A stretch of 64,000 nucleotides of DNA from Paenibacillus xylanexedens (GTDB lineage Bacteria; Bacillota; Bacilli; Paenibacillales; Paenibacillaceae): NCBI RefSeq assembly GCF_001908275.1, contig NZ_CP018620.1, positions 5,456,001 to 5,520,000 on the forward strand, read 5' to 3'. Numbering within the stretch: position 1 is the first letter of the stretch; the number at the start of each line of letters is the position of its first letter. The position numbers and the translations under genes are program-made. Below the pieces are notes generated by a model that was not told where the DNA came from, ran no database searches, and was given only the letters and a program-made list of their open reading frames with translations. Of this stretch, positions 1-64,000 are shown one piece after another.

Positions 1-551
1 CGTGGTTGCTATTCTCCATGGTGACACATAAGAACTACCTCGCAGACGTCACTGAGGATCGCGATGAAGAGCTACCTCATGAGCATGCTCCGGCATGGTC
101 CAAGAAAAAATCAATTCTCTATCTGGTGCTCGCAACAGTCATGGTTGCCTTCGTCAGTGAATGGCTGGTGGGCACGCTCGAAGTCTTCACTTCGGAATTT
201 GGACTTAGCGAACTGTTTGTCGGTGCATTCCTTGTCGCCATCATCGGTAATGCAGCCGAACACAGTGCAGCCATCATGCTTGCCATGAAAAATAAAATTG
301 GAGCCGCCGTTGAAATTGCGGTTGGCAGCAGCTTGCAGATCGCACTCTTCGTTGCTCCTGTACTGATTTTTGTCAGCTACTTCACAGGCAGAACCATGGA
401 TATCGTATTCACAACGATTGAACTGGTCGCCATCGGCGTATCCGTATTTATTGCGAAGTCCATTACCCAAGATGGTTCAACGAATTGGTACGAAGGTTTA
501 CTCCTGCTCGTGGTATATATCATACTCGGTGTATCCTTCTTCCTGGTGTAA
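1..551 (+). CDS. Calcium/proton antiporter, C-terminal part (5' truncated by window)
   Basis: The last ~180 residues of a CaCA-superfamily cation/H+ exchanger (Cax/ChaA/YfkE type), which expels Ca2+ across the cytoplasmic membrane in exchange for protons. Visible are at least five hydrophobic segments. The signature GNAAEH stands at the start of the second alpha-repeat, where its acidic residue is the ion-binding Glu in this family, and it is followed by the glycine/serine-rich GSSLQIALF stretch. The frame is open at the left edge, so the true start lies outside the window, and the TTG/ATG codons at 6-20 are internal. The gene ends with TAA and is followed by a large hairpin element. Confidence 0.85.
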   Translation, partial: WLLFSMVTHKNYLADVTEDRDEELPHEHAPAWSKKKSILYLVLATVMVAFVSEWLVGTLEVFTSEFGLSELFVGAFLVAIIGNAAEHSAAIMLAMKNKIGAAVEIAVGSSLQIALFVAPVLIFVSYFTGRTMDIVFTTIELVAIGVSVFIAKSITQDGSTNWYEGLLLLVVYIILGVSFFLV

Positions 552-568
552 CCAGGCCCTCACCAAGC

Positions 569-760
569 TATATAAGTTAAACTAAAGAATATTTACACTG
601 GACACTCCGATGACAGAACAACCTTCCGATCGCTGTTATCCCCTGATTTTTTTGATTCCTTTTATAAAGGGGTAAATCCGGGGATAAAGGCGAACGCTCC
701 GCTTCTTCAGGTTATTTCTGTCCTCTCCGTTTTGTGTAAATGTTTAGTTAAATTTATATA
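569..760. repeat. 192-bp imperfect palindromic element (MITE/REP-like)
   Basis: Both halves of this intergenic stretch are reverse complements over almost their whole length. The outer arms (about 569-618 and 715-760) pair TATATAAG..AACTAAAG..TTTACAC with GTGTAAAT..TTTAGTT..TATATA. The inner arms (about 628-654 and 672-697) pair TTATCCCCTGATTT with AAATCCGGGGATAA with one mismatch. The apex is T-rich (647-665). No ORF or ribosome-binding site is seen. It resembles a non-autonomous mobile palindrome more than a simple terminator. I saw no second copy in this window. Confidence 0.65.
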
Positions 761-783
761 ACACTAAAATATACAAGCCACAA

Positions 784-820
784 GAGGCAGCCCGAATTTA
801 CATTCGGTGCTGTCTCTTTG
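784..820 (+). terminator. Probable terminator, imperfect stem-loop
   Basis: GAGGCAGCCCGAAT (784-797) pairs with ATTCGGTGCTGTCTC (802-816) around a TTAC loop, followed by a short T-rich tail. It could serve the antiporter gene upstream, but the palindromic element intervenes. Confidence 0.45.
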
Positions 821-872
821 CTTGTATGAGCCCTCCGGCTGGCTTGTATCTCCATCCCCCGTTCAGACGCAC

Positions 873-901
873 AAAAAAAGCATGCATAAACGCCTGCATG
901 C
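873..901 (-). terminator. Intrinsic terminator of ylaN
   Basis: On the minus strand a GCATGCA / TGCATGC stem with an 8-nt loop is followed directly by seven T. It lies about 30 bp past the stop of the ylaN-like gene. Confidence 0.8.
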
Positions 902-929
902 CTTCTATTCTGACCCGCGCATTTGCAGG

Positions 930-1223
930 CTATTGCTCATTCTTCTTGTTCAAGGCTTCATATAAAATTGCCAAATTCCGCTCAAGCGCGCTAACCAGCT
1001 GCTTACCTGCACCTTCTGGAAGGAGCCCTGCACGAACAGCAAAATCAACTTCTTTGGAGAACCCATACATCTGTGTATCCAATACTTCCTCATAGAGAGG
1101 GCAGTAGCGGGTAGCCAGATTCTCCATCTGTACTTCAATAAGCTTCTGTATTTTATCTGCATCTTCTTGAAGAAGACTGATCGCTTTCAAATTCAGCTGG
1201 TCCTGCAGATCAGATGAAGTCAT
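930..1223 (-). CDS. ylaN: YlaN family protein (DUF1507)
   Basis: A 97-residue all-helical cytoplasmic protein matching the YlaN family in length and pattern. The conserved core CPLYEEVLDTQMYG is followed by the E(V/I)DFAVR segment and a terminal helix. In B. subtilis YlaN is essential under some conditions, and in staphylococci it is reported to bind Fe(II) and relieve Fur repression, so a role in iron homeostasis is likely. The start chosen is the ATG at 1223, with a strong GGGGGG ribosome site 7 nt upstream; an in-frame ATG at 1247 lacks one. It has its own terminator and is transcribed alone. Confidence 0.85.
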   Translation of the reverse strand: MTSSDLQDQLNLKAISLLQEDADKIQKLIEVQMENLATRYCPLYEEVLDTQMYGFSKEVDFAVRAGLLPEGAGKQLVSALERNLAILYEALNKKNEQ

Positions 1224-1402
1224 GCATTTTTCCCCCCTATGTCCCAAAAATCGCGTAAAGACGTTCTACCTCTAATATTAGACGAAATGAAGAGCTAATA
1301 CAAGAACCTGACCAAAATAAGCCCGCAAAGTTAAGCCTTTTGTTGAAGCTTAATCCACCTGTTCCAGCCACGTCCAGACGAGTATTCAGATCATTCCATG
1401 CC

Positions 1403-1434
1403 AAAAAACACCCCTGCCAAAAAGGCAAAGGTGC
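1403..1434 (-). terminator. Intrinsic terminator of the HPr-like gene
   Basis: The minus-strand stem CACC(TTTGCC)..(GGCAGG)GGTG is followed by six T, shortly after the stop codon of the gene ending at 1448. The 1237-1447 interval holds no other convincing feature. Confidence 0.75.
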
Positions 1435-1447
1435 TTCTTGAGAGCTA

Positions 1448-1693
1448 TTACTCAGATGCGATGCTTACATTCAGTCCATGCTTGGCAAATACTTCTGACA
1501 TGGCTGCTTTTGCTTCAACTGCATCTGGACCATGAACATGCAGTTCATAGCTGTGCGTGCTGATCAGCGTTGTAAACAATCCGAGAATACTTTTCACATC
1601 GATATACTTGTTCTCCGAATGAAGCACGATTGAAGAAGTAAACTTGCCTGCTGTTTGAGCAATTTCTACTACAGCCGCGTTATTACTCGACAT
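1448..1693 (-). CDS. HPr-family protein lacking the active-site histidine
   Basis: An 81-residue protein aligned to HPr/Crh from the end of the first helix onward: AQTAGKF corresponds to HPr VQTASKF, and DVKSILGL to the Ser46 region VNLKSIMG. The N-terminal strand carrying the phospho-accepting His15-Ala-Arg is missing; by alignment Asn-Asn occupies the His-Ala positions. It therefore cannot be an ordinary PTS phosphocarrier. Crh also lacks His15 but keeps a full-length fold, so a Crh-like regulatory role through Ser46 is possible but unproven. The ribosome site GGAGGG is 6 nt upstream of the ATG. It is a single gene with its own terminator. Confidence 0.7.
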   Translation of the reverse strand: MSSNNAAVVEIAQTAGKFTSSIVLHSENKYIDVKSILGLFTTLISTHSYELHVHGPDAVEAKAAMSEVFAKHGLNVSIASE

Positions 1694-1789
1694 AGGAATC
1701 CCTCCGTCTTTTTACTATTGGTATCATCTATTAATTACCACTACATGATACCGTGAATCCGCTTTCCTAGCAACAGCAAAATCCTGTTC

Positions 1790-2905
1790 CTACTTCAAAT
1801 GGTCCGGATTCAGGCATTCCAGCTCAGGAATGACAAAGATACCGTCTTTACGAATCAGCACATCGTCAAAATAAATCTCCCCGCCGCCATAATCCGGACG
1901 CTGGATCAATACGAGATCCCAGTGGATGGACGAGCGGTTGCCATTGTCAGTTTCTTCATACGCCTGACCTGGCGTAAAGTGCAAGCTGCCTGCGATTTTT
2001 TCATCGAACAGGATATCTTTCATCGGATGCAGTATATGCGGGTTAAATCCAATCGCGAATTCACCTATATGACGAGCACCCTCATCCGAATTCAGGATTT
2101 CATTCAAACGCTCTGTATCGTTGCTTGTCGCTTCGACGATTTTGCCATCCTTGAACGTGAACTTGATATTTTCAAAAGTCACTCCATTGTACAGGGTTGG
2201 CGAGTTATAACTAATCGTTCCGTTCACGGAATTACGCACAGGGGCACTGTACACTTCGCCATCCGGGATATTCTTTTGGCCAGAACATTTCTCTGCACCG
2301 ATATCTTTAATGGAGAAGCTCAGCTCTGTTCCTGGTCCGGTGATACGAACTTTGTCCGTCCGCTTCATCAGGTTAGCGAGCGAGTCCTGCGCTTTGTCCA
2401 TTTTGGCGTAATCCAGGTTACATACGTCGAAGTAGAAATCTTCAAACGCTTCTGTACTTGTATTGGCGAGTTGCGCCATACTTGCGTTAGGGTAACGAAG
2501 TACAACCCATTTCGTATGTTTGACACGTTGTTCACTATGTACCGGGTGGGAGTACAATGAATTGTACATTTTCATTTTTTCTTCCGGCACATCGGACAGA
2601 TCATTCACATTTTCTCCCGCACGAATACCGATATAACAATCCATCTGTTTCATACGGTTCAGATCAATCTCTGCCCATGTTTTCATCATTTCTTCTGTGG
2701 CATTTTTCAACATCGCACGCTGTACGGTTTTATCAGTCAACTGTACAAAGACGTTACCACCTTTTTTGCCTACCTCTTCAATAATAGCGTTAATCAGATC
2801 ACGTTCCGATCCAATCATCTCAACCAATACATTTTCACCAGGCTGTACATCTACTGAATAGCCCACCAGGTTTGCTGCAAGCTTTTGAATTCTTGGGTCT
2901 TTCAT
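1790..2905 (-). CDS. Aminopeptidase, M29 family (AmpS/AmpII type)
   Basis: A 371-residue cytoplasmic metallo-aminopeptidase, the usual length for M29 enzymes, which remove N-terminal residues from peptides with two divalent cations. The metal-ligand positions are all visible: Glu in GEVYSAP, Glu in GEFAIGFNP, His in GSLHFTPG, and the His/Asp pair in SIHWDLV. The ATG at 2905 has an AGGAGGA site. No signal peptide is present. It has no operon partners. Confidence 0.92.
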   Translation of the reverse strand: MKDPRIQKLAANLVGYSVDVQPGENVLVEMIGSERDLINAIIEEVGKKGGNVFVQLTDKTVQRAMLKNATEEMMKTWAEIDLNRMKQMDCYIGIRAGENVNDLSDVPEEKMKMYNSLYSHPVHSEQRVKHTKWVVLRYPNASMAQLANTSTEAFEDFYFDVCNLDYAKMDKAQDSLANLMKRTDKVRITGPGTELSFSIKDIGAEKCSGQKNIPDGEVYSAPVRNSVNGTISYNSPTLYNGVTFENIKFTFKDGKIVEATSNDTERLNEILNSDEGARHIGEFAIGFNPHILHPMKDILFDEKIAGSLHFTPGQAYEETDNGNRSSIHWDLVLIQRPDYGGGEIYFDDVLIRKDGIFVIPELECLNPDHLK

Positions 2906-3016
2906 CTTGGTAAAATCCTCCTGTCATCTGCCATACTTGAATTGAACAACGGTAAATTACGATACTATTGTAGCACGCGAACAGTCATCCCGTCAGCAGG
3001 CAGTCCTTCACTTCGT

Positions 3017-3874
3017 TTATTGATATGACTTGAAGTTAACATCGGTGACAAGGGCTTCTTTGTTACTTTTACGGTTGTTGTCTGTGTAACTCATCTGACT
3101 TTCAGAGGATAAGCGAAGAGGCAGACTGCTCTTCCGATCTACCGTGAGATGATATACCGTCTGCACGCTCGCTTGTTTCATCATCTGTTGCATCGTTGTT
3201 TCGCCCTGTTTCCAAACTTTCTCCAGATCCTTCTCAAGCTTCTCCTTACGCGCTCCTTTCACCGTAGCTGCCTTATGCATATATTCTGCCCGAATGGCGT
3301 TCATCTCGTCGTTTAGCTGGGTTACAGCCCATGATTTGGCGTCTTCCGGTGCAAGTTCAATCCGTAATGTTCTGGTTCGACGACCAGCTCCATACTCCGA
3401 TTGAATGGTTTTGTGCATCCCATCGATCTTCTCCAATTGGGCAATTGGATTAAAACGAGAAAGAGACCCACGCAGCGGCTCATGCTGCGCTGACAATGCC
3501 ATCCATTGCCCTTGTTTCCGCTCGAAAGAGGCGCTAAACCCACTGGGCTGTCCATTATTTTTTACGGCAGTTGCTTGAATGCCTGTCCCCACAGCAGTTA
3601 CTTCTCCAGGTAATCGAGTCTGAAGGGTCAGACGATCATGATTCTCCAGCTTGCCTTCGAATTTGAACTGATTTTCGAACAGCCCACTGTTCTCCCGTCG
3701 AAGTCCTGCCTCTCCTTCAAAACTCAACGTTTCTTTTCCCGCTATCCCCGATAAAGCCAAGGAAAAGACCTCTTCAGGCGTTTGATCTCGCTGGATTAAT
3801 CCACAACCCGGAACACCAATAATCACGATGCTCACAAATAACCATAATGTACGTACCGAATGGCGGTTAAACAT
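3017..3874 (-). CDS. Putative lipoprotein, function unknown
   Basis: A 285-residue protein with a lipoprotein signal: positively charged start, hydrophobic core and lipobox VPGC at about residue 24 from the chosen ATG, so it should be anchored on the outer face of the membrane. The mature part is hydrophilic and rich in charged beta-like segments. The 120-residue C-terminal half (Lys/Glu-rich, RKEKLEKDLEKVWKQ) looks helical. No enzymatic motif was recognised. Start 3874 is preferred over 3907 because GGAAGGGTGA lies 7-8 nt before it. Confidence 0.7.
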   Translation of the reverse strand: MFNRHSVRTLWLFVSIVIIGVPGCGLIQRDQTPEEVFSLALSGIAGKETLSFEGEAGLRRENSGLFENQFKFEGKLENHDRLTLQTRLPGEVTAVGTGIQATAVKNNGQPSGFSASFERKQGQWMALSAQHEPLRGSLSRFNPIAQLEKIDGMHKTIQSEYGAGRRTRTLRIELAPEDAKSWAVTQLNDEMNAIRAEYMHKAATVKGARKEKLEKDLEKVWKQGETTMQQMMKQASVQTVYHLTVDRKSSLPLRLSSESQMSYTDNNRKSNKEALVTDVNFKSYQ

Positions 3875-3967
3875 GTCTATCTTCACCCTTCCATGAACTT
3901 TCTCCATAGATTGCCCCGCCCGTATACGCTTATACTTCTTCTATACACATCTTGATCTGCGATGCAC

Positions 3968-4006
3968 AAAAAAAAGAGAACGACTCCGCAATTGGAATTG
4001 TTCTCT
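3968..4006 (-). terminator. Intrinsic terminator of the diguanylate cyclase gene
   Basis: On the minus strand the stem AGAGAAC / GTTCTCT is followed by an eight-T run. The stem overlaps the last bases of the coding region. Confidence 0.8.
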
Positions 4007-4007
4007 C

Positions 4008-5999
4008 TTAACGTGTTACTTCCTGTTCCTCTACAACGATTCTGTTCCGACCACCATTCTTGGCGCTGTACAAAGCCATATCAGCCCGATAAAACAAGGA
4101 CTCTACACTGACCTTTTCATCCATCCAATTCCACTCTGCGATGCCACTGGATACCGTAACGGGTGGTCTGGTCTCTTCTGCGACTCTCTTTCGAATCACT
4201 TCCGCATAATCTAACGCCTGCCTTACACTCACCTGTGGCATATAGATCGCCAGTTCTTCTCCACCCCATCTGGCACATACATCCTCCGAGCGAACAGAGC
4301 TGGTAACGATCTCACTCACTTGCTTCAATACTTGATCCCCCGTCTGGTGTCCGAACGTATCATTCACCTGTTTGAACTGATCAATATCCACCACAATGAG
4401 GGAGCCACAGAATTCATGAGCCTGTCGCTCGTGAATCACACTATCCAGATAATGCCTCACGTACAGACCTGTCAACATATCCAGATTAGCCAAGCGCCGA
4501 ACCTCGGCATGCAGCGTGGCATTTGACAGGGCAAGCCCGATATGAATGGATAACATCTGCAAGAGCCTATAGTTATCATAAGAAAAGTAGTGCTCTCTAC
4601 TGTGTCCCAGCAAAATGGCACCCTTCACTTCACCATTGACTCGGATCGGTGATGCAATCAGTGACATGGATCCCGTATCTTCCATGAAAAAGGAGGACAC
4701 TTTATCATATTGCGCATAATTGACTATAATAAGCGGTTCCTCTGTTCGATAGATCAAACCTGCGATACCGTAGTCTACAGAAAAGGATTGGTGAAAAACA
4801 TCTTTCACGTTAGATGACATGACTTCGAAGTCATTGGTACTGTCATTGAGTTGAAGAATGCAACACGTTTCGGCCTGGAATATTTCCTTTAACTCTTGCT
4901 CGGATAGTTGATAAATCTCCGAAAGATGCAGACTCTTGTTCAACCGCTGTGTAAGATCATTAATTAAACGAAGTTCCTGAATTAACATATTGGATTGTTC
5001 ATGCAACTTGGCGTTCTCAAAGGCCGTTCCTGCAGTGTCTACCATCATCGTAATCAATTGCAAGTCCGATTCTTCCATAATCTCTTCATTCATTTCGATA
5101 TGGAACACACCGTATATGCCTTGTTTGCCTTTCAGCGGAATCCCTACATCTACAATGCGGTTCTCTGCATCATGTGAGCGAGCAACGATCAGCTTACCTT
5201 CCATAAATGAACGCACACAAATATCTTCTCCTCGCTCGTGGACAAGCAACGGTTTAATCCGTGGATCAGAGTTGCTCTGATCCTGAGACATATACAATTT
5301 GATATAAGTCGCCGGGTACAAGTAGTCCATACTGTCAAATACCTCATCCAATATGGCCTCGACATCCATTTTGTCATGCATTCGCTGAACAATCTGAAAG
5401 AGGATGGACCTCCGGTGTTCCTCACGGGCTGTTTGTTCATGAGCATGTAACAGGTCCGTCATAAATATGTATTCGAATCTTCGGTAAAAGCAGGTGTGAT
5501 AATGCAATGCCTCAGATTGAACCACAGCTTCAGACGTTTCATATCCATTGGATTCATAGATCACAGCAGTGAATACGGCAAACATATCCTTGTTAGTTCT
5601 GGAGAATAAGGGATGTGTTATTATAAGATATTCTCCGTGTTCGCTTGTCCCTTTAAGGGACAGGACCTGTCTCTTATCCAAACATTCCAATACCAGCCTG
5701 CGTGCATTTACGCCCGAATCAGCTTCATGATCGCTATCGTATCCTATGCAATCACCTTCCGTGTTCCACACGCTGTAAAAGGTTGATGTTCTGGCCAGCC
5801 TTGAACCCACTTTGGAGTTCCAGTCACTGTATGCCTGCTCTAGCAAGCTACCTAAATATGAAAAATCAAAAGGTGTGATATCCATTTTTTGCATCCACAA
5901 CACATGCTCTTCATGAGAATGAGGAGCGGCAAAAGATGCGGAATCGCCCGAACTTCGTGAATTCAAGCTGGCAGGTAAACTTCTTAGATGTTCTAACAT
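4008..5999 (-). CDS. Diguanylate cyclase with tandem GAF domains (GGDEF)
   Basis: A 663-residue cytoplasmic signalling protein that should make cyclic di-GMP from two GTP. In order: a ~180-residue N-terminal region of unknown fold, two GAF sensor domains (roughly 190-330 and 340-490), then a GGDEF domain (about 500-650). The catalytic loop reads GGEEL, an accepted variant. The inhibitory I-site RSED stands exactly five residues before it, suggesting product feedback. No transmembrane segment is seen, so soluble signals are sensed. The start at 5999 is supported by AAAGGAG 9 nt upstream; an upstream in-frame ATG at 6029 has no ribosome site. It is monocistronic. The upstream region contains two inverted repeats. 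Confidence 0.88.
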   Translation of the reverse strand: MLEHLRSLPASLNSRSSGDSASFAAPHSHEEHVLWMQKMDITPFDFSYLGSLLEQAYSDWNSKVGSRLARTSTFYSVWNTEGDCIGYDSDHEADSGVNARRLVLECLDKRQVLSLKGTSEHGEYLIITHPLFSRTNKDMFAVFTAVIYESNGYETSEAVVQSEALHYHTCFYRRFEYIFMTDLLHAHEQTAREEHRRSILFQIVQRMHDKMDVEAILDEVFDSMDYLYPATYIKLYMSQDQSNSDPRIKPLLVHERGEDICVRSFMEGKLIVARSHDAENRIVDVGIPLKGKQGIYGVFHIEMNEEIMEESDLQLITMMVDTAGTAFENAKLHEQSNMLIQELRLINDLTQRLNKSLHLSEIYQLSEQELKEIFQAETCCILQLNDSTNDFEVMSSNVKDVFHQSFSVDYGIAGLIYRTEEPLIIVNYAQYDKVSSFFMEDTGSMSLIASPIRVNGEVKGAILLGHSREHYFSYDNYRLLQMLSIHIGLALSNATLHAEVRRLANLDMLTGLYVRHYLDSVIHERQAHEFCGSLIVVDIDQFKQVNDTFGHQTGDQVLKQVSEIVTSSVRSEDVCARWGGEELAIYMPQVSVRQALDYAEVIRKRVAEETRPPVTVSSGIAEWNWMDEKVSVESLFYRADMALYSAKNGGRNRIVVEEQEVTR

Positions 6000-6024
6000 G
6001 TCAGGCGCTCCTTTGCACCGTTTT

Positions 6025-6088
6025 TGCATCCACCAGGATGCATTAATCTGCAGACGTTATCGCAAACCTGCAAATTCGTTGCGATAAC
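6025..6088 (-). promoter_or_regulatory. Two inverted repeats upstream of the GGDEF gene
   Basis: TGCATCC (6025-6031) pairs with GGATGCA (6036-6042). A perfect 10-bp repeat GTTATCGCAA (6056-6065) / TTGCGATAAC (6079-6088) lies 57-89 bp before the start codon. They may form a leader structure or a repressor site. The rest of 6090-6235 is AT-rich and shows nothing else. Confidence 0.45.
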
Positions 6089-6239
6089 CTTGTTACATAA
6101 AGATGATTTAAAGTTAAGATACAATCTATTTTACTCTGTTTAAAGCTTTTTTGCATCCATATTTCAGAAAATTGTCCCATTATTTTAGGCCCAATGACCT
6201 ATCGACAAATTTAGACGTTTTTTTGCTTTTATTCTACGC

Positions 6240-6268
6240 TTGACTTTGTTTCTCTTAAACTGTAATAT
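6240..6268 (+). promoter_or_regulatory. SigA-type promoter of rpsD
   Basis: TTGACT (6240-6245) and TAATAT (6263-6268) are separated by exactly 17 bp, about 197 bp before the rpsD start. Confidence 0.75.
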
Positions 6269-6274
6269 AAATTG

Positions 6275-6464
6275 TTGATGAAGACTACTAATGGGTCTTT
6301 AAATTTGGGCATTACCGGTTGTGTCACCCTCATTCTTTTTGTTGCTTTCAGGACAGCGGCTGAACTTTCCTGATCGTTCTATGCGAGGCCAAGCCCGCAT
6401 CAACAAATTGGAGCGCAAACAGAGCCCTAATATGAACTTTAACTAAAAAGGAGCTACTTTAAAC
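6275..6464 (+). ncRNA. Long rpsD 5' leader, probable S4 autoregulatory RNA
   Basis: About 190 nt separate the predicted promoter from rpsD. In Bacillus rpsD is autogenously repressed by S4 binding a structured leader, so this untranslated, GC-richer stretch is the natural candidate. It contains a local hairpin around 6381-6402 (ATGCG..CGCAT). I did not fold it in full. Confidence 0.5.
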
Positions 6465-7064
6465 ATGGCACGTTACACTGGTCCTAAATTTAAATTGAGC
6501 CGTCGCCTCGGCATTTCCCTTAGCGGAACAGGCAAAGAATTGAAACGTCCTTTCCCTCCAGGTCAGCACGGAGCTAACCAACGCAGAAAAATCAGCAACT
6601 ACGGTATGCAATTGCAAGAAAAACAAAAATTGCGCCACATGTACGGTTTGGGCGAGAAGCAATTCCGCACACTGTTCTCTAAAGCTCAAAAAATGCAAGG
6701 TATTGCCGGTGAGAACTTCATGTTCTTGCTTGAGTGCCGCCTTGACAACCTCGTTTACCGCCTTGGGTTTGCTAACTCCCGCGCTGGAGCGCGTCAGTTG
6801 GTAGCACACGGTCACGTAACTGTAAACGGCAAAAAAGTCGATATCGCTTCTTACCAAGTAAGCACTGGTGATGTAATCGGCTTGCGTGAGAAGAGCCGCG
6901 CTCTTTCTTCCATTAAAGAAGCTTTGGAAGGCCGTTCGCATCTTCCAGCATACGTTGAATACAACGAAGCAGCTGTAGAAGGTAAATTCATCCGCTTGCC
7001 TGAGCGTGCTGAATTGTCCCAAGACATCGATGAAAAACAAATCGTCGAGTTCTACAACCGTTAA
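6465..7064 (+). CDS. rpsD: 30S ribosomal protein S4
   Basis: A 199-residue primary 16S rRNA-binding protein that nucleates assembly of the 30S body. It begins [10 protein letters not shown], and carries the S4 N-terminal helical domain followed by the S4 RNA-binding domain (about residues 90-150, [27 protein letters not shown]). The length matches Bacillus S4 (200 aa). The start is preceded by AAAAGGAGC. It is monocistronic with a perfect terminator, as in other Firmicutes where rpsD sits apart from the large ribosomal operons. Confidence 0.98.
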
Positions 7065-7093
7065 TCGTTGCAATCACATTAAAGTTTCAACCC

Positions 7094-7130
7094 AAACAGC
7101 TGTCGAGATTTTCTCGACAGCTGTTTTTCT
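7094..7130 (+). terminator. Intrinsic terminator of rpsD
   Basis: A perfect 15-bp stem (AAACAGCTGTCGAGA and its complement) with a TTT loop and a T-rich tail. Confidence 0.92.
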
Positions 7131-7252
7131 ATGCTTTTTTTTAATTATCTTCATTATAGGAACGTAAATAACGATATAAAATATAGACTCCCTTCAGGAG
7201 AAGCACACATCCATATATACATCACAAGAATGACATCGAGGGGGATTAAAAC

Positions 7253-9358
7253 ATGCATTTTTTTCGCAATCGCAAGCTCGCTGTTAAGCTTGGACTTTTA
7301 CTCGGGATCGTATTACTCTGTTGTATTGGAGCCCTGATTGCATTTAATACCAAATCCATTTACGACAAAAGCCTCCAGTACGGCGAAACCGTTGCTGGAC
7401 AGGCAGCAAACCGGGCTACGAATGAGTTTATGACTGACATTAATCAGGTGAAAAACACGTTGGACACCATGAGTACCACGTTATTGGATGCAGCTCAGAA
7501 CGGATCACTCAACCGTGAAGAAGTCGTCAGACTCCTTGAACAATATCTGAAGAAGGACGAGAAAGTTTTTGGCTTTTATACGGGCTGGGAACCAAATGCC
7601 TTTGATGGAAACGATGCGGAGCACATCAACAAAAAAGAATATGATGATGCTACGGGTCGATTCGTTCCATACGTTATACGTGATGGCAACTCCCTGCATT
7701 TTGAGCCTATGCCCACTTATGAGGGAAGCGGTGAAACTAGTACTTACTATCAGCAGCCAAAGAAAACCAAATCCATCTATTGGTCCGAGCCTGTTACCTA
7801 CACGGTTGGCGGAAAAGAAACACTACTCGTTTCGATTGTCCTCCCTCTATTAGATGAAAACAAAAAATTCTTGGGCATTGTTGGGGCCGACTTTACCATT
7901 GATCGTTTTCAGCAAAATATAGCATCACTTAATCCGGATCAAGGTTATGCCATGCTTATTACTAGTGAAGGACAGATTGCTGCACACGGCTCCAAACCGG
8001 AACTGGCTCATGAAGGAGCCGTAATTCCATCTGAGATGAAGACGATCATTCAGCGTATACAATCTGGTGAGTCTCAGTTTTACGCTACAGACCCTGAAGT
8101 AGGGGAAGAACTGTTTATTGCCGAGCCTGCCAAGTTACAAGGAACAGATTCAAACTGGTACCTTGTATCGGCGCTGCCAAAGAGCCATATCCTTCAACCC
8201 TTTTATGACAGCTTGAACTGGTCCATACTGATTGCCGCACTGGCAGTTCTTCTGCTTGCAGGTGTGGTTACCTACACCATCGTCTCCATTGTTAGACAGT
8301 TGAATCAAGTCAATATCGTCGCTGGACAGCTGGCTGGCGGAGATTTGACACAAAAGTTACCTGTACGATCCAAAGATGAATTTGGCATCATGGCGGGTCA
8401 TATGAATCAGATGATGGATACCCTGCGTCATACCATATCGGTTATATCCGAACATGCTTTATCTGTCGGCTCCACCTCTCAACAGTTGACCGCAGGTGCC
8501 GAAGAAACAGGTAAAGCAGCCGAACTGATTGCATTAACAGGAGTCGAACTTGCAGATAAAGCAGGTAAACAGGTGCAGGAGCTGCAAGAGTCCTCCCGTT
8601 CCATGAATGAAATATCTGCAGGGATCGGAAGAATTGCAAAGGCCGCCTCCGATGTATCCGATTCATCGCGAACTGTGGCCGAACGAACAACCATCGGAAC
8701 TGATAAGATTCAGTCCGCCATGCGTATGGTCGATAGTGCCACTTCTTCTGTGCAGACGTCGATGACCGCACTGGAGAATTTCCGCCAACGTTCGGAAGAG
8801 ATTGGCCATATTACAGGCATGATCACGGAAGTTAGCCGTCAAACCAACCTACTTGCCCTTAATGCTTCCATTGAAGCATCGCGAGCAGGTGAACACGGGC
8901 GCGGATTCGGTGTTGTTGCTTCCGAGATTCGTAATCTGGCTGAACAATCCAGAGTATCAGCAGCGCAGATTGCAGAGTTAATTCATAGCGTTCAGCAAGA
9001 GGTCCTTTCTCTCGTTGGAAATATGGAACATGGGAATGCCGAGGTGAGCCATATAGCGGAAGTGATTAATGAGAGTGGTGAACTATTCCTCTCGATTTCA
9101 TCACAGATTTCAGATGTTAATGAGCAGATTGAGCATGTCTCAGCCATTGCGCAGCAGATGTCAGCTGGATCACAACAGGTTGATGCCACGTTAGTGCAAC
9201 TCAAAACCATTGGTCATGAGACAGCAGATCACGCAACTCGTGTTGCCTCTGCCTCTGAAGAACAACTCGCATCCATGGAAGAGATTACGGCGGCATCTGC
9301 CTCACTGGCTAATCTTACCCAGGAACTATTAGAGCTGATTCAACGCTTCAAAACCTAA
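7253..9358 (+). CDS. Methyl-accepting chemotaxis protein (dCache receptor)
   Basis: A 701-residue membrane receptor. The first transmembrane helix (about 10-31) is followed by a ~280-residue extracellular dCache-like sensor (residues ~35-310; conserved FYTGWEP and WYLVSALP strands), a second transmembrane helix (~325-347), a HAMP domain (~348-400) and the cytoplasmic signalling coiled coil. The hairpin tip that contacts CheA/CheW is clear (NLLALNASIEASRAGEHGRG). It should steer flagellar motion toward or away from a small ligand that cannot be predicted. The ATG is preceded by GAGGGGG. No chemotaxis operon is adjacent, so it is an orphan receptor gene. Confidence 0.93.
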   Translation: MHFFRNRKLAVKLGLLLGIVLLCCIGALIAFNTKSIYDKSLQYGETVAGQAANRATNEFMTDINQVKNTLDTMSTTLLDAAQNGSLNREEVVRLLEQYLKKDEKVFGFYTGWEPNAFDGNDAEHINKKEYDDATGRFVPYVIRDGNSLHFEPMPTYEGSGETSTYYQQPKKTKSIYWSEPVTYTVGGKETLLVSIVLPLLDENKKFLGIVGADFTIDRFQQNIASLNPDQGYAMLITSEGQIAAHGSKPELAHEGAVIPSEMKTIIQRIQSGESQFYATDPEVGEELFIAEPAKLQGTDSNWYLVSALPKSHILQPFYDSLNWSILIAALAVLLLAGVVTYTIVSIVRQLNQVNIVAGQLAGGDLTQKLPVRSKDEFGIMAGHMNQMMDTLRHTISVISEHALSVGSTSQQLTAGAEETGKAAELIALTGVELADKAGKQVQELQESSRSMNEISAGIGRIAKAASDVSDSSRTVAERTTIGTDKIQSAMRMVDSATSSVQTSMTALENFRQRSEEIGHITGMITEVSRQTNLLALNASIEASRAGEHGRGFGVVASEIRNLAEQSRVSAAQIAELIHSVQQEVLSLVGNMEHGNAEVSHIAEVINESGELFLSISSQISDVNEQIEHVSAIAQQMSAGSQQVDATLVQLKTIGHETADHATRVASASEEQLASMEEITAASASLANLTQELLELIQRFKT

Positions 9359-9389
9359 TGTAGAAGACCTCCAATACGACTAATCATTC

Positions 9390-9430
9390 AGGTCACCCTA
9401 TGCACCTCAGCATGGAGGTGGCCTGCTTAT
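9390..9430 (+). terminator. Possible terminator after the chemoreceptor
   Basis: AGGTCACC pairs with GGTGGCCT (one G-T pair), with a weakly T-rich tail. Confidence 0.4.
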
Positions 9431-9549
9431 TTTGGCTTACAACTCATGAAATGTGCTTCAATATCGCATGATATATAGCATAATGCATGGCAGAATGGCA
9501 AATTTCGACCATTACTTGTATTTCTCAGGCATGCAAACCCGCCTTTTTA

Positions 9550-9558
9550 TGCTATAAT
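9550..9558 (+). promoter_or_regulatory. Extended -10 promoter of the PBP gene
   Basis: TGCTATAAT is a perfect extended -10 element, 30 bp upstream of the start codon. No clear -35 box is seen. Confidence 0.5.
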
Positions 9559-9587
9559 AAGTGCTGTTAAAAGGAGGAAGACACTGA

Positions 9588-12500
9588 ATGGTTGATGTTA
9601 ATAAGAAAAAGCCCGATGAACAGCCTGTACGCAAACGCAGCTTTGCCCGCAGACTGGGAAGTTTCGTCAAATGGATGGTTGTCCTTGGATTTATGGGGGC
9701 ACTATTTGTAGGCGGTGCTTTGATGGGATACGTCAGTTCCATTGTGAAAGACGAGCCTGTCCGTTCAAGGGCCCTGATTGAACAAAAAGTCAGCGAAAAC
9801 TCCATCACAGGCTTTGCTTACTTTGCCGACGGCAGTCCGATCGGTCAATTACGTACGGAAGAAGACAGGCGTCCGGTCACTACGGACCAGATCCCACAAA
9901 AGGTTATTGATGCTGTCATTTCGATTGAAGACAATCATTTTTACGAACATAAAGGTGTAGACATGAGCGGGACACTACGTGCCGTGAAACAAAAAGTGCT
10001 GAAAGAATCAGTACAAACCGGCGGTAGTACACTGACTCAGCAATTGGCGCGTCGTGTGTTTTTGAATCTGGATCGCACGGAAGATCGGAAAGTGAAAGAA
10101 ATCTTGCTCTCACTCCGACTCGAACGTTTCCTGACCAAAGACGAGATTATGACAGCCTATCTGAACAAAGTTCCTTTTGGTAATGGTTCCAGCGGATACA
10201 ACGTTTACGGAATCAAAGCGGCCGCCAAAGGATTGTTCAATATTAACGATCTAGAAAAAATCAACATCGCTCAGGCTGCTTATCTTGCTGGATTGCCACA
10301 ACTCCCCTCCTCTTACTCTGCCTTTAACGGTAAAGGCGATTTTGTAGAGGAAAATTTTGACCGCGCAATCAACCGTCAGCATCTGGTATTACGCCGTATG
10401 CTTGAACTGGGCAAAATCAATCAGTCCGAGCATGACGAAGCTCTAGCTTTTGATATCAAAAGCTCACTCGCTCCGAAGACCATCAAGGCTTACAACACTT
10501 ATCCATATCTTATGATGGAAACGGAACGACAAGCTGCACAGATTTTGATGAAACAGATGAATTCCGACACAGCTGAATCTACAGACAAAGCTACGGATGC
10601 AGACACACCTCAGAAGGAAAGCAGTGCATTATTAGAGGAAGCTCAGACGCAACTGCGGACAGGTGGATATCGTATATACACGACCATCAACAAAAGTATC
10701 TACAAAACGATGCGTACCATTGCGGAAGATGACAGCAATTTCTCAGTAGATGATCCTGTCAAAGGAAAAGAACAAACTGCTGCCATGCTGATTAATCACA
10801 AAACCGGTGCTATTCTGGGTATGATTGAGGGCCGGGATTTCCAGGATGAACAGATGAACTACGCAACGCAGATGATACGTCAGCCAGGTTCAACGATGAA
10901 ACCTATAGCCGCTTATCTTCCTGCGCTAGATGAAGGTCTTGTTCAGCCAGCTTCAATTATTGATGACTCACCGATCATTCTCAAAAATGGTCCGAGCGGC
11001 TACCACATTGCCAAGAATGCCAACAACCGGTATCAGGGACTGGTCACTGCGCGCAGAGCACTGAATTATTCTCTTAATATACCGGCTCTGAAGTTGTTTA
11101 ATGAAGAAGTAGGGATCGAGAAGGCTTGGACCTTCGCCAAAAAACTGGGGATTACCACCATTCAGAAGGAAGACTATCAGGCTCAGACCGGTGTTCTCGG
11201 TGGTCTCCAATACGGTGTAACCGTTGAAGAATTAACCAGTGCCTATGGTGCTATCGCCAATAATGGTGTATATAACGATTCTTACATGATTAGCAAAATT
11301 GTAGATTCCAAAGGAAACATCGTTTATAAACATGATACTGAACCTGTCCAAGCCTTCTCGGAGCAGACAGCATACCTGATGACCGATATGCTGCGGACCG
11401 TTATTACAGAAGGAACGGCAGATAAAGTACGTGAAAATTACAAATATTCCAAGAGTGTGCCAATCGTAGGTAAAACAGGTTCCACTCAAAACTACGCAGA
11501 TGTCTGGTTTGAAGGTTATACCCCAGATGTCACACTTGGCGTGTGGGTTGGATACAAACAGCCAGTGAATACGCTGGAAAGTAAATCACAGAGAAAACGT
11601 GCGCAGCAACTGTGGTCGAAAATCCTGAACGAAGTGATCGATACGCAAAAAGATCTGTTCGTTACGGATTCATTCAAAAAACCGTCTGGCATCGAAACGC
11701 GCACGGTGTCTGCATACAGTGGCAAGTTGCCAACATCCATGACTGACAAATTTGTTACGGATATTTTCAACAGCAAGTTTGTGCCGAAGGATAGCGATGA
11801 CGGTGTAGCCAAAGCCAGGTACATTACTTACAATGGTGTAAACTATATTCCGCGTGACGGAACACCTTCGGACATGTTGAAGGAAAAAACAGTAATCAAG
11901 CGTAAAAAACCAATCTCGGATCTCATCAAAGAATTGCAAAATGCATTCTCACGTATGAGTCGACATGAGTCACTTGCTTATTATCTTCCTGAAGATGCTG
12001 GTGCAGACATGCCAACACAGATTGATCCAAGGACAGATAACGGCAAAGCTCCTGATGCACCAGGCAACGTACGCATCTCAACCTCGGGTGACAGAGCTGT
12101 CATTACATTTAATGCCACACCTGAAAATGATGTCGTGGGTTATCGTCTGTACCGTTCTGTAAACGGTGGAGGATTCCAGAACCAGGGTCAGGTTGTCCTG
12201 ACTGGTGAATCCAGATCATTCTCTGCATATGCAGCGCAAGGCGGTAACTTCGCCTTCTATGTAACGGCAGTGGATGTTGCCGGCAGAGAGTCTGCTCCTA
12301 GCGCTACAGTAAATAGTGCTGGTGTAGCTCCTCCTGTGGAAGAAGAGATTGATGAACCGATTGAAGTTCCAGGTACAGTCGTTACGCCGGGAGAAACGCA
12401 GACCGATAATACAACAACGACAGCCCCAGGCACACCTGGTCAAGTCAGCGTATCTGCCCTCACTCAAGGACTGCGTATTCAATGGGCGTCCAGTCCAAAC

Positions 12501-12683
12501 GCAGATAGTTATACTGTATATTACAGTGAAACAGGCTCGGCTCCTTATACCAAAATCGGAACAACAGCGGGAAATACCATGGATTATGGAGTACCCGCAT
12601 CGACCAGTGGATGGTTCAAGGTATCTGCCAGCAACAGTGCGGGTGAATCCGAACCTTCTGCAGCCATACATTTTCTACCCTGA
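9588..12683 (+). CDS. Class A penicillin-binding protein (PBP1A type) with C-terminal FN3 domains
   Basis: A 1031-residue bifunctional peptidoglycan synthase. It has a short cytoplasmic N-terminus, one transmembrane anchor (~28-50), a glycosyltransferase-51 domain (catalytic Glu in EDNHFYEHKG, then TGGSTLTQQLAR), a linker and a transpeptidase domain with all three motifs: STMK (active Ser), SLN and KTGST. From about residue 790 the chain continues into two fibronectin-III-like modules joined by a Thr/Pro-rich linker. These C-terminal FN3 modules are common in Bacilli PBPs and presumably bind wall polymers. The start has AAAAGGAGGA. A double terminator follows. Confidence 0.95.
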   Translation: MVDVNKKKPDEQPVRKRSFARRLGSFVKWMVVLGFMGALFVGGALMGYVSSIVKDEPVRSRALIEQKVSENSITGFAYFADGSPIGQLRTEEDRRPVTTDQIPQKVIDAVISIEDNHFYEHKGVDMSGTLRAVKQKVLKESVQTGGSTLTQQLARRVFLNLDRTEDRKVKEILLSLRLERFLTKDEIMTAYLNKVPFGNGSSGYNVYGIKAAAKGLFNINDLEKINIAQAAYLAGLPQLPSSYSAFNGKGDFVEENFDRAINRQHLVLRRMLELGKINQSEHDEALAFDIKSSLAPKTIKAYNTYPYLMMETERQAAQILMKQMNSDTAESTDKATDADTPQKESSALLEEAQTQLRTGGYRIYTTINKSIYKTMRTIAEDDSNFSVDDPVKGKEQTAAMLINHKTGAILGMIEGRDFQDEQMNYATQMIRQPGSTMKPIAAYLPALDEGLVQPASIIDDSPIILKNGPSGYHIAKNANNRYQGLVTARRALNYSLNIPALKLFNEEVGIEKAWTFAKKLGITTIQKEDYQAQTGVLGGLQYGVTVEELTSAYGAIANNGVYNDSYMISKIVDSKGNIVYKHDTEPVQAFSEQTAYLMTDMLRTVITEGTADKVRENYKYSKSVPIVGKTGSTQNYADVWFEGYTPDVTLGVWVGYKQPVNTLESKSQRKRAQQLWSKILNEVIDTQKDLFVTDSFKKPSGIETRTVSAYSGKLPTSMTDKFVTDIFNSKFVPKDSDDGVAKARYITYNGVNYIPRDGTPSDMLKEKTVIKRKKPISDLIKELQNAFSRMSRHESLAYYLPEDAGADMPTQIDPRTDNGKAPDAPGNVRISTSGDRAVITFNATPENDVVGYRLYRSVNGGGFQNQGQVVLTGESRSFSAYAAQGGNFAFYVTAVDVAGRESAPSATVNSAGVAPPVEEEIDEPIEVPGTVVTPGETQTDNTTTTAPGTPGQVSVSALTQGLRIQWASSPNADSYTVYYSETGSAPYTKIGTTAGNTMDYGVPASTSGWFKVSASNSAGESEPSAAIHFLP

Positions 12684-12705
12684 TTCAGGCATAGCGTTCC
12701 AAAAC

Positions 12706-12746
12706 AAGCCGCATCCTCAGACTGTATCTGAGTGTGCGGCTTTTTA
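12706..12746 (+). terminator. Intrinsic terminator of the PBP gene
   Basis: AAGCCGCA and TGCGGCTT form the base of a long stem with an inner CTCAG/CTGAG pairing, then TTTTT. Confidence 0.88.
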
Positions 12747-12764
12747 TTTGTATTTACAGCAGCC

Positions 12765-12804
12765 AAAAAGCCTGCTTCATGCCATTGGCATAAAGCAGGC
12801 TTTT
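12765..12804. terminator. Bidirectional terminator between PBP and acsA
   Basis: AAAGCCTGCTT / AAGCAGGCTTT with an inner ATGCC/GGCAT stem, flanked by A and T runs. It can stop both the plus-strand PBP transcript and the minus-strand acsA transcript. Confidence 0.85.
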
Positions 12805-12921
12805 ACAATCCATTTTAATGGGTAGAGTCACTGTATTTGGCTTCGTAGAGTATTAACTTCTCCCCACAGTCATTCGTATCACCATCGATACCAACACATT
12901 GATGATCCTAGCACTGTCGCG

Positions 12922-14646
12922 TTAGTCTTCAATGGTGGATAGATCTCCTGTTGGCAGATCAAGCTCCCAGGCCTTCAGCACACGGCGCATGATCTTGCCG
13001 GAACGTGTCTTGGGCAGTTTATCCTTGAACTCAATCTCACGCGGAGCAGCGTGGGCAGACAGGCCCTCTTTGACAAAACGATAGATCTCTTCTTTCAGCT
13101 CCGGTGTCGCCTCATATCCTTCACGAAGCGCCACAAAGGCCTTGATGATCTCCCCACGTGTCACATCCGGCTTACCGATTACACCCGCCTCTGCTACCGC
13201 AGGATGCTCCACAAGCTTGCTCTCGACCTCAAAGGGGCCGATACGCTCGCCTGACGAATTAATCACATCATCAATACGTCCCTGGAACCAGAAATATCCT
13301 TCTTCATCCATATAAGCGGAGTCACCGGATACATACCAGCCCGTAAGCCTGAAATACTCCTCGTATTTCACCGGGTTATTCCAGATCTTCGCCATCATGG
13401 ATGGCCAAGGTGCCCGTATGGCCAGATTACCCATACTGTACGGCGGTAATTCCTGCCCGCGATCATCAATAATCGCTGCATCGATTCCAGGCAACGGACG
13501 TCCCATGGAGCCAGGCTTAATCGGCATTCCGGGATAGTTACAGATCAGCTGTGCACCTGTTTCCGTCATCCACCATGTATCATGAATCCGCTGACCATAG
13601 GCTTTCCACCCCCAACGAACAACCTCCGGATTGAGCGGTTCACCGACAGACATGACATGACGCAGACTGCTCAGATCATGCTGGGCAATGGTCTCTTCTC
13701 CCGCTCCCATCAGCATACGGAAGGCCGTTGGCGCACTGTACCAGACCGTGACTTTGTTCTTCTGGATGGTGCTGTACCAATCTTGAGGACTGAAACGACC
13801 ACCCCGTATCACATTGGTTACTCCGTTGAGCCATGGAGCAAAGATACCGTAAGAGGTGCCCGTCACCCAACCAGGGTCAGCAGTGCACCAGTATACATCA
13901 TCCTCACGTAAATCCAGAACAACCTTACCTGTATAATAGTGCTGAATCATGGCATTTTGAACATGGTACACCCCTTTGGGTTTACCCGTAGAGCCTGAGG
14001 TATAATGAATAAGCAAACCATCCTCACGATTCAGCCACTCTACTTCCATCTCATCCGAAGCGGCAGACATCTCTGCATCAAAATCGATGAGTCCCTCCTC
14101 AGTCTGCGCGCCCCCACCCACAATAAATATATGTTTGAGCTCGGGCAATTCGGAACGTTTGATGCGTTTTAGCAATTCCGGAGTGGTGACGAGCGCTACT
14201 GCTCCGCTATCCTCCAGCCGATCCTTCACAGCCGTTTCCATAAAAGCTTCGAACAACGGGCCCGCGATGGCTCCAGCTTTCAATATACCCAGGAGACTAA
14301 AATACAGCTCAGGACTTCGAGGCATAAAAATAAACACTCGTTCCCCTTTGGCTATGCCATATTTGCGGAGAACGTTCCCGAACCGACTCGACTGTTCACT
14401 CAGATCAGCAAAAGTATAGGACTCTTCACGTGAAGCATCGCTATACAATAAAGCGGTTTTTCCGCCCCTTCCTTCCAGTACATGACGATCAATCGCTTCA
14501 TGCGCCATGTTTACTTTTCCGCTGGCGTGCCACGTAAAGTGCCTTTCCACCGATTCCCAATCGAACCGGCTTCTCGCCTCCGTGTAATCGCCCAGATTAG
14601 ATTCAGACACAACCGTTTGCAGCATCTCACCATGTGCTTGACTCAT
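12922..14646 (-). CDS. acsA: Acetyl-CoA synthetase (AMP-forming)
   Basis: A 574-residue cytoplasmic enzyme that activates acetate to acetyl-CoA through acetyl-AMP; the length equals B. subtilis AcsA (572). Motifs: the P-loop-like YTSGSTGKPKG, the adenylation core WWMTETGAQ, the hinge region GRIDDVINSSGERIGP, and the C-terminal catalytic lysine in KTRSGKIMRR, which is the residue acetylated by AcuA. The start has AAGGAGG 9 nt upstream. It is divergent from acuA, the same arrangement as in B. subtilis. A cre-like site lies between promoter and start, so CcpA repression on preferred sugars is expected. Confidence 0.96.
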   Translation of the reverse strand: MSQAHGEMLQTVVSESNLGDYTEARSRFDWESVERHFTWHASGKVNMAHEAIDRHVLEGRGGKTALLYSDASREESYTFADLSEQSSRFGNVLRKYGIAKGERVFIFMPRSPELYFSLLGILKAGAIAGPLFEAFMETAVKDRLEDSGAVALVTTPELLKRIKRSELPELKHIFIVGGGAQTEEGLIDFDAEMSAASDEMEVEWLNREDGLLIHYTSGSTGKPKGVYHVQNAMIQHYYTGKVVLDLREDDVYWCTADPGWVTGTSYGIFAPWLNGVTNVIRGGRFSPQDWYSTIQKNKVTVWYSAPTAFRMLMGAGEETIAQHDLSSLRHVMSVGEPLNPEVVRWGWKAYGQRIHDTWWMTETGAQLICNYPGMPIKPGSMGRPLPGIDAAIIDDRGQELPPYSMGNLAIRAPWPSMMAKIWNNPVKYEEYFRLTGWYVSGDSAYMDEEGYFWFQGRIDDVINSSGERIGPFEVESKLVEHPAVAEAGVIGKPDVTRGEIIKAFVALREGYEATPELKEEIYRFVKEGLSAHAAPREIEFKDKLPKTRSGKIMRRVLKAWELDLPTGDLSTIED

Positions 14647-14726
14647 GCTTGCCAGCCTCCTTCAACTCGACATTTCGATTCCCGTTAGGGGTCACTTCTC
14701 ATTGCCTTTGTGTTGACTGAACTTCC

Positions 14727-14740
14727 AGTTAGCGCTTACA
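14727..14740 (-). promoter_or_regulatory. cre-like CcpA operator of acsA
   Basis: On the minus strand TGTAAGCGCTAACT fits the cre consensus TGNAANCGNWWNCA with one mismatch at the last position. It lies about 40-50 bp downstream of the predicted acsA transcription start, a road-block position. ccpA is located 3 kb away. Confidence 0.6.
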
Positions 14741-14784
14741 TTAGTAGAGAGAACTTCTCATCATGTACTTGCTCGGCCAAACAG

Positions 14785-14813
14785 ATGTTAACTATACTGT
14801 ATTGAATTGTGAA
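14785..14813 (-). promoter_or_regulatory. Predicted acsA promoter
   Basis: On the minus strand TTCACA (14813-14808) and TAACAT (14790-14785) are spaced by 17 bp. The match is moderate. Confidence 0.45.
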
Positions 14814-14942
14814 CATTTTTTGTCTACGCAATTATAGCAAATCTTTTCAATTGTCGTCTATGGCTTTTCAATTTTTTGGATTTTTGCTATAGCGTTCTTT
14901 TTGGAACAACCTCTATAAGTAGGAAAGAGAGGAGCATGAACC

Positions 14943-15575
14943 ATGGAACATATCAAAGAACATCATATGCGTTCCATCTTCAAGTACGGCCACCGAATTA
15001 CTGTTGAAGGCCCCGTGCAGGCCGAGGAGATAACCCGTCTTGCCTTCCATCCGGATCTGGATGCCTTTCGGCGCCCAACGGAGCAGCAAGAAGCTCTGGC
15101 CGAGATCGCAGCATTGCCTGAAGGGCGAATTATCATTGCACATGAAAATGAAACGATTATCGGCTATGTAACCTTTCACTATGCGGATGATTGTGAACGC
15201 TGGTCCGAGGGCAATATGACTGATCTGATAGAGCTTGGGGCAATCGAGGTTGCGGACGACTATCGCTCGCTTGGCATTGGACGTGAGATGTTACTTACCG
15301 CTTTGGAAGATAAATACATGGAGAACTACATTATTTTCACCACAGAATATTATTGGCATTGGGATCTGAAGGGCAGCGGACTAAACGTATGGGATTATCG
15401 CAAAATGATGGAGAGGCTGATGGAAACGATCGACATGACCTGGTATGCAACAGACGACCCCGAAATCTGTTCACATCCTGCGAACTGTTTGATGGTACGT
15501 ATCGGAAGTCAGGTGCCCATCACATCGGAAGAACAGTTTGATCGGGTACGCTTCCGCCATCGGTTCATGTACTAA
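14943..15575 (+). CDS. acuA: Acetyltransferase AcuA (GNAT)
   Basis: A 210-residue protein, identical in length to B. subtilis AcuA, which acetylates the catalytic lysine of AcsA and switches it off. A GNAT core is visible: strand-4 ELGAIEVADDYRSLGIGREML supplies the acetyl-CoA pyrophosphate loop (variant of Q/RxxGxG/A). The start ATG at 14943 has GAGGAG upstream. It is divergent from its substrate gene acsA. The acuB and acuC genes that follow acuA in Bacillus are absent; a terminator follows directly. Confidence 0.93.
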   Translation: MEHIKEHHMRSIFKYGHRITVEGPVQAEEITRLAFHPDLDAFRRPTEQQEALAEIAALPEGRIIIAHENETIIGYVTFHYADDCERWSEGNMTDLIELGAIEVADDYRSLGIGREMLLTALEDKYMENYIIFTTEYYWHWDLKGSGLNVWDYRKMMERLMETIDMTWYATDDPEICSHPANCLMVRIGSQVPITSEEQFDRVRFRHRFMY

Positions 15576-15609
15576 TTCGATGATCTGTTCGAAAAACGAT
15601 ATACATAAC

Positions 15610-15672
15610 AAAAACCGCCTCTCGCAGCGTTGCTCCATACCTCATGGAACAGCTAATCGAAGGCGGTTTTTC
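15610..15672. terminator. Bidirectional terminator between acuA and mtnN
   Basis: AAAAACCGCCT (left) pairs with AGGCGGTTTTT (right) around a long loop that itself contains CTCCAT/ATGGAA pairing. A and T runs on both sides. Confidence 0.8.
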
Positions 15673-15711
15673 ATGGATTTCGGATGGGTATTGCAATATA
15701 AGCTTATGTCA

Positions 15712-16407
15712 TTACATATTTTCTAACATATGCTCCACAATACGATGTGAACGCTGCGAAGATTCCACGGTAAATTCAGCAAAGTTAACATGCGCCGAAC
15801 CATCCGCTTTATCTGACATCCCACGCAGGACAACAAACGGTACTCGATTCATGTAACAGACCTGAGCAACTGCAGCCCCTTCCATCTCCGCACATGCACC
15901 GTCCATCTCAGTATATAACATGTTAACTGTATCTTTATTTGCAATAAATTGGTCTCCAGATAACACTTTACCGATCAGGTAATTGGCTCCCTGTGCTTTA
16001 CACGCTTCTTCAGCCAGTGTAATAAGCGAAGCCTCGGCAGGGAATGCAGATGTCTCCTGGTAAGGAATAACCCCGCGTGCGAACCCCAGTGGCGTTACAT
16101 CCATGTCGTGCTGAACACATACAGACGATATAACCATATCCCCAATGTTCAACTCCGGGTTAACTGCACCCGCAACACCTGTGAAGATAATCCGATTAAC
16201 CTGAAAACGATCAATCAAGATCTGCGTCGTAACCGCTGCATTTACTTTACCTACGCCAGATTTGCACACGACAATTTGCTTGCCAAGCCACTCACCTGCA
16301 ACGTATGTAATGCCGGTTTGTTTGACCGTCTCAAGCTGCTTCATACCTGCCAGCAAAAGCTCGACTTCCTCATCCATCGCTCCGATAATCCCAATCGTTT
16401 CACGCAT
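15712..16407 (-). CDS. mtnN: 5'-methylthioadenosine/S-adenosylhomocysteine nucleosidase
   Basis: A 231-residue cytoplasmic hydrolase that cleaves adenine from MTA and SAH in methionine salvage and in the activated methyl cycle. It starts ETIGIIGAMDEE, whose Glu (E12-type) is the catalytic acid. The purine/ribose-binding segment ACAEMEGAAVAQVC and the catalytic Asp in RGMSDKADG are in place. Start 16407 has AGGGGGT 8-10 nt upstream; the longer in-frame start at 16431 lacks a site. It lies upstream of ccpA's terminator side but is transcribed as a separate unit. Confidence 0.95.
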   Translation of the reverse strand: MRETIGIIGAMDEEVELLLAGMKQLETVKQTGITYVAGEWLGKQIVVCKSGVGKVNAAVTTQILIDRFQVNRIIFTGVAGAVNPELNIGDMVISSVCVQHDMDVTPLGFARGVIPYQETSAFPAEASLITLAEEACKAQGANYLIGKVLSGDQFIANKDTVNMLYTEMDGACAEMEGAAVAQVCYMNRVPFVVLRGMSDKADGSAHVNFAEFTVESSQRSHRIVEHMLENM

Positions 16408-16527
16408 CTTCCGATACCCCCTGTTTTTCATTTTTAAACTAATTCAGCACAAAAGCTCCGTCTCCGGAGCTTTCGCATATCCACTATGTAGAGAGAATGA
16501 CTTCTCCCTTACTGTATATAATCCCGA

Positions 16528-17541
16528 TTAAACTACATCTGCGTGACTTACAGACAGACGAAGAATCGTTTCATGCGGCAAAATAACCCGTGGGTTCTCC
16601 ACATTTTCTTTCTTCATCAACTTGGTCAGCAAACGCATCGCTACTGCGCCAAGGTCGTACATTGGCTGAGCCACTGTTGTCAACTGAGGACGCACCATGG
16701 AAGCCATACGGATGTTATCCACACTAATAATGGAGAAGTCATCCGGTACTTTCAGACCGTCATCCTGAATGCTGTGAATGGCACCAATGGCCATTTCATC
16801 TGTAGCAGCAAAGATAGCTGATGGTTTTTTCTTGAGTCCAAGGAAATATTTCATTGCTTCCACACCGGATTCATATCGATAGTTACCAATTCGAACAAGA
16901 TCCTCCTGGTATTCAATCCCCGCTGCTTCCAGTGCTTTTTTGTATCCTTGGAAACGGGCATATCCATTCGCCGGATCTTGCAGTGTACCACTGATCATCG
17001 CAATTTCCTTGTGTCCATGACGAATCAGGGTGTTTACCGCGTCAAACGCAGCCGCCTCATGATCAATATCCACTGAAGGAAATGTGCCCTTCTCATCACT
17101 TGTTGCACAAAGTACGATCGGCACAGCCGCAGACTGGAACGCCTGAATGTGTTCGTCCGTTACTGTTCCACCCATGAAGAGCAGTCCGTCTACTTGCTTT
17201 TCGAGCAACGTGTTAATAACACGAATTTCTTTTTCTTTCTTCTTATCTGCATTACACAAAATAATATTGTAGTGATACATATTCGCAATATCTTCAATTC
17301 CGCGGGCAATCTCCGCGAAGGTTGAGTTCGAAATATCCGGAATAACAACCCCGACCGTGGTTGTTTTCTTGCTTGCCAGACCTCTGGCTACCGCATTCGG
17401 ACGATATCCCAACCGTTCGATGGCTTCATATACTTTTTTCCGCGTTTGCGGTTTGACATTAGGGTTATTGTTAACTACCCGTGATACCGTTGCCATAGAC
17501 ACTCCAGCTTCACGTGCCACATCATAAATGGTTACCGTCAC
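16528..17541 (-). CDS. ccpA: Catabolite control protein A (LacI family)
   Basis: A ~337-residue global regulator of carbon catabolism. With HPr-Ser46-P as corepressor it binds cre sites. The N-terminal LacI helix-turn-helix ([20 protein letters not shown]) and hinge helix ([14 protein letters not shown]) are followed by the periplasmic-binding-protein-like core. The sequence is nearly colinear with B. subtilis CcpA. I prefer the GTG start at 17541, 9 nt after GGAG; the in-frame ATG at 17556 overlaps that site and has none of its own. The site map in this window offers one good target, upstream of acsA. Confidence 0.95.
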
Positions 17542-17633
17542 AGTACTTCTCTCCATTACCAGTAAATTTTCATACCATTTTCATTAAGATTTATATTACG
17601 ACAAATTTTTGCATTAATCAATTAAAATAGGCT

Positions 17634-17981
17634 TTAGGACTCACTCAAAACATTCGTAAGTGTGGTTCTAGTAATATCTGAATGGGAAGTATGCCATACA
17701 GGAATTCCCTTTTTGATCAGGATTGCCTGTGGAGATTCGTGCTTAACACCCAGCTTTTCTGCTGCTTCATTCGATACCGGGCGATCTTCCACAACATAGA
17801 TGATGCCATATTTCACTTGTTCATTGGCATTGTTAAGCAAATAATCGTTCATCTCCTGATAAGCGTTCGAGCTGATCGGACAGCGCGTGCTATGCTTAAA
17901 CAGAAGCAAGGGTTGATCCTTGGTAGCCTCCACTGCGGAGTTTAGCTGTTCAATACTTGTCATTTTAGTCATGTCAGCCAT
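17634..17981 (-). CDS. ytxJ: Monothiol bacilliredoxin (YtxJ/BrxC family)
   Basis: A 115-residue thioredoxin-fold protein. The active-site motif is STRCPIS, with a single cysteine as in BrxC/YtxJ, which removes bacillithiol from S-bacillithiolated proteins after oxidative stress. The cis-Pro region ESPQAILIKKG is also conserved. The start at 17981 is preceded by AAAGGGGGA; the longer open frame upstream lacks support. It lies directly behind ccpA on the same strand but 90 bp upstream of it, with no visible terminator between. Confidence 0.88.
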   Translation of the reverse strand: MADMTKMTSIEQLNSAVEATKDQPLLLFKHSTRCPISSNAYQEMNDYLLNNANEQVKYGIIYVVEDRPVSNEAAEKLGVKHESPQAILIKKGIPVWHTSHSDITRTTLTNVLSES

Positions 17982-18103
17982 TAGATATACATCCCCCTTT
18001 ACCAGGAATACCGCTATGTTGAGCGTTTTCACTCTTCGATATCTTAACAAAAAGTGCGCGAAAAAGCCAATTTTCATGAAAACAAGCATTTTACACGTCA
18101 AAA

Positions 18104-18553
18104 TTAGACAGCATTTGAGAAGTACTCCTGCCACACAAATCCGGATAATTGACTTAATCTACGCTCCGTGGTCTCAATCCACGCTGCATCACCAGACTTC
18201 GTTGCGTAACCCATAATGTCCAGCAGCAGATTGATACGCTCCTCCACTGCTTGCTGCATTCGATATTCCATCTCCCGATCGGTCGCATCCGGCCAGGCCA
18301 GCAGTAACTCATGAAACAGGTCTGCCAGTTCATTACGTTCACCAAAAGATACGTCTTGCTTCACGGGCTGTTCACCCAATGTGCTTATGCATTCTGTTAA
18401 GTCCGGCTTGACCGGCGGAAGCACTTCGTATGATACACAGTCTGTACACGCAAATACGGGTACGTTTCGAATCTCCACTTTTTTGGCGTATACCACTGTT
18501 CTTAATTCCAACTCCATTACATGTCCACATCTGCACGACTTGCGCACCACCAT
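18104..18553 (-). CDS. Small protein with YgiT-type zinc-finger N-terminus
   Basis: About 149 residues. Near the N-terminus CRCG..(27 residues)..CTDC forms a four-cysteine zinc-ribbon similar to YgiT-type domains. The rest is helical and acidic, with a segment of Trp/Leu repeats. Function is unknown; a DNA- or RNA-binding role is suggested only by the ribbon. The start is uncertain: ATG 18553 or the following GTGs are near GAGGTG; the frame is open to 18607. It is conserved-looking and lies upstream of the bacilliredoxin on the same strand. Confidence 0.6.
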   Translation of the reverse strand: MVVRKSCRCGHVMELELRTVVYAKKVEIRNVPVFACTDCVSYEVLPPVKPDLTECISTLGEQPVKQDVSFGERNELADLFHELLLAWPDATDREMEYRMQQAVEERINLLLDIMGYATKSGDAAWIETTERRLSQLSGFVWQEYFSNAV

Positions 18554-18793
18554 CACCTCATTCGTTCTGTACTCTATATAAGTACCATTCGACCTATTTC
18601 GGCTCAAATCCTGCTATTAACGAAAGGTTGCACAAATTACCACTCCCTCCAGATGAAGGTTGTCGAATGCAGGCAGTCACTGACTTGTAATCGCTTCCTC
18701 CAAACTGAATATGCACTTCCATGAAGTCCCTTGGAGAATCTGTTACAATTAAAGACGCAACAGACCTAATCACCGCAAAAAGGAGAGATGGAC

Positions 18794-19318
18794 ATGAGAT
18801 TAACTGGTAAAAAAGTCATCGCTCTGGTCGATGAAGAATTCGAGGATTTGGAATTGTGGTACCCTGTACATCGGGTTCGTGAAGAAGGTGCAGAAGTGCA
18901 TCTTGCTGGAGAGAAAAAAGGAAAAACCTATATTGGCAAATATGGTGTGCCTGCTGAAGCCGAATACAGTTTCGATGAACTTGACAGTTCAGATTACGAT
19001 GGCATTCTCGTGCCAGGCGGCTGGGCGCCGGACAAGCTGCGTCGTTATCCCAAGGTACTGGAGCTTGTGAAGGAAATGAATGCAGATCGGAAACCGATTG
19101 GACAGATCTGTCATGCGGGCTGGGTACTGATTTCTGCCAAAATTCTGGACGGAGTTACAGTAACCTCTACACCAGGCATTCGGGATGACATGGAAAATGC
19201 AGGTGCTATCTGGAAAGATGAAGCCGTTGTTGTTGATGGACATATCATCTCAGCACGTCGTCCGCCTGACCTTCCCCCTTATGGCAAGGCATTCTGTGAT
19301 GCACTCGCTGACAAGTAA
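18794..19318 (+). CDS. DJ-1/PfpI family protein (protease I / deglycase-like)
   Basis: A 174-residue cytoplasmic class I glutamine-amidotransferase-like protein. The nucleophile elbow QICHAGW gives the Cys-His pair typical of PfpI/YraA/YhbO, and the upstream acid is in DEEFEDLE. Members act in stress protection, described variously as proteases or glyoxalase/deglycases, so the exact reaction is not assignable. Start 18794 is 8 nt from AAGGAG; the ATG at 18788 is too close to it. It is a monocistronic gene with its own terminator. Confidence 0.9.
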   Translation: MRLTGKKVIALVDEEFEDLELWYPVHRVREEGAEVHLAGEKKGKTYIGKYGVPAEAEYSFDELDSSDYDGILVPGGWAPDKLRRYPKVLELVKEMNADRKPIGQICHAGWVLISAKILDGVTVTSTPGIRDDMENAGAIWKDEAVVVDGHIISARRPPDLPPYGKAFCDALADK

Positions 19319-19322
19319 AAAT

Positions 19323-19359
19323 AACCCCATTGTGCTCTCATGCACAGTGGGGTTGTTTT
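19323..19359 (+). terminator. Intrinsic terminator of the PfpI gene
   Basis: AACCCCATTGTGC pairs with GCACAGTGGGGTT, followed by GTTTTA. Confidence 0.85.
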
Positions 19360-19438
19360 ATATAACAAGTACTCCAATAAATAATTATCACAAATGTAAA
19401 TATATTAAATTAAAGGTATTTATATCCAGTTTCCCCAA

Positions 19439-21199
19439 TTACGATGCGTTCGAACCACTTTGTTCATCCGGACTTCCCGTGGAGTCATTAAAAACTTGCA
19501 GTCGCTCCTCAATATCTCCGCTGGTCCGTAGGGCGAAGCACTTTCGCGCTTCTTCTTTGGCAGCCGATGCTGTTGTGTTCAACACTCTGTGCTTCACACG
19601 TAACAGGGATTGTGGAGACATACTCAAGTGGCGGATGCCAAGCTCCAACCAAAGCGGAATGGCACGTTCGTCCCCTGCCATCTCACCACACACACTAACA
19701 TCAATTCCGGCCGTGTGAGCCGCATCCGCTGTGGCACGAAGCATCCTCAGAACAGCCGGATGATAGGGGTGATACATATGAGCGATCTGCTCATTCATTC
19801 GATCTACTGCCAGTACATATTGAACCAGATCATTCGTACCAATACTGAAGAAATCCGCTTCCTCAGCCAGAAGGTCAGCAATCATCACCGCTGCAGGAAC
19901 TTCAATCATGATTCCCACCTGAATGTGAGGGTCGTATGATAATCCGCGCTCGTCCAGATCAGACATCGCCTCACGAAGAATCTCATTGGCCTGCTGAAGT
20001 TCTTCCACCGAAGAGATCATCGGGTACATGATTTTGACATTTCCGGCAGCGCTGGCGCGCAGAATGGCTGTAAGCTGTGTTTTGAACAGATCCTTGCGGT
20101 CGAGACTAATCCGAATGGCACGGTAACCCAGAAACGGATTATCTTCCTCCGGCAATTCAAAATAATCGAGTTGCTTGTCACCACCGATATCCAGTGTACG
20201 AATAACAACGGATTGTCCTGCTGTTTTCTCTGCCACAAGACGGTACACCTCATACTGTTCTTGCTCACCCGGGAACGTAGCACGGTCCATATACAAGAAT
20301 TCTGTTCGGAACAAGCCTACCCCTTTGGCTCCTTGTTTCAAAGCAAGGTCCAATTCCTTCACCGAACTGATATTGGAAGCCAAGTGCAAAACGGCCCCAT
20401 CTTTGGTTACGGCATCCACGGTAGCAAGGACTTGAAGTTGTTCCTTTTTCTTCAGTTGCTTGCTGCGAAGCATGGTATACCGTTCAATGGTCTTGCGATC
20501 CGGGTCCGTAAATACCAAGCCATTGTCACCATCCACAACAAGCATATCCCCTGTCTCTACCGGCATGCCAAGACTCGCTTCCAGACCGGAAACGAGAGGA
20601 ATGCCAAGGGCACGAGCCATAATCGCAGAATGTGATGTTTTCCCGCCAATCAAGGTTACAATGCCTAGTACATGAGTGGGATTCAGATGCGCCAGTTGAG
20701 ATGGCGATAATTCTTTGGCAACGAGTACATACGGCTGGGTATCCGAAGGAAGTGTAATCTCCGGTGCACCGAGCAAATGCTTGAGCAGACGGTTACCCAC
20801 ATCCTTGATGTCAATGGCCCGCTCCTTCATATACTCGTCTTCCAGCAAGTCAAACATCGTGACAAAGTGGTCAATGGCTTCTTTGACCGCCACTTCTGCC
20901 GCCTTGTACTGACGTTCGATAATGCCGCGAATTTCGTTCATGAATACCGGATCTTCGAGGATCGCCAGATGTGCATCAAAGATACTGGACTCCTCTGGAC
21001 CAACGACTTCCTTGAACTCATTTTTGATATATTCGATCTCATCCTTTGATGTCCGTATGCCCTCATACAGCCGTTCGAACTCTTGGGCAAGATCCACCGA
21101 ATCCATCTTCTGATCCGGCAGATCCCATTCCCAACTGGGCAGGACAAATGCTTTGCCGATGGCAATGCCTGCAGCTCCGTTGATGCCTTGTATCTTCAT
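19439..21199 (-). CDS. ptsI: PTS enzyme I (phosphoenolpyruvate-protein phosphotransferase)
   Basis: A 586-residue cytoplasmic enzyme that takes phosphate from PEP and passes it to HPr. The phospho-accepting His is in GGKTSHSAIMAR (~residue 190). The PEP-binding barrel shows GLFRTEFLYMDR, FFSIGTNDLVQY and the catalytic Cys in VCGEMAGD. It overlaps the upstream permease gene by 4 nt (ATGA), and its ribosome site GGAGGGG lies inside that gene, so expression is translationally coupled. Unlike B. subtilis ptsGHI, no ptsH lies between. Confidence 0.96.
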   Translation of the reverse strand: MKIQGINGAAGIAIGKAFVLPSWEWDLPDQKMDSVDLAQEFERLYEGIRTSKDEIEYIKNEFKEVVGPEESSIFDAHLAILEDPVFMNEIRGIIERQYKAAEVAVKEAIDHFVTMFDLLEDEYMKERAIDIKDVGNRLLKHLLGAPEITLPSDTQPYVLVAKELSPSQLAHLNPTHVLGIVTLIGGKTSHSAIMARALGIPLVSGLEASLGMPVETGDMLVVDGDNGLVFTDPDRKTIERYTMLRSKQLKKKEQLQVLATVDAVTKDGAVLHLASNISSVKELDLALKQGAKGVGLFRTEFLYMDRATFPGEQEQYEVYRLVAEKTAGQSVVIRTLDIGGDKQLDYFELPEEDNPFLGYRAIRISLDRKDLFKTQLTAILRASAAGNVKIMYPMISSVEELQQANEILREAMSDLDERGLSYDPHIQVGIMIEVPAAVMIADLLAEEADFFSIGTNDLVQYVLAVDRMNEQIAHMYHPYHPAVLRMLRATADAAHTAGIDVSVCGEMAGDERAIPLWLELGIRHLSMSPQSLLRVKHRVLNTTASAAKEEARKCFALRTSGDIEERLQVFNDSTGSPDEQSGSNAS

Positions 21200-23076
21200 T
21201 CTACCCCTCCAACGTTCCTGTCATAGAGCACCACGGACATAACGGATGCCTGACCTTTCTTAACTTGCTTAAATGGAGCAAAACTCCATGATTTTACACG
21301 ATCCGGATTCGTAATTACCATTGGTGTTGTCAGTGACGCCGCTTGCTCGCGGAGTACTGCCAGATCAAACTTGATCAACAACTGCCCTGGCTCCACCGTA
21401 TCGCCCTCCTGAACAAAAGCTTCAAAATGGCCTTTCAACTGAGAGGTATCGATGCCGATATGCAGTAACACTTCAAGCCCCTCACGGGTAGATAAACCCA
21501 AGGCATGCATGGTCGGGTACAAGTGCATAATCGTTCCGTACACGGGTGAGACCAGCTCTCCCTTTTCCGGAACAAAGGCTACACCATCACCGACAAGCTT
21601 GGCTGCAAAGATCTGATCCGGCACCTCTTCAATCGGGAGCATTTTGCCCTGAACAGGGGCACAGAACAGAACCTGTTGCAGGTCTCTTTCCAGCAGCTTC
21701 GCGATTTCTTCCCGAATCAATTCCGAGTAGGTCCCGAATACCACCTGTACGTTACCGCCACCCAGCTTGATCAGTCCAGCAGACCCCATACTCTTCATGG
21801 CACCCGTGTCGATCAAGCGGTCATCATGCACAGTCAGACGAAGACGTGTAATACATGCTTCAACCTGTACAATGTTACTCTTCCCGCCCAATGCTTCGAG
21901 GATTAAAGGTGCCTGATAAGGAATGTTACCTACCCAATCTTCCAGCATGGAGCCCTCTTCACGTCCTGGTGTTGGAATCTTGAATGTACGAATCGCCCAT
22001 CGGAACAGAAAGTAGTAAACCAGTCCATATAGTATGCCAATCGGAATGAGCTTCCAAGCATTCTCCGATAGATGGAAATTGAGTATGTAATCAATAATAC
22101 CTGCGGAGTAAGAAAATCCATGCCGGATATCAAGCCAGTAACTAATCCACATGGCAACGCCGGACATCACTGCATGCACGATGAACAGATAAGGTGCCGC
22201 GAACAAAAAAGCAAACTCAATCTGTTCCGATACCCCGGTTAGAAAACAAACGAGTGCCGATGTCAGAAAAGTTTTCTTGATTTTTGGTTTCAGATCTTCC
22301 CTGGCTTCCTGAATAATAGCAAAGGCTATTGCCGGAATGGCAAACATCATGATGGGAAACAAACCCGCCATAAAGAATCCTGCTGTTGGATCACCTGCAA
22401 AAAATCGGGGCAAATCCCCTTGCACAATGTTACCATCAGGCGTTTCAAACGTCCCTAACTGGAACCAAAACACATTGTTAAGCAGGTGATGAAGCCCAAA
22501 AGCAACCAGCACCCTGTATAACACTCCGTAGATGAACAGTCCAAACCCCCCGAGACTGTATTCCCAGGTAGCAATGCCGTTCAATCCATGCTGTAGGATC
22601 GGAGCGAGCCATAACATAAAACAGGAGAACAATGCCGAACAGAGTCCGACGATGAGCAAAACAAACCTTGAACCTCCAAAAAATTGTAAAATTTCAGGCA
22701 GTTTAATGCTTTTAAACCGATTATGCATCCCACCGGCAAGCGCGCCGAGTATGATTCCGATTAAGGAAGCAGGCTGAACGGTGCCATCCCCGAAGTTCCG
22801 AGTCACCTGATCATATATCACGATACCAGCCAGAGCAGCAAGTCCCGCTTGTCCGGCCTGGTTGGAGAGTCCCAGTGCTACACCGACAGCGAACAGATAC
22901 GGTAAGAAATAAAAAATACCGTGTCCGGCCACGGTAGACACTTCACCGACAATATCCAATCCCCAGGCGTCCCAAGGCAGACTGCCAACACTGAGCAAAA
23001 TTGCGGCGGCGGGCAGGACCATTGTAGGCAGCATTACCGCTCGTCCGAGCTGCTGCAAGGATCCGAGCCAATTCAT
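21196..23076 (-). CDS. PTS EIICBA permease, N-acetylglucosamine/glucose type (NagE-like)
   Basis: A 626-residue membrane transporter-kinase with all three modules. EIIC (about 1-370, ten hydrophobic segments, GLHHLLN and FMAGLFPIMM motifs) is followed by EIIB (phospho-Cys in EACITRLRLTV) and EIIA (phospho-His in LLHIGIDT). Domain order and the EIIC sequence are closer to E. coli NagE than to PtsG, so GlcNAc is the likelier substrate, but glucose cannot be excluded. The start has AAAGGAGAGG. It is first in an operon with ptsI. A promoter and a palindromic operator lie just upstream, and no RAT/antiterminator hairpin is obvious. Confidence 0.92.
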   Translation of the reverse strand: MNWLGSLQQLGRAVMLPTMVLPAAAILLSVGSLPWDAWGLDIVGEVSTVAGHGIFYFLPYLFAVGVALGLSNQAGQAGLAALAGIVIYDQVTRNFGDGTVQPASLIGIILGALAGGMHNRFKSIKLPEILQFFGGSRFVLLIVGLCSALFSCFMLWLAPILQHGLNGIATWEYSLGGFGLFIYGVLYRVLVAFGLHHLLNNVFWFQLGTFETPDGNIVQGDLPRFFAGDPTAGFFMAGLFPIMMFAIPAIAFAIIQEAREDLKPKIKKTFLTSALVCFLTGVSEQIEFAFLFAAPYLFIVHAVMSGVAMWISYWLDIRHGFSYSAGIIDYILNFHLSENAWKLIPIGILYGLVYYFLFRWAIRTFKIPTPGREEGSMLEDWVGNIPYQAPLILEALGGKSNIVQVEACITRLRLTVHDDRLIDTGAMKSMGSAGLIKLGGGNVQVVFGTYSELIREEIAKLLERDLQQVLFCAPVQGKMLPIEEVPDQIFAAKLVGDGVAFVPEKGELVSPVYGTIMHLYPTMHALGLSTREGLEVLLHIGIDTSQLKGHFEAFVQEGDTVEPGQLLIKFDLAVLREQAASLTTPMVITNPDRVKSWSFAPFKQVKKGQASVMSVVLYDRNVGGVE

Positions 23077-23100
23077 GGCGACCTCTCCTTTCTATCCTAG

Positions 23101-23129
23101 ATGGTAAGCTTTACGCAACGTTTTGTCAA
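23101..23129 (-). promoter_or_regulatory. Promoter of the PTS permease-ptsI operon
   Basis: On the minus strand TTGACA (23129-23124) and TACCAT (23106-23101) are 17 bp apart, placing the start of transcription about 18 nt before the coding start. This leaves no room for an antitermination leader. Confidence 0.55.
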
Positions 23130-23141
23130 AGCAAAACAGTA

Positions 23142-23151
23142 ACCAATTGGT
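23142..23151. promoter_or_regulatory. Candidate operator upstream of the PTS operon
   Basis: A perfect 10-bp palindrome ACCAATTGGT sits 13 bp upstream of the -35 box. It is a candidate site for a GntR- or LacI-type regulator; the cognate factor is unknown. Confidence 0.4.
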
Positions 23152-23176
23152 AATTAATACGGCAAAAATAGAGCAG

Positions 23177-23209
23177 AAAAAATCCCGTCAACTTCAAGTT
23201 AACGGGATT
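23177..23209 (-). terminator. Intrinsic terminator of the CoA-binding protein gene
   Basis: The minus strand shows AATCCCGTTAACTT pairing with AAGTTGACGGGATT, followed by TTTT. Confidence 0.85.
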
Positions 23210-23272
23210 CATCCTGTGTTCATTCAATTGGGACAGATCAGGAGATCATTCGATCACAGGTGAACGAGCCTC

Positions 23273-23707
23273 TCAGCCGCGTCCAGCGCCGCGCAGAACG
23301 ATGGAATCCTCTACCTTGATACAACGATTCGTTACCGCTGTCATGCCGTTCTCTGCAGCAATCTGGACCGCTTCATCACTATGGATGCCAAGCTGCAGCC
23401 ACAGCACATTGGCTTTGATGGCAGCGGCGTCACGAGCGACATCCGCACAAAACTCTTCGCGACGAAACACATTGACAATGTCTACCGGCTCTGGAATATC
23501 CGCGAGTGTGGCATATACCGTCTCTCCCAGGATTTCACCTTGCACCTGTGGATTAACCGGGATGATGCGATAACCTCTGCTCTGCATGGCTTCTGCCACC
23601 ATATAGGAAGTGCGATCTGATTTGTCTGATAAGCCGACGACTGCGATGTTGCCTGCCTTGCGCAATAGTTGTCCAATTTCTTCACGAGTAGGGTTGTTAA
23701 ATTCCAT
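23273..23707 (-). CDS. CoA-binding domain protein (YccU family)
   Basis: A 144-residue cytoplasmic protein with a Rossmann-like CoA_binding_2 fold. The N-terminal glycine loop reads IAVVGLSDKSDR and is followed by YRIIPVNPQVQG and the Cys-containing NRCIKVED motif, all typical of the YccU family. Members bind CoA but the physiological role is unknown. Start 23707 (ATG) has AAGGATGG about 10 nt upstream; the TTG two codons earlier is less likely. Confidence 0.88.
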   Translation of the reverse strand: MEFNNPTREEIGQLLRKAGNIAVVGLSDKSDRTSYMVAEAMQSRGYRIIPVNPQVQGEILGETVYATLADIPEPVDIVNVFRREEFCADVARDAAAIKANVLWLQLGIHSDEAVQIAAENGMTAVTNRCIKVEDSIVLRGAGRG

Positions 23708-23766
23708 GTTCAAGCACCATCCTTTTCTGATTAAAGTGCGTGTTCAAAAGACTGATTTTCAGTTAT

Positions 23767-25062
23767 TTACTCTTTTACCCATTGAACCGAGGCGCCAAGC
23801 GCCTGCAAATGATCGAAATATTGCGGATAAGACTTGGCTACATGGTGTGCATCCCGAATACGAAGCGGCTCCTTGGAACGCAGACCAACGACAGTGAGCG
23901 CCATAATTACGCGATGATCGTAGTGAGCGTTAATCTCAACGCCGCCTTCAACGCCTTCTGGACGTCCATGTACGATAATCTCAGCTTGACGCTCTTCAAC
24001 GTTCGCTCCTGCCTTCCGCAGTTCGTTCAAATAATCGGTGATTCGGTCACATTCCTTGTAACGCAGGTTCTCTACATTATAGAACCGTGACGTGCCTTCC
24101 GCAAATACAGCTGCGGCTACCATAGCCAAAACGGCGTCCGTCGCGGCATCCCCGTCGAATTCGATCGCTTTCAGTCTGCCATTACCTTGAACGTGTACAA
24201 CATCGTTCTCATGTGTCAATGGCACTTCCATCATGCGTAGCACGTCAACGATGGCACGTTCACCCTGTTTGCTATGCTCCATCAGGCGCAGAATTTTCAC
24301 ATCAGACTGTGTAACCGCTGCTGCGGCAAGAACGGCTGCCGAGCCCGGGTAATCCCCTTGAACCGTGTAGGTCGTTGGCTGGTAAGCCTGTCCACCTGGT
24401 ACACGGAAGGACATGTAATCATCACTTACATGGATAACGATGCCTGCCTGCTCCAACACTTCCAGCGTCTGTCCGATAACGACCTTGGACTTCAGGTCAT
24501 TCAGTACTTCAATGGTGCTGTCTTCTGCAAGCAACGGCGTAACAAACAACAATGCACTCAGATATTGGGAGCTGACGGAGCCGGATACACGAATGTGTCC
24601 ACCTTTGGCATTGCCACCCTTGATTGTAATCGGTAAGCGTCCTTCTTCATGCTGTACATCTACACCCAATTGACCAAGCGCATCGATCAGGTCATCATGG
24701 GGGCGTTTGCCCAGCGAATCTGGGTACGTATTCACAAACGTAACGTCAGGGCAGAGCGCTGTAACGCCCATCAGGAAACGAAGTACAGCACCCGCATTCC
24801 CAACATTCAATTCACGCACATCACGGGGATGACTGCCAAAGCCCTGGATCACAATCTTGCTGTCGTCTTCTTCAAGTACTGCCCCCAGATCACGAATACA
24901 TCTGCGCATGGCGTCACTGTCTTCACTGTGTGCCGGGAAATGAATAGTACTTGTGCCTTCTGCCAGCGCAGCAGCCAGCAAATAACGAGTCGTGTAGTTT
25001 TTAGAGGACAGAGCCCCGATTTCCCCGTTCAGAGTGGGGGTTGGTTTAACAATAACGTCCAT
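23767..25062 (-). CDS. aroA: 3-phosphoshikimate 1-carboxyvinyltransferase (EPSP synthase)
   Basis: A 431-residue enzyme of the shikimate pathway that joins PEP and shikimate-3-phosphate. The two-domain fold is marked by GNAGAVLRFL (PEP site), GSVSSQYLSALL (shikimate phosphate site), the RYKECDR motif and the final DHRVIMAL motif. Two positions depart from the classical form: the N-terminal phosphate loop reads SSKNYTTR rather than GDKSISHR, and GNAGA replaces GNAGT. The start has GAAGGAGAA. aroK lies 0.5 kb upstream of it on the same strand, but a plus-strand rhodanese gene separates them. Confidence 0.94.
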   Translation of the reverse strand: MDVIVKPTPTLNGEIGALSSKNYTTRYLLAAALAEGTSTIHFPAHSEDSDAMRRCIRDLGAVLEEDDSKIVIQGFGSHPRDVRELNVGNAGAVLRFLMGVTALCPDVTFVNTYPDSLGKRPHDDLIDALGQLGVDVQHEEGRLPITIKGGNAKGGHIRVSGSVSSQYLSALLFVTPLLAEDSTIEVLNDLKSKVVIGQTLEVLEQAGIVIHVSDDYMSFRVPGGQAYQPTTYTVQGDYPGSAAVLAAAAVTQSDVKILRLMEHSKQGERAIVDVLRMMEVPLTHENDVVHVQGNGRLKAIEFDGDAATDAVLAMVAAAVFAEGTSRFYNVENLRYKECDRITDYLNELRKAGANVEERQAEIIVHGRPEGVEGGVEINAHYDHRVIMALTVVGLRSKEPLRIRDAHHVAKSYPQYFDHLQALGASVQWVKE

Positions 25063-25100
25063 GGATGAAATTCTCCTTCATTGATTATATTGTGGCCAAA

Positions 25101-25130
25101 TTGACATTCCGTGCATCGCTTGGGTATCAT
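25101..25130 (+). promoter_or_regulatory. Promoter of the rhodanese gene
   Basis: TTGACA (25101-25106) and TATCAT (25125-25130) with an 18-bp spacer, 38 bp before the start codon. Confidence 0.5.
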
Positions 25131-25167
25131 TATAGCGTTAAGTCCATACAGAAAAGAGGACCTGAAT

Positions 25168-25473
25168 ATGACACAAATAGCTGAAATTGAAACGTCTGAG
25201 CTGCACCGCCGTTTACAGGCGGGAGAGAAGCTGCAGATGATAGACGTCCGCGAGGACGATGAAGTCGCGCAAGGCATGATCGAAGGAGCCAAGCATATTC
25301 CGCTTGGACAGATTCCGGACCGACTGTCTGAGATTGAGAAATCAGGCGAGATCGTGATCATCTGTCGTAGCGGTTACCGCAGTGAGCGTGCATGTGAATA
25401 TCTGCAGCAACTGGGATATGAAGGCTGTACAAACATGGTCGGCGGTATGCTTCAGTGGCAACAGGAAGACTAG
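25168..25473 (+). CDS. Rhodanese-like domain protein
   Basis: A 101-residue single-domain rhodanese (PspE/YqhL type). The active-site loop ICRSGYRSE contains the catalytic Cys with the six-residue loop of sulfurtransferases, and MIDVREDDE..G.I.GA.HIPLG is the standard rhodanese N-terminal signature. It likely carries persulfide sulfur. Start 25168 follows AAAGAGGA; the frame runs open to 25111 without a ribosome site. It is monocistronic. Confidence 0.93.
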   Translation: MTQIAEIETSELHRRLQAGEKLQMIDVREDDEVAQGMIEGAKHIPLGQIPDRLSEIEKSGEIVIICRSGYRSERACEYLQQLGYEGCTNMVGGMLQWQQED

Positions 25474-25536
25474 AGAAGCCCGGAGAGAAGCGAAGTCATT
25501 TGTAACCTTGTGACTTCAGCTCTGCTCCACTCCTAG

Positions 25537-25560
25537 AAACGGGCCTATATGGCCCGTTTT
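25537..25560 (+). terminator. Intrinsic terminator of the rhodanese gene
   Basis: AAACGGGCC / GGCCCGTTT with a TATAT loop, ending in TTTT. Confidence 0.88.
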
Positions 25561-25609
25561 GTTATATCTGCCACCACCTATCAACCATCAAACTTCGATG
25601 ATAACAAGC

Positions 25610-26119
25610 TTAGACGCGGTAATGCGCTAAAATTAAACGAGTCACTTCGGCAGCGGATAACTCGGTTGTATCCACCGTATAATGTGCGAACCGATATGCG
25701 TCTTTCCGTTCTTCCATAATTGCCTGAATGCGTTCCTCTGCATTGCCTGCGAGGAGTGGGCGATTGTCACAGCCACTAACACGCTCTACAATCACTGCCG
25801 GATCAGCAGTCAAGGCAACAACCCAACCATTTTTCAACATCACGTCACAATTATCCGAACGTAGCACCACGCCACCTCCGGTCGCTATGACCTGTGACTT
25901 CTTCTCCAGCACCGAGCATAACATGCGGCTCTCGGCATCACGGAAATACGTCTCTCCCTTGCCAGTGAACAATTCTGGAATCGTACAGCCTTCCTCTTTT
26001 TCCACCGCGGCGTCTACATCAATCAATCGATAACCAAGCTCGCGTGCAAGCATGTCAGCGACGGTTGATTTGCCGGTTCCCATCATACCAATGAGAATAA
26101 TATTGTTAGACTTGCTCAA
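25610..26119 (-). CDS. aroK: Shikimate kinase
   Basis: A 169-residue P-loop kinase that phosphorylates shikimate at the 3-hydroxyl, the step before AroA. The Walker A motif is GMMGTGKST, the shikimate-binding DVDAAVE and FRDAESR segments follow, then ATGGGVV and the lid region (DNRPLL). The TTG at 26119 is the likely start since AAAGGAG lies 8 nt before it; a GTG three codons upstream overlaps the ribosome site. It is transcribed alone. Confidence 0.95.
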   Translation of the reverse strand: MSKSNNIILIGMMGTGKSTVADMLARELGYRLIDVDAAVEKEEGCTIPELFTGKGETYFRDAESRMLCSVLEKKSQVIATGGGVVLRSDNCDVMLKNGWVVALTADPAVIVERVSGCDNRPLLAGNAEERIQAIMEERKDAYRFAHYTVDTTELSAAEVTRLILAHYRV

Positions 26120-26367
26120 GGTGTACACTCCTTTAATTCAAGCAATTCGTGAGCACTTTTGTCCTATCATAACACAGCCCTGCGGACTGGGAAAGACCAT
26201 CTCCTCACTGACTTCCTTTCGACCATCCGCAAGTACTTCAAGACAGATTAAGTAACTCCCGGCATCTAAGCCTATGTCAGATCACCCTCAAGCAGTTTTG
26301 AGCCTCCAAACATCTCAATCAGTAATCATCCAACAACCTAACGAACTCCAATGAGCTTATTTACAGT

Positions 26368-26418
26368 AAAAAAAGAGGCCCGCGTTAACCGGCAATCACC
26401 GGAACGCCAAACCTCTTT
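26368..26418 (-). terminator. Intrinsic terminator of gndA
   Basis: The minus-strand outer stem AGAGG/CCTCT encloses GCGTT/AACGC and CCGG/CCGG pairings and is followed by seven T. The rest of 26129-26367 shows no gene or clear signal. Confidence 0.75.
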
Positions 26419-26491
26419 TGAGCCTCTTAGCAGGCCAAAGCACCTGCTTAAGGGCGCTTTGACCAAATCTAATAGACTTGTATATGTGGTA

Positions 26492-27901
26492 CTACTCCAT
26501 CCAGTTGTGGTGGAAGCTGCCTTCTTTGTCCACACGTTTGAACGTGTGAGCACCGAAGTAGTCACGTTGCGCTTGCAGCAAGTTTGCAGGCAGACGCTCT
26601 GTACGGTAGCTGTCGTAGTAAGAAAGAGCGCTGGAGAATCCAGGTACTGGAACACCTTGTTTTACAGCAGCCGCTACAACTTCACGCCATGCGCCTTGAT
26701 AAGACTCAACGATGTTTTGGAAGTAAGGATCCAAGAGCAAGTTTTTCAGAGCTGCGTCTTTATCATAAGCTTCCTTGATGTTTTGCAGGAACTGCGAACG
26801 GATGATGCAACCACCGCGGAAGATCATGGCAATGTTGCCGTATTTCAGATCCCAGCCATACTCGTCGGAAGCTGCACGCATTTGTGCAAATCCTTGAGCG
26901 TAGGATACGATTTTACTTGCGAAGAGGGCTTTACGCACGCTCTCGATGAATGCTTTTTTGTCACCGGAGAACTCTTCAGTTGCTGGTCCATTCAGGATTT
27001 TGCTAGCTGCTACACGCTCGTCCTTCATCGCAGACAGGAAACGGGAGAATACGGATTCTGTAATCATGGACAATGGAACGCCGAGATCCAGCGCACTTTG
27101 GCTTGTCCATTTACCTGTTCCTTTTTGTCCAGCCGCGTCCAGAATGACGTCAACCATTGGTTTGCCCGTTTCCGGATCGTATTTCGAGAAGATATCTGCT
27201 GTGATTTCGATCAGGTAGCTATCCAGCTCTCCTTGATTCCATTCCGTAAAGATTGCGTGCAGCTCTTCAACAGAAACGTTCAATACGGATTTGAGCAAGT
27301 GGTACGCTTCACCAATCAACTGCATATCTCCGTACTCGATACCGTTATGCACCATTTTCACATAGTGTCCGGCACCGTCAGGTCCAATATATGTACAACA
27401 TGGATCGTCACCGACTTTGGCCGAGATCGCCGTCAGGATCGGTTCAACCAGTTTATAAGCACTTTCCTGTCCACCTGGCATGATGGAAGGGCCTTTCAGT
27501 GCGCCTTCTTCACCACCGGATACACCTGTACCGATGAAACGTATGCCTTTGTCTTCCAACTCTTTACTGCGACGTTGCGTGTCAGGGAAGTATGCGTTCC
27601 CTCCATCAATGATGATGTCGCCCTCATCCAGGTGAGGAAGCAGTTGTTCAATGGTAGCGTCGGTCGCTTTGCCGGCTTGTACCATGATCAAAATTTTGCG
27701 CGGGGATTCCAGGGATGCTACGAACTCTTCAATGGAGAATGAGCCTGTCAGGTTTTTACCTTCAGCTTCTTTCAGAAGATCATTGGTTTTCTCCGGGGAA
27801 CGGTTAAATACCGATACTGAGAAACCTTTGCTTTCAATGTTAAGGGCCAAATTTTTGCCCATGACAGCCAGGCCAATTACGCCAATTTGTTGTTTTGTCA
27901 T
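26492..27901 (-). CDS. gndA: 6-phosphogluconate dehydrogenase, decarboxylating
   Basis: A 469-residue cytoplasmic enzyme of the oxidative pentose phosphate pathway (6-phosphogluconate to ribulose-5-phosphate, reducing NADP+). The N-terminal dinucleotide fold [15 protein letters not shown] is followed by NRS, the NADP-type loop. Substrate motifs are [17 protein letters not shown], the catalytic Lys in [16 protein letters not shown], and the C-terminal tail RRVD-like [10 protein letters not shown]. The length equals B. subtilis GndA. Start 27901 has GGATGGAGG six nt upstream. It is monocistronic. Confidence 0.97.
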
Positions 27902-28014
27902 CTGGTCCTCCATCCTTTGCTCCAATTAATTTTATTGAAATAAATTCTCAACAATACTCCCATTTTAACGGTTTTATGTATAGAAGTGAACCCCGTGGCA
28001 CAGCTACGCAACGA

Positions 28015-28041
28015 GAAAACACCCCAATCTGCTGAGGTGTT
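28015..28041 (-). terminator. Terminator of the gene ending at 28074
   Basis: The minus-strand stem AACACC / GGTGTT is followed by TTTTC. Confidence 0.6.
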
Positions 28042-28073
28042 CATCGTATTTTCATAAATACGGCCTTATCTTG

Positions 28074-28673
28074 TCATCCTTCCAACATTAACAGATGTCC
28101 AGACAACTGTTTTAAGACTTGACGGCAAGCATTTGCTTTTTCGATATTATCCATCTGCATGGCCGTGTAGAGGCGCTCCAGTTCATCGTCCACTTCCATG
28201 CGCAACAACATGAGCCTCTCCTCACCTTCACGCGAGAGGAACATTTCTTCCATCTCTTCCGCCGTCGGCGCAGGTTCCTTTTGAAAAATGACACGCTGCT
28301 TGAACCCGGACACTTCCACGAGCCGAATCACTTCACCGAATAAAATGTTCTCCACGGTCATCTGCTGATCCTTGAACCGCTTCACAACCGCATGCCCGCG
28401 TGTATCTCCAATCAGCTTCTCCAGCCACTCTGCAAGTTTTGCATCCTTAATGATATAATCCCCAGTCATCTTGTAGTTCCCTGTGCGTGTCTGTTGAAAG
28501 CGGAGCTTTACCAGCTTGCGGCCGGTCCGGACTGACAGGATAAAAAAGGATTCGTCCTCGCTCCAATATAGTGAATATCCCTCACGAATAAGGTCTCTGA
28601 TCAAATTTTGGATATGCCGACGGTTGAACCGCAGCTCCAGATTGCAATATTCAACTTCATAACTCTTATTCAC
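28074..28673 (-). CDS. Hypothetical protein, conserved in appearance
   Basis: A 199-residue soluble protein not recognised as a known family. The first half mixes beta and helical segments with aromatic and basic residues; the second half (from ~130) is an acidic, heptad-like helix rich in Glu, Met and Leu. No cysteine clusters, catalytic motifs or signal peptide. The GTG start at 28673 is convincing because GGAGGGAG precedes it. It stands alone between gndA and the MFS gene. Confidence 0.65.
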   Translation of the reverse strand: MNKSYEVEYCNLELRFNRRHIQNLIRDLIREGYSLYWSEDESFFILSVRTGRKLVKLRFQQTRTGNYKMTGDYIIKDAKLAEWLEKLIGDTRGHAVVKRFKDQQMTVENILFGEVIRLVEVSGFKQRVIFQKEPAPTAEEMEEMFLSREGEERLMLLRMEVDDELERLYTAMQMDNIEKANACRQVLKQLSGHLLMLEG

Positions 28674-28875
28674 GGCACTCCCTCCATCTGTACCGGATCA
28701 ACTCCGGCCCTCGTCTTCAATCGCTTCTACTCAATCGGCTTACCCTATTTTATACTTCATTTTATGTAAGGGTACTTGGTTATTTGACTATTTTTCACCG
28801 AAAGGACCGCCGGATTGCAGCTTTCCGCAGACGCACAGGGGCAAGCCCCCGATTATCGTGATATAACGGACGCGA

Positions 28876-28919
28876 AAAAGGGAGCTCCACAACCAAGACG
28901 GTTGGTGGAACTCCCTTTT
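28876..28919 (-). terminator. Intrinsic terminator of the MFS gene
   Basis: A long near-perfect stem (AAAAGGGAG..CCACCAACC and its complement) with T tail on the minus strand. Confidence 0.9.
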
Positions 28920-28926
28920 CTTTTGC

Positions 28927-30219
28927 TTATTTGGCCGGAGCAGTGCGAAACGGATTGCGGGATAACACAAAGTGCACAACGGCAAGTCCTGCCATGACGA
29001 TGGCACTGCCAATGAATGGAGCCGGATGGCTAACGTGGTCCCACAGCAGTCCGGAAACAATAGGGCCTACAACCATGCCTGATCCCTGCAATGTAAGGAA
29101 AAATCCCCAGATCGCTCCCCGCTCCCCTTTGGGAATTAGTGTGGCTACAAAAGCATTCCAGGCGGGCAGAATCATGGCATAACTGATGCCCACCAACATG
29201 ACAACACCAAACACCACCGGAATGGATGTTATGGAGGAGAATGCGAACAGACTCGCCGCCGCCATCAAAAAACCAACGTTCAGGAACGGTTTCGTGCCAA
29301 ACCTGTCTACCATTTTACCTACAGGCAGTAAGGCAATAACGGTTATTCCACCTCCCGCAATCAGCAACAAACTGTAAAGGTTCGGTGAGATGTGCAGATC
29401 TGTGCGTGTATATAGCGTGATTACTGGACTAAGCAAACCAATGACAAACGACTGCATAAACAAGGCAGGATACACCAGTGGATTAACATTAAGTGTGCTG
29501 CGTACCCGTTGTAGTGTACCCTTAACACTCTTTTGCAGCCGGATGAACGGCGTGAGCAGATTCGGTTTGGCTGGATATTTCACATCACTATTCTTCGCTG
29601 CTTGCTCGGCATGCTCTCCATCAACAATGACACGTCCAGGAAGAATCATGGCCACCAGAATAACGAGAATGGCACAACCCATCAACACGAGGAATATAGT
29701 TCGATAATCATGATGCGTGCGCTCCAGCAACCAGTTCATTCCTATAGGTCCAAGCCCCGTTCCGCCGAGAGCAGCCATCTCCAGCGCACCCATTGCTGTA
29801 CCATTCTTGTTCTGTGGGCCAGACATCGCAGTCACCCCTGTCATGGCGCAAGGCCAGAGCGGTGACGTACCAATGCCAAGAATGAGACAGGCCATGGCCA
29901 GTCCAAAGGCACTTTTTAGAAAAAGGATCATAATAACAGCGATTAAGGTACAGATTAGTGCTGTAACCATCGTTGCGCGGAACCCGATCCGTTCTGCTGC
30001 CCAGCCGGAAGGCGCCCGGAACAGATTATCTCCCAGATATTGAAGAGCAAATGCCACACCAATGACGCCTGCAGACAGACCCAGTATATTGTCCATATAA
30101 ACGGGCAAAACAGCTACCAACAGGGCCCCTTTGATAATTTCAACTAGAAAAAGTGTCAGCCACATCGCGATAAAAAATGGTGATCGCAAAATTTTGGCTG
30201 GTTTTGTATCGGTTTGCAT
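28927..30219 (-). CDS. Major facilitator superfamily transporter
   Basis: A 430-residue integral membrane protein with 12 predicted helices. The MFS motif A-like loop between helices 2 and 3 is GWAAERIGFRAT, and its repeat between 8 and 9 is GKMVDRFGTKP. A charged central loop of ~45 residues splits the halves. The substrate cannot be inferred; drug or sugar export is possible. Start 30219 is supported by AAAGGGG; the frame extends upstream to 30393 but without signals. It is divergent from speA. Confidence 0.88.
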   Translation of the reverse strand: MQTDTKPAKILRSPFFIAMWLTLFLVEIIKGALLVAVLPVYMDNILGLSAGVIGVAFALQYLGDNLFRAPSGWAAERIGFRATMVTALICTLIAVIMILFLKSAFGLAMACLILGIGTSPLWPCAMTGVTAMSGPQNKNGTAMGALEMAALGGTGLGPIGMNWLLERTHHDYRTIFLVLMGCAILVILVAMILPGRVIVDGEHAEQAAKNSDVKYPAKPNLLTPFIRLQKSVKGTLQRVRSTLNVNPLVYPALFMQSFVIGLLSPVITLYTRTDLHISPNLYSLLLIAGGGITVIALLPVGKMVDRFGTKPFLNVGFLMAAASLFAFSSITSIPVVFGVVMLVGISYAMILPAWNAFVATLIPKGERGAIWGFFLTLQGSGMVVGPIVSGLLWDHVSHPAPFIGSAIVMAGLAVVHFVLSRNPFRTAPAK

Positions 30220-30322
30220 TCTTTTTCCCCTTTCGCCGTTCAATTGCCTATTCCCTATCCTTAGTGTAACCGTGGGGAATGTGTCCAAATCTCGGCAATT
30301 CAAAAAATTGTCGATTATACTG

Positions 30323-30350
30323 TTGCATTCGGTTCTTAATTTGCTATACT
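30323..30350 (+). promoter_or_regulatory. Promoter of speA
   Basis: TTGCAT (30323-30328) and TATACT (30345-30350), 16-bp spacer. Confidence 0.5.
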
Positions 30351-30383
30351 CATCTTTGTTTACCAATTTTATTAGGAAGGGTC

Positions 30384-31871
30384 GTGACAGCACTGATGAA
30401 TCACCACCGTACGCCGCTGTTTACCGCTTTAAAAAATCATGCGGCACTCAATCCGGTACAGTTTCATATTCCGGGCCATAAAAAAGGATTGGGAGCGGAT
30501 ACCGAATTCCGTGAATTTATTGGCGATAATGCCTTCTCCATAGATTTGATTAACATCGCACCGTTGGATGACCTGCATCAGCCAACCGGTGTCATTCAGG
30601 AAGCACAGATTTTGGCAGCAGATGCCTTCGGAGCCGATTATACCTATTTTAGTGTACAAGGCACAAGCAGTGCCATTATGACCATGATTCTGTCTGTATG
30701 TTCACCGGGTGACAAAATTATTGTGCCCCGTAATGTGCATAAATCGGTTCTGTCCGCCATTATTTTCTCAGGCGCCAAACCCGTATTTGTTTCTCCTTCA
30801 CAAGATGCCAATCTGGGTATTGACCATGGAGTGACTACACAGTCTATCCGTCGCGCTCTTGAGCGTCATCCAGATGCCAAGGCATTGCTTGTAATTAACC
30901 CGACCTATTACGGCGTGGTTACAGATCTTAAAGAAATTGTTGAGTTGGCACACAGCTACCAAGTCCCTGTACTTGTTGATGAAGCACATGGTGTACTCAT
31001 TCATTTCCATGAGGATCTACCGTTGTCTGCGATGGCAGCAGGTGCCGATATGGCTGCAACCAGTGTTCACAAGCTTGGTGGCTCCATGACACAGAGTTCC
31101 GTACTCAACCTGAACACGAAGAATGGGTTCGTGAATCCACAGCGTGTACAGACGATCCTGAGTCTGCTCACCTCAACATCAACTTCATACATTTTGCTTG
31201 CTTCACTCGATACATCAAGACGTAACCTGGCTCTCCACGGTCGTGAGATTGCACAGAAGGCGATTGAACTAGCTGAATTTGCCAGACGTTCGATTAACGA
31301 TATGGATGGCCTGTATTGCTTCGGTAGAGAGCTGCTGGGTACAGAAGCGACCTTCAACTATGATCCAACCAAAGTAACGATCCATGTTCGCCATCTGGGC
31401 ATTACAGGGTATGAGACAGAGAACTGGCTGCGTGAACATTACAACATCGAGGTTGAACTTAGTGATATGTACAATATTCTGTGTCTCATTACGCCAGGAG
31501 ATACGGATAATAGTGTGGATATCTTGCTGAACGCTTTGCAGGATCTCTCCCGTACCTATTATCAAGTGAACCCTGCCCATGAACTGGTGGTTAAAGTTCC
31601 GGATATTCCACAGTTGATGCTGACTCCACGTGATGCATTCTACGGTGATACCGAAGTGATTCCGTTTAAGGAATCCGCAGGACGTATTATCTCGGAATTC
31701 ATCTATGTCTATCCGCCAGGAATTCCGATCCTGTTACCGGGTGAGGTTATCACCCAGGAAAACATCGACTACATCATCGATCATGTCGAAGTTGGATTAC
31801 CCGTCAAAGGACCCGAAGATCGCAGCGTAACCAACGTTAAAGTGATCGTGGAAGCCGATGCCATTTTCTAG
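30384..31871 (+). CDS. speA: Arginine decarboxylase (Orn/Lys/Arg decarboxylase family, PLP)
   Basis: A ~495-residue cytoplasmic PLP enzyme that is nearly colinear with B. subtilis SpeA, the first step from arginine to agmatine and spermidine. The PLP-lysine motif is SVHKLGGSMTQ; the aspartate binding the pyridine nitrogen is in VDEAHGV. The C-terminal domain (LTPRDAFYG..IPFKES.GRI..E) is typical of the major group. The start is ambiguous: GTG 30384 lies 6 nt after AGGA, while ATG 30396, the family's usual start region, is 14 nt away. It is monocistronic. Confidence 0.94.
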   Translation: MTALMNHHRTPLFTALKNHAALNPVQFHIPGHKKGLGADTEFREFIGDNAFSIDLINIAPLDDLHQPTGVIQEAQILAADAFGADYTYFSVQGTSSAIMTMILSVCSPGDKIIVPRNVHKSVLSAIIFSGAKPVFVSPSQDANLGIDHGVTTQSIRRALERHPDAKALLVINPTYYGVVTDLKEIVELAHSYQVPVLVDEAHGVLIHFHEDLPLSAMAAGADMAATSVHKLGGSMTQSSVLNLNTKNGFVNPQRVQTILSLLTSTSTSYILLASLDTSRRNLALHGREIAQKAIELAEFARRSINDMDGLYCFGRELLGTEATFNYDPTKVTIHVRHLGITGYETENWLREHYNIEVELSDMYNILCLITPGDTDNSVDILLNALQDLSRTYYQVNPAHELVVKVPDIPQLMLTPRDAFYGDTEVIPFKESAGRIISEFIYVYPPGIPILLPGEVITQENIDYIIDHVEVGLPVKGPEDRSVTNVKVIVEADAIF

Positions 31872-31908
31872 AACAACCTCCTTGCGCTGTGCAGGGGATA
31901 AACTTAAA

Positions 31909-31937
31909 GGACCAAGCCCTAGCTTGGTCCGTTTTTA
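31909..31937 (+). terminator. Intrinsic terminator of speA
   Basis: GGACCAAGC / GCTTGGTCC with CCTA loop, then GTTTTTATTTT. Confidence 0.9.
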
Positions 31938-32016
31938 TTTTATGGGACAAGCGAGTTTGCATTTTCCCGTCTATTTCGTCGTTCAAACCGGTGGTGTAAA
32001 TGCTCGTATACCTCTT

Positions 32017-32055
32017 AAAAAACAAACAAAAGGCCCCCTGAGATCAAGGAGCCTT
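32017..32055 (-). terminator. Terminator of the DUF1292 gene
   Basis: The minus-strand stem AAGGCTCC / GGGGCCTT is followed by a T-rich run. Confidence 0.6.
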
Positions 32056-32078
32056 CATGTTATGTTCCAAAAGAATGA

Positions 32079-32396
32079 CTATTCTTGTGATGCAACGAGT
32101 TCGTTGTAAGCCGCTTCAACGCGGTTCCACTCTTCTTCGTCTTCAATATTGTAGAGCACCATTTCCTCGTCTTCTTCTTCCATACGCAGGATGATGCCGT
32201 CAGCTTCAGGATTGTTACGTTCCAGCAGGAGCGCATAAACATGCTTCTCCACGTCAAACGTCTCCACCAAAACCATCTCCACGTCTTGGCCGTTCTCGTC
32301 TGTTAATGTGAGAAGGACTTCTTCATGCTCGTGGTCGTGGTCGTGGTCTTGCCCGCATCCGCAGCCATCGCCGTGTTCATGTGTGTGATCGCTCAT
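32079..32396 (-). CDS. DUF1292 protein (YrzB-like)
   Basis: A 105-residue very acidic cytoplasmic protein. The N-terminal 25 residues form a His-rich HDHDHEHE/CGCG metal-binding-looking tract, followed by the DUF1292 core (LLTLTDENGQDVEMVLVETF..YALL). Bacillus YrzB shares the core without such a long His tract. Function is unknown; metal storage or chaperoning is only a guess from the His tract. Start 32396 has GCGAGGT upstream. Confidence 0.82.
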   Translation of the reverse strand: MSDHTHEHGDGCGCGQDHDHDHEHEEVLLTLTDENGQDVEMVLVETFDVEKHVYALLLERNNPEADGIILRMEEEDEEMVLYNIEDEEEWNRVEAAYNELVASQE

Positions 32397-32493
32397 TGAA
32401 ATACCTCGCTTTATAAATAGAAATTGTGTAACCTTGCATATCGTAACATGTTCAATGACCCAGGTCAATTTAACTCACAGGGTTATTTTCGCT

Positions 32494-33048
32494 TCAATCG
32501 TTCAGCGCTGTAATGATTTTCTCCGCTACCAGGACGTAGCTGCTGTTTGCATTTTCTTTAATATGAAAGCCGACCTGATACTTGCCGGCACGACTGAAAT
32601 CGTACGTAAAATCATATGTTCGGAACCAGAAGTTATCCTTCTGGGTCGTAAGCTCCTGGGACTGGATATCCTTCACCTGACCACTCGGGTTAGTGATCGT
32701 TACTTTCACGGCAGCTACATCTGCTGTCAGACTGTCCACTTGTGAAAATACATTGAATTTCAGCTTACCTACGTTAACGTTGCCAAATACAGTGTCTCCC
32801 TTGAAGAGAAAAATATGTACATTCGGTTTGATCACCGTTACTCTCTTGTTACTGCTGTCCCATTTGACGACGCCTCCGGCTTCCCTGACAGGTACATAGG
32901 TCGTTCCATCAATGAGATAACCTCCATCAGCTGCTTCCTTGCCGTTAATGAGAACACGAATCTTCTCGTTCACCGAATCTGCAAACAATAAAGACCCGCC
33001 GAGCAAGGAGAATACCGTGACACAAAGCAATATTCGTTTCCATTTCAT
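32494..33048 (-). CDS. Secreted stalk-domain (copper amine oxidase N-like) protein
   Basis: A 184-residue exported protein with a signal peptide ending about SLLFA. After it comes a short Cu_amine_oxidN/stalk domain (VLINGKEAADGGYLIDGTTYVPVREAGG..), a module that is very common in Paenibacillus surface proteins, and a C-terminal beta-rich half with no recognised family. No sortase or SLH motif. Start 33048 lies 11 nt after GGGGAGGG. Confidence 0.75.
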   Translation of the reverse strand: MKWKRILLCVTVFSLLGGSLLFADSVNEKIRVLINGKEAADGGYLIDGTTYVPVREAGGVVKWDSSNKRVTVIKPNVHIFLFKGDTVFGNVNVGKLKFNVFSQVDSLTADVAAVKVTITNPSGQVKDIQSQELTTQKDNFWFRTYDFTYDFSRAGKYQVGFHIKENANSSYVLVAEKIITALND

Positions 33049-33176
33049 CCCGTCAATATTCCCTCCCCTGCTGCTAGCTGTTGTACATTTATACTGCAGA
33101 TTCATCCACAAAGTTGCGCTGTTTTTCATCATTTTTCATTTTTTATCCAGAATTTTTTCCACCCCTTGGAATGCAC

Positions 33177-33210
33177 AAAAAGAGGCGATCCTCATTAAAG
33201 GATGCCCCTG
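33177..33210 (-). terminator. Terminator of the gene ending at 33248
   Basis: The minus-strand stem GGGGCATCC / GGATCGCCTC is followed by TTTTT. Confidence 0.7.
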
Positions 33211-33247
33211 ATCTATAATTGTTATATATACGGGATTATACGAAGAG

Positions 33248-33448
33248 TTATGAAGAAGTGTGGCGGGTCAATATACATGGAACGCCCTTGCCTAATGCCC
33301 CTTCAATTCTCATACGTGCAGCATAATCCATTCCTCGCGTACATGGTGTCTTACATCTCTCGCATACATCCGATGTGACCAACTTCATGGATACACGTAT
33401 TTTATCACTCTTTAATGCGGGAGCTTTCTTACCTTTTGCCTTTGCCAT
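33248..33448 (-). CDS. Small basic Cys-containing protein
   Basis: 66 residues, strongly Lys-rich N-terminus (AKAKGKKAPALK) and a CERCKTPC motif in the middle plus a later Cys, suggesting a zinc knuckle. Function is unknown. GGGGAA stands before the ATG. Such small zinc-ribbon proteins are frequent in Paenibacillus. Confidence 0.6.
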   Translation of the reverse strand: MAKAKGKKAPALKSDKIRVSMKLVTSDVCERCKTPCTRGMDYAARMRIEGALGKGVPCILTRHTSS

Positions 33449-33522
33449 CCCGGATTCCCCATTTCCCCAAGTGCTTACTGATGTAATGCATCATATGGGG
33501 ATTCGCCCGGTTGTGTGTCTAT

Positions 33523-33702
33523 TTAGAAAACGTATTTAAATAATAAAAATATGACAAGAAGAATACCTCCGAGAATGAGCCAGTTGCTGATTTCATACCA
33601 AATGCTCTTGCCTCCGGACAGGTATTTCTGTTCATTCTCCTGATGACGCTGACGGTGGGTATCGGTCTCAGAGCCATGGGGTGGTTTGCTAAAATCCATC
33701 AT
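33523..33702 (-). CDS. Small single-pass membrane protein (59 aa)
   Basis: An ORF of 59 residues: a hydrophilic N-terminus rich in His, Gln and Glu, then one C-terminal transmembrane helix (about residues 41-56, WLILGGILLVIFLLF). AAAGGGGAA stands 7-8 nt before the ATG, which is strong support for expression. Function is unknown. The rest of 33449-33844 holds only the ohr terminator. Confidence 0.65.
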   Translation of the reverse strand: MMDFSKPPHGSETDTHRQRHQENEQKYLSGGKSIWYEISNWLILGGILLVIFLLFKYVF

Positions 33703-33793
33703 AAGTACATTCCCCTTTCAGCAGTTTTGTGTAAACTTACTACCATTATAACCCACAATTGAGTGTGAAATTGATTTTTATGCATAAAACACC

Positions 33794-33817
33794 AAAAAAC
33801 CTCCGATTTCTCGGAGG
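33794..33817 (-). terminator. Intrinsic terminator of ohr
   Basis: The minus-strand stem CCTCCGA / TCGGAGG with GAAA loop, then six T. Confidence 0.9.
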
Positions 33818-33844
33818 CTTCTTATCAACAAATAGTATCAGTGA

Positions 33845-34264
33845 TTACGCGAGTTCCACGTTAACATTCACGTTCCCTTTGATTCCTTTGGAATATGGGC
33901 AGTAGTCATGGGCAAGTTTCACAAATTTCTGTGCTGTTTCTTCATCCAGACCAAGGATTTTAACTTCCAAATCGACTTGAAGCTTCACGCCGTTATCCTC
34001 AGAGTCCGTCACCAACATTACGGTTGCAGCTACGGTACTTCTTTCAATCTCAACTTTGTGTTTCTTCAATTGAAACTCCAGTGCGGAGTTAAAACAAGCA
34101 CTATACCCTGCTGCAAACAACTGCTCCGGATTGGTAGCTGTCGTCACTTGTCCTCCGAGTTCTGGTGGTGCAGCAACATCCAACATAAACACGTTATCAG
34201 GGGACTGTACGATGCCTTGACGTCCGCCTGTATTAATTACTGTTGTTTCATATAATGTTTTCAT
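33845..34264 (-). CDS. ohr: Organic hydroperoxide resistance protein
   Basis: A 139-residue Ohr/OsmC-type thiol peroxidase that reduces organic hydroperoxides. Both active-site cysteines are in place: SACFNSAL and HDYCPYSKG, the arrangement typical of Ohr rather than OsmC. The gene is under an OhrR-type operator about 70 bp upstream, but no ohrR gene is adjacent, unlike most Bacilli. The start has AAAGGAG (minus strand) in front. Confidence 0.95.
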   Translation of the reverse strand: MKTLYETTVINTGGRQGIVQSPDNVFMLDVAAPPELGGQVTTATNPEQLFAAGYSACFNSALEFQLKKHKVEIERSTVAATVMLVTDSEDNGVKLQVDLEVKILGLDEETAQKFVKLAHDYCPYSKGIKGNVNVNVELA

Positions 34265-34330
34265 TTGTGAAAACTCCTTTAGTTAATTAGATTTATTTTG
34301 ACTAAAATTTTATCTCATTTGTATCACCAA

Positions 34331-34360
34331 CAATTACATTGTACACAATTAAATTGTGTA
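34331..34360 (-). promoter_or_regulatory. OhrR-type operator of ohr
   Basis: Two tandem inverted elements CAATTACATTG and CACAATTAAATTGTG lie side by side. They closely follow the pattern TACAATT-AATTGTA recognised by OhrR upstream of B. subtilis ohrA. Confidence 0.7.
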
Positions 34361-34448
34361 TGTAAATAGTTAATATAAAAAAATATACTTTAAAACACGT
34401 ATGGAGAATAATTCATTTCTAACCCCGGACAAGCCCAAACCTAAAGAA

Positions 34449-34511
34449 GGTACCCAAACACTGCACTTCATTTTCAAAGTGTCCGTATTTAGGTACCAAA
34501 TCACTGCACGT
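34449..34511. repeat. Imperfect direct repeat pair downstream of an AT-rich stretch
   Basis: Two 20-bp units beginning GGTACC and containing CACTGCAC (34449-34468 and 34492-34511) match at 17 of 20 positions, 43 bp apart. No function assigned. Otherwise 34362-34611 is empty. Confidence 0.4.
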
Positions 34512-34611
34512 ATGTCTTTTTACCGATCCATGCAGATAATCTATTTATTCTCGTAGTCATTCCAATTAAAATCATGCAACTTGTTCATCTTCAAACGTCT
34601 TCCCAGTTTAA

Positions 34612-35298
34612 TTAATTACTCCAGATATCCACTTTCATCTGTGCACATTTGAAATACTTGGCCTCTGCCTTGCTTGTAGTCAGTTTCAAAAGACATTGCA
34701 GTTCTCCATGTTGGAACAACCCACCGCTAAGGTCAGCAGCAACACCGCCATATTGATCATCCGCACCAAGCCATACGGACGGTCTCTCGAACCCAGCTGA
34801 GAACTGTAACCCTGTACAGAGCAGCACAGAGAGATTCTTACGGTTCTGTGCTTCATCTCCTGCTACGCCATGTGTGGTGAAGAACACCATGTTTTGATTA
34901 AAATCCGTGTACGTTCCATCTGCTTTATAGGCACGGACCATACCATACTTCTGATTTACGTTTTGAAAAAAGGTGATTCCGGCCTTGCTATCCTTCGATT
35001 TAATGCCAACTTGAACTGAGATTCCAATGTTCCCGTTTAATTGTAGCGCTTCCAAAGTGATTGCAATTGCGGTTACTTTCGAGCTGTCAATCAGATGTTT
35101 CATTTTCAACTCTGCCGTGGCTCCTGCCGTTGTCGGTGTTGTAACGGTTATGGTCCCTCTGTCGGGCAAAGGCTCAAACGTAGGGGTGCCCACCACCTCC
35201 ACCCAATCCGGTAACGTTCCGTAAAGAAAATCGGCCACAAGCTGTTTGTGGACCTTTCCAAAGGGCACGATCTGACCCGCTGCATCACGTATAACCAT
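34612..35298 (-). CDS. Hypothetical protein downstream of beta-propeller gene
   Basis: A 228-residue soluble protein with no signal peptide. The N-terminal part reads like a regulated strand-rich module (DWVEVVGTPTFEPLPDRGTI), the rest like a concanavalin/jelly-roll sandwich with many aromatic residues (SVWLGADDQYGG). No catalytic motif seen. Its ATG follows the stop of the preceding gene after 2 bp, with GGGGG inside that gene, so the two are coupled. Probably the third member of one operon. Confidence 0.6.
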   Translation of the reverse strand: MVIRDAAGQIVPFGKVHKQLVADFLYGTLPDWVEVVGTPTFEPLPDRGTITVTTPTTAGATAELKMKHLIDSSKVTAIAITLEALQLNGNIGISVQVGIKSKDSKAGITFFQNVNQKYGMVRAYKADGTYTDFNQNMVFFTTHGVAGDEAQNRKNLSVLLCTGLQFSAGFERPSVWLGADDQYGGVAADLSGGLFQHGELQCLLKLTTSKAEAKYFKCAQMKVDIWSN

Positions 35299-35300
35299 CT

Positions 35301-36299
35301 CTACACCCCCACTGAATAGGCTACACCGATATTATGATCGGTATTGTAATACACGTACACTACGCCGTCCATAACGGACACCATCAAGGATTGCATGTTG
35401 GTCGTTTCCCAATTCAATGCCGGAAAATATATATCTGTAGGTTTGTCCAACAGTTGACGAAAGTCTGCGCTGATCTTGGCAATGGCAGGCCGAGCTACAG
35501 TCGTAACTCCACCGGAAGCATAAGCCGATAACATACCCAGCCACCACATGCTCCCTTTGTACATAAATACACCAGCATTGGGTCTCGAAATGTTTTCTCC
35601 CGCACTTAAAGTGGCATCATTACCACCCATTAATGGTCTTGGATCAGCTAACCAGCTACGTCCGTCATGAGAATGCCAGATACATTTACGACCAAAGTCA
35701 CCACCGCCCATCACCGAAAAACCGATCCATTTGCCGCCATTTCTGAAGCACGAGAAGTAACCGGTATGACCATCACCTGGGAACCCGGGAGGTTTGTCCA
35801 AAATCAAACCTACTCTTGTCCAGTTAATCATGTCTACAGAGGTCGCAAGTGCCGTTGATTGATTGATCCCCAGTCCGTTTTGTTGATAATACATAAAGAA
35901 CAATTGTTCTTCATCGTTCCAGATCACAAATGGCGTTTCCGTCGAATTCCCAACCACAGTATCGAGATACACCTGTCCGTGTTTGGTCCATGGTCCTGTC
36001 GGGCTATTCGAGTAGGCTAGTCCAATTCCTCCGATGTGATTATGGTTGGTAGAATACGTAGCATAATAATCTGCTTTTGCATCAGGGATAAGCCCCTTCA
36101 CCTTAATCGCCCGAAACCAATAGATCGATTGAAGGCCCGCCATTGCAGCGGTATACATAGGATTGTCCATTTTTTTATCAAATTGAGGCGTGTACATCCG
36201 TCTGGATTCTGCATCGCAATAATCATAAGGCGCAACGGCCCTGTTTGCCTTCATCGCTGCGTCGAGTGCTGCCTGAGCAATATTTTCAGTCATAGACAT
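35301..36299 (-). CDS. Putative five-bladed beta-propeller glycosidase-like protein
   Basis: A 332-residue protein lacking a signal peptide. Repeated strands (YYATYSTNHNHIGGIGLAYS, PFVIWNDEEQLFFMYYQ, GKWIGFSVMGGG, KGSMWWLGMLSAYA, GVVYVYYNTD) give the signature of a GH43/GH62/GH117/GH130-type propeller. Acidic residues that could serve in catalysis are present but the catalytic triad cannot be assigned with confidence, so activity is not asserted. The start has AAGGAG. It overlaps the upstream 90-residue gene by 14 nt, and is followed 2 bp later by the 228-residue gene. Confidence 0.6.
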   Translation of the reverse strand: MSMTENIAQAALDAAMKANRAVAPYDYCDAESRRMYTPQFDKKMDNPMYTAAMAGLQSIYWFRAIKVKGLIPDAKADYYATYSTNHNHIGGIGLAYSNSPTGPWTKHGQVYLDTVVGNSTETPFVIWNDEEQLFFMYYQQNGLGINQSTALATSVDMINWTRVGLILDKPPGFPGDGHTGYFSCFRNGGKWIGFSVMGGGDFGRKCIWHSHDGRSWLADPRPLMGGNDATLSAGENISRPNAGVFMYKGSMWWLGMLSAYASGGVTTVARPAIAKISADFRQLLDKPTDIYFPALNWETTNMQSLMVSVMDGVVYVYYNTDHNIGVAYSVGV

Positions 36300-36558
36300 G
36301 GTAACTCAACTCCTTCGTGAGCAGGGTATTACCATTTACCGGTCGCGAATATAGAACATCCGAAGTGTCCTTTAATAGGATTGAAAAATCAACAACATTA
36401 CCCTCATTCGCAGTCGGCTCCTGAGTAATACAAATGTTAGGACAAATTCTAGCATTATATGAATACGCTTTCATTTTGTTCATTCCTTTATTTCCTTTAC
36501 AGTTGTAATCAGCAACTGTCCCTTTCATTGGTACGCCCGGATAATGTTGATCCTTCAT
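36286..36558 (-). CDS. Hypothetical 90-residue protein, first gene of operon
   Basis: 90 residues with no recognised family. Contains Cys at 20, 39 and 43 and a C-terminal aspartate/serine-rich stretch. The ATG is preceded by AGGAGGGA. It overlaps the next gene by 14 nt, so translation is coupled. The small size, cysteines and coupling leave a chaperone, tail-fibre-like or export role possible; none is supported. Confidence 0.55.
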   Translation of the reverse strand: MKDQHYPGVPMKGTVADYNCKGNKGMNKMKAYSYNARICPNICITQEPTANEGNVVDFSILLKDTSDVLYSRPVNGNTLLTKELSYHVYD

Positions 36559-36673
36559 ATTAATCCCTCCTATTGTTTTCTCCCGATAAGTATATTCATG
36601 AAGTTGCCTTTGTGTTAAAGCATTATGCCCATCTTGCAGCCTATTATTCTAAGTCTGGTTTTCATATAAAACA

Positions 36674-36711
36674 TAAACAGGCTAACCAATACGAATTGGC
36701 TAACCTGTTTA
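36674..36711 (-). terminator. Terminator of the M1 peptidase gene
   Basis: AAACAGG-TTAGCCAAT pairs with ATTGG-TTAGCCTGTTT around TCGT on the minus strand. Confidence 0.75.
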
Positions 36712-36740
36712 AACGAAGAAACTGCAAAACCAACTCCTTA

Positions 36741-38954
36741 TTACTCCGCAAAAAGTGAAGATATGGGATTCGCAACTTTTTTATTGGATTTCTCCTTGCC
36801 TTGGTTATCCAATACATAGTACTGGTAAAAATCATTAGTGAATCCGATAGTTTTTTGTATTTTCATCATAAATGGTTCAAATCTTGCCTCACTTAGATGA
36901 TCTTCATTCCAGAAATAGTGAAGCATCAACCGATTCTGATTATAAGGATGTTTGGTAATGTATGCGCCTGCAGCCAGCGGTTGCTTCATAGTCTGCTTCC
37001 AGTCAAAACCAATCTGATTCGCCCGGTCCATGATGCTGGATTTCAAAGCCTGCACCACTCCGTTTGACTTCGCATTGCCAATCACAATCAGGTTGCTGGT
37101 AGCCATGTCCTTTTTCAATTTTTGCTTCAGTTCACGACGATCCCTAACCACGTCATACTTCACACCACTCATATCCAAAAACGAGGTCAGCTGACTCACG
37201 ATTGCTTCCTGCTGCTTGTCTGCTATCTTGCTTACCCGATCACTGAGCACAATGGTTAAACGCTCACCCTGAAGAACTTTATCCATCATGCGGTTCATGA
37301 CTTCAAAAGGTAAATCCGGAATCAGTTTCATGACTGTCTGATACTGTAATTGAAAAACGTCATGCAAATAGGCGCTTCGCTCCTCCATCGAAAGCTGGTA
37401 TTCAGGCTTCAACACAAAATTAGGTTTATATAGTGCTGTCTCCATTTCCATGCGCTGTTCTTTTCCGAGCACATCTTCGATGGTATGAAGAAGTCCATCA
37501 ATCGTCGCATTCTGGTACACGTATCGATTGAAATATTCTTTCATAAATTGATCAAACTTCTCTTCACCGACGGAGCGGTAAAGTTGGTATATCGCTTGTC
37601 GTCCTTTTTGATAGAAGACCAGACTAGCCAAGTCCTCTACTTCATCATTCGTCGACGCAATCGCCACCTCTACGGATGAATCATCAAATTGTAAGGATCT
37701 AAAGCCATTAAGCTTGTCTCCCTGTTTCTCGGCAAAATACACCATGGAGAAATCAGCAAAGCCTTCATCCAGGAAGGATTCTGTTTCCGAATTATTACCG
37801 ATCAATGCATGGAACCACTGATGCGCTATTTCATGAACAAATGTTGTGTCTTCTTCTGGAACAGCACCGCTTTTAATCTGTCCCATTTGTATAAGCCTTG
37901 CGTACTCCACGGCTACACCTTGCACATACGTCTCAACAATCCGAAACTCTGGATAAGGATACTTCCCATACTTGTCACTGAAAAAATCAATAGCTTTGAA
38001 AGCCTGATCGATATATTGCTCAACGACCTCTTTTTTTCCAGGCTGGTTGTCAAAATAATAGTACTCAACCGTGAGGCCGTTACGGGTAACGCTTTCTACT
38101 TGAAATTTCGGGCTGGCAAAGAAAACAAACTCCCTTGTATTCCCAGTCAGAGCGGATACAATTTTACGTCCATGTTCGGTATCCTCTCGTGTTGTGATAA
38201 CACCAGGCATTGCTACCTGATAATCATCAGGAACGTTTAAATCAACTTCATAATCTGCTGAGGTATAATAGTCACTTTCGAATGTTTGACTATAGGGTGC
38301 TGTATCCCACTGATGCTTGCCCTCGTCATACACAGACATCACAGGGAACCAGTGTGCTCCATTAATAATATCCTGGTAATACGATATGCGCTGCGATCCA
38401 TATGGAATGTTCAGTTGAAAACTCACTTCAAATGAGACGGATTTGCCTGGTTGTACAGGTTCATTCAATTGTACGGTCAACGCTTGGTTTTCGTTTTTGA
38501 AATCGAGAGATTGCCCCCCTGCTGTCGTCACTCCCTGAATATCCATTCCACCAAGAAAATCTTCCGGTTTTTTATCCGGATTATTTTTGCTGATATTTTC
38601 ATTAGCTTGTTGAAACATCGTCGCCTGTGTAGACTTCGACAGGTTCGCATCAGCATACGTATGGAGGACTAATTGCTTCAGAGTATCCTTGCTTGTGTTA
38701 CGGTACGTAATCTTTTCGTTACCCCGGAGAGTCATGTCCTTCTCATTCAGCCGAGCCTGAATATGGTATTGAATCGGGGTCTGCTCTAAAGAGTCTTTCG
38801 GTGTGTTATATATCTTCGTAGATACAGGTGCTGGGCCTGCTTCCGCGGCAACAACCCCCATGTTGGCAAGTGGGCTTGTTGCCAGTATTAAAGCCAGTGT
38901 ACCCGCGATCCCTACTCTGGCTAACTTTGATGTAAATGGACTTGAATAATTCAT
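36741..38954 (-). CDS. Secreted M1-family zinc metallopeptidase
   Basis: A 737-residue exported gluzincin. The signal peptide ends near VVAAEAG. The zinc site HEIAHQW with a downstream Glu in FLDEGFAD (18 residues later) is the M1 arrangement. The exopeptidase GxMEN motif is degenerate here (GVAVEYA), so it may be an aminopeptidase with altered N-terminal recognition or an endopeptidase-like relative. The C-terminal ~230 residues resemble the helical M1 domain. The ATG has AAGGAGAG. It sits at the right edge of the core region, just outside the accessory island. Confidence 0.88.
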   Translation of the reverse strand: MNYSSPFTSKLARVGIAGTLALILATSPLANMGVVAAEAGPAPVSTKIYNTPKDSLEQTPIQYHIQARLNEKDMTLRGNEKITYRNTSKDTLKQLVLHTYADANLSKSTQATMFQQANENISKNNPDKKPEDFLGGMDIQGVTTAGGQSLDFKNENQALTVQLNEPVQPGKSVSFEVSFQLNIPYGSQRISYYQDIINGAHWFPVMSVYDEGKHQWDTAPYSQTFESDYYTSADYEVDLNVPDDYQVAMPGVITTREDTEHGRKIVSALTGNTREFVFFASPKFQVESVTRNGLTVEYYYFDNQPGKKEVVEQYIDQAFKAIDFFSDKYGKYPYPEFRIVETYVQGVAVEYARLIQMGQIKSGAVPEEDTTFVHEIAHQWFHALIGNNSETESFLDEGFADFSMVYFAEKQGDKLNGFRSLQFDDSSVEVAIASTNDEVEDLASLVFYQKGRQAIYQLYRSVGEEKFDQFMKEYFNRYVYQNATIDGLLHTIEDVLGKEQRMEMETALYKPNFVLKPEYQLSMEERSAYLHDVFQLQYQTVMKLIPDLPFEVMNRMMDKVLQGERLTIVLSDRVSKIADKQQEAIVSQLTSFLDMSGVKYDVVRDRRELKQKLKKDMATSNLIVIGNAKSNGVVQALKSSIMDRANQIGFDWKQTMKQPLAAGAYITKHPYNQNRLMLHYFWNEDHLSEARFEPFMMKIQKTIGFTNDFYQYYVLDNQGKEKSNKKVANPISSLFAE

Positions 38955-39133
38955 ATGTTCTCTCCTTCTCCTGTTCTATATTGACCTCAGAACCAAGTAT
39001 AGAAGACGAACCTTACGCTGAATTTATGTTTCATTTAAGTTTTGTTTAAAAAGAGGAAGAGAAGCTGTGCCATTAAATTTATTATCAACAAAAACCACCT
39101 ACACATATTATTGGAGGTAGCCATATTGTTATA

Positions 39134-39177
39134 TAAAAAAAACAACTCCTCTTGAGATATAATTCTCAAAAGAAGTT
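39134..39177 (-). terminator. Terminator behind the tRNA-like sequence
   Basis: On the minus strand AACTTCTTTTGAGA pairs with TCTCAAGAGGAGTT, followed by an eight-T run. It lies 20 bp 3' of the tRNA-Val-like sequence. Confidence 0.75.
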
Positions 39178-39194
39178 GCCTTTAATTTTACATA

Positions 39195-39266
39195 TAGGAC
39201 GAGTGGGGATCGAACCCACGACCCTTACCCTGTCAAGGTTATGGGGTCTCCAAACTAAATCGCCCT
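39195..39266 (-). tRNA. Degenerate tRNA-Val(GAC)-like sequence (pseudo-tRNA or attachment remnant)
   Basis: The minus strand gives a 7-bp acceptor stem (AGGGCGA with TCGTCCT, one G-U), an anticodon loop TTGACAG (anticodon GAC, Val), a perfect T arm GTGGG-TTCGATC-CCCAC and a terminator. The D arm does not pair, the anticodon stem has an A-A mismatch, and the 72-nt length is short. It shares CTTGACAGGGTA with the intact tRNA-Val at 48.5 kb, but the T arm differs. It is either a decayed tRNA or the remnant of an integrase target. No CCA follows. Confidence 0.5.
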
Positions 39267-39283
39267 CTCACTGATAAATCAAC

Positions 39284-39312
39284 GGCCTAAAGGGTGCTCA
39301 TCCCTTTAGGCC
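39284..39312. repeat. Perfect 11-bp hairpin upstream of the tRNA-like sequence
   Basis: GGCCTAAAGGG / CCCTTTAGGCC with a 7-nt loop, without T tail. Possibly an old terminator or recombination arm. Confidence 0.5.
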
Positions 39313-39388
39313 CTCTCTGATTCACCCTTAAATCTACAACATGTATTACAGTCTGACCCCAATTCGCCCCCAAACCGTCCCCCTGAGA

Positions 39389-39541
39389 TTATTCAAGAAA
39401 AACCGTGTATTCTAAAGACGTCGAGACAACTTTTACTATAACCGGAGTTTTGATTCCTTGTGCAGAAATTAAAATATGCGCAAGGGCTTCTGCTTCTTTT
39501 TGTGTTATTGTATGATTAATATCAATTTGGTGTAATCGCAT
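39389..39541 (-). CDS. Small ORF, 50 aa, unknown
   Basis: 50 residues (starts MRLHQIDIN, ends VFLE). AAAGGAAG precedes the ATG by 6 nt. Its composition is mixed helix/strand with no transmembrane part. It lies between the tRNA-like sequence and truncated repressor fragments, in decayed prophage territory. Expression is supported by the ribosome site only. Confidence 0.5.
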   Translation of the reverse strand: MRLHQIDINHTITQKEAEALAHILISAQGIKTPVIVKVVSTSLEYTVFLE

Positions 39542-39700
39542 GTGCACTTCCTTTGCTCTCTTTCATTTGTTTAACAAACTAATCTAAATGTAACCCAATA
39601 AACCCCTGAGACGAGCTAAAGATGTCATTAGTGCTAGTTTAATAAGTATCGCAGTTCATGATATACTAACTTATGAATTTTCAATGAAGGAGTCCTATTG

Positions 39701-39835
39701 GTGGAAGTAATCCGAGGGAGATGCTTACTTCAATTCTGGCTTGACCACCGCGAAATGACTCAAGCCCAATTTGCCGAACGTACTGGTTGGTCCAAACGGA
39801 TGGTATCATATGACCTTTCTTTGATAATCCGTTAA
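39701..39835 (+). pseudogene. Truncated XRE-family repressor (N-terminal helix-turn-helix fragment)
   Basis: A GTG-started frame with AAGGAG 8 nt before it encodes a helix-turn-helix start (WLDHREMTQAQFAERTGW) typical of Cro/CI/XRE proteins, but ends after 44 residues just past the recognition-helix entry. About 20-25 residues of the domain are missing. A fragment of the C-terminal end of such a domain is found at 39960-40058 on the other strand. Confidence 0.6.
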
Positions 39836-39865
39836 CATGTAAATCACCTCTTCAACATTACATGT
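39835..39865. promoter_or_regulatory. Inverted repeat beside the LexA-type box
   Basis: ACATGTAA (39835-39842) and TTACATGT (39858-39865) are perfect 8-bp arms with a 15-bp spacer. Possible phage operator. Confidence 0.4.
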
Positions 39866-39878
39866 GAACATACGTTCT
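39865..39878. promoter_or_regulatory. LexA-type box
   Basis: TGAACATACGTTCT fits the Gram-positive LexA consensus CGAACNNNNGTTCG apart from the terminal bases. No intact gene faces it; it probably served the decayed prophage. Confidence 0.5.
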
Positions 39879-39959
39879 TTTATCAACAAAAAAAAAAAAA
39901 TACCCAGTCATTTGGACCTGGTACATTTATATTATCACTCATGGGAGAGTAATAATAGT

Positions 39960-40058
39960 TTACACCATTTTCTGTAATTTATTCTTGATTAGTTCTCCTA
40001 GTGTCACTCCCAAGCACTTGCATAGCTTGTTTATGATATCACGCGAATACCGTTTCAT
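39960..40058 (-). pseudogene. Fragment of an XRE-family C-terminal helix region
   Basis: A 32-residue open frame contains INKLCKCLGVTLGELI, a close match to the LCKALGV..GELL end of HTH_26/XRE domains. No N-terminus of the domain precedes it. It reads on the minus strand and seems to be a leftover of a phage repressor. The ribosome site is doubtful. Confidence 0.45.
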
Positions 40059-40062
40059 AGTA

Positions 40063-40098
40063 AATACCCCGCTGACTAATTCAAGCCAGTGGGGTATT
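40063..40098. terminator. Probable terminator of the secreted-protein gene
   Basis: AATACCCC / GGGGTATT around a loop containing GCTGA..CAGT, with AT-rich flanks. Confidence 0.45.
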
Positions 40099-40102
40099 AA
40101 TT

Positions 40103-40390
40103 TTATATTCCTGAATCTTGAGTAACGATTCCTGAGAAGTATGCTCTTACATGAGATGGAGAAACTTGCACTATATTTGTTCTTGTGAGGGTTCCATAGT
40201 AATTTTCTCCATCAGTATAAAAAATCGTTCCTGGAATCTGTGCGTTTGAAGGATAATCCCTAGTAACAGTGACTGATTTTTGCTTGTTCATAATCGTTAC
40301 ATCAGTATCTGGCTTTGCCATAACCGGTACAGAAATAGCTAGGATCGAAAGAGATACACAAGTAGCAGTTAAAATTTTCTTTAGATTCAT
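40103..40390 (-). CDS. Small secreted protein of unknown function
   Basis: A 95-residue exported protein: signal peptide with Lys-Lys start and cleavage after VMA at ~25, then ~70 residues with beta character (SVTVTRDYPSNAQIPGTIFY). No cysteines in the mature chain. Start 40390 has GGGAGA. Located within the island and on the minus strand. Confidence 0.6.
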   Translation of the reverse strand: MNLKKILTATCVSLSILAISVPVMAKPDTDVTIMNKQKSVTVTRDYPSNAQIPGTIFYTDGENYYGTLTRTNIVQVSPSHVRAYFSGIVTQDSGI

Positions 40391-40573
40391 AGAATCATCT
40401 CCCAAAATTTTTATGTATTACAGAAACAATAATACCACATTTTTACATGTATATGTGAAACATTTATTACATAATTAGGATTTTATACGCATTTTGTAGT
40501 GTTAAAAATAAAACCAGAACTTACCGCCTCAATGCTTTGTAGCAAAGCGCTATAATTGGGTTGAGTTTTTTTT

Positions 40574-41219
40574 ATGTTTATTTCTCCGATGTTACTTGAA
40601 ACAGCGCCAGTCCCCTTCTCCCATTCGGATTTTATTTTTGAGCCGAAAGTTGATGGACAACTCACTCGGAAGCTTCCGGCCACGTTTGCGATATTTGATA
40701 TTCTGCAGTACAAAGGTCAGGACTTGCGCAAACTATCCATCCTGGAGCGTAAATCTATTCTACACAGCATTGCCTTACCCTCTCCCTCCTTTGGCATCGT
40801 GCCCCATATAGAAGGAGCTGGAGAAGAGTTATACACTCAGATAGAGACCATGGGTATGGAGGGTATAGTTGGCAAACGCAAAGACAGCCAGTACGTCAGC
40901 AGGCGGTCCAAGGACTGGATGAAGGTTATTAACTGTTCCTATGCTGATGTTTACATTACGGGGTACAAAAAATCTGAGTTTGGATGGCTTGCTGCTGTTC
41001 CGGATTCTACTGGTAGGATGCGCCCGGTAGGGATCATCGAGCATGGTCAGAGTCCAAAACATAAGCAAGCTTTCCGCGGAGTGTGCCAGCAGCTCGTGAC
41101 CGGAGAGGACAAGAATCACGTTTACCTGGAACCACGTATACAAGCCAGGGTCAAAATGCGCAGCTGGACAAAATTCAGGCGTGCTGCATATACCCGTGTT
41201 TGATCAATTTATTGTCTGA
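40574..41219 (+). pseudogene. ATP-dependent DNA ligase (LigD-like) pseudogene
   Basis: The start (MFISPMLLETAP) and the nucleotidyl-transfer motif KVDG correspond to Paenibacillus/Bacillus ATP-dependent ligases. The region after KVDG jumps straight to ATFAIFDIL, so ~65 residues with motifs Ia and III are lost. Near the end the frame shifts at an AAAA run (41170): reading 'N-S-G-V-L..V-F-D-Q-F' resumes in another frame and stops at 41219. No ribosome site precedes it. I infer a non-functional remnant. Confidence 0.8.
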
Positions 41220-41230
41220 GATAATGCAAA

Positions 41231-41267
41231 AAAAGACTCCGCAACTCAATGCGGAGCCTTTTTTATT
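41231..41267. terminator. Bidirectional terminator between the ligase pseudogene and the FN3 protein gene
   Basis: CTCCGC / GCGGAG with flanking A and T runs on both sides. Confidence 0.8.
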
Positions 41268-41273
41268 GATAGC

Positions 41274-42302
41274 TTAGTATTCGCCCACTTCAAACGTTAG
41301 GACTCGATCGAATAGGATGTAGTCTTTACGGCTCTTGAACGGTCCTTTGTTATTATCATGTTTGTCAATTGCATAAGATGCTTTCCCGCTTCCAACTTGT
41401 TTTGCTTCATACCAATCGATAAAACTGTTAACTTCTTGCATACTCAGATCAAATTCTTTTTCCAATCCAGTTGTCATTGTAACGACTAGGATCGCACGAT
41501 TACCTGATGGCTCTTCTGGCTCTACAATTGGTCCTTGAGGAGTTGCAGAGGCTTCATTGGAGTATTCGGATTCAACACCTTCGACAACAGCATTTACTAT
41601 AAAATAATATGTAGTCCCGTTTTTCAAACCAGGGATAATAAAATTTCCGTAATCATCTTTTGTAGCCGTTACAGTTTCAGTGTATTCACCAGACTCAATC
41701 CCATATCTTACAATGTAGCCAGTCGCTTCTTGAATTGGGCTCCATGTCAATGATGTTTGGGAATTACCACCTGTAGCCTCTAACTGAATAGATGCTTCGT
41801 TGTAAAAATTCAATTCTGCTACATTATATGTTTTTGTACCCTTCTGAGTAATGGTTATTTGTTTTACATCTTTTAGTGCATTAGAAAGCTCATATATCCC
41901 TCCGTCACCAGGAATTGATTTATTCGGGATGCTCCCTAGAAGACCAGCACCGTTCTTATCCATAAAATAAATAGAAACAGGGCCGCCATCATAATTTAAT
42001 ATATGAAATTTATAGCTATTAATATTTACTGGTGTTTCAAATGTGTAGACAAGTGTATCTGCAACTTTCAAGTCACTTCTTTCGGTAGGTAAAGCAAAAT
42101 AGGTTTCAATATTGTTGTCAGTAATGGCCGTTGTTGAACCAAATAAATTTATATTGCTCGAACCTGTTTTAACAGGCTTACCATCTAACAGCCCTATGGA
42201 ACTAGCATCCTCTGCTGATGCATTTAATTGAAAAACTAATCCGGTTAAAATCAACATTGCACCCAACAAGAAACCTAATTTACTAACAAAAGACTTTATC
42301 AT
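41274..42302 (-). CDS. Secreted modular protein: discoidin-like, FN3 and a novel C-terminal domain
   Basis: A 342-residue exported protein. The signal peptide ends near NASAE. Residues ~35-170 look like a carbohydrate-binding F5/8-type beta-sandwich, ~175-260 is a fibronectin-III module (SIQLEATGGNSQTSLTWSPI), and the last ~75 residues begin RAILVVTMTTGLEKEF. This last domain also ends the protein encoded at 43335-44114, at similar sequence. It likely acts at the cell surface. No catalytic motif. It lies in the accessory island. Confidence 0.75.
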   Translation of the reverse strand: MIKSFVSKLGFLLGAMLILTGLVFQLNASAEDASSIGLLDGKPVKTGSSNINLFGSTTAITDNNIETYFALPTERSDLKVADTLVYTFETPVNINSYKFHILNYDGGPVSIYFMDKNGAGLLGSIPNKSIPGDGGIYELSNALKDVKQITITQKGTKTYNVAELNFYNEASIQLEATGGNSQTSLTWSPIQEATGYIVRYGIESGEYTETVTATKDDYGNFIIPGLKNGTTYYFIVNAVVEGVESEYSNEASATPQGPIVEPEEPSGNRAILVVTMTTGLEKEFDLSMQEVNSFIDWYEAKQVGSGKASYAIDKHDNNKGPFKSRKDYILFDRVLTFEVGEY

Positions 42303-42511
42303 AAATACTCCTCCATATCATTCATTGAACTGATACAAAGATACAACCGTCCTTCATTGATGTCTAAACATAAACTTGCTGATCTATAAAAATCATCTAA
42401 TTTATTGCATTTTTATTTTATATTGGATGCGCATCTCCACAAATTACCCGTTTCTATTCTTAAATATTTGAGTAAAATTACATAGTACAGAGTCTCAAAG
42501 GAGGCATTATC

Positions 42512-43183
42512 ATGTGCGGAAGATTCACAATCACTGATCCCATAGAGGCTATAATGGACAGGTACTATGCATCTATAGCTGATGGCTTTGACTACAAACC
42601 TAATTACAACGCAGCACCCATGCAGTACATTCCTACAATTATAGGAAGCAAGGACGGAAATCGGTTGGGTGCGCTCCGTTGGGGACTCGTTCCTTCATGG
42701 GCCAAGGATGACAAAATCGGTAACAAGATGATTAATGCTCGTGCTGAAACGTTAACCGAGAAGACTTCCTTCAAGAGTCTAATCAGCTCCAAACGCTGTA
42801 TCATCCCCACGAACGGGATTTATGAGTGGCGTAAGGAAGGAACTCAAAAGCAACCAATGCGCATTCTGATGAAGGATGACCGTTTATTCTCGCTTGCTGG
42901 CCTGTACGATACCTGGACAGATCCGGATGGAAACAAATTGAGTACGTGCACCATTATTACAACGGAACCAAATAGTCTTATGGAGGATATCCATAATCGT
43001 ATGCCGGTTATCTTGCGATCTGAGGATGAGACTGAGTGGCTTGGAAGAGATAAGGATGATGTTCAGTCACTACTTGGTCTGCTTAAGCCATATCAAGGTT
43101 CAGAAATGCGAGCGTACGAGGTGCCGAAGGAAGTCGGCAATGTGCGGAATAACAGTGAAGGACTGCTAAAAGAGATAGGATAG
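42512..43183 (+). CDS. SOS response-associated peptidase (SRAP; YedK/HMCES family)
   Basis: A 223-residue protein. The invariant Cys2 (MCGRFT) forms the thiazolidine crosslink with abasic sites in ssDNA; Asn at NAAP, Glu in YEWRKE and His in DIHNRMPVIL complete the SRAP site. Members suppress abasic-site damage and can process the autoprotein link. Such genes are common on prophages (YoqW in SPbeta), matching its place here. AAAGGAGG lies 8 nt upstream of the ATG. A terminator follows. Confidence 0.92.
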   Translation: MCGRFTITDPIEAIMDRYYASIADGFDYKPNYNAAPMQYIPTIIGSKDGNRLGALRWGLVPSWAKDDKIGNKMINARAETLTEKTSFKSLISSKRCIIPTNGIYEWRKEGTQKQPMRILMKDDRLFSLAGLYDTWTDPDGNKLSTCTIITTEPNSLMEDIHNRMPVILRSEDETEWLGRDKDDVQSLLGLLKPYQGSEMRAYEVPKEVGNVRNNSEGLLKEIG

Positions 43184-43192
43184 AAAGTTATC

Positions 43193-43231
43193 AGCTTTAT
43201 CGACTTAGAGAGGTCGTTAAAGCTTTTTTTA
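43193..43231 (+). terminator. Intrinsic terminator of the SRAP gene
   Basis: AGCTTTATCGAC pairs with GTCGTTAAAGCT, then TTTTTTT. Confidence 0.9.
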
Positions 43232-43334
43232 TTATATCTAACAACTACTTGAATATATAGACATAATTGTTTAGACATGGTTCTTTTGAAAAAGTATTAT
43301 CATTTATGCAAATACATTCTGAAGGAGAATAAAC

Positions 43335-44114
43335 ATGGAGAAAAAAATAGTTTTACCGATCTTATTATCATTCATTTTAGTTTTAAGTTTTGGGACAAGT
43401 GTGTTCGCTGCTAATCTTGGACAGTCTTTAAAGTCTCCAGAAGCTGGATGGAACAGATTCGACGATGACAACACTAAGTTTATTTATACTGGTGAATGGG
43501 AAACTAGCAATAGCGGCAGTGCCGCATGGTATGGTGGCGGAGTAAAATATATTACAAAATCAAGTGACAACGATTCAGTTAGATTTAATTTTCAAGGCAC
43601 AAAGTTAAGAGTCATTGCACAGACTCATATAAGCAGAACAGATAAGGTTCAAGTGAAAATTGATAATGAAATCATCGATACATATAGTATCAATAATTCA
43701 GCTTCTACAGACCAATCTTTAATTTTTGAAAAAGTGGATCTAGCAGACTCAGTGCATAATGTAGAATTAATAAACTTAAATCCACAAGCTGATTTCATTT
43801 TTGATGCCATCGACATTGATGGAGAACTTCTAGATCCCACCATATCTACTCCTAATCCAGAACCTCAACCAGCGGGAGACCGCGCTATCTTAACAGTATC
43901 AATGACAACTGGTTTAGAAAAAGAATACGACCTTCCAATGAGTGATGTAAATACATTTTTGAGTTGGTATGATGTTCGAGATACTGGAACAGGCCCATCT
44001 AAATTTGCAATAAACAAATACAGCAACAACAAAGGGCCATTTAGCAAGCGTACAGATTACGTGATATTCGATAAGATTTTAACGTTTGAAGTAAGTGAAT
44101 ATACGACCAAATAA
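43335..44114 (+). CDS. Secreted protein with beta-sandwich and shared C-terminal domain
   Basis: A 259-residue exported protein (signal ending ~SVFAAN). The middle is a beta-sandwich (WNRFDDDNTKFIYTGEW..VRFNFQGTKLRVI) that recalls tail- or surface-associated carbohydrate-binding modules. The last ~75 residues (RAILTVSMTTGLEKEYDLPM..LTFEVSEY) are clearly homologous to the C-terminus of the protein at 41274-42302. GAAGGAG precedes the ATG. The gene lies between SRAP and the three-gene operon on opposite strand. Confidence 0.75.
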   Translation: MEKKIVLPILLSFILVLSFGTSVFAANLGQSLKSPEAGWNRFDDDNTKFIYTGEWETSNSGSAAWYGGGVKYITKSSDNDSVRFNFQGTKLRVIAQTHISRTDKVQVKIDNEIIDTYSINNSASTDQSLIFEKVDLADSVHNVELINLNPQADFIFDAIDIDGELLDPTISTPNPEPQPAGDRAILTVSMTTGLEKEYDLPMSDVNTFLSWYDVRDTGTGPSKFAINKYSNNKGPFSKRTDYVIFDKILTFEVSEYTTK

Positions 44115-44132
44115 AAAGAAAGAGCAGTGAGG

Positions 44133-44312
44133 TTATCCCTCCTGCTCTATTTTTGTGCTCTGAATTCGTAATGCTGTCGGAAATATCTTCCACCCATAAT
44201 CAATGAGTCGTTCACGATCCTCTTGGAGCTGCCAGACGGAAACACATACTCGGGTTAAAGCTGCTGCGAGGAATTCCATATTTGTAGTTAGTACTTTGTA
44301 TGTGTGATTCAT
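44133..44312 (-). CDS. Small hypothetical protein (59 aa)
   Basis: 59 residues after the ATG at 44312, which has AGGAGAT 4-6 nt upstream. Mixed hydrophobic and charged (VCVSVWQLQEDRERLIDYGW). No family recognised. It lies 60 bp downstream of the three-gene operon on the same strand and may belong to it. Confidence 0.5.
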   Translation of the reverse strand: MNHTYKVLTTNMEFLAAALTRVCVSVWQLQEDRERLIDYGWKIFPTALRIQSTKIEQEG

Positions 44313-44375
44313 ATTATCTCCTAAAAAGGCCGCTAACAATTGAACTCAAGAGTCAGCGGCCCGTTTTAAAGAAAA

Positions 44376-44765
44376 TTATAATTCATTATTATTGCGGTCA
44401 AAGTAGATGAAGTCACAACATTTAAATAATTTTCTTGCTTGACCTCTAGTGAGCTCTACTTTGTCGTGTGAACTGTGTATCTCTGCGTGGTGTTCATTGT
44501 CCTCCACTGGTTTGTGTAATACTACCGTATCATTATCTAGACAATCTTCGACCTTAATTATTGCAATAGCTCTAAGATTCTCTTTTCCCATCCTTGATTC
44601 AAAATTAAGCGTGATATTGCCTGTAGATCTTCCCCCATCTCTATCCACAGAAACGCCGTTCGAATCTTTAAAAATAGCAGATGACGGTAAGTCGTCTTTC
44701 CACCATGCTGGTATAGGCTTTAATGCTCGATATAGTATTTCTTCCCGCTTAATTTCCGGATCCAT
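44376..44765 (-). CDS. Hypothetical protein C of a three-gene overlapping operon
   Basis: 129 residues, cytoplasmic. Conserved-looking segments are LYRALKPIPAWWKDD, SSAIFKDSNGVSVDRDGGR and, late, a HAEIHSSHDKVELTRGQA stretch; these look like a real family domain whose function I do not know. It overlaps gene B by 17 nt with a weak ribosome site, so coupling to B is probable. No transmembrane segment, no catalytic motif assignable. Confidence 0.6.
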   Translation of the reverse strand: MDPEIKREEILYRALKPIPAWWKDDLPSSAIFKDSNGVSVDRDGGRSTGNITLNFESRMGKENLRAIAIIKVEDCLDNDTVVLHKPVEDNEHHAEIHSSHDKVELTRGQARKLFKCCDFIYFDRNNNEL

Positions 44766-45348
44766 TAAATTCAGCTAAAATCTCATTTAATTTCCAGTAC
44801 TTAGTTAGGGGAATTTCTCTGTCAGTTTCATCTCCATTTTCCAGCTCCATATAGATACCGATCTTATCTTTGTAAATTTCCATCTCAAGATAATCTCCAT
44901 TAGATTTTTCATATTCGAGTTGAATACTCTTTCTTGCTGTAGGAAAAATATATGGCTGGAAATCCAAAAATGTAACAATTGAAATAACAGTACTAATTAG
45001 CTCTTCCTCAAATTTTTCAGCGCCATTATCATTCCAATTATCATCTAATTTCTTTATTTCTTGAATAGTCACAAGGTTTCTAGTTCTTTGCTTCTCCTCT
45101 TTAAGGTGAAAAGCATCTTTCTCAGTAGTTGTGCTGGAACTTTCAACTACTTTTTCTCGCTTTTCAAAATATGAAAGTAAGTGACTATAAGTTGCCTTGT
45201 TTCTATTATACATAATAATTTTTTCTGAATAACTTCTTGATGCAGACTGAACTATTTCCTTGTACTGCGTCATCTTTTGGAAAGCACTGACGTTTTCCAA
45301 GTTCCTGAAAGTAATCATTTTTTGAGGAATAGTGGAAGTGGAAGTCAT
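44749..45348 (-). CDS. Hypothetical protein B of a three-gene overlapping operon
   Basis: 199 residues. The first half is helical and Lys/Glu-rich. The second half is centred on KKLDDNWNDNGAEKF, then TFLDFQPYIFPTARKSIQLEYEKSNGDYLEMEIYKD, a recurring alpha/beta fold in small island-borne proteins. Start 45348 has GAGAGGG and begins one base after the stop of gene A; the ORF start at 45378 lacks support. Function unknown. The tight coupling suggests the three proteins act together. Confidence 0.6.
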   Translation of the reverse strand: MTSTSTIPQKMITFRNLENVSAFQKMTQYKEIVQSASRSYSEKIIMYNRNKATYSHLLSYFEKREKVVESSSTTTEKDAFHLKEEKQRTRNLVTIQEIKKLDDNWNDNGAEKFEEELISTVISIVTFLDFQPYIFPTARKSIQLEYEKSNGDYLEMEIYKDKIGIYMELENGDETDREIPLTKYWKLNEILAEFNGSGN

Positions 45349-45349
45349 T

Positions 45350-45685
45350 TTAACCACCCTCTCTATTTGATTGTTCAAGCGACTCCAGCATATTACCCAA
45401 CCAAGAGTGTATGGAAGCAGCAGTCTCCTTATTCATTACAATTCCAGTTTGTATAAACCTCATAATATTCAGGTTATGTTCCTCTGGTTCGAATCTAACA
45501 TTAGCGCTTAATGTCCCATCATCATTCAGATCCCTTGTTTCGGAATAGGGAAGCGGATGCCGTTCCATGTAAAAGTTAATAACAAACTCTCCGTTTGGAG
45601 AAAGTCCACCTTGCGCTCCGTTAATGTAAACAGGATTATAATCTTCGGTGAACTTATACTTGAAGTTGAGCGAAAATTCAGTCAT
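45350..45685 (-). CDS. Hypothetical protein A of a three-gene overlapping operon
   Basis: 111 residues. The stretch NPVYINGAQGGLSPNGEFVINFYMERHPLP followed by VMNKETAASIHSWLGNM resembles the DUF3467-like beta-sandwich seen in phage- and island-associated proteins, but I can only suggest this. It is the first gene of the operon and lies next to a 16-bp palindrome that could be its operator. Function unknown. Confidence 0.6.
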   Translation of the reverse strand: MTEFSLNFKYKFTEDYNPVYINGAQGGLSPNGEFVINFYMERHPLPYSETRDLNDDGTLSANVRFEPEEHNLNIMRFIQTGIVMNKETAASIHSWLGNMLESLEQSNREGG

Positions 45686-45749
45686 CGCTTAACACCACTC
45701 TTTCCATATATGTAAGCACAATTATAGATACTCCATTGTGCCCAGGACT

Positions 45750-45765
45750 TAAGACATACGTCTTA
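45750..45765. promoter_or_regulatory. 16-bp palindrome upstream of the three-gene operon
   Basis: TAAGAC-ATAC-GTCTTA has perfect 6-bp arms, ~65 bp before gene A. A TATAAT box on the minus strand lies between it and gene A, so it is a candidate operator. Confidence 0.45.
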
Positions 45766-45824
45766 GTACCTAAGAATTCTATCTTTTATATCATATCATA
45801 AACGCCAAAATAAGTAAATTATGT

Positions 45825-45854
45825 ACAAGCCCTTGAAAACAGGCTTGTTTTTTT
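45825..45854 (+). terminator. Orphan plus-strand terminator
   Basis: ACAAGCC / GGCTTGT followed by seven T. No plus-strand gene ends nearby. The region 45855-46006 shows only a weak 34-codon frame (45872-45976, minus) without a ribosome site. Confidence 0.55.
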
Positions 45855-46006
45855 ATCTTTGTACTACCTTATCAAACAAACTCCGCTTTAACCATTTCAT
45901 TAACTACCTCTTTCATTACAACTGACTTAGCTTGTTGCTTCGGTATCTTGTCCAACTTCACCCGCGCTTTGTGCATCTTCGCACAGCAAATTACATCTCA
46001 CTTTTA

Positions 46007-46241
46007 TTATTGTGATTGTACTTTAATTCCAACTTCTTTGCGGTAGTTGAAAAGCAATTGCCGCCAGAAGTCGTAACTGCCATTGCTGTCAGCGATGTAA
46101 AGGCTTGTAAAACTCATAAGCTGATTCTGCCCATTTAGGACATTCCATGTTCTCCTTAACCTTCTGAGCCGCGATCCACTTGGCCTGAGATTCAACAGTT
46201 GCCTTCAGTTCATCCATTTGTTTCTTTTCTTCTGATGTCAT
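46007..46241 (-). pseudogene. Phage small protein with one frameshift
   Basis: Starts at 46241 (ATG overlapping the end of the endolysin pseudogene). It reads ~50 residues (MTSEEKKQMDELKATVE...) and then meets a TGA at an out-of-frame position; shifting one base restores YIADSNGSYDFWRQLLFNYRKEVG to the stop at 46007. Such ~80-residue proteins sit behind phage endolysins. A one-base gain or loss near 46100 explains the break. Confidence 0.6.
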
Positions 46242-46762
46242 TGGTTGTCCTCCTTGTTTTGTAATTTTGCCATAACAGCATTAATTTCCGCCTGTGTTGG
46301 ATGCTGCCCAGAACGGTATTGCGCTGTTGATAAACCAAAGTCCATTTGCAAATGAGGATAGTCAGGGAAGCTCGCCCAATCTCCACCCCATGTGAAGCCC
46401 ACCCCTTGCCGATCTCAGCGACCTGGAGCCAATCAGACCGTTTGTCTCCGTTGCCGTCCCGCACTGTGTCCCAGCTTACTGATTTACCGTCAGGCATGAG
46501 CAACACATAATCCACGGCCACACCAAAATTGTGATAACTGTATCCACCGCGTGCGTTAGTTACAACCTTCCCTGGCTTGCTACGACCCTGTGCATACAAA
46601 GCGTCTTGCTACGCTATGGTCCGCAAACCCTGCGTGATGAATTGGGATGCCAATAGCAAAAGAGCGCTGTATAAGCCGCTCCGCAGCTGTACGCACGATA
46701 GGCAATAAACCTGTCAGTCTGGAAGCAGATTTACTCACTACATAATCCAATGTGAGCGTCAT
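46238..46762 (-). pseudogene. Phage M15 peptidase endolysin, broken by frameshifts and a stop
   Basis: Reading frame by frame recovers the start (MTLTLDYVVSKSASRLTGLL), then a shift near 46640 plus an in-frame TAG, then the core RSKPGKVVTNARGGYSYHNFGVAVDYV and DSDWLQVAEIG, and after a second shift near 46398 FTWGGDWASFPDYPHLQMDF..QHPTQAEI. The zinc ligands His and Asp of the M15 fold (SYHNFGVAVD, PHLQMD) are seen but on different frames. It would have cleaved peptidoglycan peptides. Decayed. Confidence 0.8.
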
Positions 46763-47027
46763 TGCTGATCAGCTCCCTTTTTAGCTTGTTTGATGATTGA
46801 TTACCATAGACCGCCACAGCACCAACTAAGATGCCTTGAACCACGCTTTCCACCGAAAGGCCCAACATCAACAGCACAAACACGATGGCTACCGCAGTAA
46901 CTATAAAAATAATCGTCCAGTCCGGTACCCGCGGCGTCTGCTTCAGCACGATACCGATAATCCAGCAGGCAGCCAGCACAATAACCAACCTTGCATCAAT
47001 CAAGCCATTAATAATTTCCCATTCCAC
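46731..47027 (-). CDS. Phage holin
   Basis: 98 residues with two to three transmembrane helices (LVIVLAACWIIGIVL, DWTIIFIVTAVAIVFVLLML, GILVGAVAVYG) and a charged C-terminus, typical of small class II holins that breach the membrane for the endolysin. Start GTG 47027 with AGGGGG 8 nt upstream. It overlaps the endolysin pseudogene by 32 bp and seems itself intact. Confidence 0.8.
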   Translation of the reverse strand: MEWEIINGLIDARLVIVLAACWIIGIVLKQTPRVPDWTIIFIVTAVAIVFVLLMLGLSVESVVQGILVGAVAVYGNQSSNKLKRELISNDAHIGLCSE

Positions 47028-47028
47028 A

Positions 47029-47379
47029 CTACATTCCCCCTAACTTAATTCCGGCCCATACAGCCGCTACAATGAGTCCTGTCATGCCAGTTAATGCCGC
47101 TCCGTACACGGTACGTTTCAGCCATTTTTGATCTTCGTCATGCTTATCCAATCTCGACAATGCATCTGCTGCATTGCGTCTGGCATCATAAGCAACATCG
47201 GTTGTCTTCTTAAGATCAGATTCAATCTCAACAATACGAAGGGCCATCTGCTGCGCTGTCTGTAGTGCTTCTTTGGAAATCTCTTTGACCTCAGCTACTC
47301 CCGGAGCCAGAGCAGCCAAAGGTTTCAACGCTTCCTCAATCCGAGCTAATTGGACCTTTAAATCAACAATCGTGTTCAC
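47029..47379 (-). CDS. XhlA-like phage lysis protein
   Basis: 116 residues: a long coiled-coil (VDLKVQLARIEEALKPL..ESDLKKTTDVAYDARRNAADALSRLDKHDEDQKW) then one transmembrane helix (~95-112), as in haemolysin XhlA/BhlA that precedes holin in Gram-positive phages. The start is unclear: a GTG at 47379 directly abuts GGAGG, and ATT 8 nt after it could be used. Runs in series with the holin. Confidence 0.7.
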   Translation of the reverse strand: MNTIVDLKVQLARIEEALKPLAALAPGVAEVKEISKEALQTAQQMALRIVEIESDLKKTTDVAYDARRNAADALSRLDKHDEDQKWLKRTVYGAALTGMTGLIVAAVWAGIKLGGM

Positions 47380-47437
47380 CTCCTGGCATGGCTTCCATCG
47401 TCTTCCCCGTCTCTCTGTTCAGGAAAAATTTCCTGCC

Positions 47438-47641
47438 CTATTCAGTAACTTCCGCTTTCTCTTTTTGTTTTTGAATCTCAAGTGCTGCCAGTGCATTCCC
47501 GATCTTCAAATCTAAAGCTGCCAGAATCTCTATTTGATTAAGTGGATGCGAGCTAAGAACAGCAGTAATCACCTGTGTCAATTCTTCAACCGGTTTATTC
47601 AAATCCATTTCAACTTGGAGTGTATGTGTCATCTTTGCCAA
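47438..47641 (-). CDS. Small phage-derived hypothetical protein
   Basis: 67 residues starting TTG (AGGAGG 7 nt before), helical. It stands 60 bp upstream of the XhlA-like gene, in line with a phage morphogenesis/lysis order. Function unknown. Confidence 0.55.
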   Translation of the reverse strand: MAKMTHTLQVEMDLNKPVEELTQVITAVLSSHPLNQIEILAALDLKIGNALAALEIQKQKEKAEVTE

Positions 47642-47739
47642 GACCTTTCCTCCTCTCTATACGAAAATAAGCCCCTTCCAATTAAGGAATAGGGCTTCAT
47701 GGATTTATTATCTTTTATCTTTGTTACGGAGTGGCTACG

Positions 47740-48450
47740 GATTTACAAGTTCAAAATCAGGACCACCCGTCCAACGGGTGGTTTCCTCTTGGGGTATAAC
47801 CCCCTGTTGCCAAACTGCGCCTAAAGACGCTACCCTGACAGCAGGGCTGTTAAAATGGTTTTACTTCTTTTTGCTTCGATTACTGCTGAATGGATCTTCG
47901 TATTCTTTTACACTCAGCTTATCTACCGCCTGATCATGTGCTTCTTGCTCACGAATATACTTTCTTACTGTTGCTTCATTTAGACCCACTGTACTCACAT
48001 AGTACCCTTCTGCCCAAAACTTTCGATTGCCGTATTTATACTTGAGCTGGGCATGCTTCTCGAATATCATTAGTGAACTTTTTCCCTTTAGATATCCCAT
48101 GGACGTGGAGACTGCCATTTTCGGTGGAATCGCTACCAACATGTGAACATGATCGGGCATCATGTGACCTTCTATAATTTCTACTCCCTTGTACTTACAT
48201 AGACGTTTGAAAATTTCGATCGATTAAATCTTTTCTCACTTGATTATAGATTTCTTTCCGTCTATACTTCGGGGTAAATACAATGTGGTATTTGCACATC
48301 CACTTTGTGTGAGCTAGACTGTAGCTCTTGTTTGCCATCCTAAACCATTCTTTTCTTTTGAGCCTGAACATCTCAATTTTATCGGAATGGTCTTGGTGGT
48401 CAAACCCTCGATCCCTCCACCCGCATAGCGGGTGGTTTTTTGTTTCGCGC
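47740..48450 (-). mobile_element. IS200-type insertion sequence (defective)
   Basis: The single Y1 transposase lies between two hairpins typical of IS200/IS605 ends: ACCACCCGT / ACGGGTGGT (47762-47782), followed by GGGGTATAACCCC, on one side and CCACCCGC / GCGGGTGG (48417-48435) on the other. No tnpB. The ends have no inverted repeats, as usual for this group. It lies next to the tRNA-Val gene. Exact borders are approximate. Confidence 0.75.
47861..48338 (-). pseudogene. tnpA: IS200 transposase TnpA with frameshift
   Basis: The N-terminal half (MANKSYSLAHTKWMCKYHIVF) and the C-terminal half (HMMPDHVHMLVAIPP with the HUH motif; VRKYIREQE with the catalytic Tyr) are in different frames. The break is a tandem duplication of four bases (CGATCGAT, 48217-48224); removing four bases restores ATC GAA ATT TTC. 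All catalytic residues are otherwise present, so the lesion is recent. Confidence 0.85.
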
Positions 48451-48482
48451 GTTTCACGCACTCAACTGGCTAAAGCCATAAT

Positions 48483-48510
48483 AAAAAAAGCCCTTGATAT
48501 ACAAGGACTT
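48483..48510 (-). terminator. Terminator of tRNA-Val
   Basis: The minus strand forms AAGTCCTTG / CAAGGGCTT with a TATAT loop and seven T, directly 3' of the tRNA. Confidence 0.75.
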
Positions 48511-48517
48511 TTGGCTA

Positions 48518-48590
48518 TGATCTGTAGTGGGCTCGAACCACTGACCCCTACCCTGTCAAGATAGTGCTCTCCCAGCTGAGCTAACAGATC
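48518..48590 (-). tRNA. tRNA-Val (anticodon GAC)
   Basis: A full cloverleaf: acceptor GATCTGT/ACAGATC, D arm GCTC..GAGC, anticodon stem CTATC/GGTAG with loop TTGACAG (anticodon GAC), variable GGGTC, T arm AGTGG-TTCGAGC-CCACT. Length 73. The CCA is not encoded (TAG follows the discriminator). A terminator follows. Position beside the IS and the island makes it the likely integration landmark. Confidence 0.93.
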
Positions 48591-48734
48591 ATGATATATA
48601 ATTGTTTCCCAATCAAGTAACAGTATCATATCAAGTAACCGTGTTCATTGTCAATGATTTATTTGGTTATAAATCACCCGAAATGGTGCACAATAAAGGA
48701 AAGATTACCATTTCTACAACGAGGTGAATTCCCT

Positions 48735-48992
48735 ATGAGAAACATAACAAAACGGTCAAAATCCAATAAATATACATTTACCAAATGCTTCTTTCTCTTT
48801 GCTGGGCTTATGATTCTCATTACTACCGTTACGGGTTGCGGCTTGGAGAAGGATGAACATACGGTACAATTCCAACAATTACAACAGCCCAATGAAAATG
48901 ATGAATCTCTGCCCGTTTGGCTGGACGTATACTCCAAATCTGTAATTCAAGATGTGTATTCTCCGCGAGGAAGCAGTGAAGTCTTGCCGTGA
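48735..48992 (+). CDS. Small putative lipoprotein
   Basis: 85 residues: Lys/Arg start, hydrophobic core and lipobox VTGC at about residue 34-37, then a short acidic/Gln-rich tail (FQQLQQPNENDESLPVWLD). Start 48735 with GAGGTG; an upstream ATG at 48648 has no site. Function unknown. Confidence 0.6.
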   Translation: MRNITKRSKSNKYTFTKCFFLFAGLMILITTVTGCGLEKDEHTVQFQQLQQPNENDESLPVWLDVYSKSVIQDVYSPRGSSEVLP

Positions 48993-49007
48993 AGGTTAAC
49001 AGGTGAA

Positions 49008-49121
49008 TTACTCGTCTTCATCCCACTTGCGTGAGTATGCTTTCTTCGTAACGAAATACAACAGAGTAATCATTCCCGCCGACATTAGCAATGTAATTAC
49101 CATGATGCCTGTCATGCCCAT
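49008..49121 (-). CDS. 37-residue membrane peptide
   Basis: Overlooked small ORF: MGMTGIMVITLLMSAGMITLLYFVT followed by a charged tail KKAYSRKWDEDE. AGGAGGGGG stands 5-6 nt before the ATG, which is very strong. One transmembrane helix with cytoplasmic tail. Could be a small stress or sporulation membrane peptide; unassigned. Confidence 0.6.
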   Translation of the reverse strand: MGMTGIMVITLLMSAGMITLLYFVTKKAYSRKWDEDE

Positions 49122-49224
49122 CACTACCCCCTCCTCTCCCAATATGTTCCAGACTTCACTATACAGGAAAAACATTTTTTTGTATAATTCAGTCTGATAT
49201 GTCGCGCAAGAGCAGAAAGAAGGA

Positions 49225-49674
49225 ATGGAATTGGCAGCTGAGATTAGTTATGTATCGACAGAAGAACAACTGGAGCAAGCCCTGGGAATTCGCCATCACG
49301 TTTTTGTGATCGAGCAACAGGTGCCTGCCGAGATTGAGATTGATCAATATGATGTCATCAGTCCGGATGTGCATCATGTATTGTTAAGTACGGATGGCCA
49401 AGCTGTAGCCACAGGACGTCTGATCTATTACAGCAAGGATACGGCCAAAATGCAGCGGATCGCAGTGCTTGAATCTCATCGTTCATTTGGTTATGGACGT
49501 GTGCTTCTGCTCGCGATGGAGGAGCTGGCACGTGAACTCGGTTTATCCTATTCTGTACTGGATGCTCAATGTCAGGCACAGAAATTCTATGAAAAACTGG
49601 GTTATGAAGTGATTTCGGAAGAACCTTTTTATGATGCAGATATTCTGCATGTTCGTATGAGAAAGAGCTTGTAA
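49225..49674 (+). CDS. GNAT acetyltransferase (YjcF/ElaA-like)
   Basis: 149 residues with the GNAT pattern: strand MQRIAVLESHRSFGYGRVLL (pyrophosphate loop variant), AQCQAQKFYEKLGYEV at the end, and the N-terminal RHHVFVIEQQVP typical of YjcF/ElaA. The substrate is unknown. The start ATG 49225 touches AAGAAGGA; TTG 49231 has better spacing, so either is possible. Confidence 0.85.
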   Translation: MELAAEISYVSTEEQLEQALGIRHHVFVIEQQVPAEIEIDQYDVISPDVHHVLLSTDGQAVATGRLIYYSKDTAKMQRIAVLESHRSFGYGRVLLLAMEELARELGLSYSVLDAQCQAQKFYEKLGYEVISEEPFYDADILHVRMRKSL

Positions 49675-49786
49675 ACCCTCGGCGTTGGCAGGTCTTATCA
49701 GCATATGATGCATACTTCCGAGGAAATCGGATAGGCTAATCAGGTAAGCAGATTCCTATCTCGTCATATAAGGAGAGTGTGACATC

Positions 49787-50023
49787 ATGGATCAAACAAC
49801 ACGCGAGAGTTTCACAGCCGTACAGAAAAATGGTGACGGTGACCTGACAGCCTTTCAGACTTCAGCAGGACGTGTACTGGATTATCAGCAGGCACTTGCA
49901 GAAGTAAAAGCTGGCGCTATTGCTGGTGTGAATGTATTTAAAGGCAAGGATGGCGAAATGTACATTCGCGGCGATGCCGATGGTGACCCAACCAACAACC
50001 TGGACCAACTTCCCCATTTCTAA
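49787..50023 (+). CDS. DUF3892 protein
   Basis: 78 residues of the DUF3892 family (TAVQKNGDGDLTAFQTSAGRVLDYQQALAEVKAG..VNVFKGKDGEMYIRGDADGD), widely present in Firmicutes, function unknown. AAGGAGAG lies 9 nt before the ATG. Monocistronic with a strong terminator. Confidence 0.85.
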   Translation: MDQTTRESFTAVQKNGDGDLTAFQTSAGRVLDYQQALAEVKAGAIAGVNVFKGKDGEMYIRGDADGDPTNNLDQLPHF

Positions 50024-50055
50024 AATAGATGCACACGTTGTATGTGTGACATAGT

Positions 50056-50089
50056 AAGCGCCGATCCGGATATCCGGGTTGGCGTTTTC
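50056..50089 (+). terminator. Intrinsic terminator of the DUF3892 gene
   Basis: GCGCCGATCCGG / CCGGGTTGGCGT with ATAT loop and TTTT. Confidence 0.85.
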
Positions 50090-50098
50090 TTATTATGA

Positions 50099-50380
50099 TT
50101 AGTAGTCCGTAAAATATTTTGCGGAGTCCCCGGAAGGCTGGCTTTTGTGAATCGGTTGTTGTGCCTGTTCCCATGCCTGCAAAATCTGTATCCCTTCCAT
50201 AGTAGACCGGTTCTCCCACGCGATGTGCCCGGTGCGTTCAAGCTCCAGCAATGACTCATGAATGTAAGCTCTGCTTCGTCCCGTCTTGTTCTCCAGTTCA
50301 TCCATACGCGGCAGCCTGCGCCGTTGTCCTGCATAGTTCACCATAATACGCAAAATCTTGCGTTCAAAGTCGTTCAGCAT
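50099..50380 (-). CDS. Winged-helix-like hypothetical, second gene of an SOS-type operon
   Basis: 93 residues: the N-terminal two thirds (FERKILRIMVNYAGQRRRLPRMDELENKTGRSRAYIHESLLELERTGHI) have the LexA/MarR-like winged-helix pattern, which suggests DNA binding. It overlaps the preceding gene by 17 nt. Together they lie under a promoter with two LexA-type boxes. Confidence 0.6.
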   Translation of the reverse strand: MLNDFERKILRIMVNYAGQRRRLPRMDELENKTGRSRAYIHESLLELERTGHIAWENRSTMEGIQILQAWEQAQQPIHKSQPSGDSAKYFTDY

Positions 50381-50585
50381 ACTTTACCTCCCCATTCAGA
50401 TCGGTAACAGGACGCCATGCCAGAATACCTTGCTCCAGAAATGTTCGGGGCGAGCCTTCTTTTCCCGCTGATGCTCTAATCATCCCGCCACGTACACTGT
50501 TAATTCGAATCTGTCGCTGCGTAATCTGCCCTGCACGATCCATGTAGACAAGCTCCACCATCTCGCCAATATATTTCCCTAGCAT
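50364..50585 (-). CDS. WYL-like small protein, first gene of an SOS-type operon
   Basis: 73 residues. YMDRAGQITQRQIRINSV...RTFLEQGILAWRP has the pattern of a minimal WYL-type ligand-binding domain, known in prophage regulators, but this is an inference from pattern. Start 50585 has GGAGGG; ATG at 50591 is too close to it. The promoter (TTGAAT, TATAAT, 18-bp spacer) carries a LexA box between its elements. Confidence 0.6.
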   Translation of the reverse strand: MLGKYIGEMVELVYMDRAGQITQRQIRINSVRGGMIRASAGKEGSPRTFLEQGILAWRPVTDLNGEVKYAERL

Positions 50586-50601
50586 AGTCATCCCTCCGAC
50601 A

Positions 50602-50615
50602 AGAACGTTTGTTTG
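50602..50615. promoter_or_regulatory. LexA-type box 2 (leader side)
   Basis: AGAACGTTTGTTTG matches GAAC-N4-GTTY closely; it lies between the promoter -10 and the start codon of the operon. Confidence 0.55.
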
Positions 50616-50623
50616 TATCCCTT

Positions 50624-50653
50624 ATTATATGCGAACATAAGTTCTTTATTCAA
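50624..50653 (-). promoter_or_regulatory. Promoter of the two-gene operon
   Basis: On the minus strand TTGAAT (50653-50648) and TATAAT (50629-50624), 18-bp spacer. The LexA box 50632-50645 lies inside the spacer. Confidence 0.7.
50632..50645. promoter_or_regulatory. LexA-type box 1 (core promoter)
   Basis: CGAACATAAGTTCT differs from the Gram-positive SOS consensus CGAACATATGTTCG at two positions only. Its place between -35 and -10 is the classic repression position. Confidence 0.75.
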
Positions 50654-50780
50654 TAGTAAAAAAAGGATTTTTATAAAATAAAAAACCAGACTTTCACCTT
50701 AAGATTAAGGCAGTCTGGTTCATCCCATAGTGTAGCTAATATGAACACCTTGTATTGTAATCACTACGTTCATTAACGGA

Positions 50781-51101
50781 TCAATGTCGATCCGATTCCG
50801 AAAATTGCACTTTTTTCAATTGCTGTGTAGATGGATTAAAATCAACATTCACATAGACTGCGAATTGTTTGCCGTCTTTCGCACGAACCCATAGCTTGAA
50901 CTGTTCCCGTGATTGATCCGCTGTTAGAGAGGTACGACCGATATGCTTATAGTCCAAAATATCCACATTATACTTGGTCTGTGTTTCTTTGACCGCAATA
51001 ATTCCCCACTTCGCATAATCAGGGATGGCGGCGCCTGTGCCTGATGTAATTCCGGCTAAACTCAGGACTACCGACATGACGGTAACGATGAGCATTCTCA
51101 T
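50781..51101 (-). CDS. DUF3889 secreted protein
   Basis: 106 residues with a signal peptide (cleavage near TGA) and a DUF3889 core (AKWGIIAVKETQTKYNVDI..YKHIGRTSL), a family of small exported proteins in Bacilli of unknown role. Start 51101 has AAGGAG. Confidence 0.8.
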   Translation of the reverse strand: MRMLIVTVMSVVLSLAGITSGTGAAIPDYAKWGIIAVKETQTKYNVDILDYKHIGRTSLTADQSREQFKLWVRAKDGKQFAVYVNVDFNPSTQQLKKVQFSESDRH

Positions 51102-51157
51102 TTCACTCACTCCTTGGGACAATATGTTTCTGTTATATTGCCCGTCCGGGTTTCATT

Positions 51158-51466
51158 TTACACGAATAAACGAAAGATCCAGGCCAGTGGCCGTAGGGAA
51201 AAAGGAACCACATGAACAAGCCGGTCAAACGAATCAGTAGGCTCCGTCCGGAAACTCATTCCCCAGTCACCCGAGAAAACGTGTTGTTGTGTCTTCGGCT
51301 CCTCAGGACGATCCAACCCGTATTTCTTTTCAAGTAACTCCCGCGTTTCTTCATCCACCTGAACCTCGTTCGTAACGACATATGCTGTGGCAGGCTCGCT
51401 GCTTATGTACATCAGAATCATTAGAAACATCACAATCCCAACTATTTGTATCCAACGCTTGTTCAT
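51158..51466 (-). CDS. Membrane-anchored small protein, permease-N-terminus-like
   Basis: 102 residues: an N-terminal transmembrane helix then a soluble part reading ELLEKKYGLDRPEEPKTQ..GDWGMSFRTEPTD, which resembles the segment after the first helix of DppB/OppB peptide permeases (KLGLDRPL..GDLGTSF). The rest of such a permease is absent. Start 51466 has AAAGGAG 11 nt upstream. It may be a permease fragment turned into a small protein, or a genuine small relative. Confidence 0.55.
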   Translation of the reverse strand: MNKRWIQIVGIVMFLMILMYISSEPATAYVVTNEVQVDEETRELLEKKYGLDRPEEPKTQQHVFSGDWGMSFRTEPTDSFDRLVHVVPFSLRPLAWIFRLFV

Positions 51467-51732
51467 CTCATCTCTTACTCCTTTATGGATTACTGACTCT
51501 CTTCTCTTGTACGTGAAGACTCGTTTGAATGTTTGATTATACATAAATTTGACCGTATTGGAAATAACAAATGGAAGAAGAGTTGAAGCATGCGTTATGC
51601 GATGCTTAAGTCCCATTTGGTTGTTTTTTTGTTTAAAAAACCCAATAGACGTGTAATAGGCCATGACAGAGTGACTTCACGATCTGAAACTCTACACGAT
51701 CTGCAATACCAATAAGAGGAGGTTACACCCGA

Positions 51733-52635
51733 ATGTTCAAACGCTTGGATGAAATCCTGATTGAGATTCCCAATGTCGAGAAGCCAGATCCGAATGCTGC
51801 GGCAGCTATACAAGAATTACTCGGCGGCAAATTCGGAGAAATGTCAACGTTGAACAACTACCTCTATCAATCGTTTAATTTTCGATCCAAAGAAAAGCTG
51901 AAGCCCTTCTATGACCTCGTCATGAGCATTACGGCCGAAGAATTGGGTCATGTTGAACTCGTGTCTCATGGTATTAACAAATGCCTCAGAGGTTCAACCG
52001 AGTACAAAGAACCCGACGACACACCGCTAGGTTCCGTGAAAGATGCTCGTCTGTCGTATCACTACCTGGCAGGTGCACAAGGCGCAATGCCTTTTGACTC
52101 TATGGGTAATCCATGGACGGGAGCAAACGTCTTCAACAGCGGCAATCTGGTCGAGGATCTGCTGCATAACTTCTTCCTAGAATGTGGCGCTCGTACCCAT
52201 AAGATGAAAGTATATGAGATGACGGATCACCCGGCAGCCCGGGAAGTGGTTGGTTTCCTGCTGGTACGTGGCGGTGTGCATGTCGTGGCATATGCAAAAG
52301 CACTTGAGATTGCAACTGGCGTAAATGTCACCAAGCTGGTTCCTATTCCTTCACTGAACAACAAAGCCTTCAACGAGGCTCGTAAATATGAAGAAAAAGG
52401 CGTACACACCAAGCTGTATACCTATAGTGATAAAGATTTCAACACAATCGGCCAGATCTGGAAAGGAACTCACCCCGAAGATGGACAACCTCTGGAAGTC
52501 ATTCAAGGGATACCTGAAGGATTCCCGATTCCGGAAGCTCCTGCGGTCGAGGAGGAGTTTGCACCAGGTATATCGCAAGAAGACTTCAAGGAAATTGCAC
52601 GTCGTCTGAAAATGGCTGGGAATATTGCAGATTAA
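51733..52635 (+). CDS. Manganese catalase
   Basis: 300 residues, dimanganese catalase of the ferritin-like fold (B. subtilis YdbD group); decomposes hydrogen peroxide without haem. Metal-ligand helices are clear: GGKFGEMSTLNNYLYQS, ITAEELGHVEL, LECGARTHKMKVYEMT and VRGGVHVVAYAKA. It ends with the acidic tail common in spore-associated forms. The ATG has AGAGGAGG. A terminator follows. Confidence 0.93.
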   Translation: MFKRLDEILIEIPNVEKPDPNAAAAIQELLGGKFGEMSTLNNYLYQSFNFRSKEKLKPFYDLVMSITAEELGHVELVSHGINKCLRGSTEYKEPDDTPLGSVKDARLSYHYLAGAQGAMPFDSMGNPWTGANVFNSGNLVEDLLHNFFLECGARTHKMKVYEMTDHPAAREVVGFLLVRGGVHVVAYAKALEIATGVNVTKLVPIPSLNNKAFNEARKYEEKGVHTKLYTYSDKDFNTIGQIWKGTHPEDGQPLEVIQGIPEGFPIPEAPAVEEEFAPGISQEDFKEIARRLKMAGNIAD

Positions 52636-52694
52636 GGAACAATTTTGTTTAACAGGTTCTTTCCCTATATATATTGTTAACTGTATGTTTAAGT

Positions 52695-52747
52695 AAAGCC
52701 CTCGAACCCTGCTGCTGAATGCAGAGAGGATTTGAGGGCTTTGTTAT
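52695..52747 (+). terminator. Intrinsic terminator of the Mn catalase gene
   Basis: AAAGCCCTCGAA pairs with TTTGAGGGCTTT around a loop with CTGCT/GCAG pairing. Confidence 0.7.
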
Positions 52748-52857
52748 AATAAATTTATGATACCATTTTATGGTGAAAAATAAGTATGTTGTATGCACGT
52801 CATTTCCTGAGAATTTAGCTGTAAAAGTAAACCGGATCTCTGCTGACATCGTTAAAC

Positions 52858-53151
52858 TTAGTTAAACTCCAACACCGATTCCTCACGCTGACTCATGACT
52901 TCAATTAGCATGTTGGCACCCAGACGAAAACCTTGTGCAAACGCTGCTTCCGTATGCATGCCCTCACATCTGCCACACAAGTCAAATAACTGTTCAAGCT
53001 CACGGAATTCTTCCTCGCTCAATCGATTCTTCCATTGCTCTGTCAGAGCTGCAATCTGCCGCCCTAACGCTTGGTATTCAGGATGTGTCGGCATCATCAT
53101 CTCATCCGGTCGAAGTCGTCCATTATATAATGCTTCTAATATCGAATTCAT
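52858..53151 (-). CDS. DUF6809-like small protein
   Basis: 97 residues beginning MNSILEALYNGRLRPDE, with a central CGRCEGM and a helical end. Matches the DUF6809-type pattern of phage-borne and genome-island proteins. Function unknown. Start 53151 has AGGAGGA six nt upstream. Confidence 0.65.
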   Translation of the reverse strand: MNSILEALYNGRLRPDEMMMPTHPEYQALGRQIAALTEQWKNRLSEEEFRELEQLFDLCGRCEGMHTEAAFAQGFRLGANMLIEVMSQREESVLEFN

Positions 53152-53184
53152 GTGCATCCTCCTGTATATCAATTCGCACCTCAC

Positions 53185-53213
53185 TTGAATGAACGATCTA
53201 CACATGGTAGGAT
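53185..53213 (+). promoter_or_regulatory. Possible sRNA promoter
   Basis: TTGAAT (53185-53190) and TAGGAT (53208-53213), 17-bp spacer, pointing to the terminator at 53249-53297. Confidence 0.35.
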
Positions 53214-53219
53214 ATTTAT

Positions 53220-53298
53220 GCAGTCGCTCATTTAAGTGATTGCGGGATAGGAAGCAGCATGTTCTTCGTGGGACTCAAGCTGCTTCCTTTTTTATTTT
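53220..53298 (+). ncRNA. Candidate short non-coding RNA
   Basis: A plus-strand promoter leads to a short stem (CGCTCA..TGATTGCG) and a clean terminator: AGGAAGCAGC / GCTGCTTCCT with TTTTTT (to 53297). No ORF with a ribosome site lies between. About 79 nt. The strand is opposite to the neighbouring genes, so the terminator is not theirs. Confidence 0.3.
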
Positions 53299-53471
53299 TG
53301 GAGCTCGTCGTAAATCTTCTCAATCCCTTTGCGAACGATGTCTGATCGATTCGTATTCAGTTTCTCAGCCGAAATATCGAGCTTGTTCATAATTTCCTCG
53401 TCGACACGTATATCAATCGTTCTGCTTTTGGGTTTGTCAGATTTAGGCCGCCCCATCTTTTTGGCGGACAT
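53292..53471 (-). CDS. Ribbon-helix-helix regulator (CopG/Arc type)
   Basis: 59 residues: an RHH domain (TIDIRVDEEIMNKLDISAEKLNTNRSDIVRKGIEKIYDEL) after a Lys-rich start. Such proteins bind DNA as dimers and often regulate themselves. The start at 53471 has GAGGTGAAG; its promoter carries a 40-bp perfect palindrome which is its likely operator. Confidence 0.85.
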   Translation of the reverse strand: MSAKKMGRPKSDKPKSRTIDIRVDEEIMNKLDISAEKLNTNRSDIVRKGIEKIYDELQK

Positions 53472-53485
53472 TTGCTTCACCTCTT

Positions 53486-53525
53486 TTTTTGTCCTGACAA
53501 TAATATATTATTGTCAGGACAAAAA
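53486..53525. promoter_or_regulatory. 40-bp perfect palindrome, operator of the RHH gene
   Basis: The left arm (53486-53505) TTTTTGTCCTGACAATAATA and its exact reverse complement (53506-53525). It covers the spacer, -10 (TATATT) and downstream flank of the promoter whose -35 is TTGACT (53530-53525). Perfect symmetry of this length is rare for simple operators. Confidence 0.75.
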
Positions 53526-53539
53526 GTCAATTTAATTAT

Positions 53540-53553
53540 AAAACATACGTTCG
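53540..53553. promoter_or_regulatory. LexA-like box upstream of the RHH promoter
   Basis: AAAACATACGTTCG on plus (CGAACGTATGTTTT on minus) matches the LexA pattern CGAAC-N4-GTTYG with the last base off. It lies between GTCACA and TATAAT of a second possible promoter. Confidence 0.5.
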
Positions 53554-53656
53554 TTTTTGTGACAGCAGATTCATAGATAAATCTATAGTCAGTAATCAGT
53601 TTCAATAATAAAACAACCTTGAAAGGTTAGGCGCTCAAGGTCGTTAGAGTACTATT

Positions 53657-54742
53657 TCACTCTTCCATTGGCTTTCCATATCTCACTAAGACATGCCAGA
53701 GTAATTTTAACTCTTGTAGAACTTCTCTGTAGGTTCCTCTATCGCTCCAATGGCTTGGGTTTCGTTTCAAGTCCATAGCTGCGGAACCAATGATATCTGC
53801 ATCAATCAAATCACTTTTTGCAATTCTTTTGGCTAGTGAAGGCATCGAAGTACCTCGAAAATCCATTGGAACGTCATCAACCAATAGTGTAAAGCCCATG
53901 TGCCAATGGAGATCAATGGAATACTTTAAACATATCTGCTCTAAGATTCTTCCTGTATGTGTGCCTTTAAATGATGGGTCGGCAACAAGCAACTCTACAT
54001 CTTTTTCAAGGGAAATATCACCATGAACCTGAGCTTCGATATAATAATCCAGATTTCGGTTCGGCTCTTGGCTTGATGGATTTTGGAATGGTTTCTCAAG
54101 ATTGACGAGCATATGATCGATTAACTTTTGAACCGTTAGATTTCTTTCACCAATGGCAAAATCACTATAGAATACATCCCTCATAAGAGCAGCCAAAATG
54201 AGGTCAAATTCCTCATACGTTCCCTTTTCCTCGGGGTCTTGGTGAGAATCCAAATATGTATACGTGCAACGTTGAGAGACCTCAGTGGATAAAAGGAAGT
54301 AACATGATCCAAAACGCGGAGCAGGTCCATCGGGATGTAACATAACATTGAGTGCCCCATACTTGGGCCGTTCACTATTGGTTGAGCCATTTATTTGGTA
54401 CGCTCCGCCAAACATTTTATTCTCCCAAACGTCACGTTCACCGCCTGAAAATGCGGAGACACTTCCATTTGATAAAAAAGTCTCAAACTGACTTTTATAA
54501 ACTCCCTGCTCAAGTAGTGCTTCAGCCACGCTTTTCATGGTCGGATCTAATCGATCTGGGTGAAAGTGTAGCGCAATACTTGCATGAGATTTTAGTTTAT
54601 TGATAGCTTTTTCAAATGTCTTCAGCTCGATGTTGGACATACGAAGGATTTCTCTAATGGTTTGCTCCGCCTCATTTTTGCGGCTTCTTGCATAATTGGT
54701 TACATGCTCTTGAGCTAATTGCTGAGACCTTGATAGTTTCAT
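53657..54742 (-). CDS. DUF3626 family protein
   Basis: 361 residues. The pattern LHFHPDR..GGERDVWE..GG, PKYGALNVMLHPDGPAPRFGSCYF and IEAQVHGDI is that of DUF3626, a family of unknown function found beside variable genes in Bacilli. It has no signal peptide or membrane segment. The mixed composition hints at an enzyme or toxin-like domain, not proven. It heads a group with small proteins that look like immunity factors. Confidence 0.8.
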   Translation of the reverse strand: MKLSRSQQLAQEHVTNYARSRKNEAEQTIREILRMSNIELKTFEKAINKLKSHASIALHFHPDRLDPTMKSVAEALLEQGVYKSQFETFLSNGSVSAFSGGERDVWENKMFGGAYQINGSTNSERPKYGALNVMLHPDGPAPRFGSCYFLLSTEVSQRCTYTYLDSHQDPEEKGTYEEFDLILAALMRDVFYSDFAIGERNLTVQKLIDHMLVNLEKPFQNPSSQEPNRNLDYYIEAQVHGDISLEKDVELLVADPSFKGTHTGRILEQICLKYSIDLHWHMGFTLLVDDVPMDFRGTSMPSLAKRIAKSDLIDADIIGSAAMDLKRNPSHWSDRGTYREVLQELKLLWHVLVRYGKPMEE

Positions 54743-54833
54743 GGGCAGAGGAGTCCTTTCCCTTTTTATAGAATCATAATGGCGTTTTCCTTGTTTATCA
54801 TATAGATTATAGCCTAGTTATAGTTTTGGATCT

Positions 54834-55103
54834 TCAATCTATTTTTCTGGGGATTAGTTCATTCTCAGGGAAATTCCACCAATTGGATTCCTCATAATAA
54901 ATTGTTTTTGCCCAAAACTCAGGGGACTCATGAAAAATCAGGTCTTCTTCTGATAAAAAATCATTGCCTTCCCAAAAAGAATTAATCCTGAGAAAAGCTT
55001 CCTTCTCTGAAATATCAAATAATTCAATTAATAGTTGAACAATGTGCAAACAATATATTTCCGAACTCAAAAAGGTAGGGAAAAGAAGTTGGTATTTTAG
55101 CAT
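54834..55103 (-). CDS. Small acidic hypothetical protein, immunity-like
   Basis: 89 residues, acidic and aromatic-rich (FWEGNDFLSEEDLIFHESPEFWAKTIYYEESNWWNF), similar in style to polymorphic-toxin immunity proteins. Start 55103 has GGAG 8 nt before it. Upstream neighbour of DUF3626 on the same strand. No assigned function. Confidence 0.5.
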   Translation of the reverse strand: MLKYQLLFPTFLSSEIYCLHIVQLLIELFDISEKEAFLRINSFWEGNDFLSEEDLIFHESPEFWAKTIYYEESNWWNFPENELIPRKID

Positions 55104-55145
55104 TTTTATCACTCCATCTTCAATATTTCAGTCTTTCTTAGAATG

Positions 55146-55556
55146 CTAATTCCAAGTCTCTATGTATCCAACCTTCATCTTTTCCAAAAGCTCCAAGATA
55201 ACCTCATCCAACTCCTCTAGTATCTCATCATGTGTAGGAGACTCCAGTATTCTTACCAAATCCGACCGTAACATACTTAGATGAGATACAGGCAATCGAT
55301 CAATTAATCCAACCAAAATAAAATATTCCCAAGAAGAATCTTGGGTTTGCAATACATCCTTAATATGAGGAACTAAGTCCTCGCCTAGTCTCAATAGTAT
55401 ATCCTCTACCGGCTTAGAGATAGGCCAATTCCCGTCTTGCAACCACTCCATAAGCTCTGGGATGATAACTTTCAACTCTTCATTTCTAAATTCATTTAAC
55501 TTGTTAACCGCTTCAAAGTCATGTTTGTCGCGGGGAAGACACGCCCTAATATCCAT
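55146..55556 (-). CDS. DUF5071 protein
   Basis: 136 residues with the DUF5071 pattern (LMEWLQDGNWPISKPVEDILLRLGEDLVPHIKDVL, then repeated Leu/acidic helices). The family is common in loci of polymorphic toxins and immunity. ATG with GAGGAAG. Same strand as the neighbours; spacing of 30-40 bp. Confidence 0.8.
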   Translation of the reverse strand: MDIRACLPRDKHDFEAVNKLNEFRNEELKVIIPELMEWLQDGNWPISKPVEDILLRLGEDLVPHIKDVLQTQDSSWEYFILVGLIDRLPVSHLSMLRSDLVRILESPTHDEILEELDEVILELLEKMKVGYIETWN

Positions 55557-55600
55557 TTAGACTTCCTCATCTCTATGTGCAAAATCATATACTCCCTCTG

Positions 55601-56170
55601 TTATTCTACTGGCTCTACATCCTCTACTCTGATCTCAATCTCATCTTGATTCTTCGTCGTTGACATCGCATCTCTCATGCGAATCGTCCACATTCCTGCA
55701 TCCTGATAAAAGTGTACATCTTCAATCACAGGAACACGTACTCTTTCTCCATCTGGTGAATATAGTCCACCCCGAATTGCGTCCGCCTCACTTAGATGGG
55801 CACCGTCTGGAGTATTTGGACAAGATACCGCTATCGTTTCTGCTCTGGCCTCCCCAGGATAGGGTTGATTTTCCGGGCCTCCATCCGTCCAGACTTCAAC
55901 ATAGGAGCCGATCTGCGGATCAGGCGCATTGGAGAACCATTTTGCCGGATAATACCGATTTCCTCCTCCGTTCGCACTGAAATCTTCATATGCAGGATCA
56001 ACCACAAGAATGGAATTGTCTTTGCGTTCAACCACATAACCAGTGAAGCCCTTTTCTGTCGGTGAATTTGCAATAGTTTGTGCTGAGTTGCACTCGTTTG
56101 ATCCAGCACATCCCGTAAGACCTAGTATCCAGATCGAGAGTATTGTACAAACGATACGAAGATTAGTCAC
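55601..56170 (-). CDS. DUF3221 lipoprotein
   Basis: ~189-residue lipoprotein: signal MTNLRIVCTILSIWILGL with lipobox LTGC, then a DUF3221 core (GYVVERKDNSILVVDP). The GTG start at 56170 follows GAGGGGGG by ~10 nt; the longer frame (56200) is less supported. Function unknown; family common on Bacilli surfaces. Confidence 0.7.
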   Translation of the reverse strand: MTNLRIVCTILSIWILGLTGCAGSNECNSAQTIANSPTEKGFTGYVVERKDNSILVVDPAYEDFSANGGGNRYYPAKWFSNAPDPQIGSYVEVWTDGGPENQPYPGEARAETIAVSCPNTPDGAHLSEADAIRGGLYSPDGERVRVPVIEDVHFYQDAGMWTIRMRDAMSTTKNQDEIEIRVEDVEPVE

Positions 56171-56366
56171 CTCCTGGTTCCCCCCTCTAACAAAATTCAC
56201 ATTATACTTCTTAATGCTGACGTCTTAGATCAGGTTATTGTTGCATAACAATGGAGCCAACTTTGAGTGTTAGATTTACAAATACACCCAAAAGTCCTCT
56301 TGTTTTCTTTTGATACAAAACGTATCATTTATATTAGATAATATAATTAATGAGGGGGAATCATGT

Positions 56367-57281
56367 ATGATCCAAAGTCCAAAAGCGGTAATTCAATCAT
56401 TCATGCTATGTATTTTTACTATCTTACTTTACATTACATATGCTGAAGCATCTCATGCTGCTGGTTCAGCGGCATCACCTTCCACTTACGAGAATGATAT
56501 CACCCTACCGGCTGTTGTTTATGGAAAAGTTACGGATAGAGGAGGAAATGTGATACCCCACGCCAAAGTTGAATATGAACTCAATCATCTAGGAGAAATA
56601 ACGAAATATAGTACAGTAGCAGATGAGAACGGAAATTACCATATTGAGGCTGTTGTACGAGATTCCACAGATATGTATTTGTACGTCAGTGCGGATGGTT
56701 TCATCACCTACATTTCTTATAATAAACACGATACCTTCACGCTAAGACCTGGTGATGAGGTGAAGCATGACATCTGGTTGTATGAGCCTGCCACAATTAT
56801 GGGTACGGTAAAAGACCAGACCGGCCAGCCCATCGCTGGCGCTAAAATTCAAGTTACAAGTGTCCCATACCTGGTCGAAACAGATGAAAATGGCAGATAT
56901 ACAGTAACGGGTATTGATTACGATTATAGTGCAAACATTGCAATGTGGGTTGATAGTGACAACTATGTTCCCTACGTGGAAGATCGTATATACATTCGAG
57001 CAGGTGAAACGATCCAAATCGACGTAGTGTTAGAAGAGGCTGCACATGTAAGGGGACAGGTGGTTGATGAAAACGGGGTACCCATGCCTGGGGTCAGAAT
57101 AAGTGGTAATCCTACAAGAACAACGACTGATGCTCAGGGATACTTCATTCTCAGACGCACTATGGCAGGTTCAGTCGCACTAGCCGCAGACTTTACAGGG
57201 TATCCAAGACACATAACATTAGTAGATTTAGTCCCAGGAGATCATAACACAGTTAATTTTGTTCTTAAAAAGAATCCATGA
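56367..57281 (+). CDS. Secreted protein with three carboxypeptidase-regulatory-like domains
   Basis: 304 residues: signal peptide (cleavage near HAAGS), then three consecutive CarboxypepD_reg/beta-sandwich repeats (VVYGKVTDRGGNVIPHAKV, ATIMGTVKDQTGQPIAGAKI, AHVRGQVVDENGVPMPGVRI), each ~80-90 residues. Such modules bind or present peptides on the wall; no catalytic domain. Start 56367, with GAGGGGG a few bases before. Confidence 0.8.
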   Translation: MIQSPKAVIQSFMLCIFTILLYITYAEASHAAGSAASPSTYENDITLPAVVYGKVTDRGGNVIPHAKVEYELNHLGEITKYSTVADENGNYHIEAVVRDSTDMYLYVSADGFITYISYNKHDTFTLRPGDEVKHDIWLYEPATIMGTVKDQTGQPIAGAKIQVTSVPYLVETDENGRYTVTGIDYDYSANIAMWVDSDNYVPYVEDRIYIRAGETIQIDVVLEEAAHVRGQVVDENGVPMPGVRISGNPTRTTTDAQGYFILRRTMAGSVALAADFTGYPRHITLVDLVPGDHNTVNFVLKKNP

Positions 57282-57489
57282 ATCTTGGGTTCTTTTACAA
57301 TAACCTTAGCATAACCTCTGAGTAGTCTTCCATGGTCATCTATCGTATTTGTAAAACTGAATTTCCAGTATGTATAATCATAAACTAACCCAAAGACTCA
57401 TGATGAATTCTCTATACGAATTCGGTCATGAGCCTTTCCTTATGTCCAAGCATGCAGATGTGACCATCGTAAACAGGTTGTTAAACCAT

Positions 57490-57819
57490 TCACTTCTTTA
57501 TATCCCTTTTGTACACGTACCTTCCCCATACCACCAACGCCGCACACAACAAGATCACACAATAAGCCCATACAAAAAACATGGCAAGCCCCAACCCGAT
57601 GTTAGCATCCAGGCCCTTATCAAAGATCTCTGTGTATAGCGAAAAACCGAGTGGCACGGCGCCAACAACGAAAAGTCCAATGGACCATCCACCCCAGCGT
57701 TGGAAACCGGACCCCGCACGAGTACTGGAAAGTTTGCGAATCCCTTGAGTCAGAAGCCACCAAATCAGAATAAATAATAGACAGGTTATAAGAATTTTCA
57801 GCATATCGTTCAACTGCAT
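57490..57819 (-). CDS. Small membrane protein
   Basis: 109 residues with three predicted transmembrane helices (~8-24, ~42-62, ~72-98). ATG has AAGGAGG. No family recognised. Confidence 0.6.
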   Translation of the reverse strand: MQLNDMLKILITCLLFILIWWLLTQGIRKLSSTRAGSGFQRWGGWSIGLFVVGAVPLGFSLYTEIFDKGLDANIGLGLAMFFVWAYCVILLCAALVVWGRYVYKRDIKK

Positions 57820-57965
57820 ATCGTGTACCTCCTTACACCTTGCAAGATGATGAACATATCTTACACGTTAAGCGTTCTCTTTACTATATTACCCGTTTCC
57901 ACATCCATGATCACAGGCAGATAAGAGCACATTACCCCTGACCCACACTTGATCATGAAAAAGAA

Positions 57966-58012
57966 AAAAACGCCACCGTCCTGACTCCTTCCAAGTCAAG
58001 AATGATGGCGTT
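57966..58012 (-). terminator. Intrinsic terminator of the ABC exporter gene
   Basis: AACGCCAtCA / TGgTGGCGTT with an inner TTGAC/GTCA stem, then seven T on the minus strand. Confidence 0.85.
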
Positions 58013-58051
58013 ACTTCTCATATTTACAATGTTAAATCCACATCGAATAGG

Positions 58052-59767
58052 TTACGCACCAAACTGCGCATAGTGAAGGCGGCTGTACACCCCACCTGCT
58101 GCGAGTAATTCTTCATGACGTCCCTGCTCCGTAATGCCTTGTTCAGCAACGACAATAATGCGGTCTGCATTTTTGATCGTAGCCAATCGGTGAGCAATAA
58201 CCAGCGTAGTCCGGCCTTCAGACAGCTCAGCAAGGGATTGCTGAATCGCCGCTTCCGTTTCTGTATCCAGCGCGGATGTGGCTTCGTCCAGGATCAGAAT
58301 TGGTGGGTTTTTCAGGAACATACGGGCAATAGACAAACGCTGTTTCTGTCCACCGGACAACTTCACACCGCGTTCACCAATTAACGTATCCAATCCTTCC
58401 GGCATGGATTGAATCAAAGGTTCCATCTGTGCACGTCTGGCAGCCATCCAGATTTCTTCTTCGGATGCATCCAGCTTACCGTAGGCAATATTCTCGCGAA
58501 TGGTTCCATCGAAGAGGAATACATCCTGTTGTACAATACCGATCTGGCTGCGCAAGGAATCCAGCGTCATGTCCTGTATCTCCTGCCCATCGATCGTGAT
58601 GCGACCTTCCAGCACATCATAGAACCGCGGCAGCAGACTGCATAGCGTTGTTTTACCTGCCCCCGATGGACCGACAAGCGCTACGGTTTCACCTGCACGC
58701 ACGTTTAGATCAATACCTTTGAGCACAGGCTCCTGATCCGAATAACCAAAGGTCACTTGCTCATAACGGATATCTCCACGCAAATGGGATACCGATACGG
58801 CCCCTGGACGATCTTCCACATCCGGTTCCATATCAAGCAACTCCGTATAACGTTTGAAGCCTGCAATCCCTTTCGGATACGTCTCAATAACCGAGTTGAT
58901 CTTCTGAATTGGTGTCAGGAACACATTGGACAACATAATAAATGCAATGAACTGACCGTAGGTCATACTGCCTTGAATGACAAACCATGTTCCGCATACC
59001 AGGACAAAGAGGGATACCAGCTTCATCAGCATATAACTGACAGAGGAGTTCCAGGCCATGATTTTGTATGCAATTAACTTGGTCTGACGGAAACGACCGT
59101 TGTTCACAGCGAATTGTGCTTTTTCATGCTCTTCATTGGCAAAAGCCTGAACAACACGGATACCTGTAATATTGTTCTCTACGCGAGCGTTGAAGTCCGC
59201 AATATCTCCGAACATTCGGCTGAATGCCTTGGACATTTTGCTACCAAAGTAGAGCGACAGATAGATAATCAGCGGTACGATGATAAAGGTTAACACCGCC
59301 AGATTCCCGTTAATACTCATCATGATGCTGAATGCACCAATTAGCGTCATGACCGCGATAAATACATCCTCTGGACCATGATGGGCAATCTCACCGATAT
59401 CCATCAGATCGTTAGTCATGCGGGACACGAGGTGTCCTGTTTTTGTATTATCGAAGAAACGGAACGATAACTTCTGCACATGATTAAACAGACTTTTACG
59501 CATATCCGTCTCGATGTTAATACCGAGCTTGTGTCCCCAATAGGTAACCACGAAGTTGAGAAATGAATTCAATAAGTAGATGCCGAGCAATGCCAGACAC
59601 GCCCATAGAATCCAGTCCCAGCGGCCGCCTGGCAGCAGATCATCGACTACCCGGTTGACTGCCAGTGGAAAAGCCAGCTCCAGCAGGGCGACTAAAATCG
59701 CACAACTGAAGTCAAGAATAAAGAGCTTTTTGTAAGGCCTATAATAGGCAAAGAAACGGCGAAGCAT
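58052..59767 (-). CDS. ABC exporter (permease-ATPase fusion)
   Basis: 571 residues: six transmembrane helices in the N-terminal half and an ATPase domain with Walker A GPSGAGKTT, Q-loop, LSGGQKQR signature and Walker B ILILDEATSALD, then the H-loop AHRLAT. A half-transporter of the lipid A/multidrug type (YfiB/YknU group). It follows two FecCD permeases by 44 bp on the same strand, so it may be in their operon and could export a siderophore, but no direct proof. Confidence 0.93.
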   Translation of the reverse strand: MLRRFFAYYRPYKKLFILDFSCAILVALLELAFPLAVNRVVDDLLPGGRWDWILWACLALLGIYLLNSFLNFVVTYWGHKLGINIETDMRKSLFNHVQKLSFRFFDNTKTGHLVSRMTNDLMDIGEIAHHGPEDVFIAVMTLIGAFSIMMSINGNLAVLTFIIVPLIIYLSLYFGSKMSKAFSRMFGDIADFNARVENNITGIRVVQAFANEEHEKAQFAVNNGRFRQTKLIAYKIMAWNSSVSYMLMKLVSLFVLVCGTWFVIQGSMTYGQFIAFIMLSNVFLTPIQKINSVIETYPKGIAGFKRYTELLDMEPDVEDRPGAVSVSHLRGDIRYEQVTFGYSDQEPVLKGIDLNVRAGETVALVGPSGAGKTTLCSLLPRFYDVLEGRITIDGQEIQDMTLDSLRSQIGIVQQDVFLFDGTIRENIAYGKLDASEEEIWMAARRAQMEPLIQSMPEGLDTLIGERGVKLSGGQKQRLSIARMFLKNPPILILDEATSALDTETEAAIQQSLAELSEGRTTLVIAHRLATIKNADRIIVVAEQGITEQGRHEELLAAGGVYSRLHYAQFGA

Positions 59768-59811
59768 GGACTGAAGTCCTCCTTATGCAACCACACAATG
59801 GTGATTACGTT

Positions 59812-60843
59812 CTATTTCGTCTTGCTTAAGAGGTACAGGAAGTATGGTGCACCAATAATGGCAACCAGGATCCCCGCAGGAATCTCCGAAGGCTGCAGGA
59901 TGACACGACCCAGCGTATCTGCAACCAGTACAAGCAATGAACCGATCAGTGCAGATGCGGGTAACAGGAATTGATGTTTTGGACCCACCAGACGACGCGC
60001 CAAATGCGGTCCGATTAGACCTACAAAACCGATCCCCCCACTCACAGATACACATGAGCCGGCAAGTCCTACAGCAGCCGCAAGCAAAATCAGTCGCTCA
60101 CGCTCAACCGGAGTCCCGAGTCCGCTTGCAGTCTGGTCCCCCAGATTCAGTACGTTCAATACACGTGCCTTATACAGAACTAGCGGGACAAGAATAATAA
60201 GAAACGGTAGCAATGCCGTTACAAATTTCCAGTTCGAACCCCAGATGCTGCCTGCCATCCAGGTAGCTACAAATTGATACTTTTCCGGACTAAGCCTTAA
60301 CGTAAGCACGATCATGGCAGAACTGATTCCCGCTGCTACCCCGATCCCTGTAAGCAACATACGCGTAGGCAGGATGCCCTCTCCTTTTTTGTAAGAGAGA
60401 ATGTAGATCAGAAATGCAGCAAAACCGGAACCGATCAGGGCCAGAATTGGCAAAAGAAATACCGGCGCTGCTGTCGTTGTCGGGAAAAAGGAAACAAATA
60501 ACATGACGACCAGACCAGCACCTGCATTAATCCCGAGGATCCCCGGATCTGCCAACGCATTCCGAGATACTCCCTGCAAAATACAACCAGATAACGCAAG
60601 TCCGGCCCCGACCAGCACCGAAATCACAATACGTGGCAGACGGAATTCAAACAGGATCAATTCCTGTTTAGCCGTGCCTCCACCAAACAGGGTTCGCATC
60701 ACCTCAAGCGGCGAAAGCTTGGTAAAACCTGTGTTCATGCTCACCACAAAAGCCGTAATAATTAATAGGGCAAGCACAATGAGGACAATCGTACTCTTGG
60801 TTCTCTTCTTGCGCTCTGCTCCAACTATTGTTGAGGATTCCAT
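59812..60843 (-). CDS. FecCD-family siderophore permease
   Basis: 343 residues with about ten transmembrane helices of the FecCD type (GFVGLIGPHLARRLVG signature). With the other FecCD gene it forms a heterodimer that passes Fe3+-siderophore through the membrane. Starts 3 bp after the end of the upstream gene with AAAGGAGG. No ATPase or binding protein next to it, so those must be elsewhere. Resembles YfhA/FeuC. Confidence 0.92.
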   Translation of the reverse strand: MESSTIVGAERKKRTKSTIVLIVLALLIITAFVVSMNTGFTKLSPLEVMRTLFGGGTAKQELILFEFRLPRIVISVLVGAGLALSGCILQGVSRNALADPGILGINAGAGLVVMLFVSFFPTTTAAPVFLLPILALIGSGFAAFLIYILSYKKGEGILPTRMLLTGIGVAAGISSAMIVLTLRLSPEKYQFVATWMAGSIWGSNWKFVTALLPFLIILVPLVLYKARVLNVLNLGDQTASGLGTPVERERLILLAAAVGLAGSCVSVSGGIGFVGLIGPHLARRLVGPKHQFLLPASALIGSLLVLVADTLGRVILQPSEIPAGILVAIIGAPYFLYLLSKTK

Positions 60844-60845
60844 CG

Positions 60846-61901
60846 TTACAGAGTCCTCCTTTCTTTACGCGCCAGATACAGGAAGAATGGTACCCCGATG
60901 AGGGCAACCAATGCGCCAATTGGCGTCTCGTACGGCGGGTTAATCATACGTGCAGCCAGATCCGCAAATACAAGCAGCAAACTGCCCATCACAGCGGAAC
61001 ATGGAATAATCCAGCGATAATCGACCCCAACCAGCTTCCGCGTAAGATGGGGAATGATGAGTCCAACAAAACCGACCGCACCCACCACGGACACAGCGGT
61101 ACCCGCGAGAATCAGTACAACAATCAGGCCTATGAGCTTGATCAGCCCAGTACGTTGCCCCAAGCCTACCGCAATATCTTCTCCGAGACTAAGCAGAGTA
61201 ATGGAACGGGAGATGAGAAGACCTGCGATCAGGGCCGCGAGTACCCAGGGGAACATGACCTCAAGTTGAGACCACTTCGTTCCGGCTACACCACCGGCTG
61301 TCCAGAAAGCCAGATCTTGTCCAATTCTGAAATACAATGCAATCCCTTCACTGAGTGCCGACAACATCGCTGATACAGCCGCACCTGCAAGCACAAGGCG
61401 TAGTGGTGTAAGACCTGATTTGGAAGCTGCACCAAAACCATAAACCAACAGGACACCAAGCCCTGCCCCAAGGAAGGAATACATGATGATATACATAAAT
61501 GGCAAGCCAGGAAAGAAGGCAAAACAAACTGCAAGCGCAAATCCAGCGCCCGCATTTAACCCAAGCAGACCTGAATCGGCCAGCGGGTTACGAGTCATGC
61601 CCTGCATGATCGCACCAGCTACAGCGAAACATGCACCTACCATTGCTCCTCCAAGGATACGTGGTAATCGAATCTCCCATATGATCTGATGTGGAGTCAG
61701 CTCAGGATTGAAATCAAAGATGGCCTTCCAGACTACACTAAGCTTAATATCAGCAGCGCCAAATGAAATGGACAACGCCATACCCAGAGCGAGTAGCAAA
61801 ACTCCCCCTGTAAGAATAAGTGTCGCTGCCCACGGACGAGTGTGTATCTTCGCTGTGGGTGAATCCGGATTATGTTTTTCTGGTGAAGCTTGTGAATTCA
61901 T
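60846..61901 (-). CDS. FecCD-family siderophore permease (first of pair)
   Basis: 351 residues, ten transmembrane helices, with the FecCD signature (GFVGLIIPHLTRKLVG). It resembles YfiZ/FeuB. The start 61901 has GAGGGTGGG, and its ATG overlaps the stop of a 16-codon leader ORF (ATGA). A Fur box lies ~85 bp upstream. Expected to rise under iron limitation. Confidence 0.92.
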   Translation of the reverse strand: MNSQASPEKHNPDSPTAKIHTRPWAATLILTGGVLLLALGMALSISFGAADIKLSVVWKAIFDFNPELTPHQIIWEIRLPRILGGAMVGACFAVAGAIMQGMTRNPLADSGLLGLNAGAGFALAVCFAFFPGLPFMYIIMYSFLGAGLGVLLVYGFGAASKSGLTPLRLVLAGAAVSAMLSALSEGIALYFRIGQDLAFWTAGGVAGTKWSQLEVMFPWVLAALIAGLLISRSITLLSLGEDIAVGLGQRTGLIKLIGLIVVLILAGTAVSVVGAVGFVGLIIPHLTRKLVGVDYRWIIPCSAVMGSLLLVFADLAARMINPPYETPIGALVALIGVPFFLYLARKERRTL

Positions 61902-61948
61902 ACGCGCCCACCCTCGTTATGAGTGGAGCTGCTCAAACCTATGTACAT
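61898..61948 (-). CDS. 16-codon leader ORF coupled to the permease gene
   Basis: MYIGLSSSTHNEGGRV with AGAGGTG 7 nt before its ATG. Its TGA overlaps the ATG of the FecCD gene (ATGA), a typical coupling. It is too short to be a protein by itself; it may tune translation. Confidence 0.5.
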   Translation of the reverse strand: MYIGLSSSTHNEGGRV

Positions 61949-61982
61949 AACAATCACCTCTCTATAAATACCAAACTTTAAT

Positions 61983-62001
61983 GATATTGATTCTCATTCC
62001 C
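61983..62001. promoter_or_regulatory. Fur box
   Basis: GATATTGATTCTCATTCCC matches the 19-bp Fur consensus at 15 positions, upstream of the leader ORF and FecCD permeases. Confidence 0.75.
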
Positions 62002-62093
62002 ATAGACCATTGTAAGTGAATCCACCGGCTCTGGCAATGGACAAATAGGACATGTTTATTGCATATATGAAGATTTTCACACAATTTTACACC

Positions 62094-62135
62094 CAAAAAG
62101 GCTGCGCAGGAGCCAAAAAGCTCGAACACAGCCTT
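62094..62135 (-). terminator. Terminator of the GDPD gene
   Basis: AAGGCTG / CAGCCTT with an inner GAGC/GCTC stem, then TTTTT on the minus strand. Confidence 0.85.
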
Positions 62136-62173
62136 ATCATTGCCTATGTAGAACATGTAAAATACAGACTCGT

Positions 62174-62911
62174 TTAACGAGCATGTACCGTAAGTAAGGA
62201 TGCCAGGACATCCGGAACATCGGTAATGATTCCTTGCACACCCATGTCAATCATGGCCTGCATCTCAGCAGGATCATTCACCGTAAATGGATAGGTAACA
62301 ACGCCATGTGCCAGTGCAGCAGCAACATCCTCTTGTGTGACGGCCAGCTTGTAGGGATGAAGGCCTGAAGCTTCGAGTTTGGCGGCATAATCATAGGGAC
62401 GATATAACTTTTCCATATATAGAAGTGCTGTACGAATCTCCGGGGCAAGACGTTTACATCTCACAAGCGAAGCATGATTGAAGCTGGACAGCACAACCTG
62501 TTGCTCCAGATTCCATTCCCGGATCGCCTGTATGACCTTCTCTTCCATCCCTTTATAACTCACAATACCATTTTTCAATTCCAGATTAAGCAGGGTTCCT
62601 TTCCCCTGTACCAGCTTGAATAACTCCTCCAGAGAAGGAATACGTTCCCCGGTAAAATCAGCATGGAACCAGGACCCCGCATCCCGTGTGCGCAATTGAT
62701 CGTAAGTCGTATCCTTAACCCAGCCTTCTGCGCCGCCAGTTCGACTTAACGTCTCATCATGAATCAGTACCAGTCTGCCATCACTCGTCATCTGCACATC
62801 GGTCTCAATGCCTGTCGCTCCAAGCTCCAGACTTCGTTCAAAAGCGCTCATCGTATTCTCCGGGCATACGGCAGATGCACCACGGTGGGCAATAATCTCC
62901 ATGTTCCTCAT
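62174..62911 (-). CDS. Glycerophosphodiester phosphodiesterase
   Basis: 245 residues, TIM-barrel GDPD: IIAHRGASAVCPENT (catalytic HR and E), GIETDVQMTSDG (metal Glu/Asp), HDETLSRT (second catalytic His), and the C-terminal GVQGIITDVPD. Cleaves glycerophosphodiesters to glycerol-3-phosphate. No signal peptide, so intracellular. Start 62911 has AGGAGG 7 nt upstream. Confidence 0.95.
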   Translation of the reverse strand: MRNMEIIAHRGASAVCPENTMSAFERSLELGATGIETDVQMTSDGRLVLIHDETLSRTGGAEGWVKDTTYDQLRTRDAGSWFHADFTGERIPSLEELFKLVQGKGTLLNLELKNGIVSYKGMEEKVIQAIREWNLEQQVVLSSFNHASLVRCKRLAPEIRTALLYMEKLYRPYDYAAKLEASGLHPYKLAVTQEDVAAALAHGVVTYPFTVNDPAEMQAMIDMGVQGIITDVPDVLASLLTVHAR

Positions 62912-63142
62912 TCCAGCGCCTCCTGTGTTCAAGCTTCACTCTATGATCATCACTATAAACACGGTTTGTTAGACCTGTATTAACAGAACGTATAATCGGT
63001 TGCCTGCTTCGCTAATACTAGCGACCGAGTTCAACATCTAACGGGCTGGGGATTCACTCATTTTTGCGAACTCAATCTGAAAATCGACATAACATAGTAT
63101 GAACGATGGAAGCACTGAACTCCGTTATAAGGAGGTTGACTA

Positions 63143-63409
63143 TTGAATCCCTCAAAGAAAAAATCGATACCTACGCGTCCTCACACATCCCAGTTACAGT
63201 CGGCTTCCAGGCTTTCCAGAACATCTGTCCATATCAAAAACAAATCCGGCAAGACGGCTAATCAGCGTTCTCTTAACTCCAGTTCACCCAACACACTGGA
63301 TCAGCTGGCTATTGTTGCAGCAATACTCTCCTTAATTGCAGCCGCCATCGGGCTATATATCGCCTGGAAATCGTTAAGTAATCCGGATCAAACTGCTGTT
63401 GTGGTGTAA
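63143..63409 (+). CDS. Small membrane protein with basic tail
   Basis: 88 residues from a TTG start (AAGGAGG 7 nt before). N-terminal half is Lys/Arg/Ser-rich, then one transmembrane helix (~54-75). Function unknown; followed by a terminator. Confidence 0.6.
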   Translation: MNPSKKKSIPTRPHTSQLQSASRLSRTSVHIKNKSGKTANQRSLNSSSPNTLDQLAIVAAILSLIAAAIGLYIAWKSLSNPDQTAVVV

Positions 63410-63447
63410 GCTACTTGTTGCGCAGCTAATGGCTCAGGAGGCTCTCT

Positions 63448-63480
63448 CCTGCTTCTGACCTTATTCAGGGGCAGGTTTTT
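63448..63480 (+). terminator. Terminator of the small membrane protein gene
   Basis: CCTGCTTCTGA / TCAGGGGCAGG with CCTTAT loop, then TTTTT. Confidence 0.75.
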
Positions 63481-63534
63481 GCTTTTTCAATTACTCAACG
63501 TATGCTGGAAACGTCAAAAAACCGTTCCCCTGAA

Positions 63535-63554
63535 ACGCCGGCATATACCGGCGT
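63535..63554. terminator. Hairpin behind the YjcZ gene
   Basis: ACGCCGG / CCGGCGT perfect stem with a CATATA loop. On the minus strand TTTCAGGGG follows, so termination is uncertain. Confidence 0.4.
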
Positions 63555-63627
63555 CTCTTTGGAAAGGTCATTTTTTATTCGGGCGCTGCCTCTGCAGCTT
63601 AATCCTCGTCCCGGGATACTGACCGAA

Positions 63628-63756
63628 TTACAGAATGAATGTGCGAGAGATAATAACCAACAGAATGAACAATACCAGAATTGCACCTGTTGATGTCCAT
63701 GCTCCACCACCGAAGCCTCCGCAATATCCGTAACCTGTGCCTTTGAGTTCGCTCAT
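63628..63756 (-). CDS. YjcZ-type sporulation peptide
   Basis: 42 residues: Gly-rich start GTGYGYCGGFGGGAW, then one transmembrane helix ending ILVLFILLVIISRTFIL. This is the YjcZ-family pattern of tiny sporulation-associated membrane peptides. GAGGGGAG stands 8 nt before the ATG at 63756. Confidence 0.75.
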   Translation of the reverse strand: MSELKGTGYGYCGGFGGGAWTSTGAILVLFILLVIISRTFIL

Positions 63757-63876
63757 GAGTGACACTCCCCTCTTCATCGAAGTACACTATAGACTATGTC
63801 CGATAGCGCAACTTGCTTGGGCAGATCGAAAATTCTCCCGAGGAACGAGTAGGTTCAGGCCCGTCTTCTTATGCAC

Positions 63877-64000
63877 TCATTTCCCGTTGAGTTGTGACCA
63901 CTTCTGAGTCAGCTCTGCAGGAATATAGGATGACATTTGTTTGATCAGTTCAGCCGGATCAGCTTCCAGACTCCACAGACTAAGATGGGAGGTGTTGGAG
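63877..64000 (-). CDS. C-terminal end of a protein (truncated by window)
   Basis: The frame on the minus strand is open from the right edge to TGA at 63877 and ends LEADPAELIKQMSSYIPAE..WSQLNGK. Its amphipathic helical end is too short to identify. Most of the gene lies beyond the window. Confidence 0.6.
   Translation of the reverse strand, partial: SNTSHLSLWSLEADPAELIKQMSSYIPAELTQKWSQLNGK

Follow-up and report, generated by a model that had tools for sequence, protein, structure and literature searches.

A putative tripartite toxin-antitoxin-type defence cassette carried by phages and present in a Paenibacillus prophage remnant

Results

In the 64,000-nucleotide stretch of Paenibacillus xylanexedens DNA that was analysed (hereafter the window), a short prophage remnant of the 7.1-Mb, two-contig genome harbours three small genes, A, B and C (Table 1). 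The stop codon of A and the start of B are separated by a single base and B overlaps C by 17 nt, so the gene coordinates and the tight coupling given in the original prediction are exact; B and C thus form a set of two small coupled genes, the arrangement of type II toxin-antitoxin pairs. Translation of B from a TTG located 30 nt earlier would give a protein of 209 residues. The trio is AT-rich (35.9% GC versus 44.8% for the window) and ranks 7th of 627 stretches of equal length.

Table 1. Positions of the trio and neighbouring features in the window
Feature	Position	Strand	Remarks
68-aa phage-type ORF	44133-44339	-	Other edge of the cargo slot; matching stretch in L050-L053 and L055
Gene C	44376-44765	-	129 aa
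Gene B	44749-45348	-	199 aa, counted from ATG
Gene A	45350-45685	-	111 aa, DUF3467-like
Palindrome TAAGAC-N4-GTCTTA	45750-45765		65 nt ahead of the A start codon
Promoter-like site TTTACT-17-TATGAT	45790-45818	-	TG before the second hexamer
Amidase endolysin, C-terminal scrap	45990-46250	-	One edge of the cargo slot
M15-peptidase-like ORF (endolysin remnant)	46210-46599	-	Peptidase_M15_4 E 0.00048, below Pfam cutoff
Phage holin, open frame	46731-47027	-	Phage_holin_5_2 E 2e-13, passes Pfam cutoff
XhlA-like gene, open frame	47029-47379	-	XhlA E 6e-9, passes Pfam cutoff

One flank of the trio holds endolysin scraps, holin and XhlA genes, a split IS200 transposase and a tRNA-Val gene, and the 68-aa phage-type ORF lies on the other. 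The lysis genes and the transposase had been described as broken: the transposase is indeed split in two and the endolysin is reduced to scraps (the amidase scrap comprises residues 214-262 and 265-285 of a 289-residue frame), but the holin and XhlA frames are open. The IS200-type element (47753-48490) has copies of 86-93% identity in several genomes of the genus. Two secreted-type proteins encoded on opposite strands (41274-42302 and 43335-44114) appear by eye to have a common C-terminal part, and an SRAP gene (42512-43183) adjoins them.

The predicted 16-bp palindrome ahead of A is present, but its arms span only 6 bp and it is not clearly above chance, since an equal number of such repeats arose in 37 of 500 shuffled versions of the stretch with its composition preserved. 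Promoter-like sites in the region are likewise at chance level (7 versus a shuffle mean of 6.5). Another locus with the trio (L032, see below) contains a perfect 32-bp palindrome (16-bp arms, compared to at most 9 bp in 200 shuffles) within positions 1887-2010, ending 38 nt before the start of A, and this repeat may be an operator.

As originally stated, all three genes lack a known function; the models of a listed phage-defence candidate, PDC-M32, nevertheless match B and C. Residues 95-183 of B align to positions 265-358 of the 375 positions of the PADLOC model PDC-M32A (E 1.2e-7), and a profile of the B family, in which the C-terminal domain is conserved and the N-terminal half variable, matches the M32A C-terminus over 89 columns (probability 80%, E 1.3e-5). 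C matches the PDC-M32B HMM with an E of 0.0073, and the C-family profile aligns to M32B over 103 columns (probability 84%, E 7.1e-6). No Pfam or NCBIfam model matched B or C, and NCBIfam and sequence-based PDB searches with the trio proteins were unproductive. The structure model of C (pLDDT 92.2) is predicted by structural comparison to adopt an ADP-ribosyltransferase (ART)-type fold. C keeps R13, H93 and E95. R13 lies on the strand 10-15 and E95 on the strand 93-97, both are present in all seven proteins, and their order makes them candidate equivalents of the conserved arginine on the first strand and the glutamate on a later strand of ARTs.

PDC-M32 has been listed among PADLOC matches in Sinorhizobium prophages, as described in an excerpt of PMC12429752. 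Two true PDC-M32 pairs (L002 and L003), obtained from 250 genomes of the class, also consist of a B-like domain followed by a C-like protein, with M32A overlapping M32B as B overlaps C. By contrast, the first ~260 positions of M32A are missing from B, which gave no match over the full length of M32A (375-384 positions), C shares no more than 18-23% of its residues with M32B, and no A-like ORF is listed in the 3.4-kb loci L002 and L003. Without the long front part of M32A, the trio is therefore a relative of PDC-M32 rather than a member.

For A, a Pfam search up to an E of 10 returned DUF3467 (PF11950) as the sole match and no SecB model; the score of 17.9 bits is under the Pfam cutoff of 25, whereas two relatives of A exceed it (L010, 31.1 bits; L023, 25.1 bits). 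Fold comparison of A gave weak hits with no SecB among them, a result that does not bear against SecB kinship, and a viral structure library yielded one uncharacterised relative (E 1.2e-4). Relatives of A adjoin genes for a PemK/MazF toxin, a YafQ toxin, a Panacea antitoxin and a HicB antitoxin, and the match to a HicA toxin beside one relative is below the cutoff. Since relatives of A lie beside toxin-antitoxin genes, B and C are most likely an antitoxin-toxin pair, with B as the presumptive antitoxin, and A is most likely the third component of the module, as judged from sequence.

Other A-like genes have different neighbours. Two genomes from the same family and genus (L009, 560-1842; L010, 456-1836) have, after the A-like gene, an unnamed gene of ~190 aa and then a third gene that by eye had seemed HEPN-like and was matched by no model. 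At L063 (740-1523) and L064 (1802-2532), A-like genes precede two small overlapping genes, the last of which had been considered HicA-like by eye, and neither small gene matches a Pfam or NCBIfam model.

The trio co-occurs in the same order in six further loci (L015, L023, L030, L032, L060 and L061), a recurrence beyond chance that brings the number to seven with the window. An alignment of four A proteins, used to scan the GTDB genomes, retrieved eight loci, including L015, a Flavobacteriaceae locus in which A (E 9.3e-35), B (E 4.4e-18) and C (E 5.7e-14) are all present. Scans of virus contigs with A revealed three full trios (L023, L030 and L032), and an A profile matched nine of the 218 genomes of the L015 phylum, two of them with the full trio (L060 and L061, whose neighbourhood was seen over at most 1.5 kb per side). 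As it recurs in six further loci, three of them on virus-classed contigs, the trio is a mobile cassette. Its surroundings vary, with gene names assigned by eye: at L023 and L030 it lies shortly before a tape-measure-like gene, at L032 it follows holin- and amidase-like genes as it does in the window, and at L015 it adjoins an ABC-transporter-like gene. The original prediction had read retention of the trio among wreckage as a benefit to the host, an argument that is not supported in that form, as phages carry the trio as cargo and selection is not inferable from one copy.

Closer to home the trio is rare. Gene C is present in one of 149 relatives, namely its own genome, and the only other match to C in 398 genomes of the class is a fragment with stops (E 0.021). 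In the phylum to which the window belongs, the A profile matched three of 219 genomes without revealing a further trio, and an alignment of C from the window and L015 recovered from 295 genomes of the L015 class only the L015 genome itself. When 50,697 phage records and 72,556 plasmids were searched by tblastn with the three proteins, the only yield was an A relative of 29% identity in Methylorubrum (L004) and, in an uncultured phage, one weak match to B. Unproductive searches were tblastn of phage and plasmid records with the A relatives of L029 and L024, megablast of plasmids with the trio, and scans of virus contigs with single A, B and C proteins and with the C alignment. Several candidates were discarded: genes 2 and 3 of a Pedobacter locus (L021) were unsupported as parts of an additional trio in profile comparison, a match to the C pattern (L034) sits in a terminase-like frame, and the weak matches at L005 (genome G356) and L011 (genome G497) are interrupted by stops.

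DNA on both flanks of the trio matches prophages in five congeneric genomes (L050-L054), which carry other content behind the endolysin end (~45990-46250 of the window). This slot reaches the small ORF in L050-L053 and an SRAP gene in L054; another locus (L055, genome G034) was left out of the five because its stretch has no endolysin match. A PADLOC scan of ten cargo proteins from the five prophages identified Septu in the L051 slot (4653-6580; PtuA, E 1.2e-149; PtuB, E 9.5e-99) and RmrA in the L054 slot (4358-6247; E 1.7e-58) together with an unnamed 266-aa partner, and gave no match for the L050, L052 and L053 proteins among the ten. The trio thus occupies a position that harbours known defence genes in at least two of the sister prophages. 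The PADLOC-negative cargo (L050, 2548-3918; L052, 3168-4303; L053, 3948-5058) comprises a 457-aa protein and pairs of small proteins, which are candidates for new defence genes.

Defence hotspots of P2, P4, Vibrio and Bacillus prophages are described in an excerpt of PMC9122126; there, too, conserved phage genes flank a small slot whose defence cargo varies and includes Septu. According to the same excerpt, however, the Bacillus hotspot is bordered by a regulator and a peptidase, beside the integrase, whereas the Paenibacillus slot lies behind the endolysin. This slot is a defence hotspot that does not match the places given in section 12 of that paper.

Discussion

The suggestion that the trio is a defence or toxin-antitoxin module agrees with where the evidence points: the PDC-M32-like B and C, the predicted ART-type fold of C, the toxin-antitoxin neighbours of A relatives, and Septu and RmrA in two of the five sister slots; its activity is a matter of inference. 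Neither of the refuting conditions named with the original prediction applies, as the trio co-occurs elsewhere and its sole match to a phage structural protein is weak. A C of predicted ART fold, a B with a conserved domain and a variable front, and a shared A, carried by phages and placed in a defence slot, together have the anatomy of a toxin-antitoxin system with a third component. We therefore consider that A-B-C is probably a mobile, phage-carried tripartite toxin-antitoxin-type defence cassette that resembles CmdTAC and uses a different third protein. In such a cassette, C would be a small toxin of the ART fold, with putative toxicity and ADP-ribose transfer to a presumed substrate, B would act as antitoxin by gripping and presumably neutralising C through the conserved C-terminal domain, and A would keep the B-C pair safe, most likely through stabilisation of B. 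Infection by a rival phage, the presumed trigger, would make A release the pair, upon which C would halt growth or phage production; the role of A is the least secured step of this scheme.

CmdTAC, as described in an excerpt of PMC11618068, is an anti-phage system of an ART toxin, an antitoxin and a SecB-like chaperone that stabilises the antitoxin, until newly made phage capsid protein displaces the chaperone, the antitoxin is degraded and the freed toxin modifies mRNA. Its likeness to the trio lies in three small genes that encode an ART-type toxin (predicted for C), an antitoxin (presumed for B) and a third protein. The third protein differs, as CmdC is SecB-like and A is DUF3467-like, and so do the putative active sites, CmdT having an HY-[E,D,Q] triad in the excerpt versus R13, H93 and E95 in C, two proteins that are likened by description and not by sequence. 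In the TAC systems, a SecB-like chaperone accompanies HigBA, HicAB or MqsRA (excerpt of PMC5105189), so that, as that text has it, a single third-protein family serves several unrelated toxin-antitoxin families. The A family parallels this with a different set of partners (B-C, PemK, YafQ, Panacea and HicA/HicB) and with no SecB model matching A.

An alternative arrangement, in which B and C make up an ordinary toxin-antitoxin system of two parts and A, rather than stabilising the antitoxin, binds nucleic acid and represses the operon, strikes us as rather unlikely, even though the perfect palindrome before A at L032 and the nucleic-acid-binding proteins among the weak fold hits of A are consistent with it. 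We give a still smaller chance to an infection sensor of the PDC-M32 type, with B sensing the phage directly rather than serving as antitoxin and C as an effector that is inactive until activated. The long additional N-terminal part of M32A, ahead of the domain shared with B, could be such a sensor and PDC-M32 is catalogued as a defence candidate and not as toxin-antitoxin, but A relatives adjoin toxin-antitoxin genes, and two coupled small genes with a variable front on the partner are the usual build of toxin-antitoxin pairs. That the trio comprises ordinary phage genes that the prophage remnant has retained, such as helpers of lysis or of the tail, is very improbable: it does lie behind lysis genes in the window and at L032 and shortly before tape-measure-like genes at L023 and L030 (the latter three with gene names assigned by eye), but five prophages of the genus lack it and have other cargo there, the L015 trio sits beside an ABC-transporter-like gene, and the PHROGs matches are weak, the only structural one being to a tail fiber (B residues 33-145, E 0.011).

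The tripartite cassette may in turn exemplify something broader. Tentatively, and with less confidence than in the cassette itself, we propose that A typifies a second class of third components, distinct from SecB: a family of small DUF3467-like proteins that phages and bacteria would combine with unrelated modules (B with the ART-fold C, PemK/MazF, YafQ, HicAB and Panacea) and that would couple each module to an infection or stress signal, in which case B-C would be a new ART toxin-antitoxin family and PDC-M32 its A-less branch. Tripartite toxin-antitoxin systems and ART toxins are already known. Relative to the open-licence PMC literature, as far as searched, a DUF3467-like third component common to several toxin-antitoxin families is new, and so is the reading of a PDC-M32B-like protein as a putative ART; in the part of it that was searched, DUF3467 is named in a single paper, on chlorhexidine and Porphyromonas, and PDC-M32 only in PMC12429752.

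If these proposals hold, the gating of toxin-antitoxin pairs by a shared third protein would not be tied to SecB, as a second family would do so with several toxin types, and searches with A would provide an easy handle on new anti-phage modules. For the uncharacterised candidate PDC-M32, NAD+-dependent ADP-ribosylation would become a reaction open to testing, and in this genus defence genes could be sought in the slot behind the endolysin.
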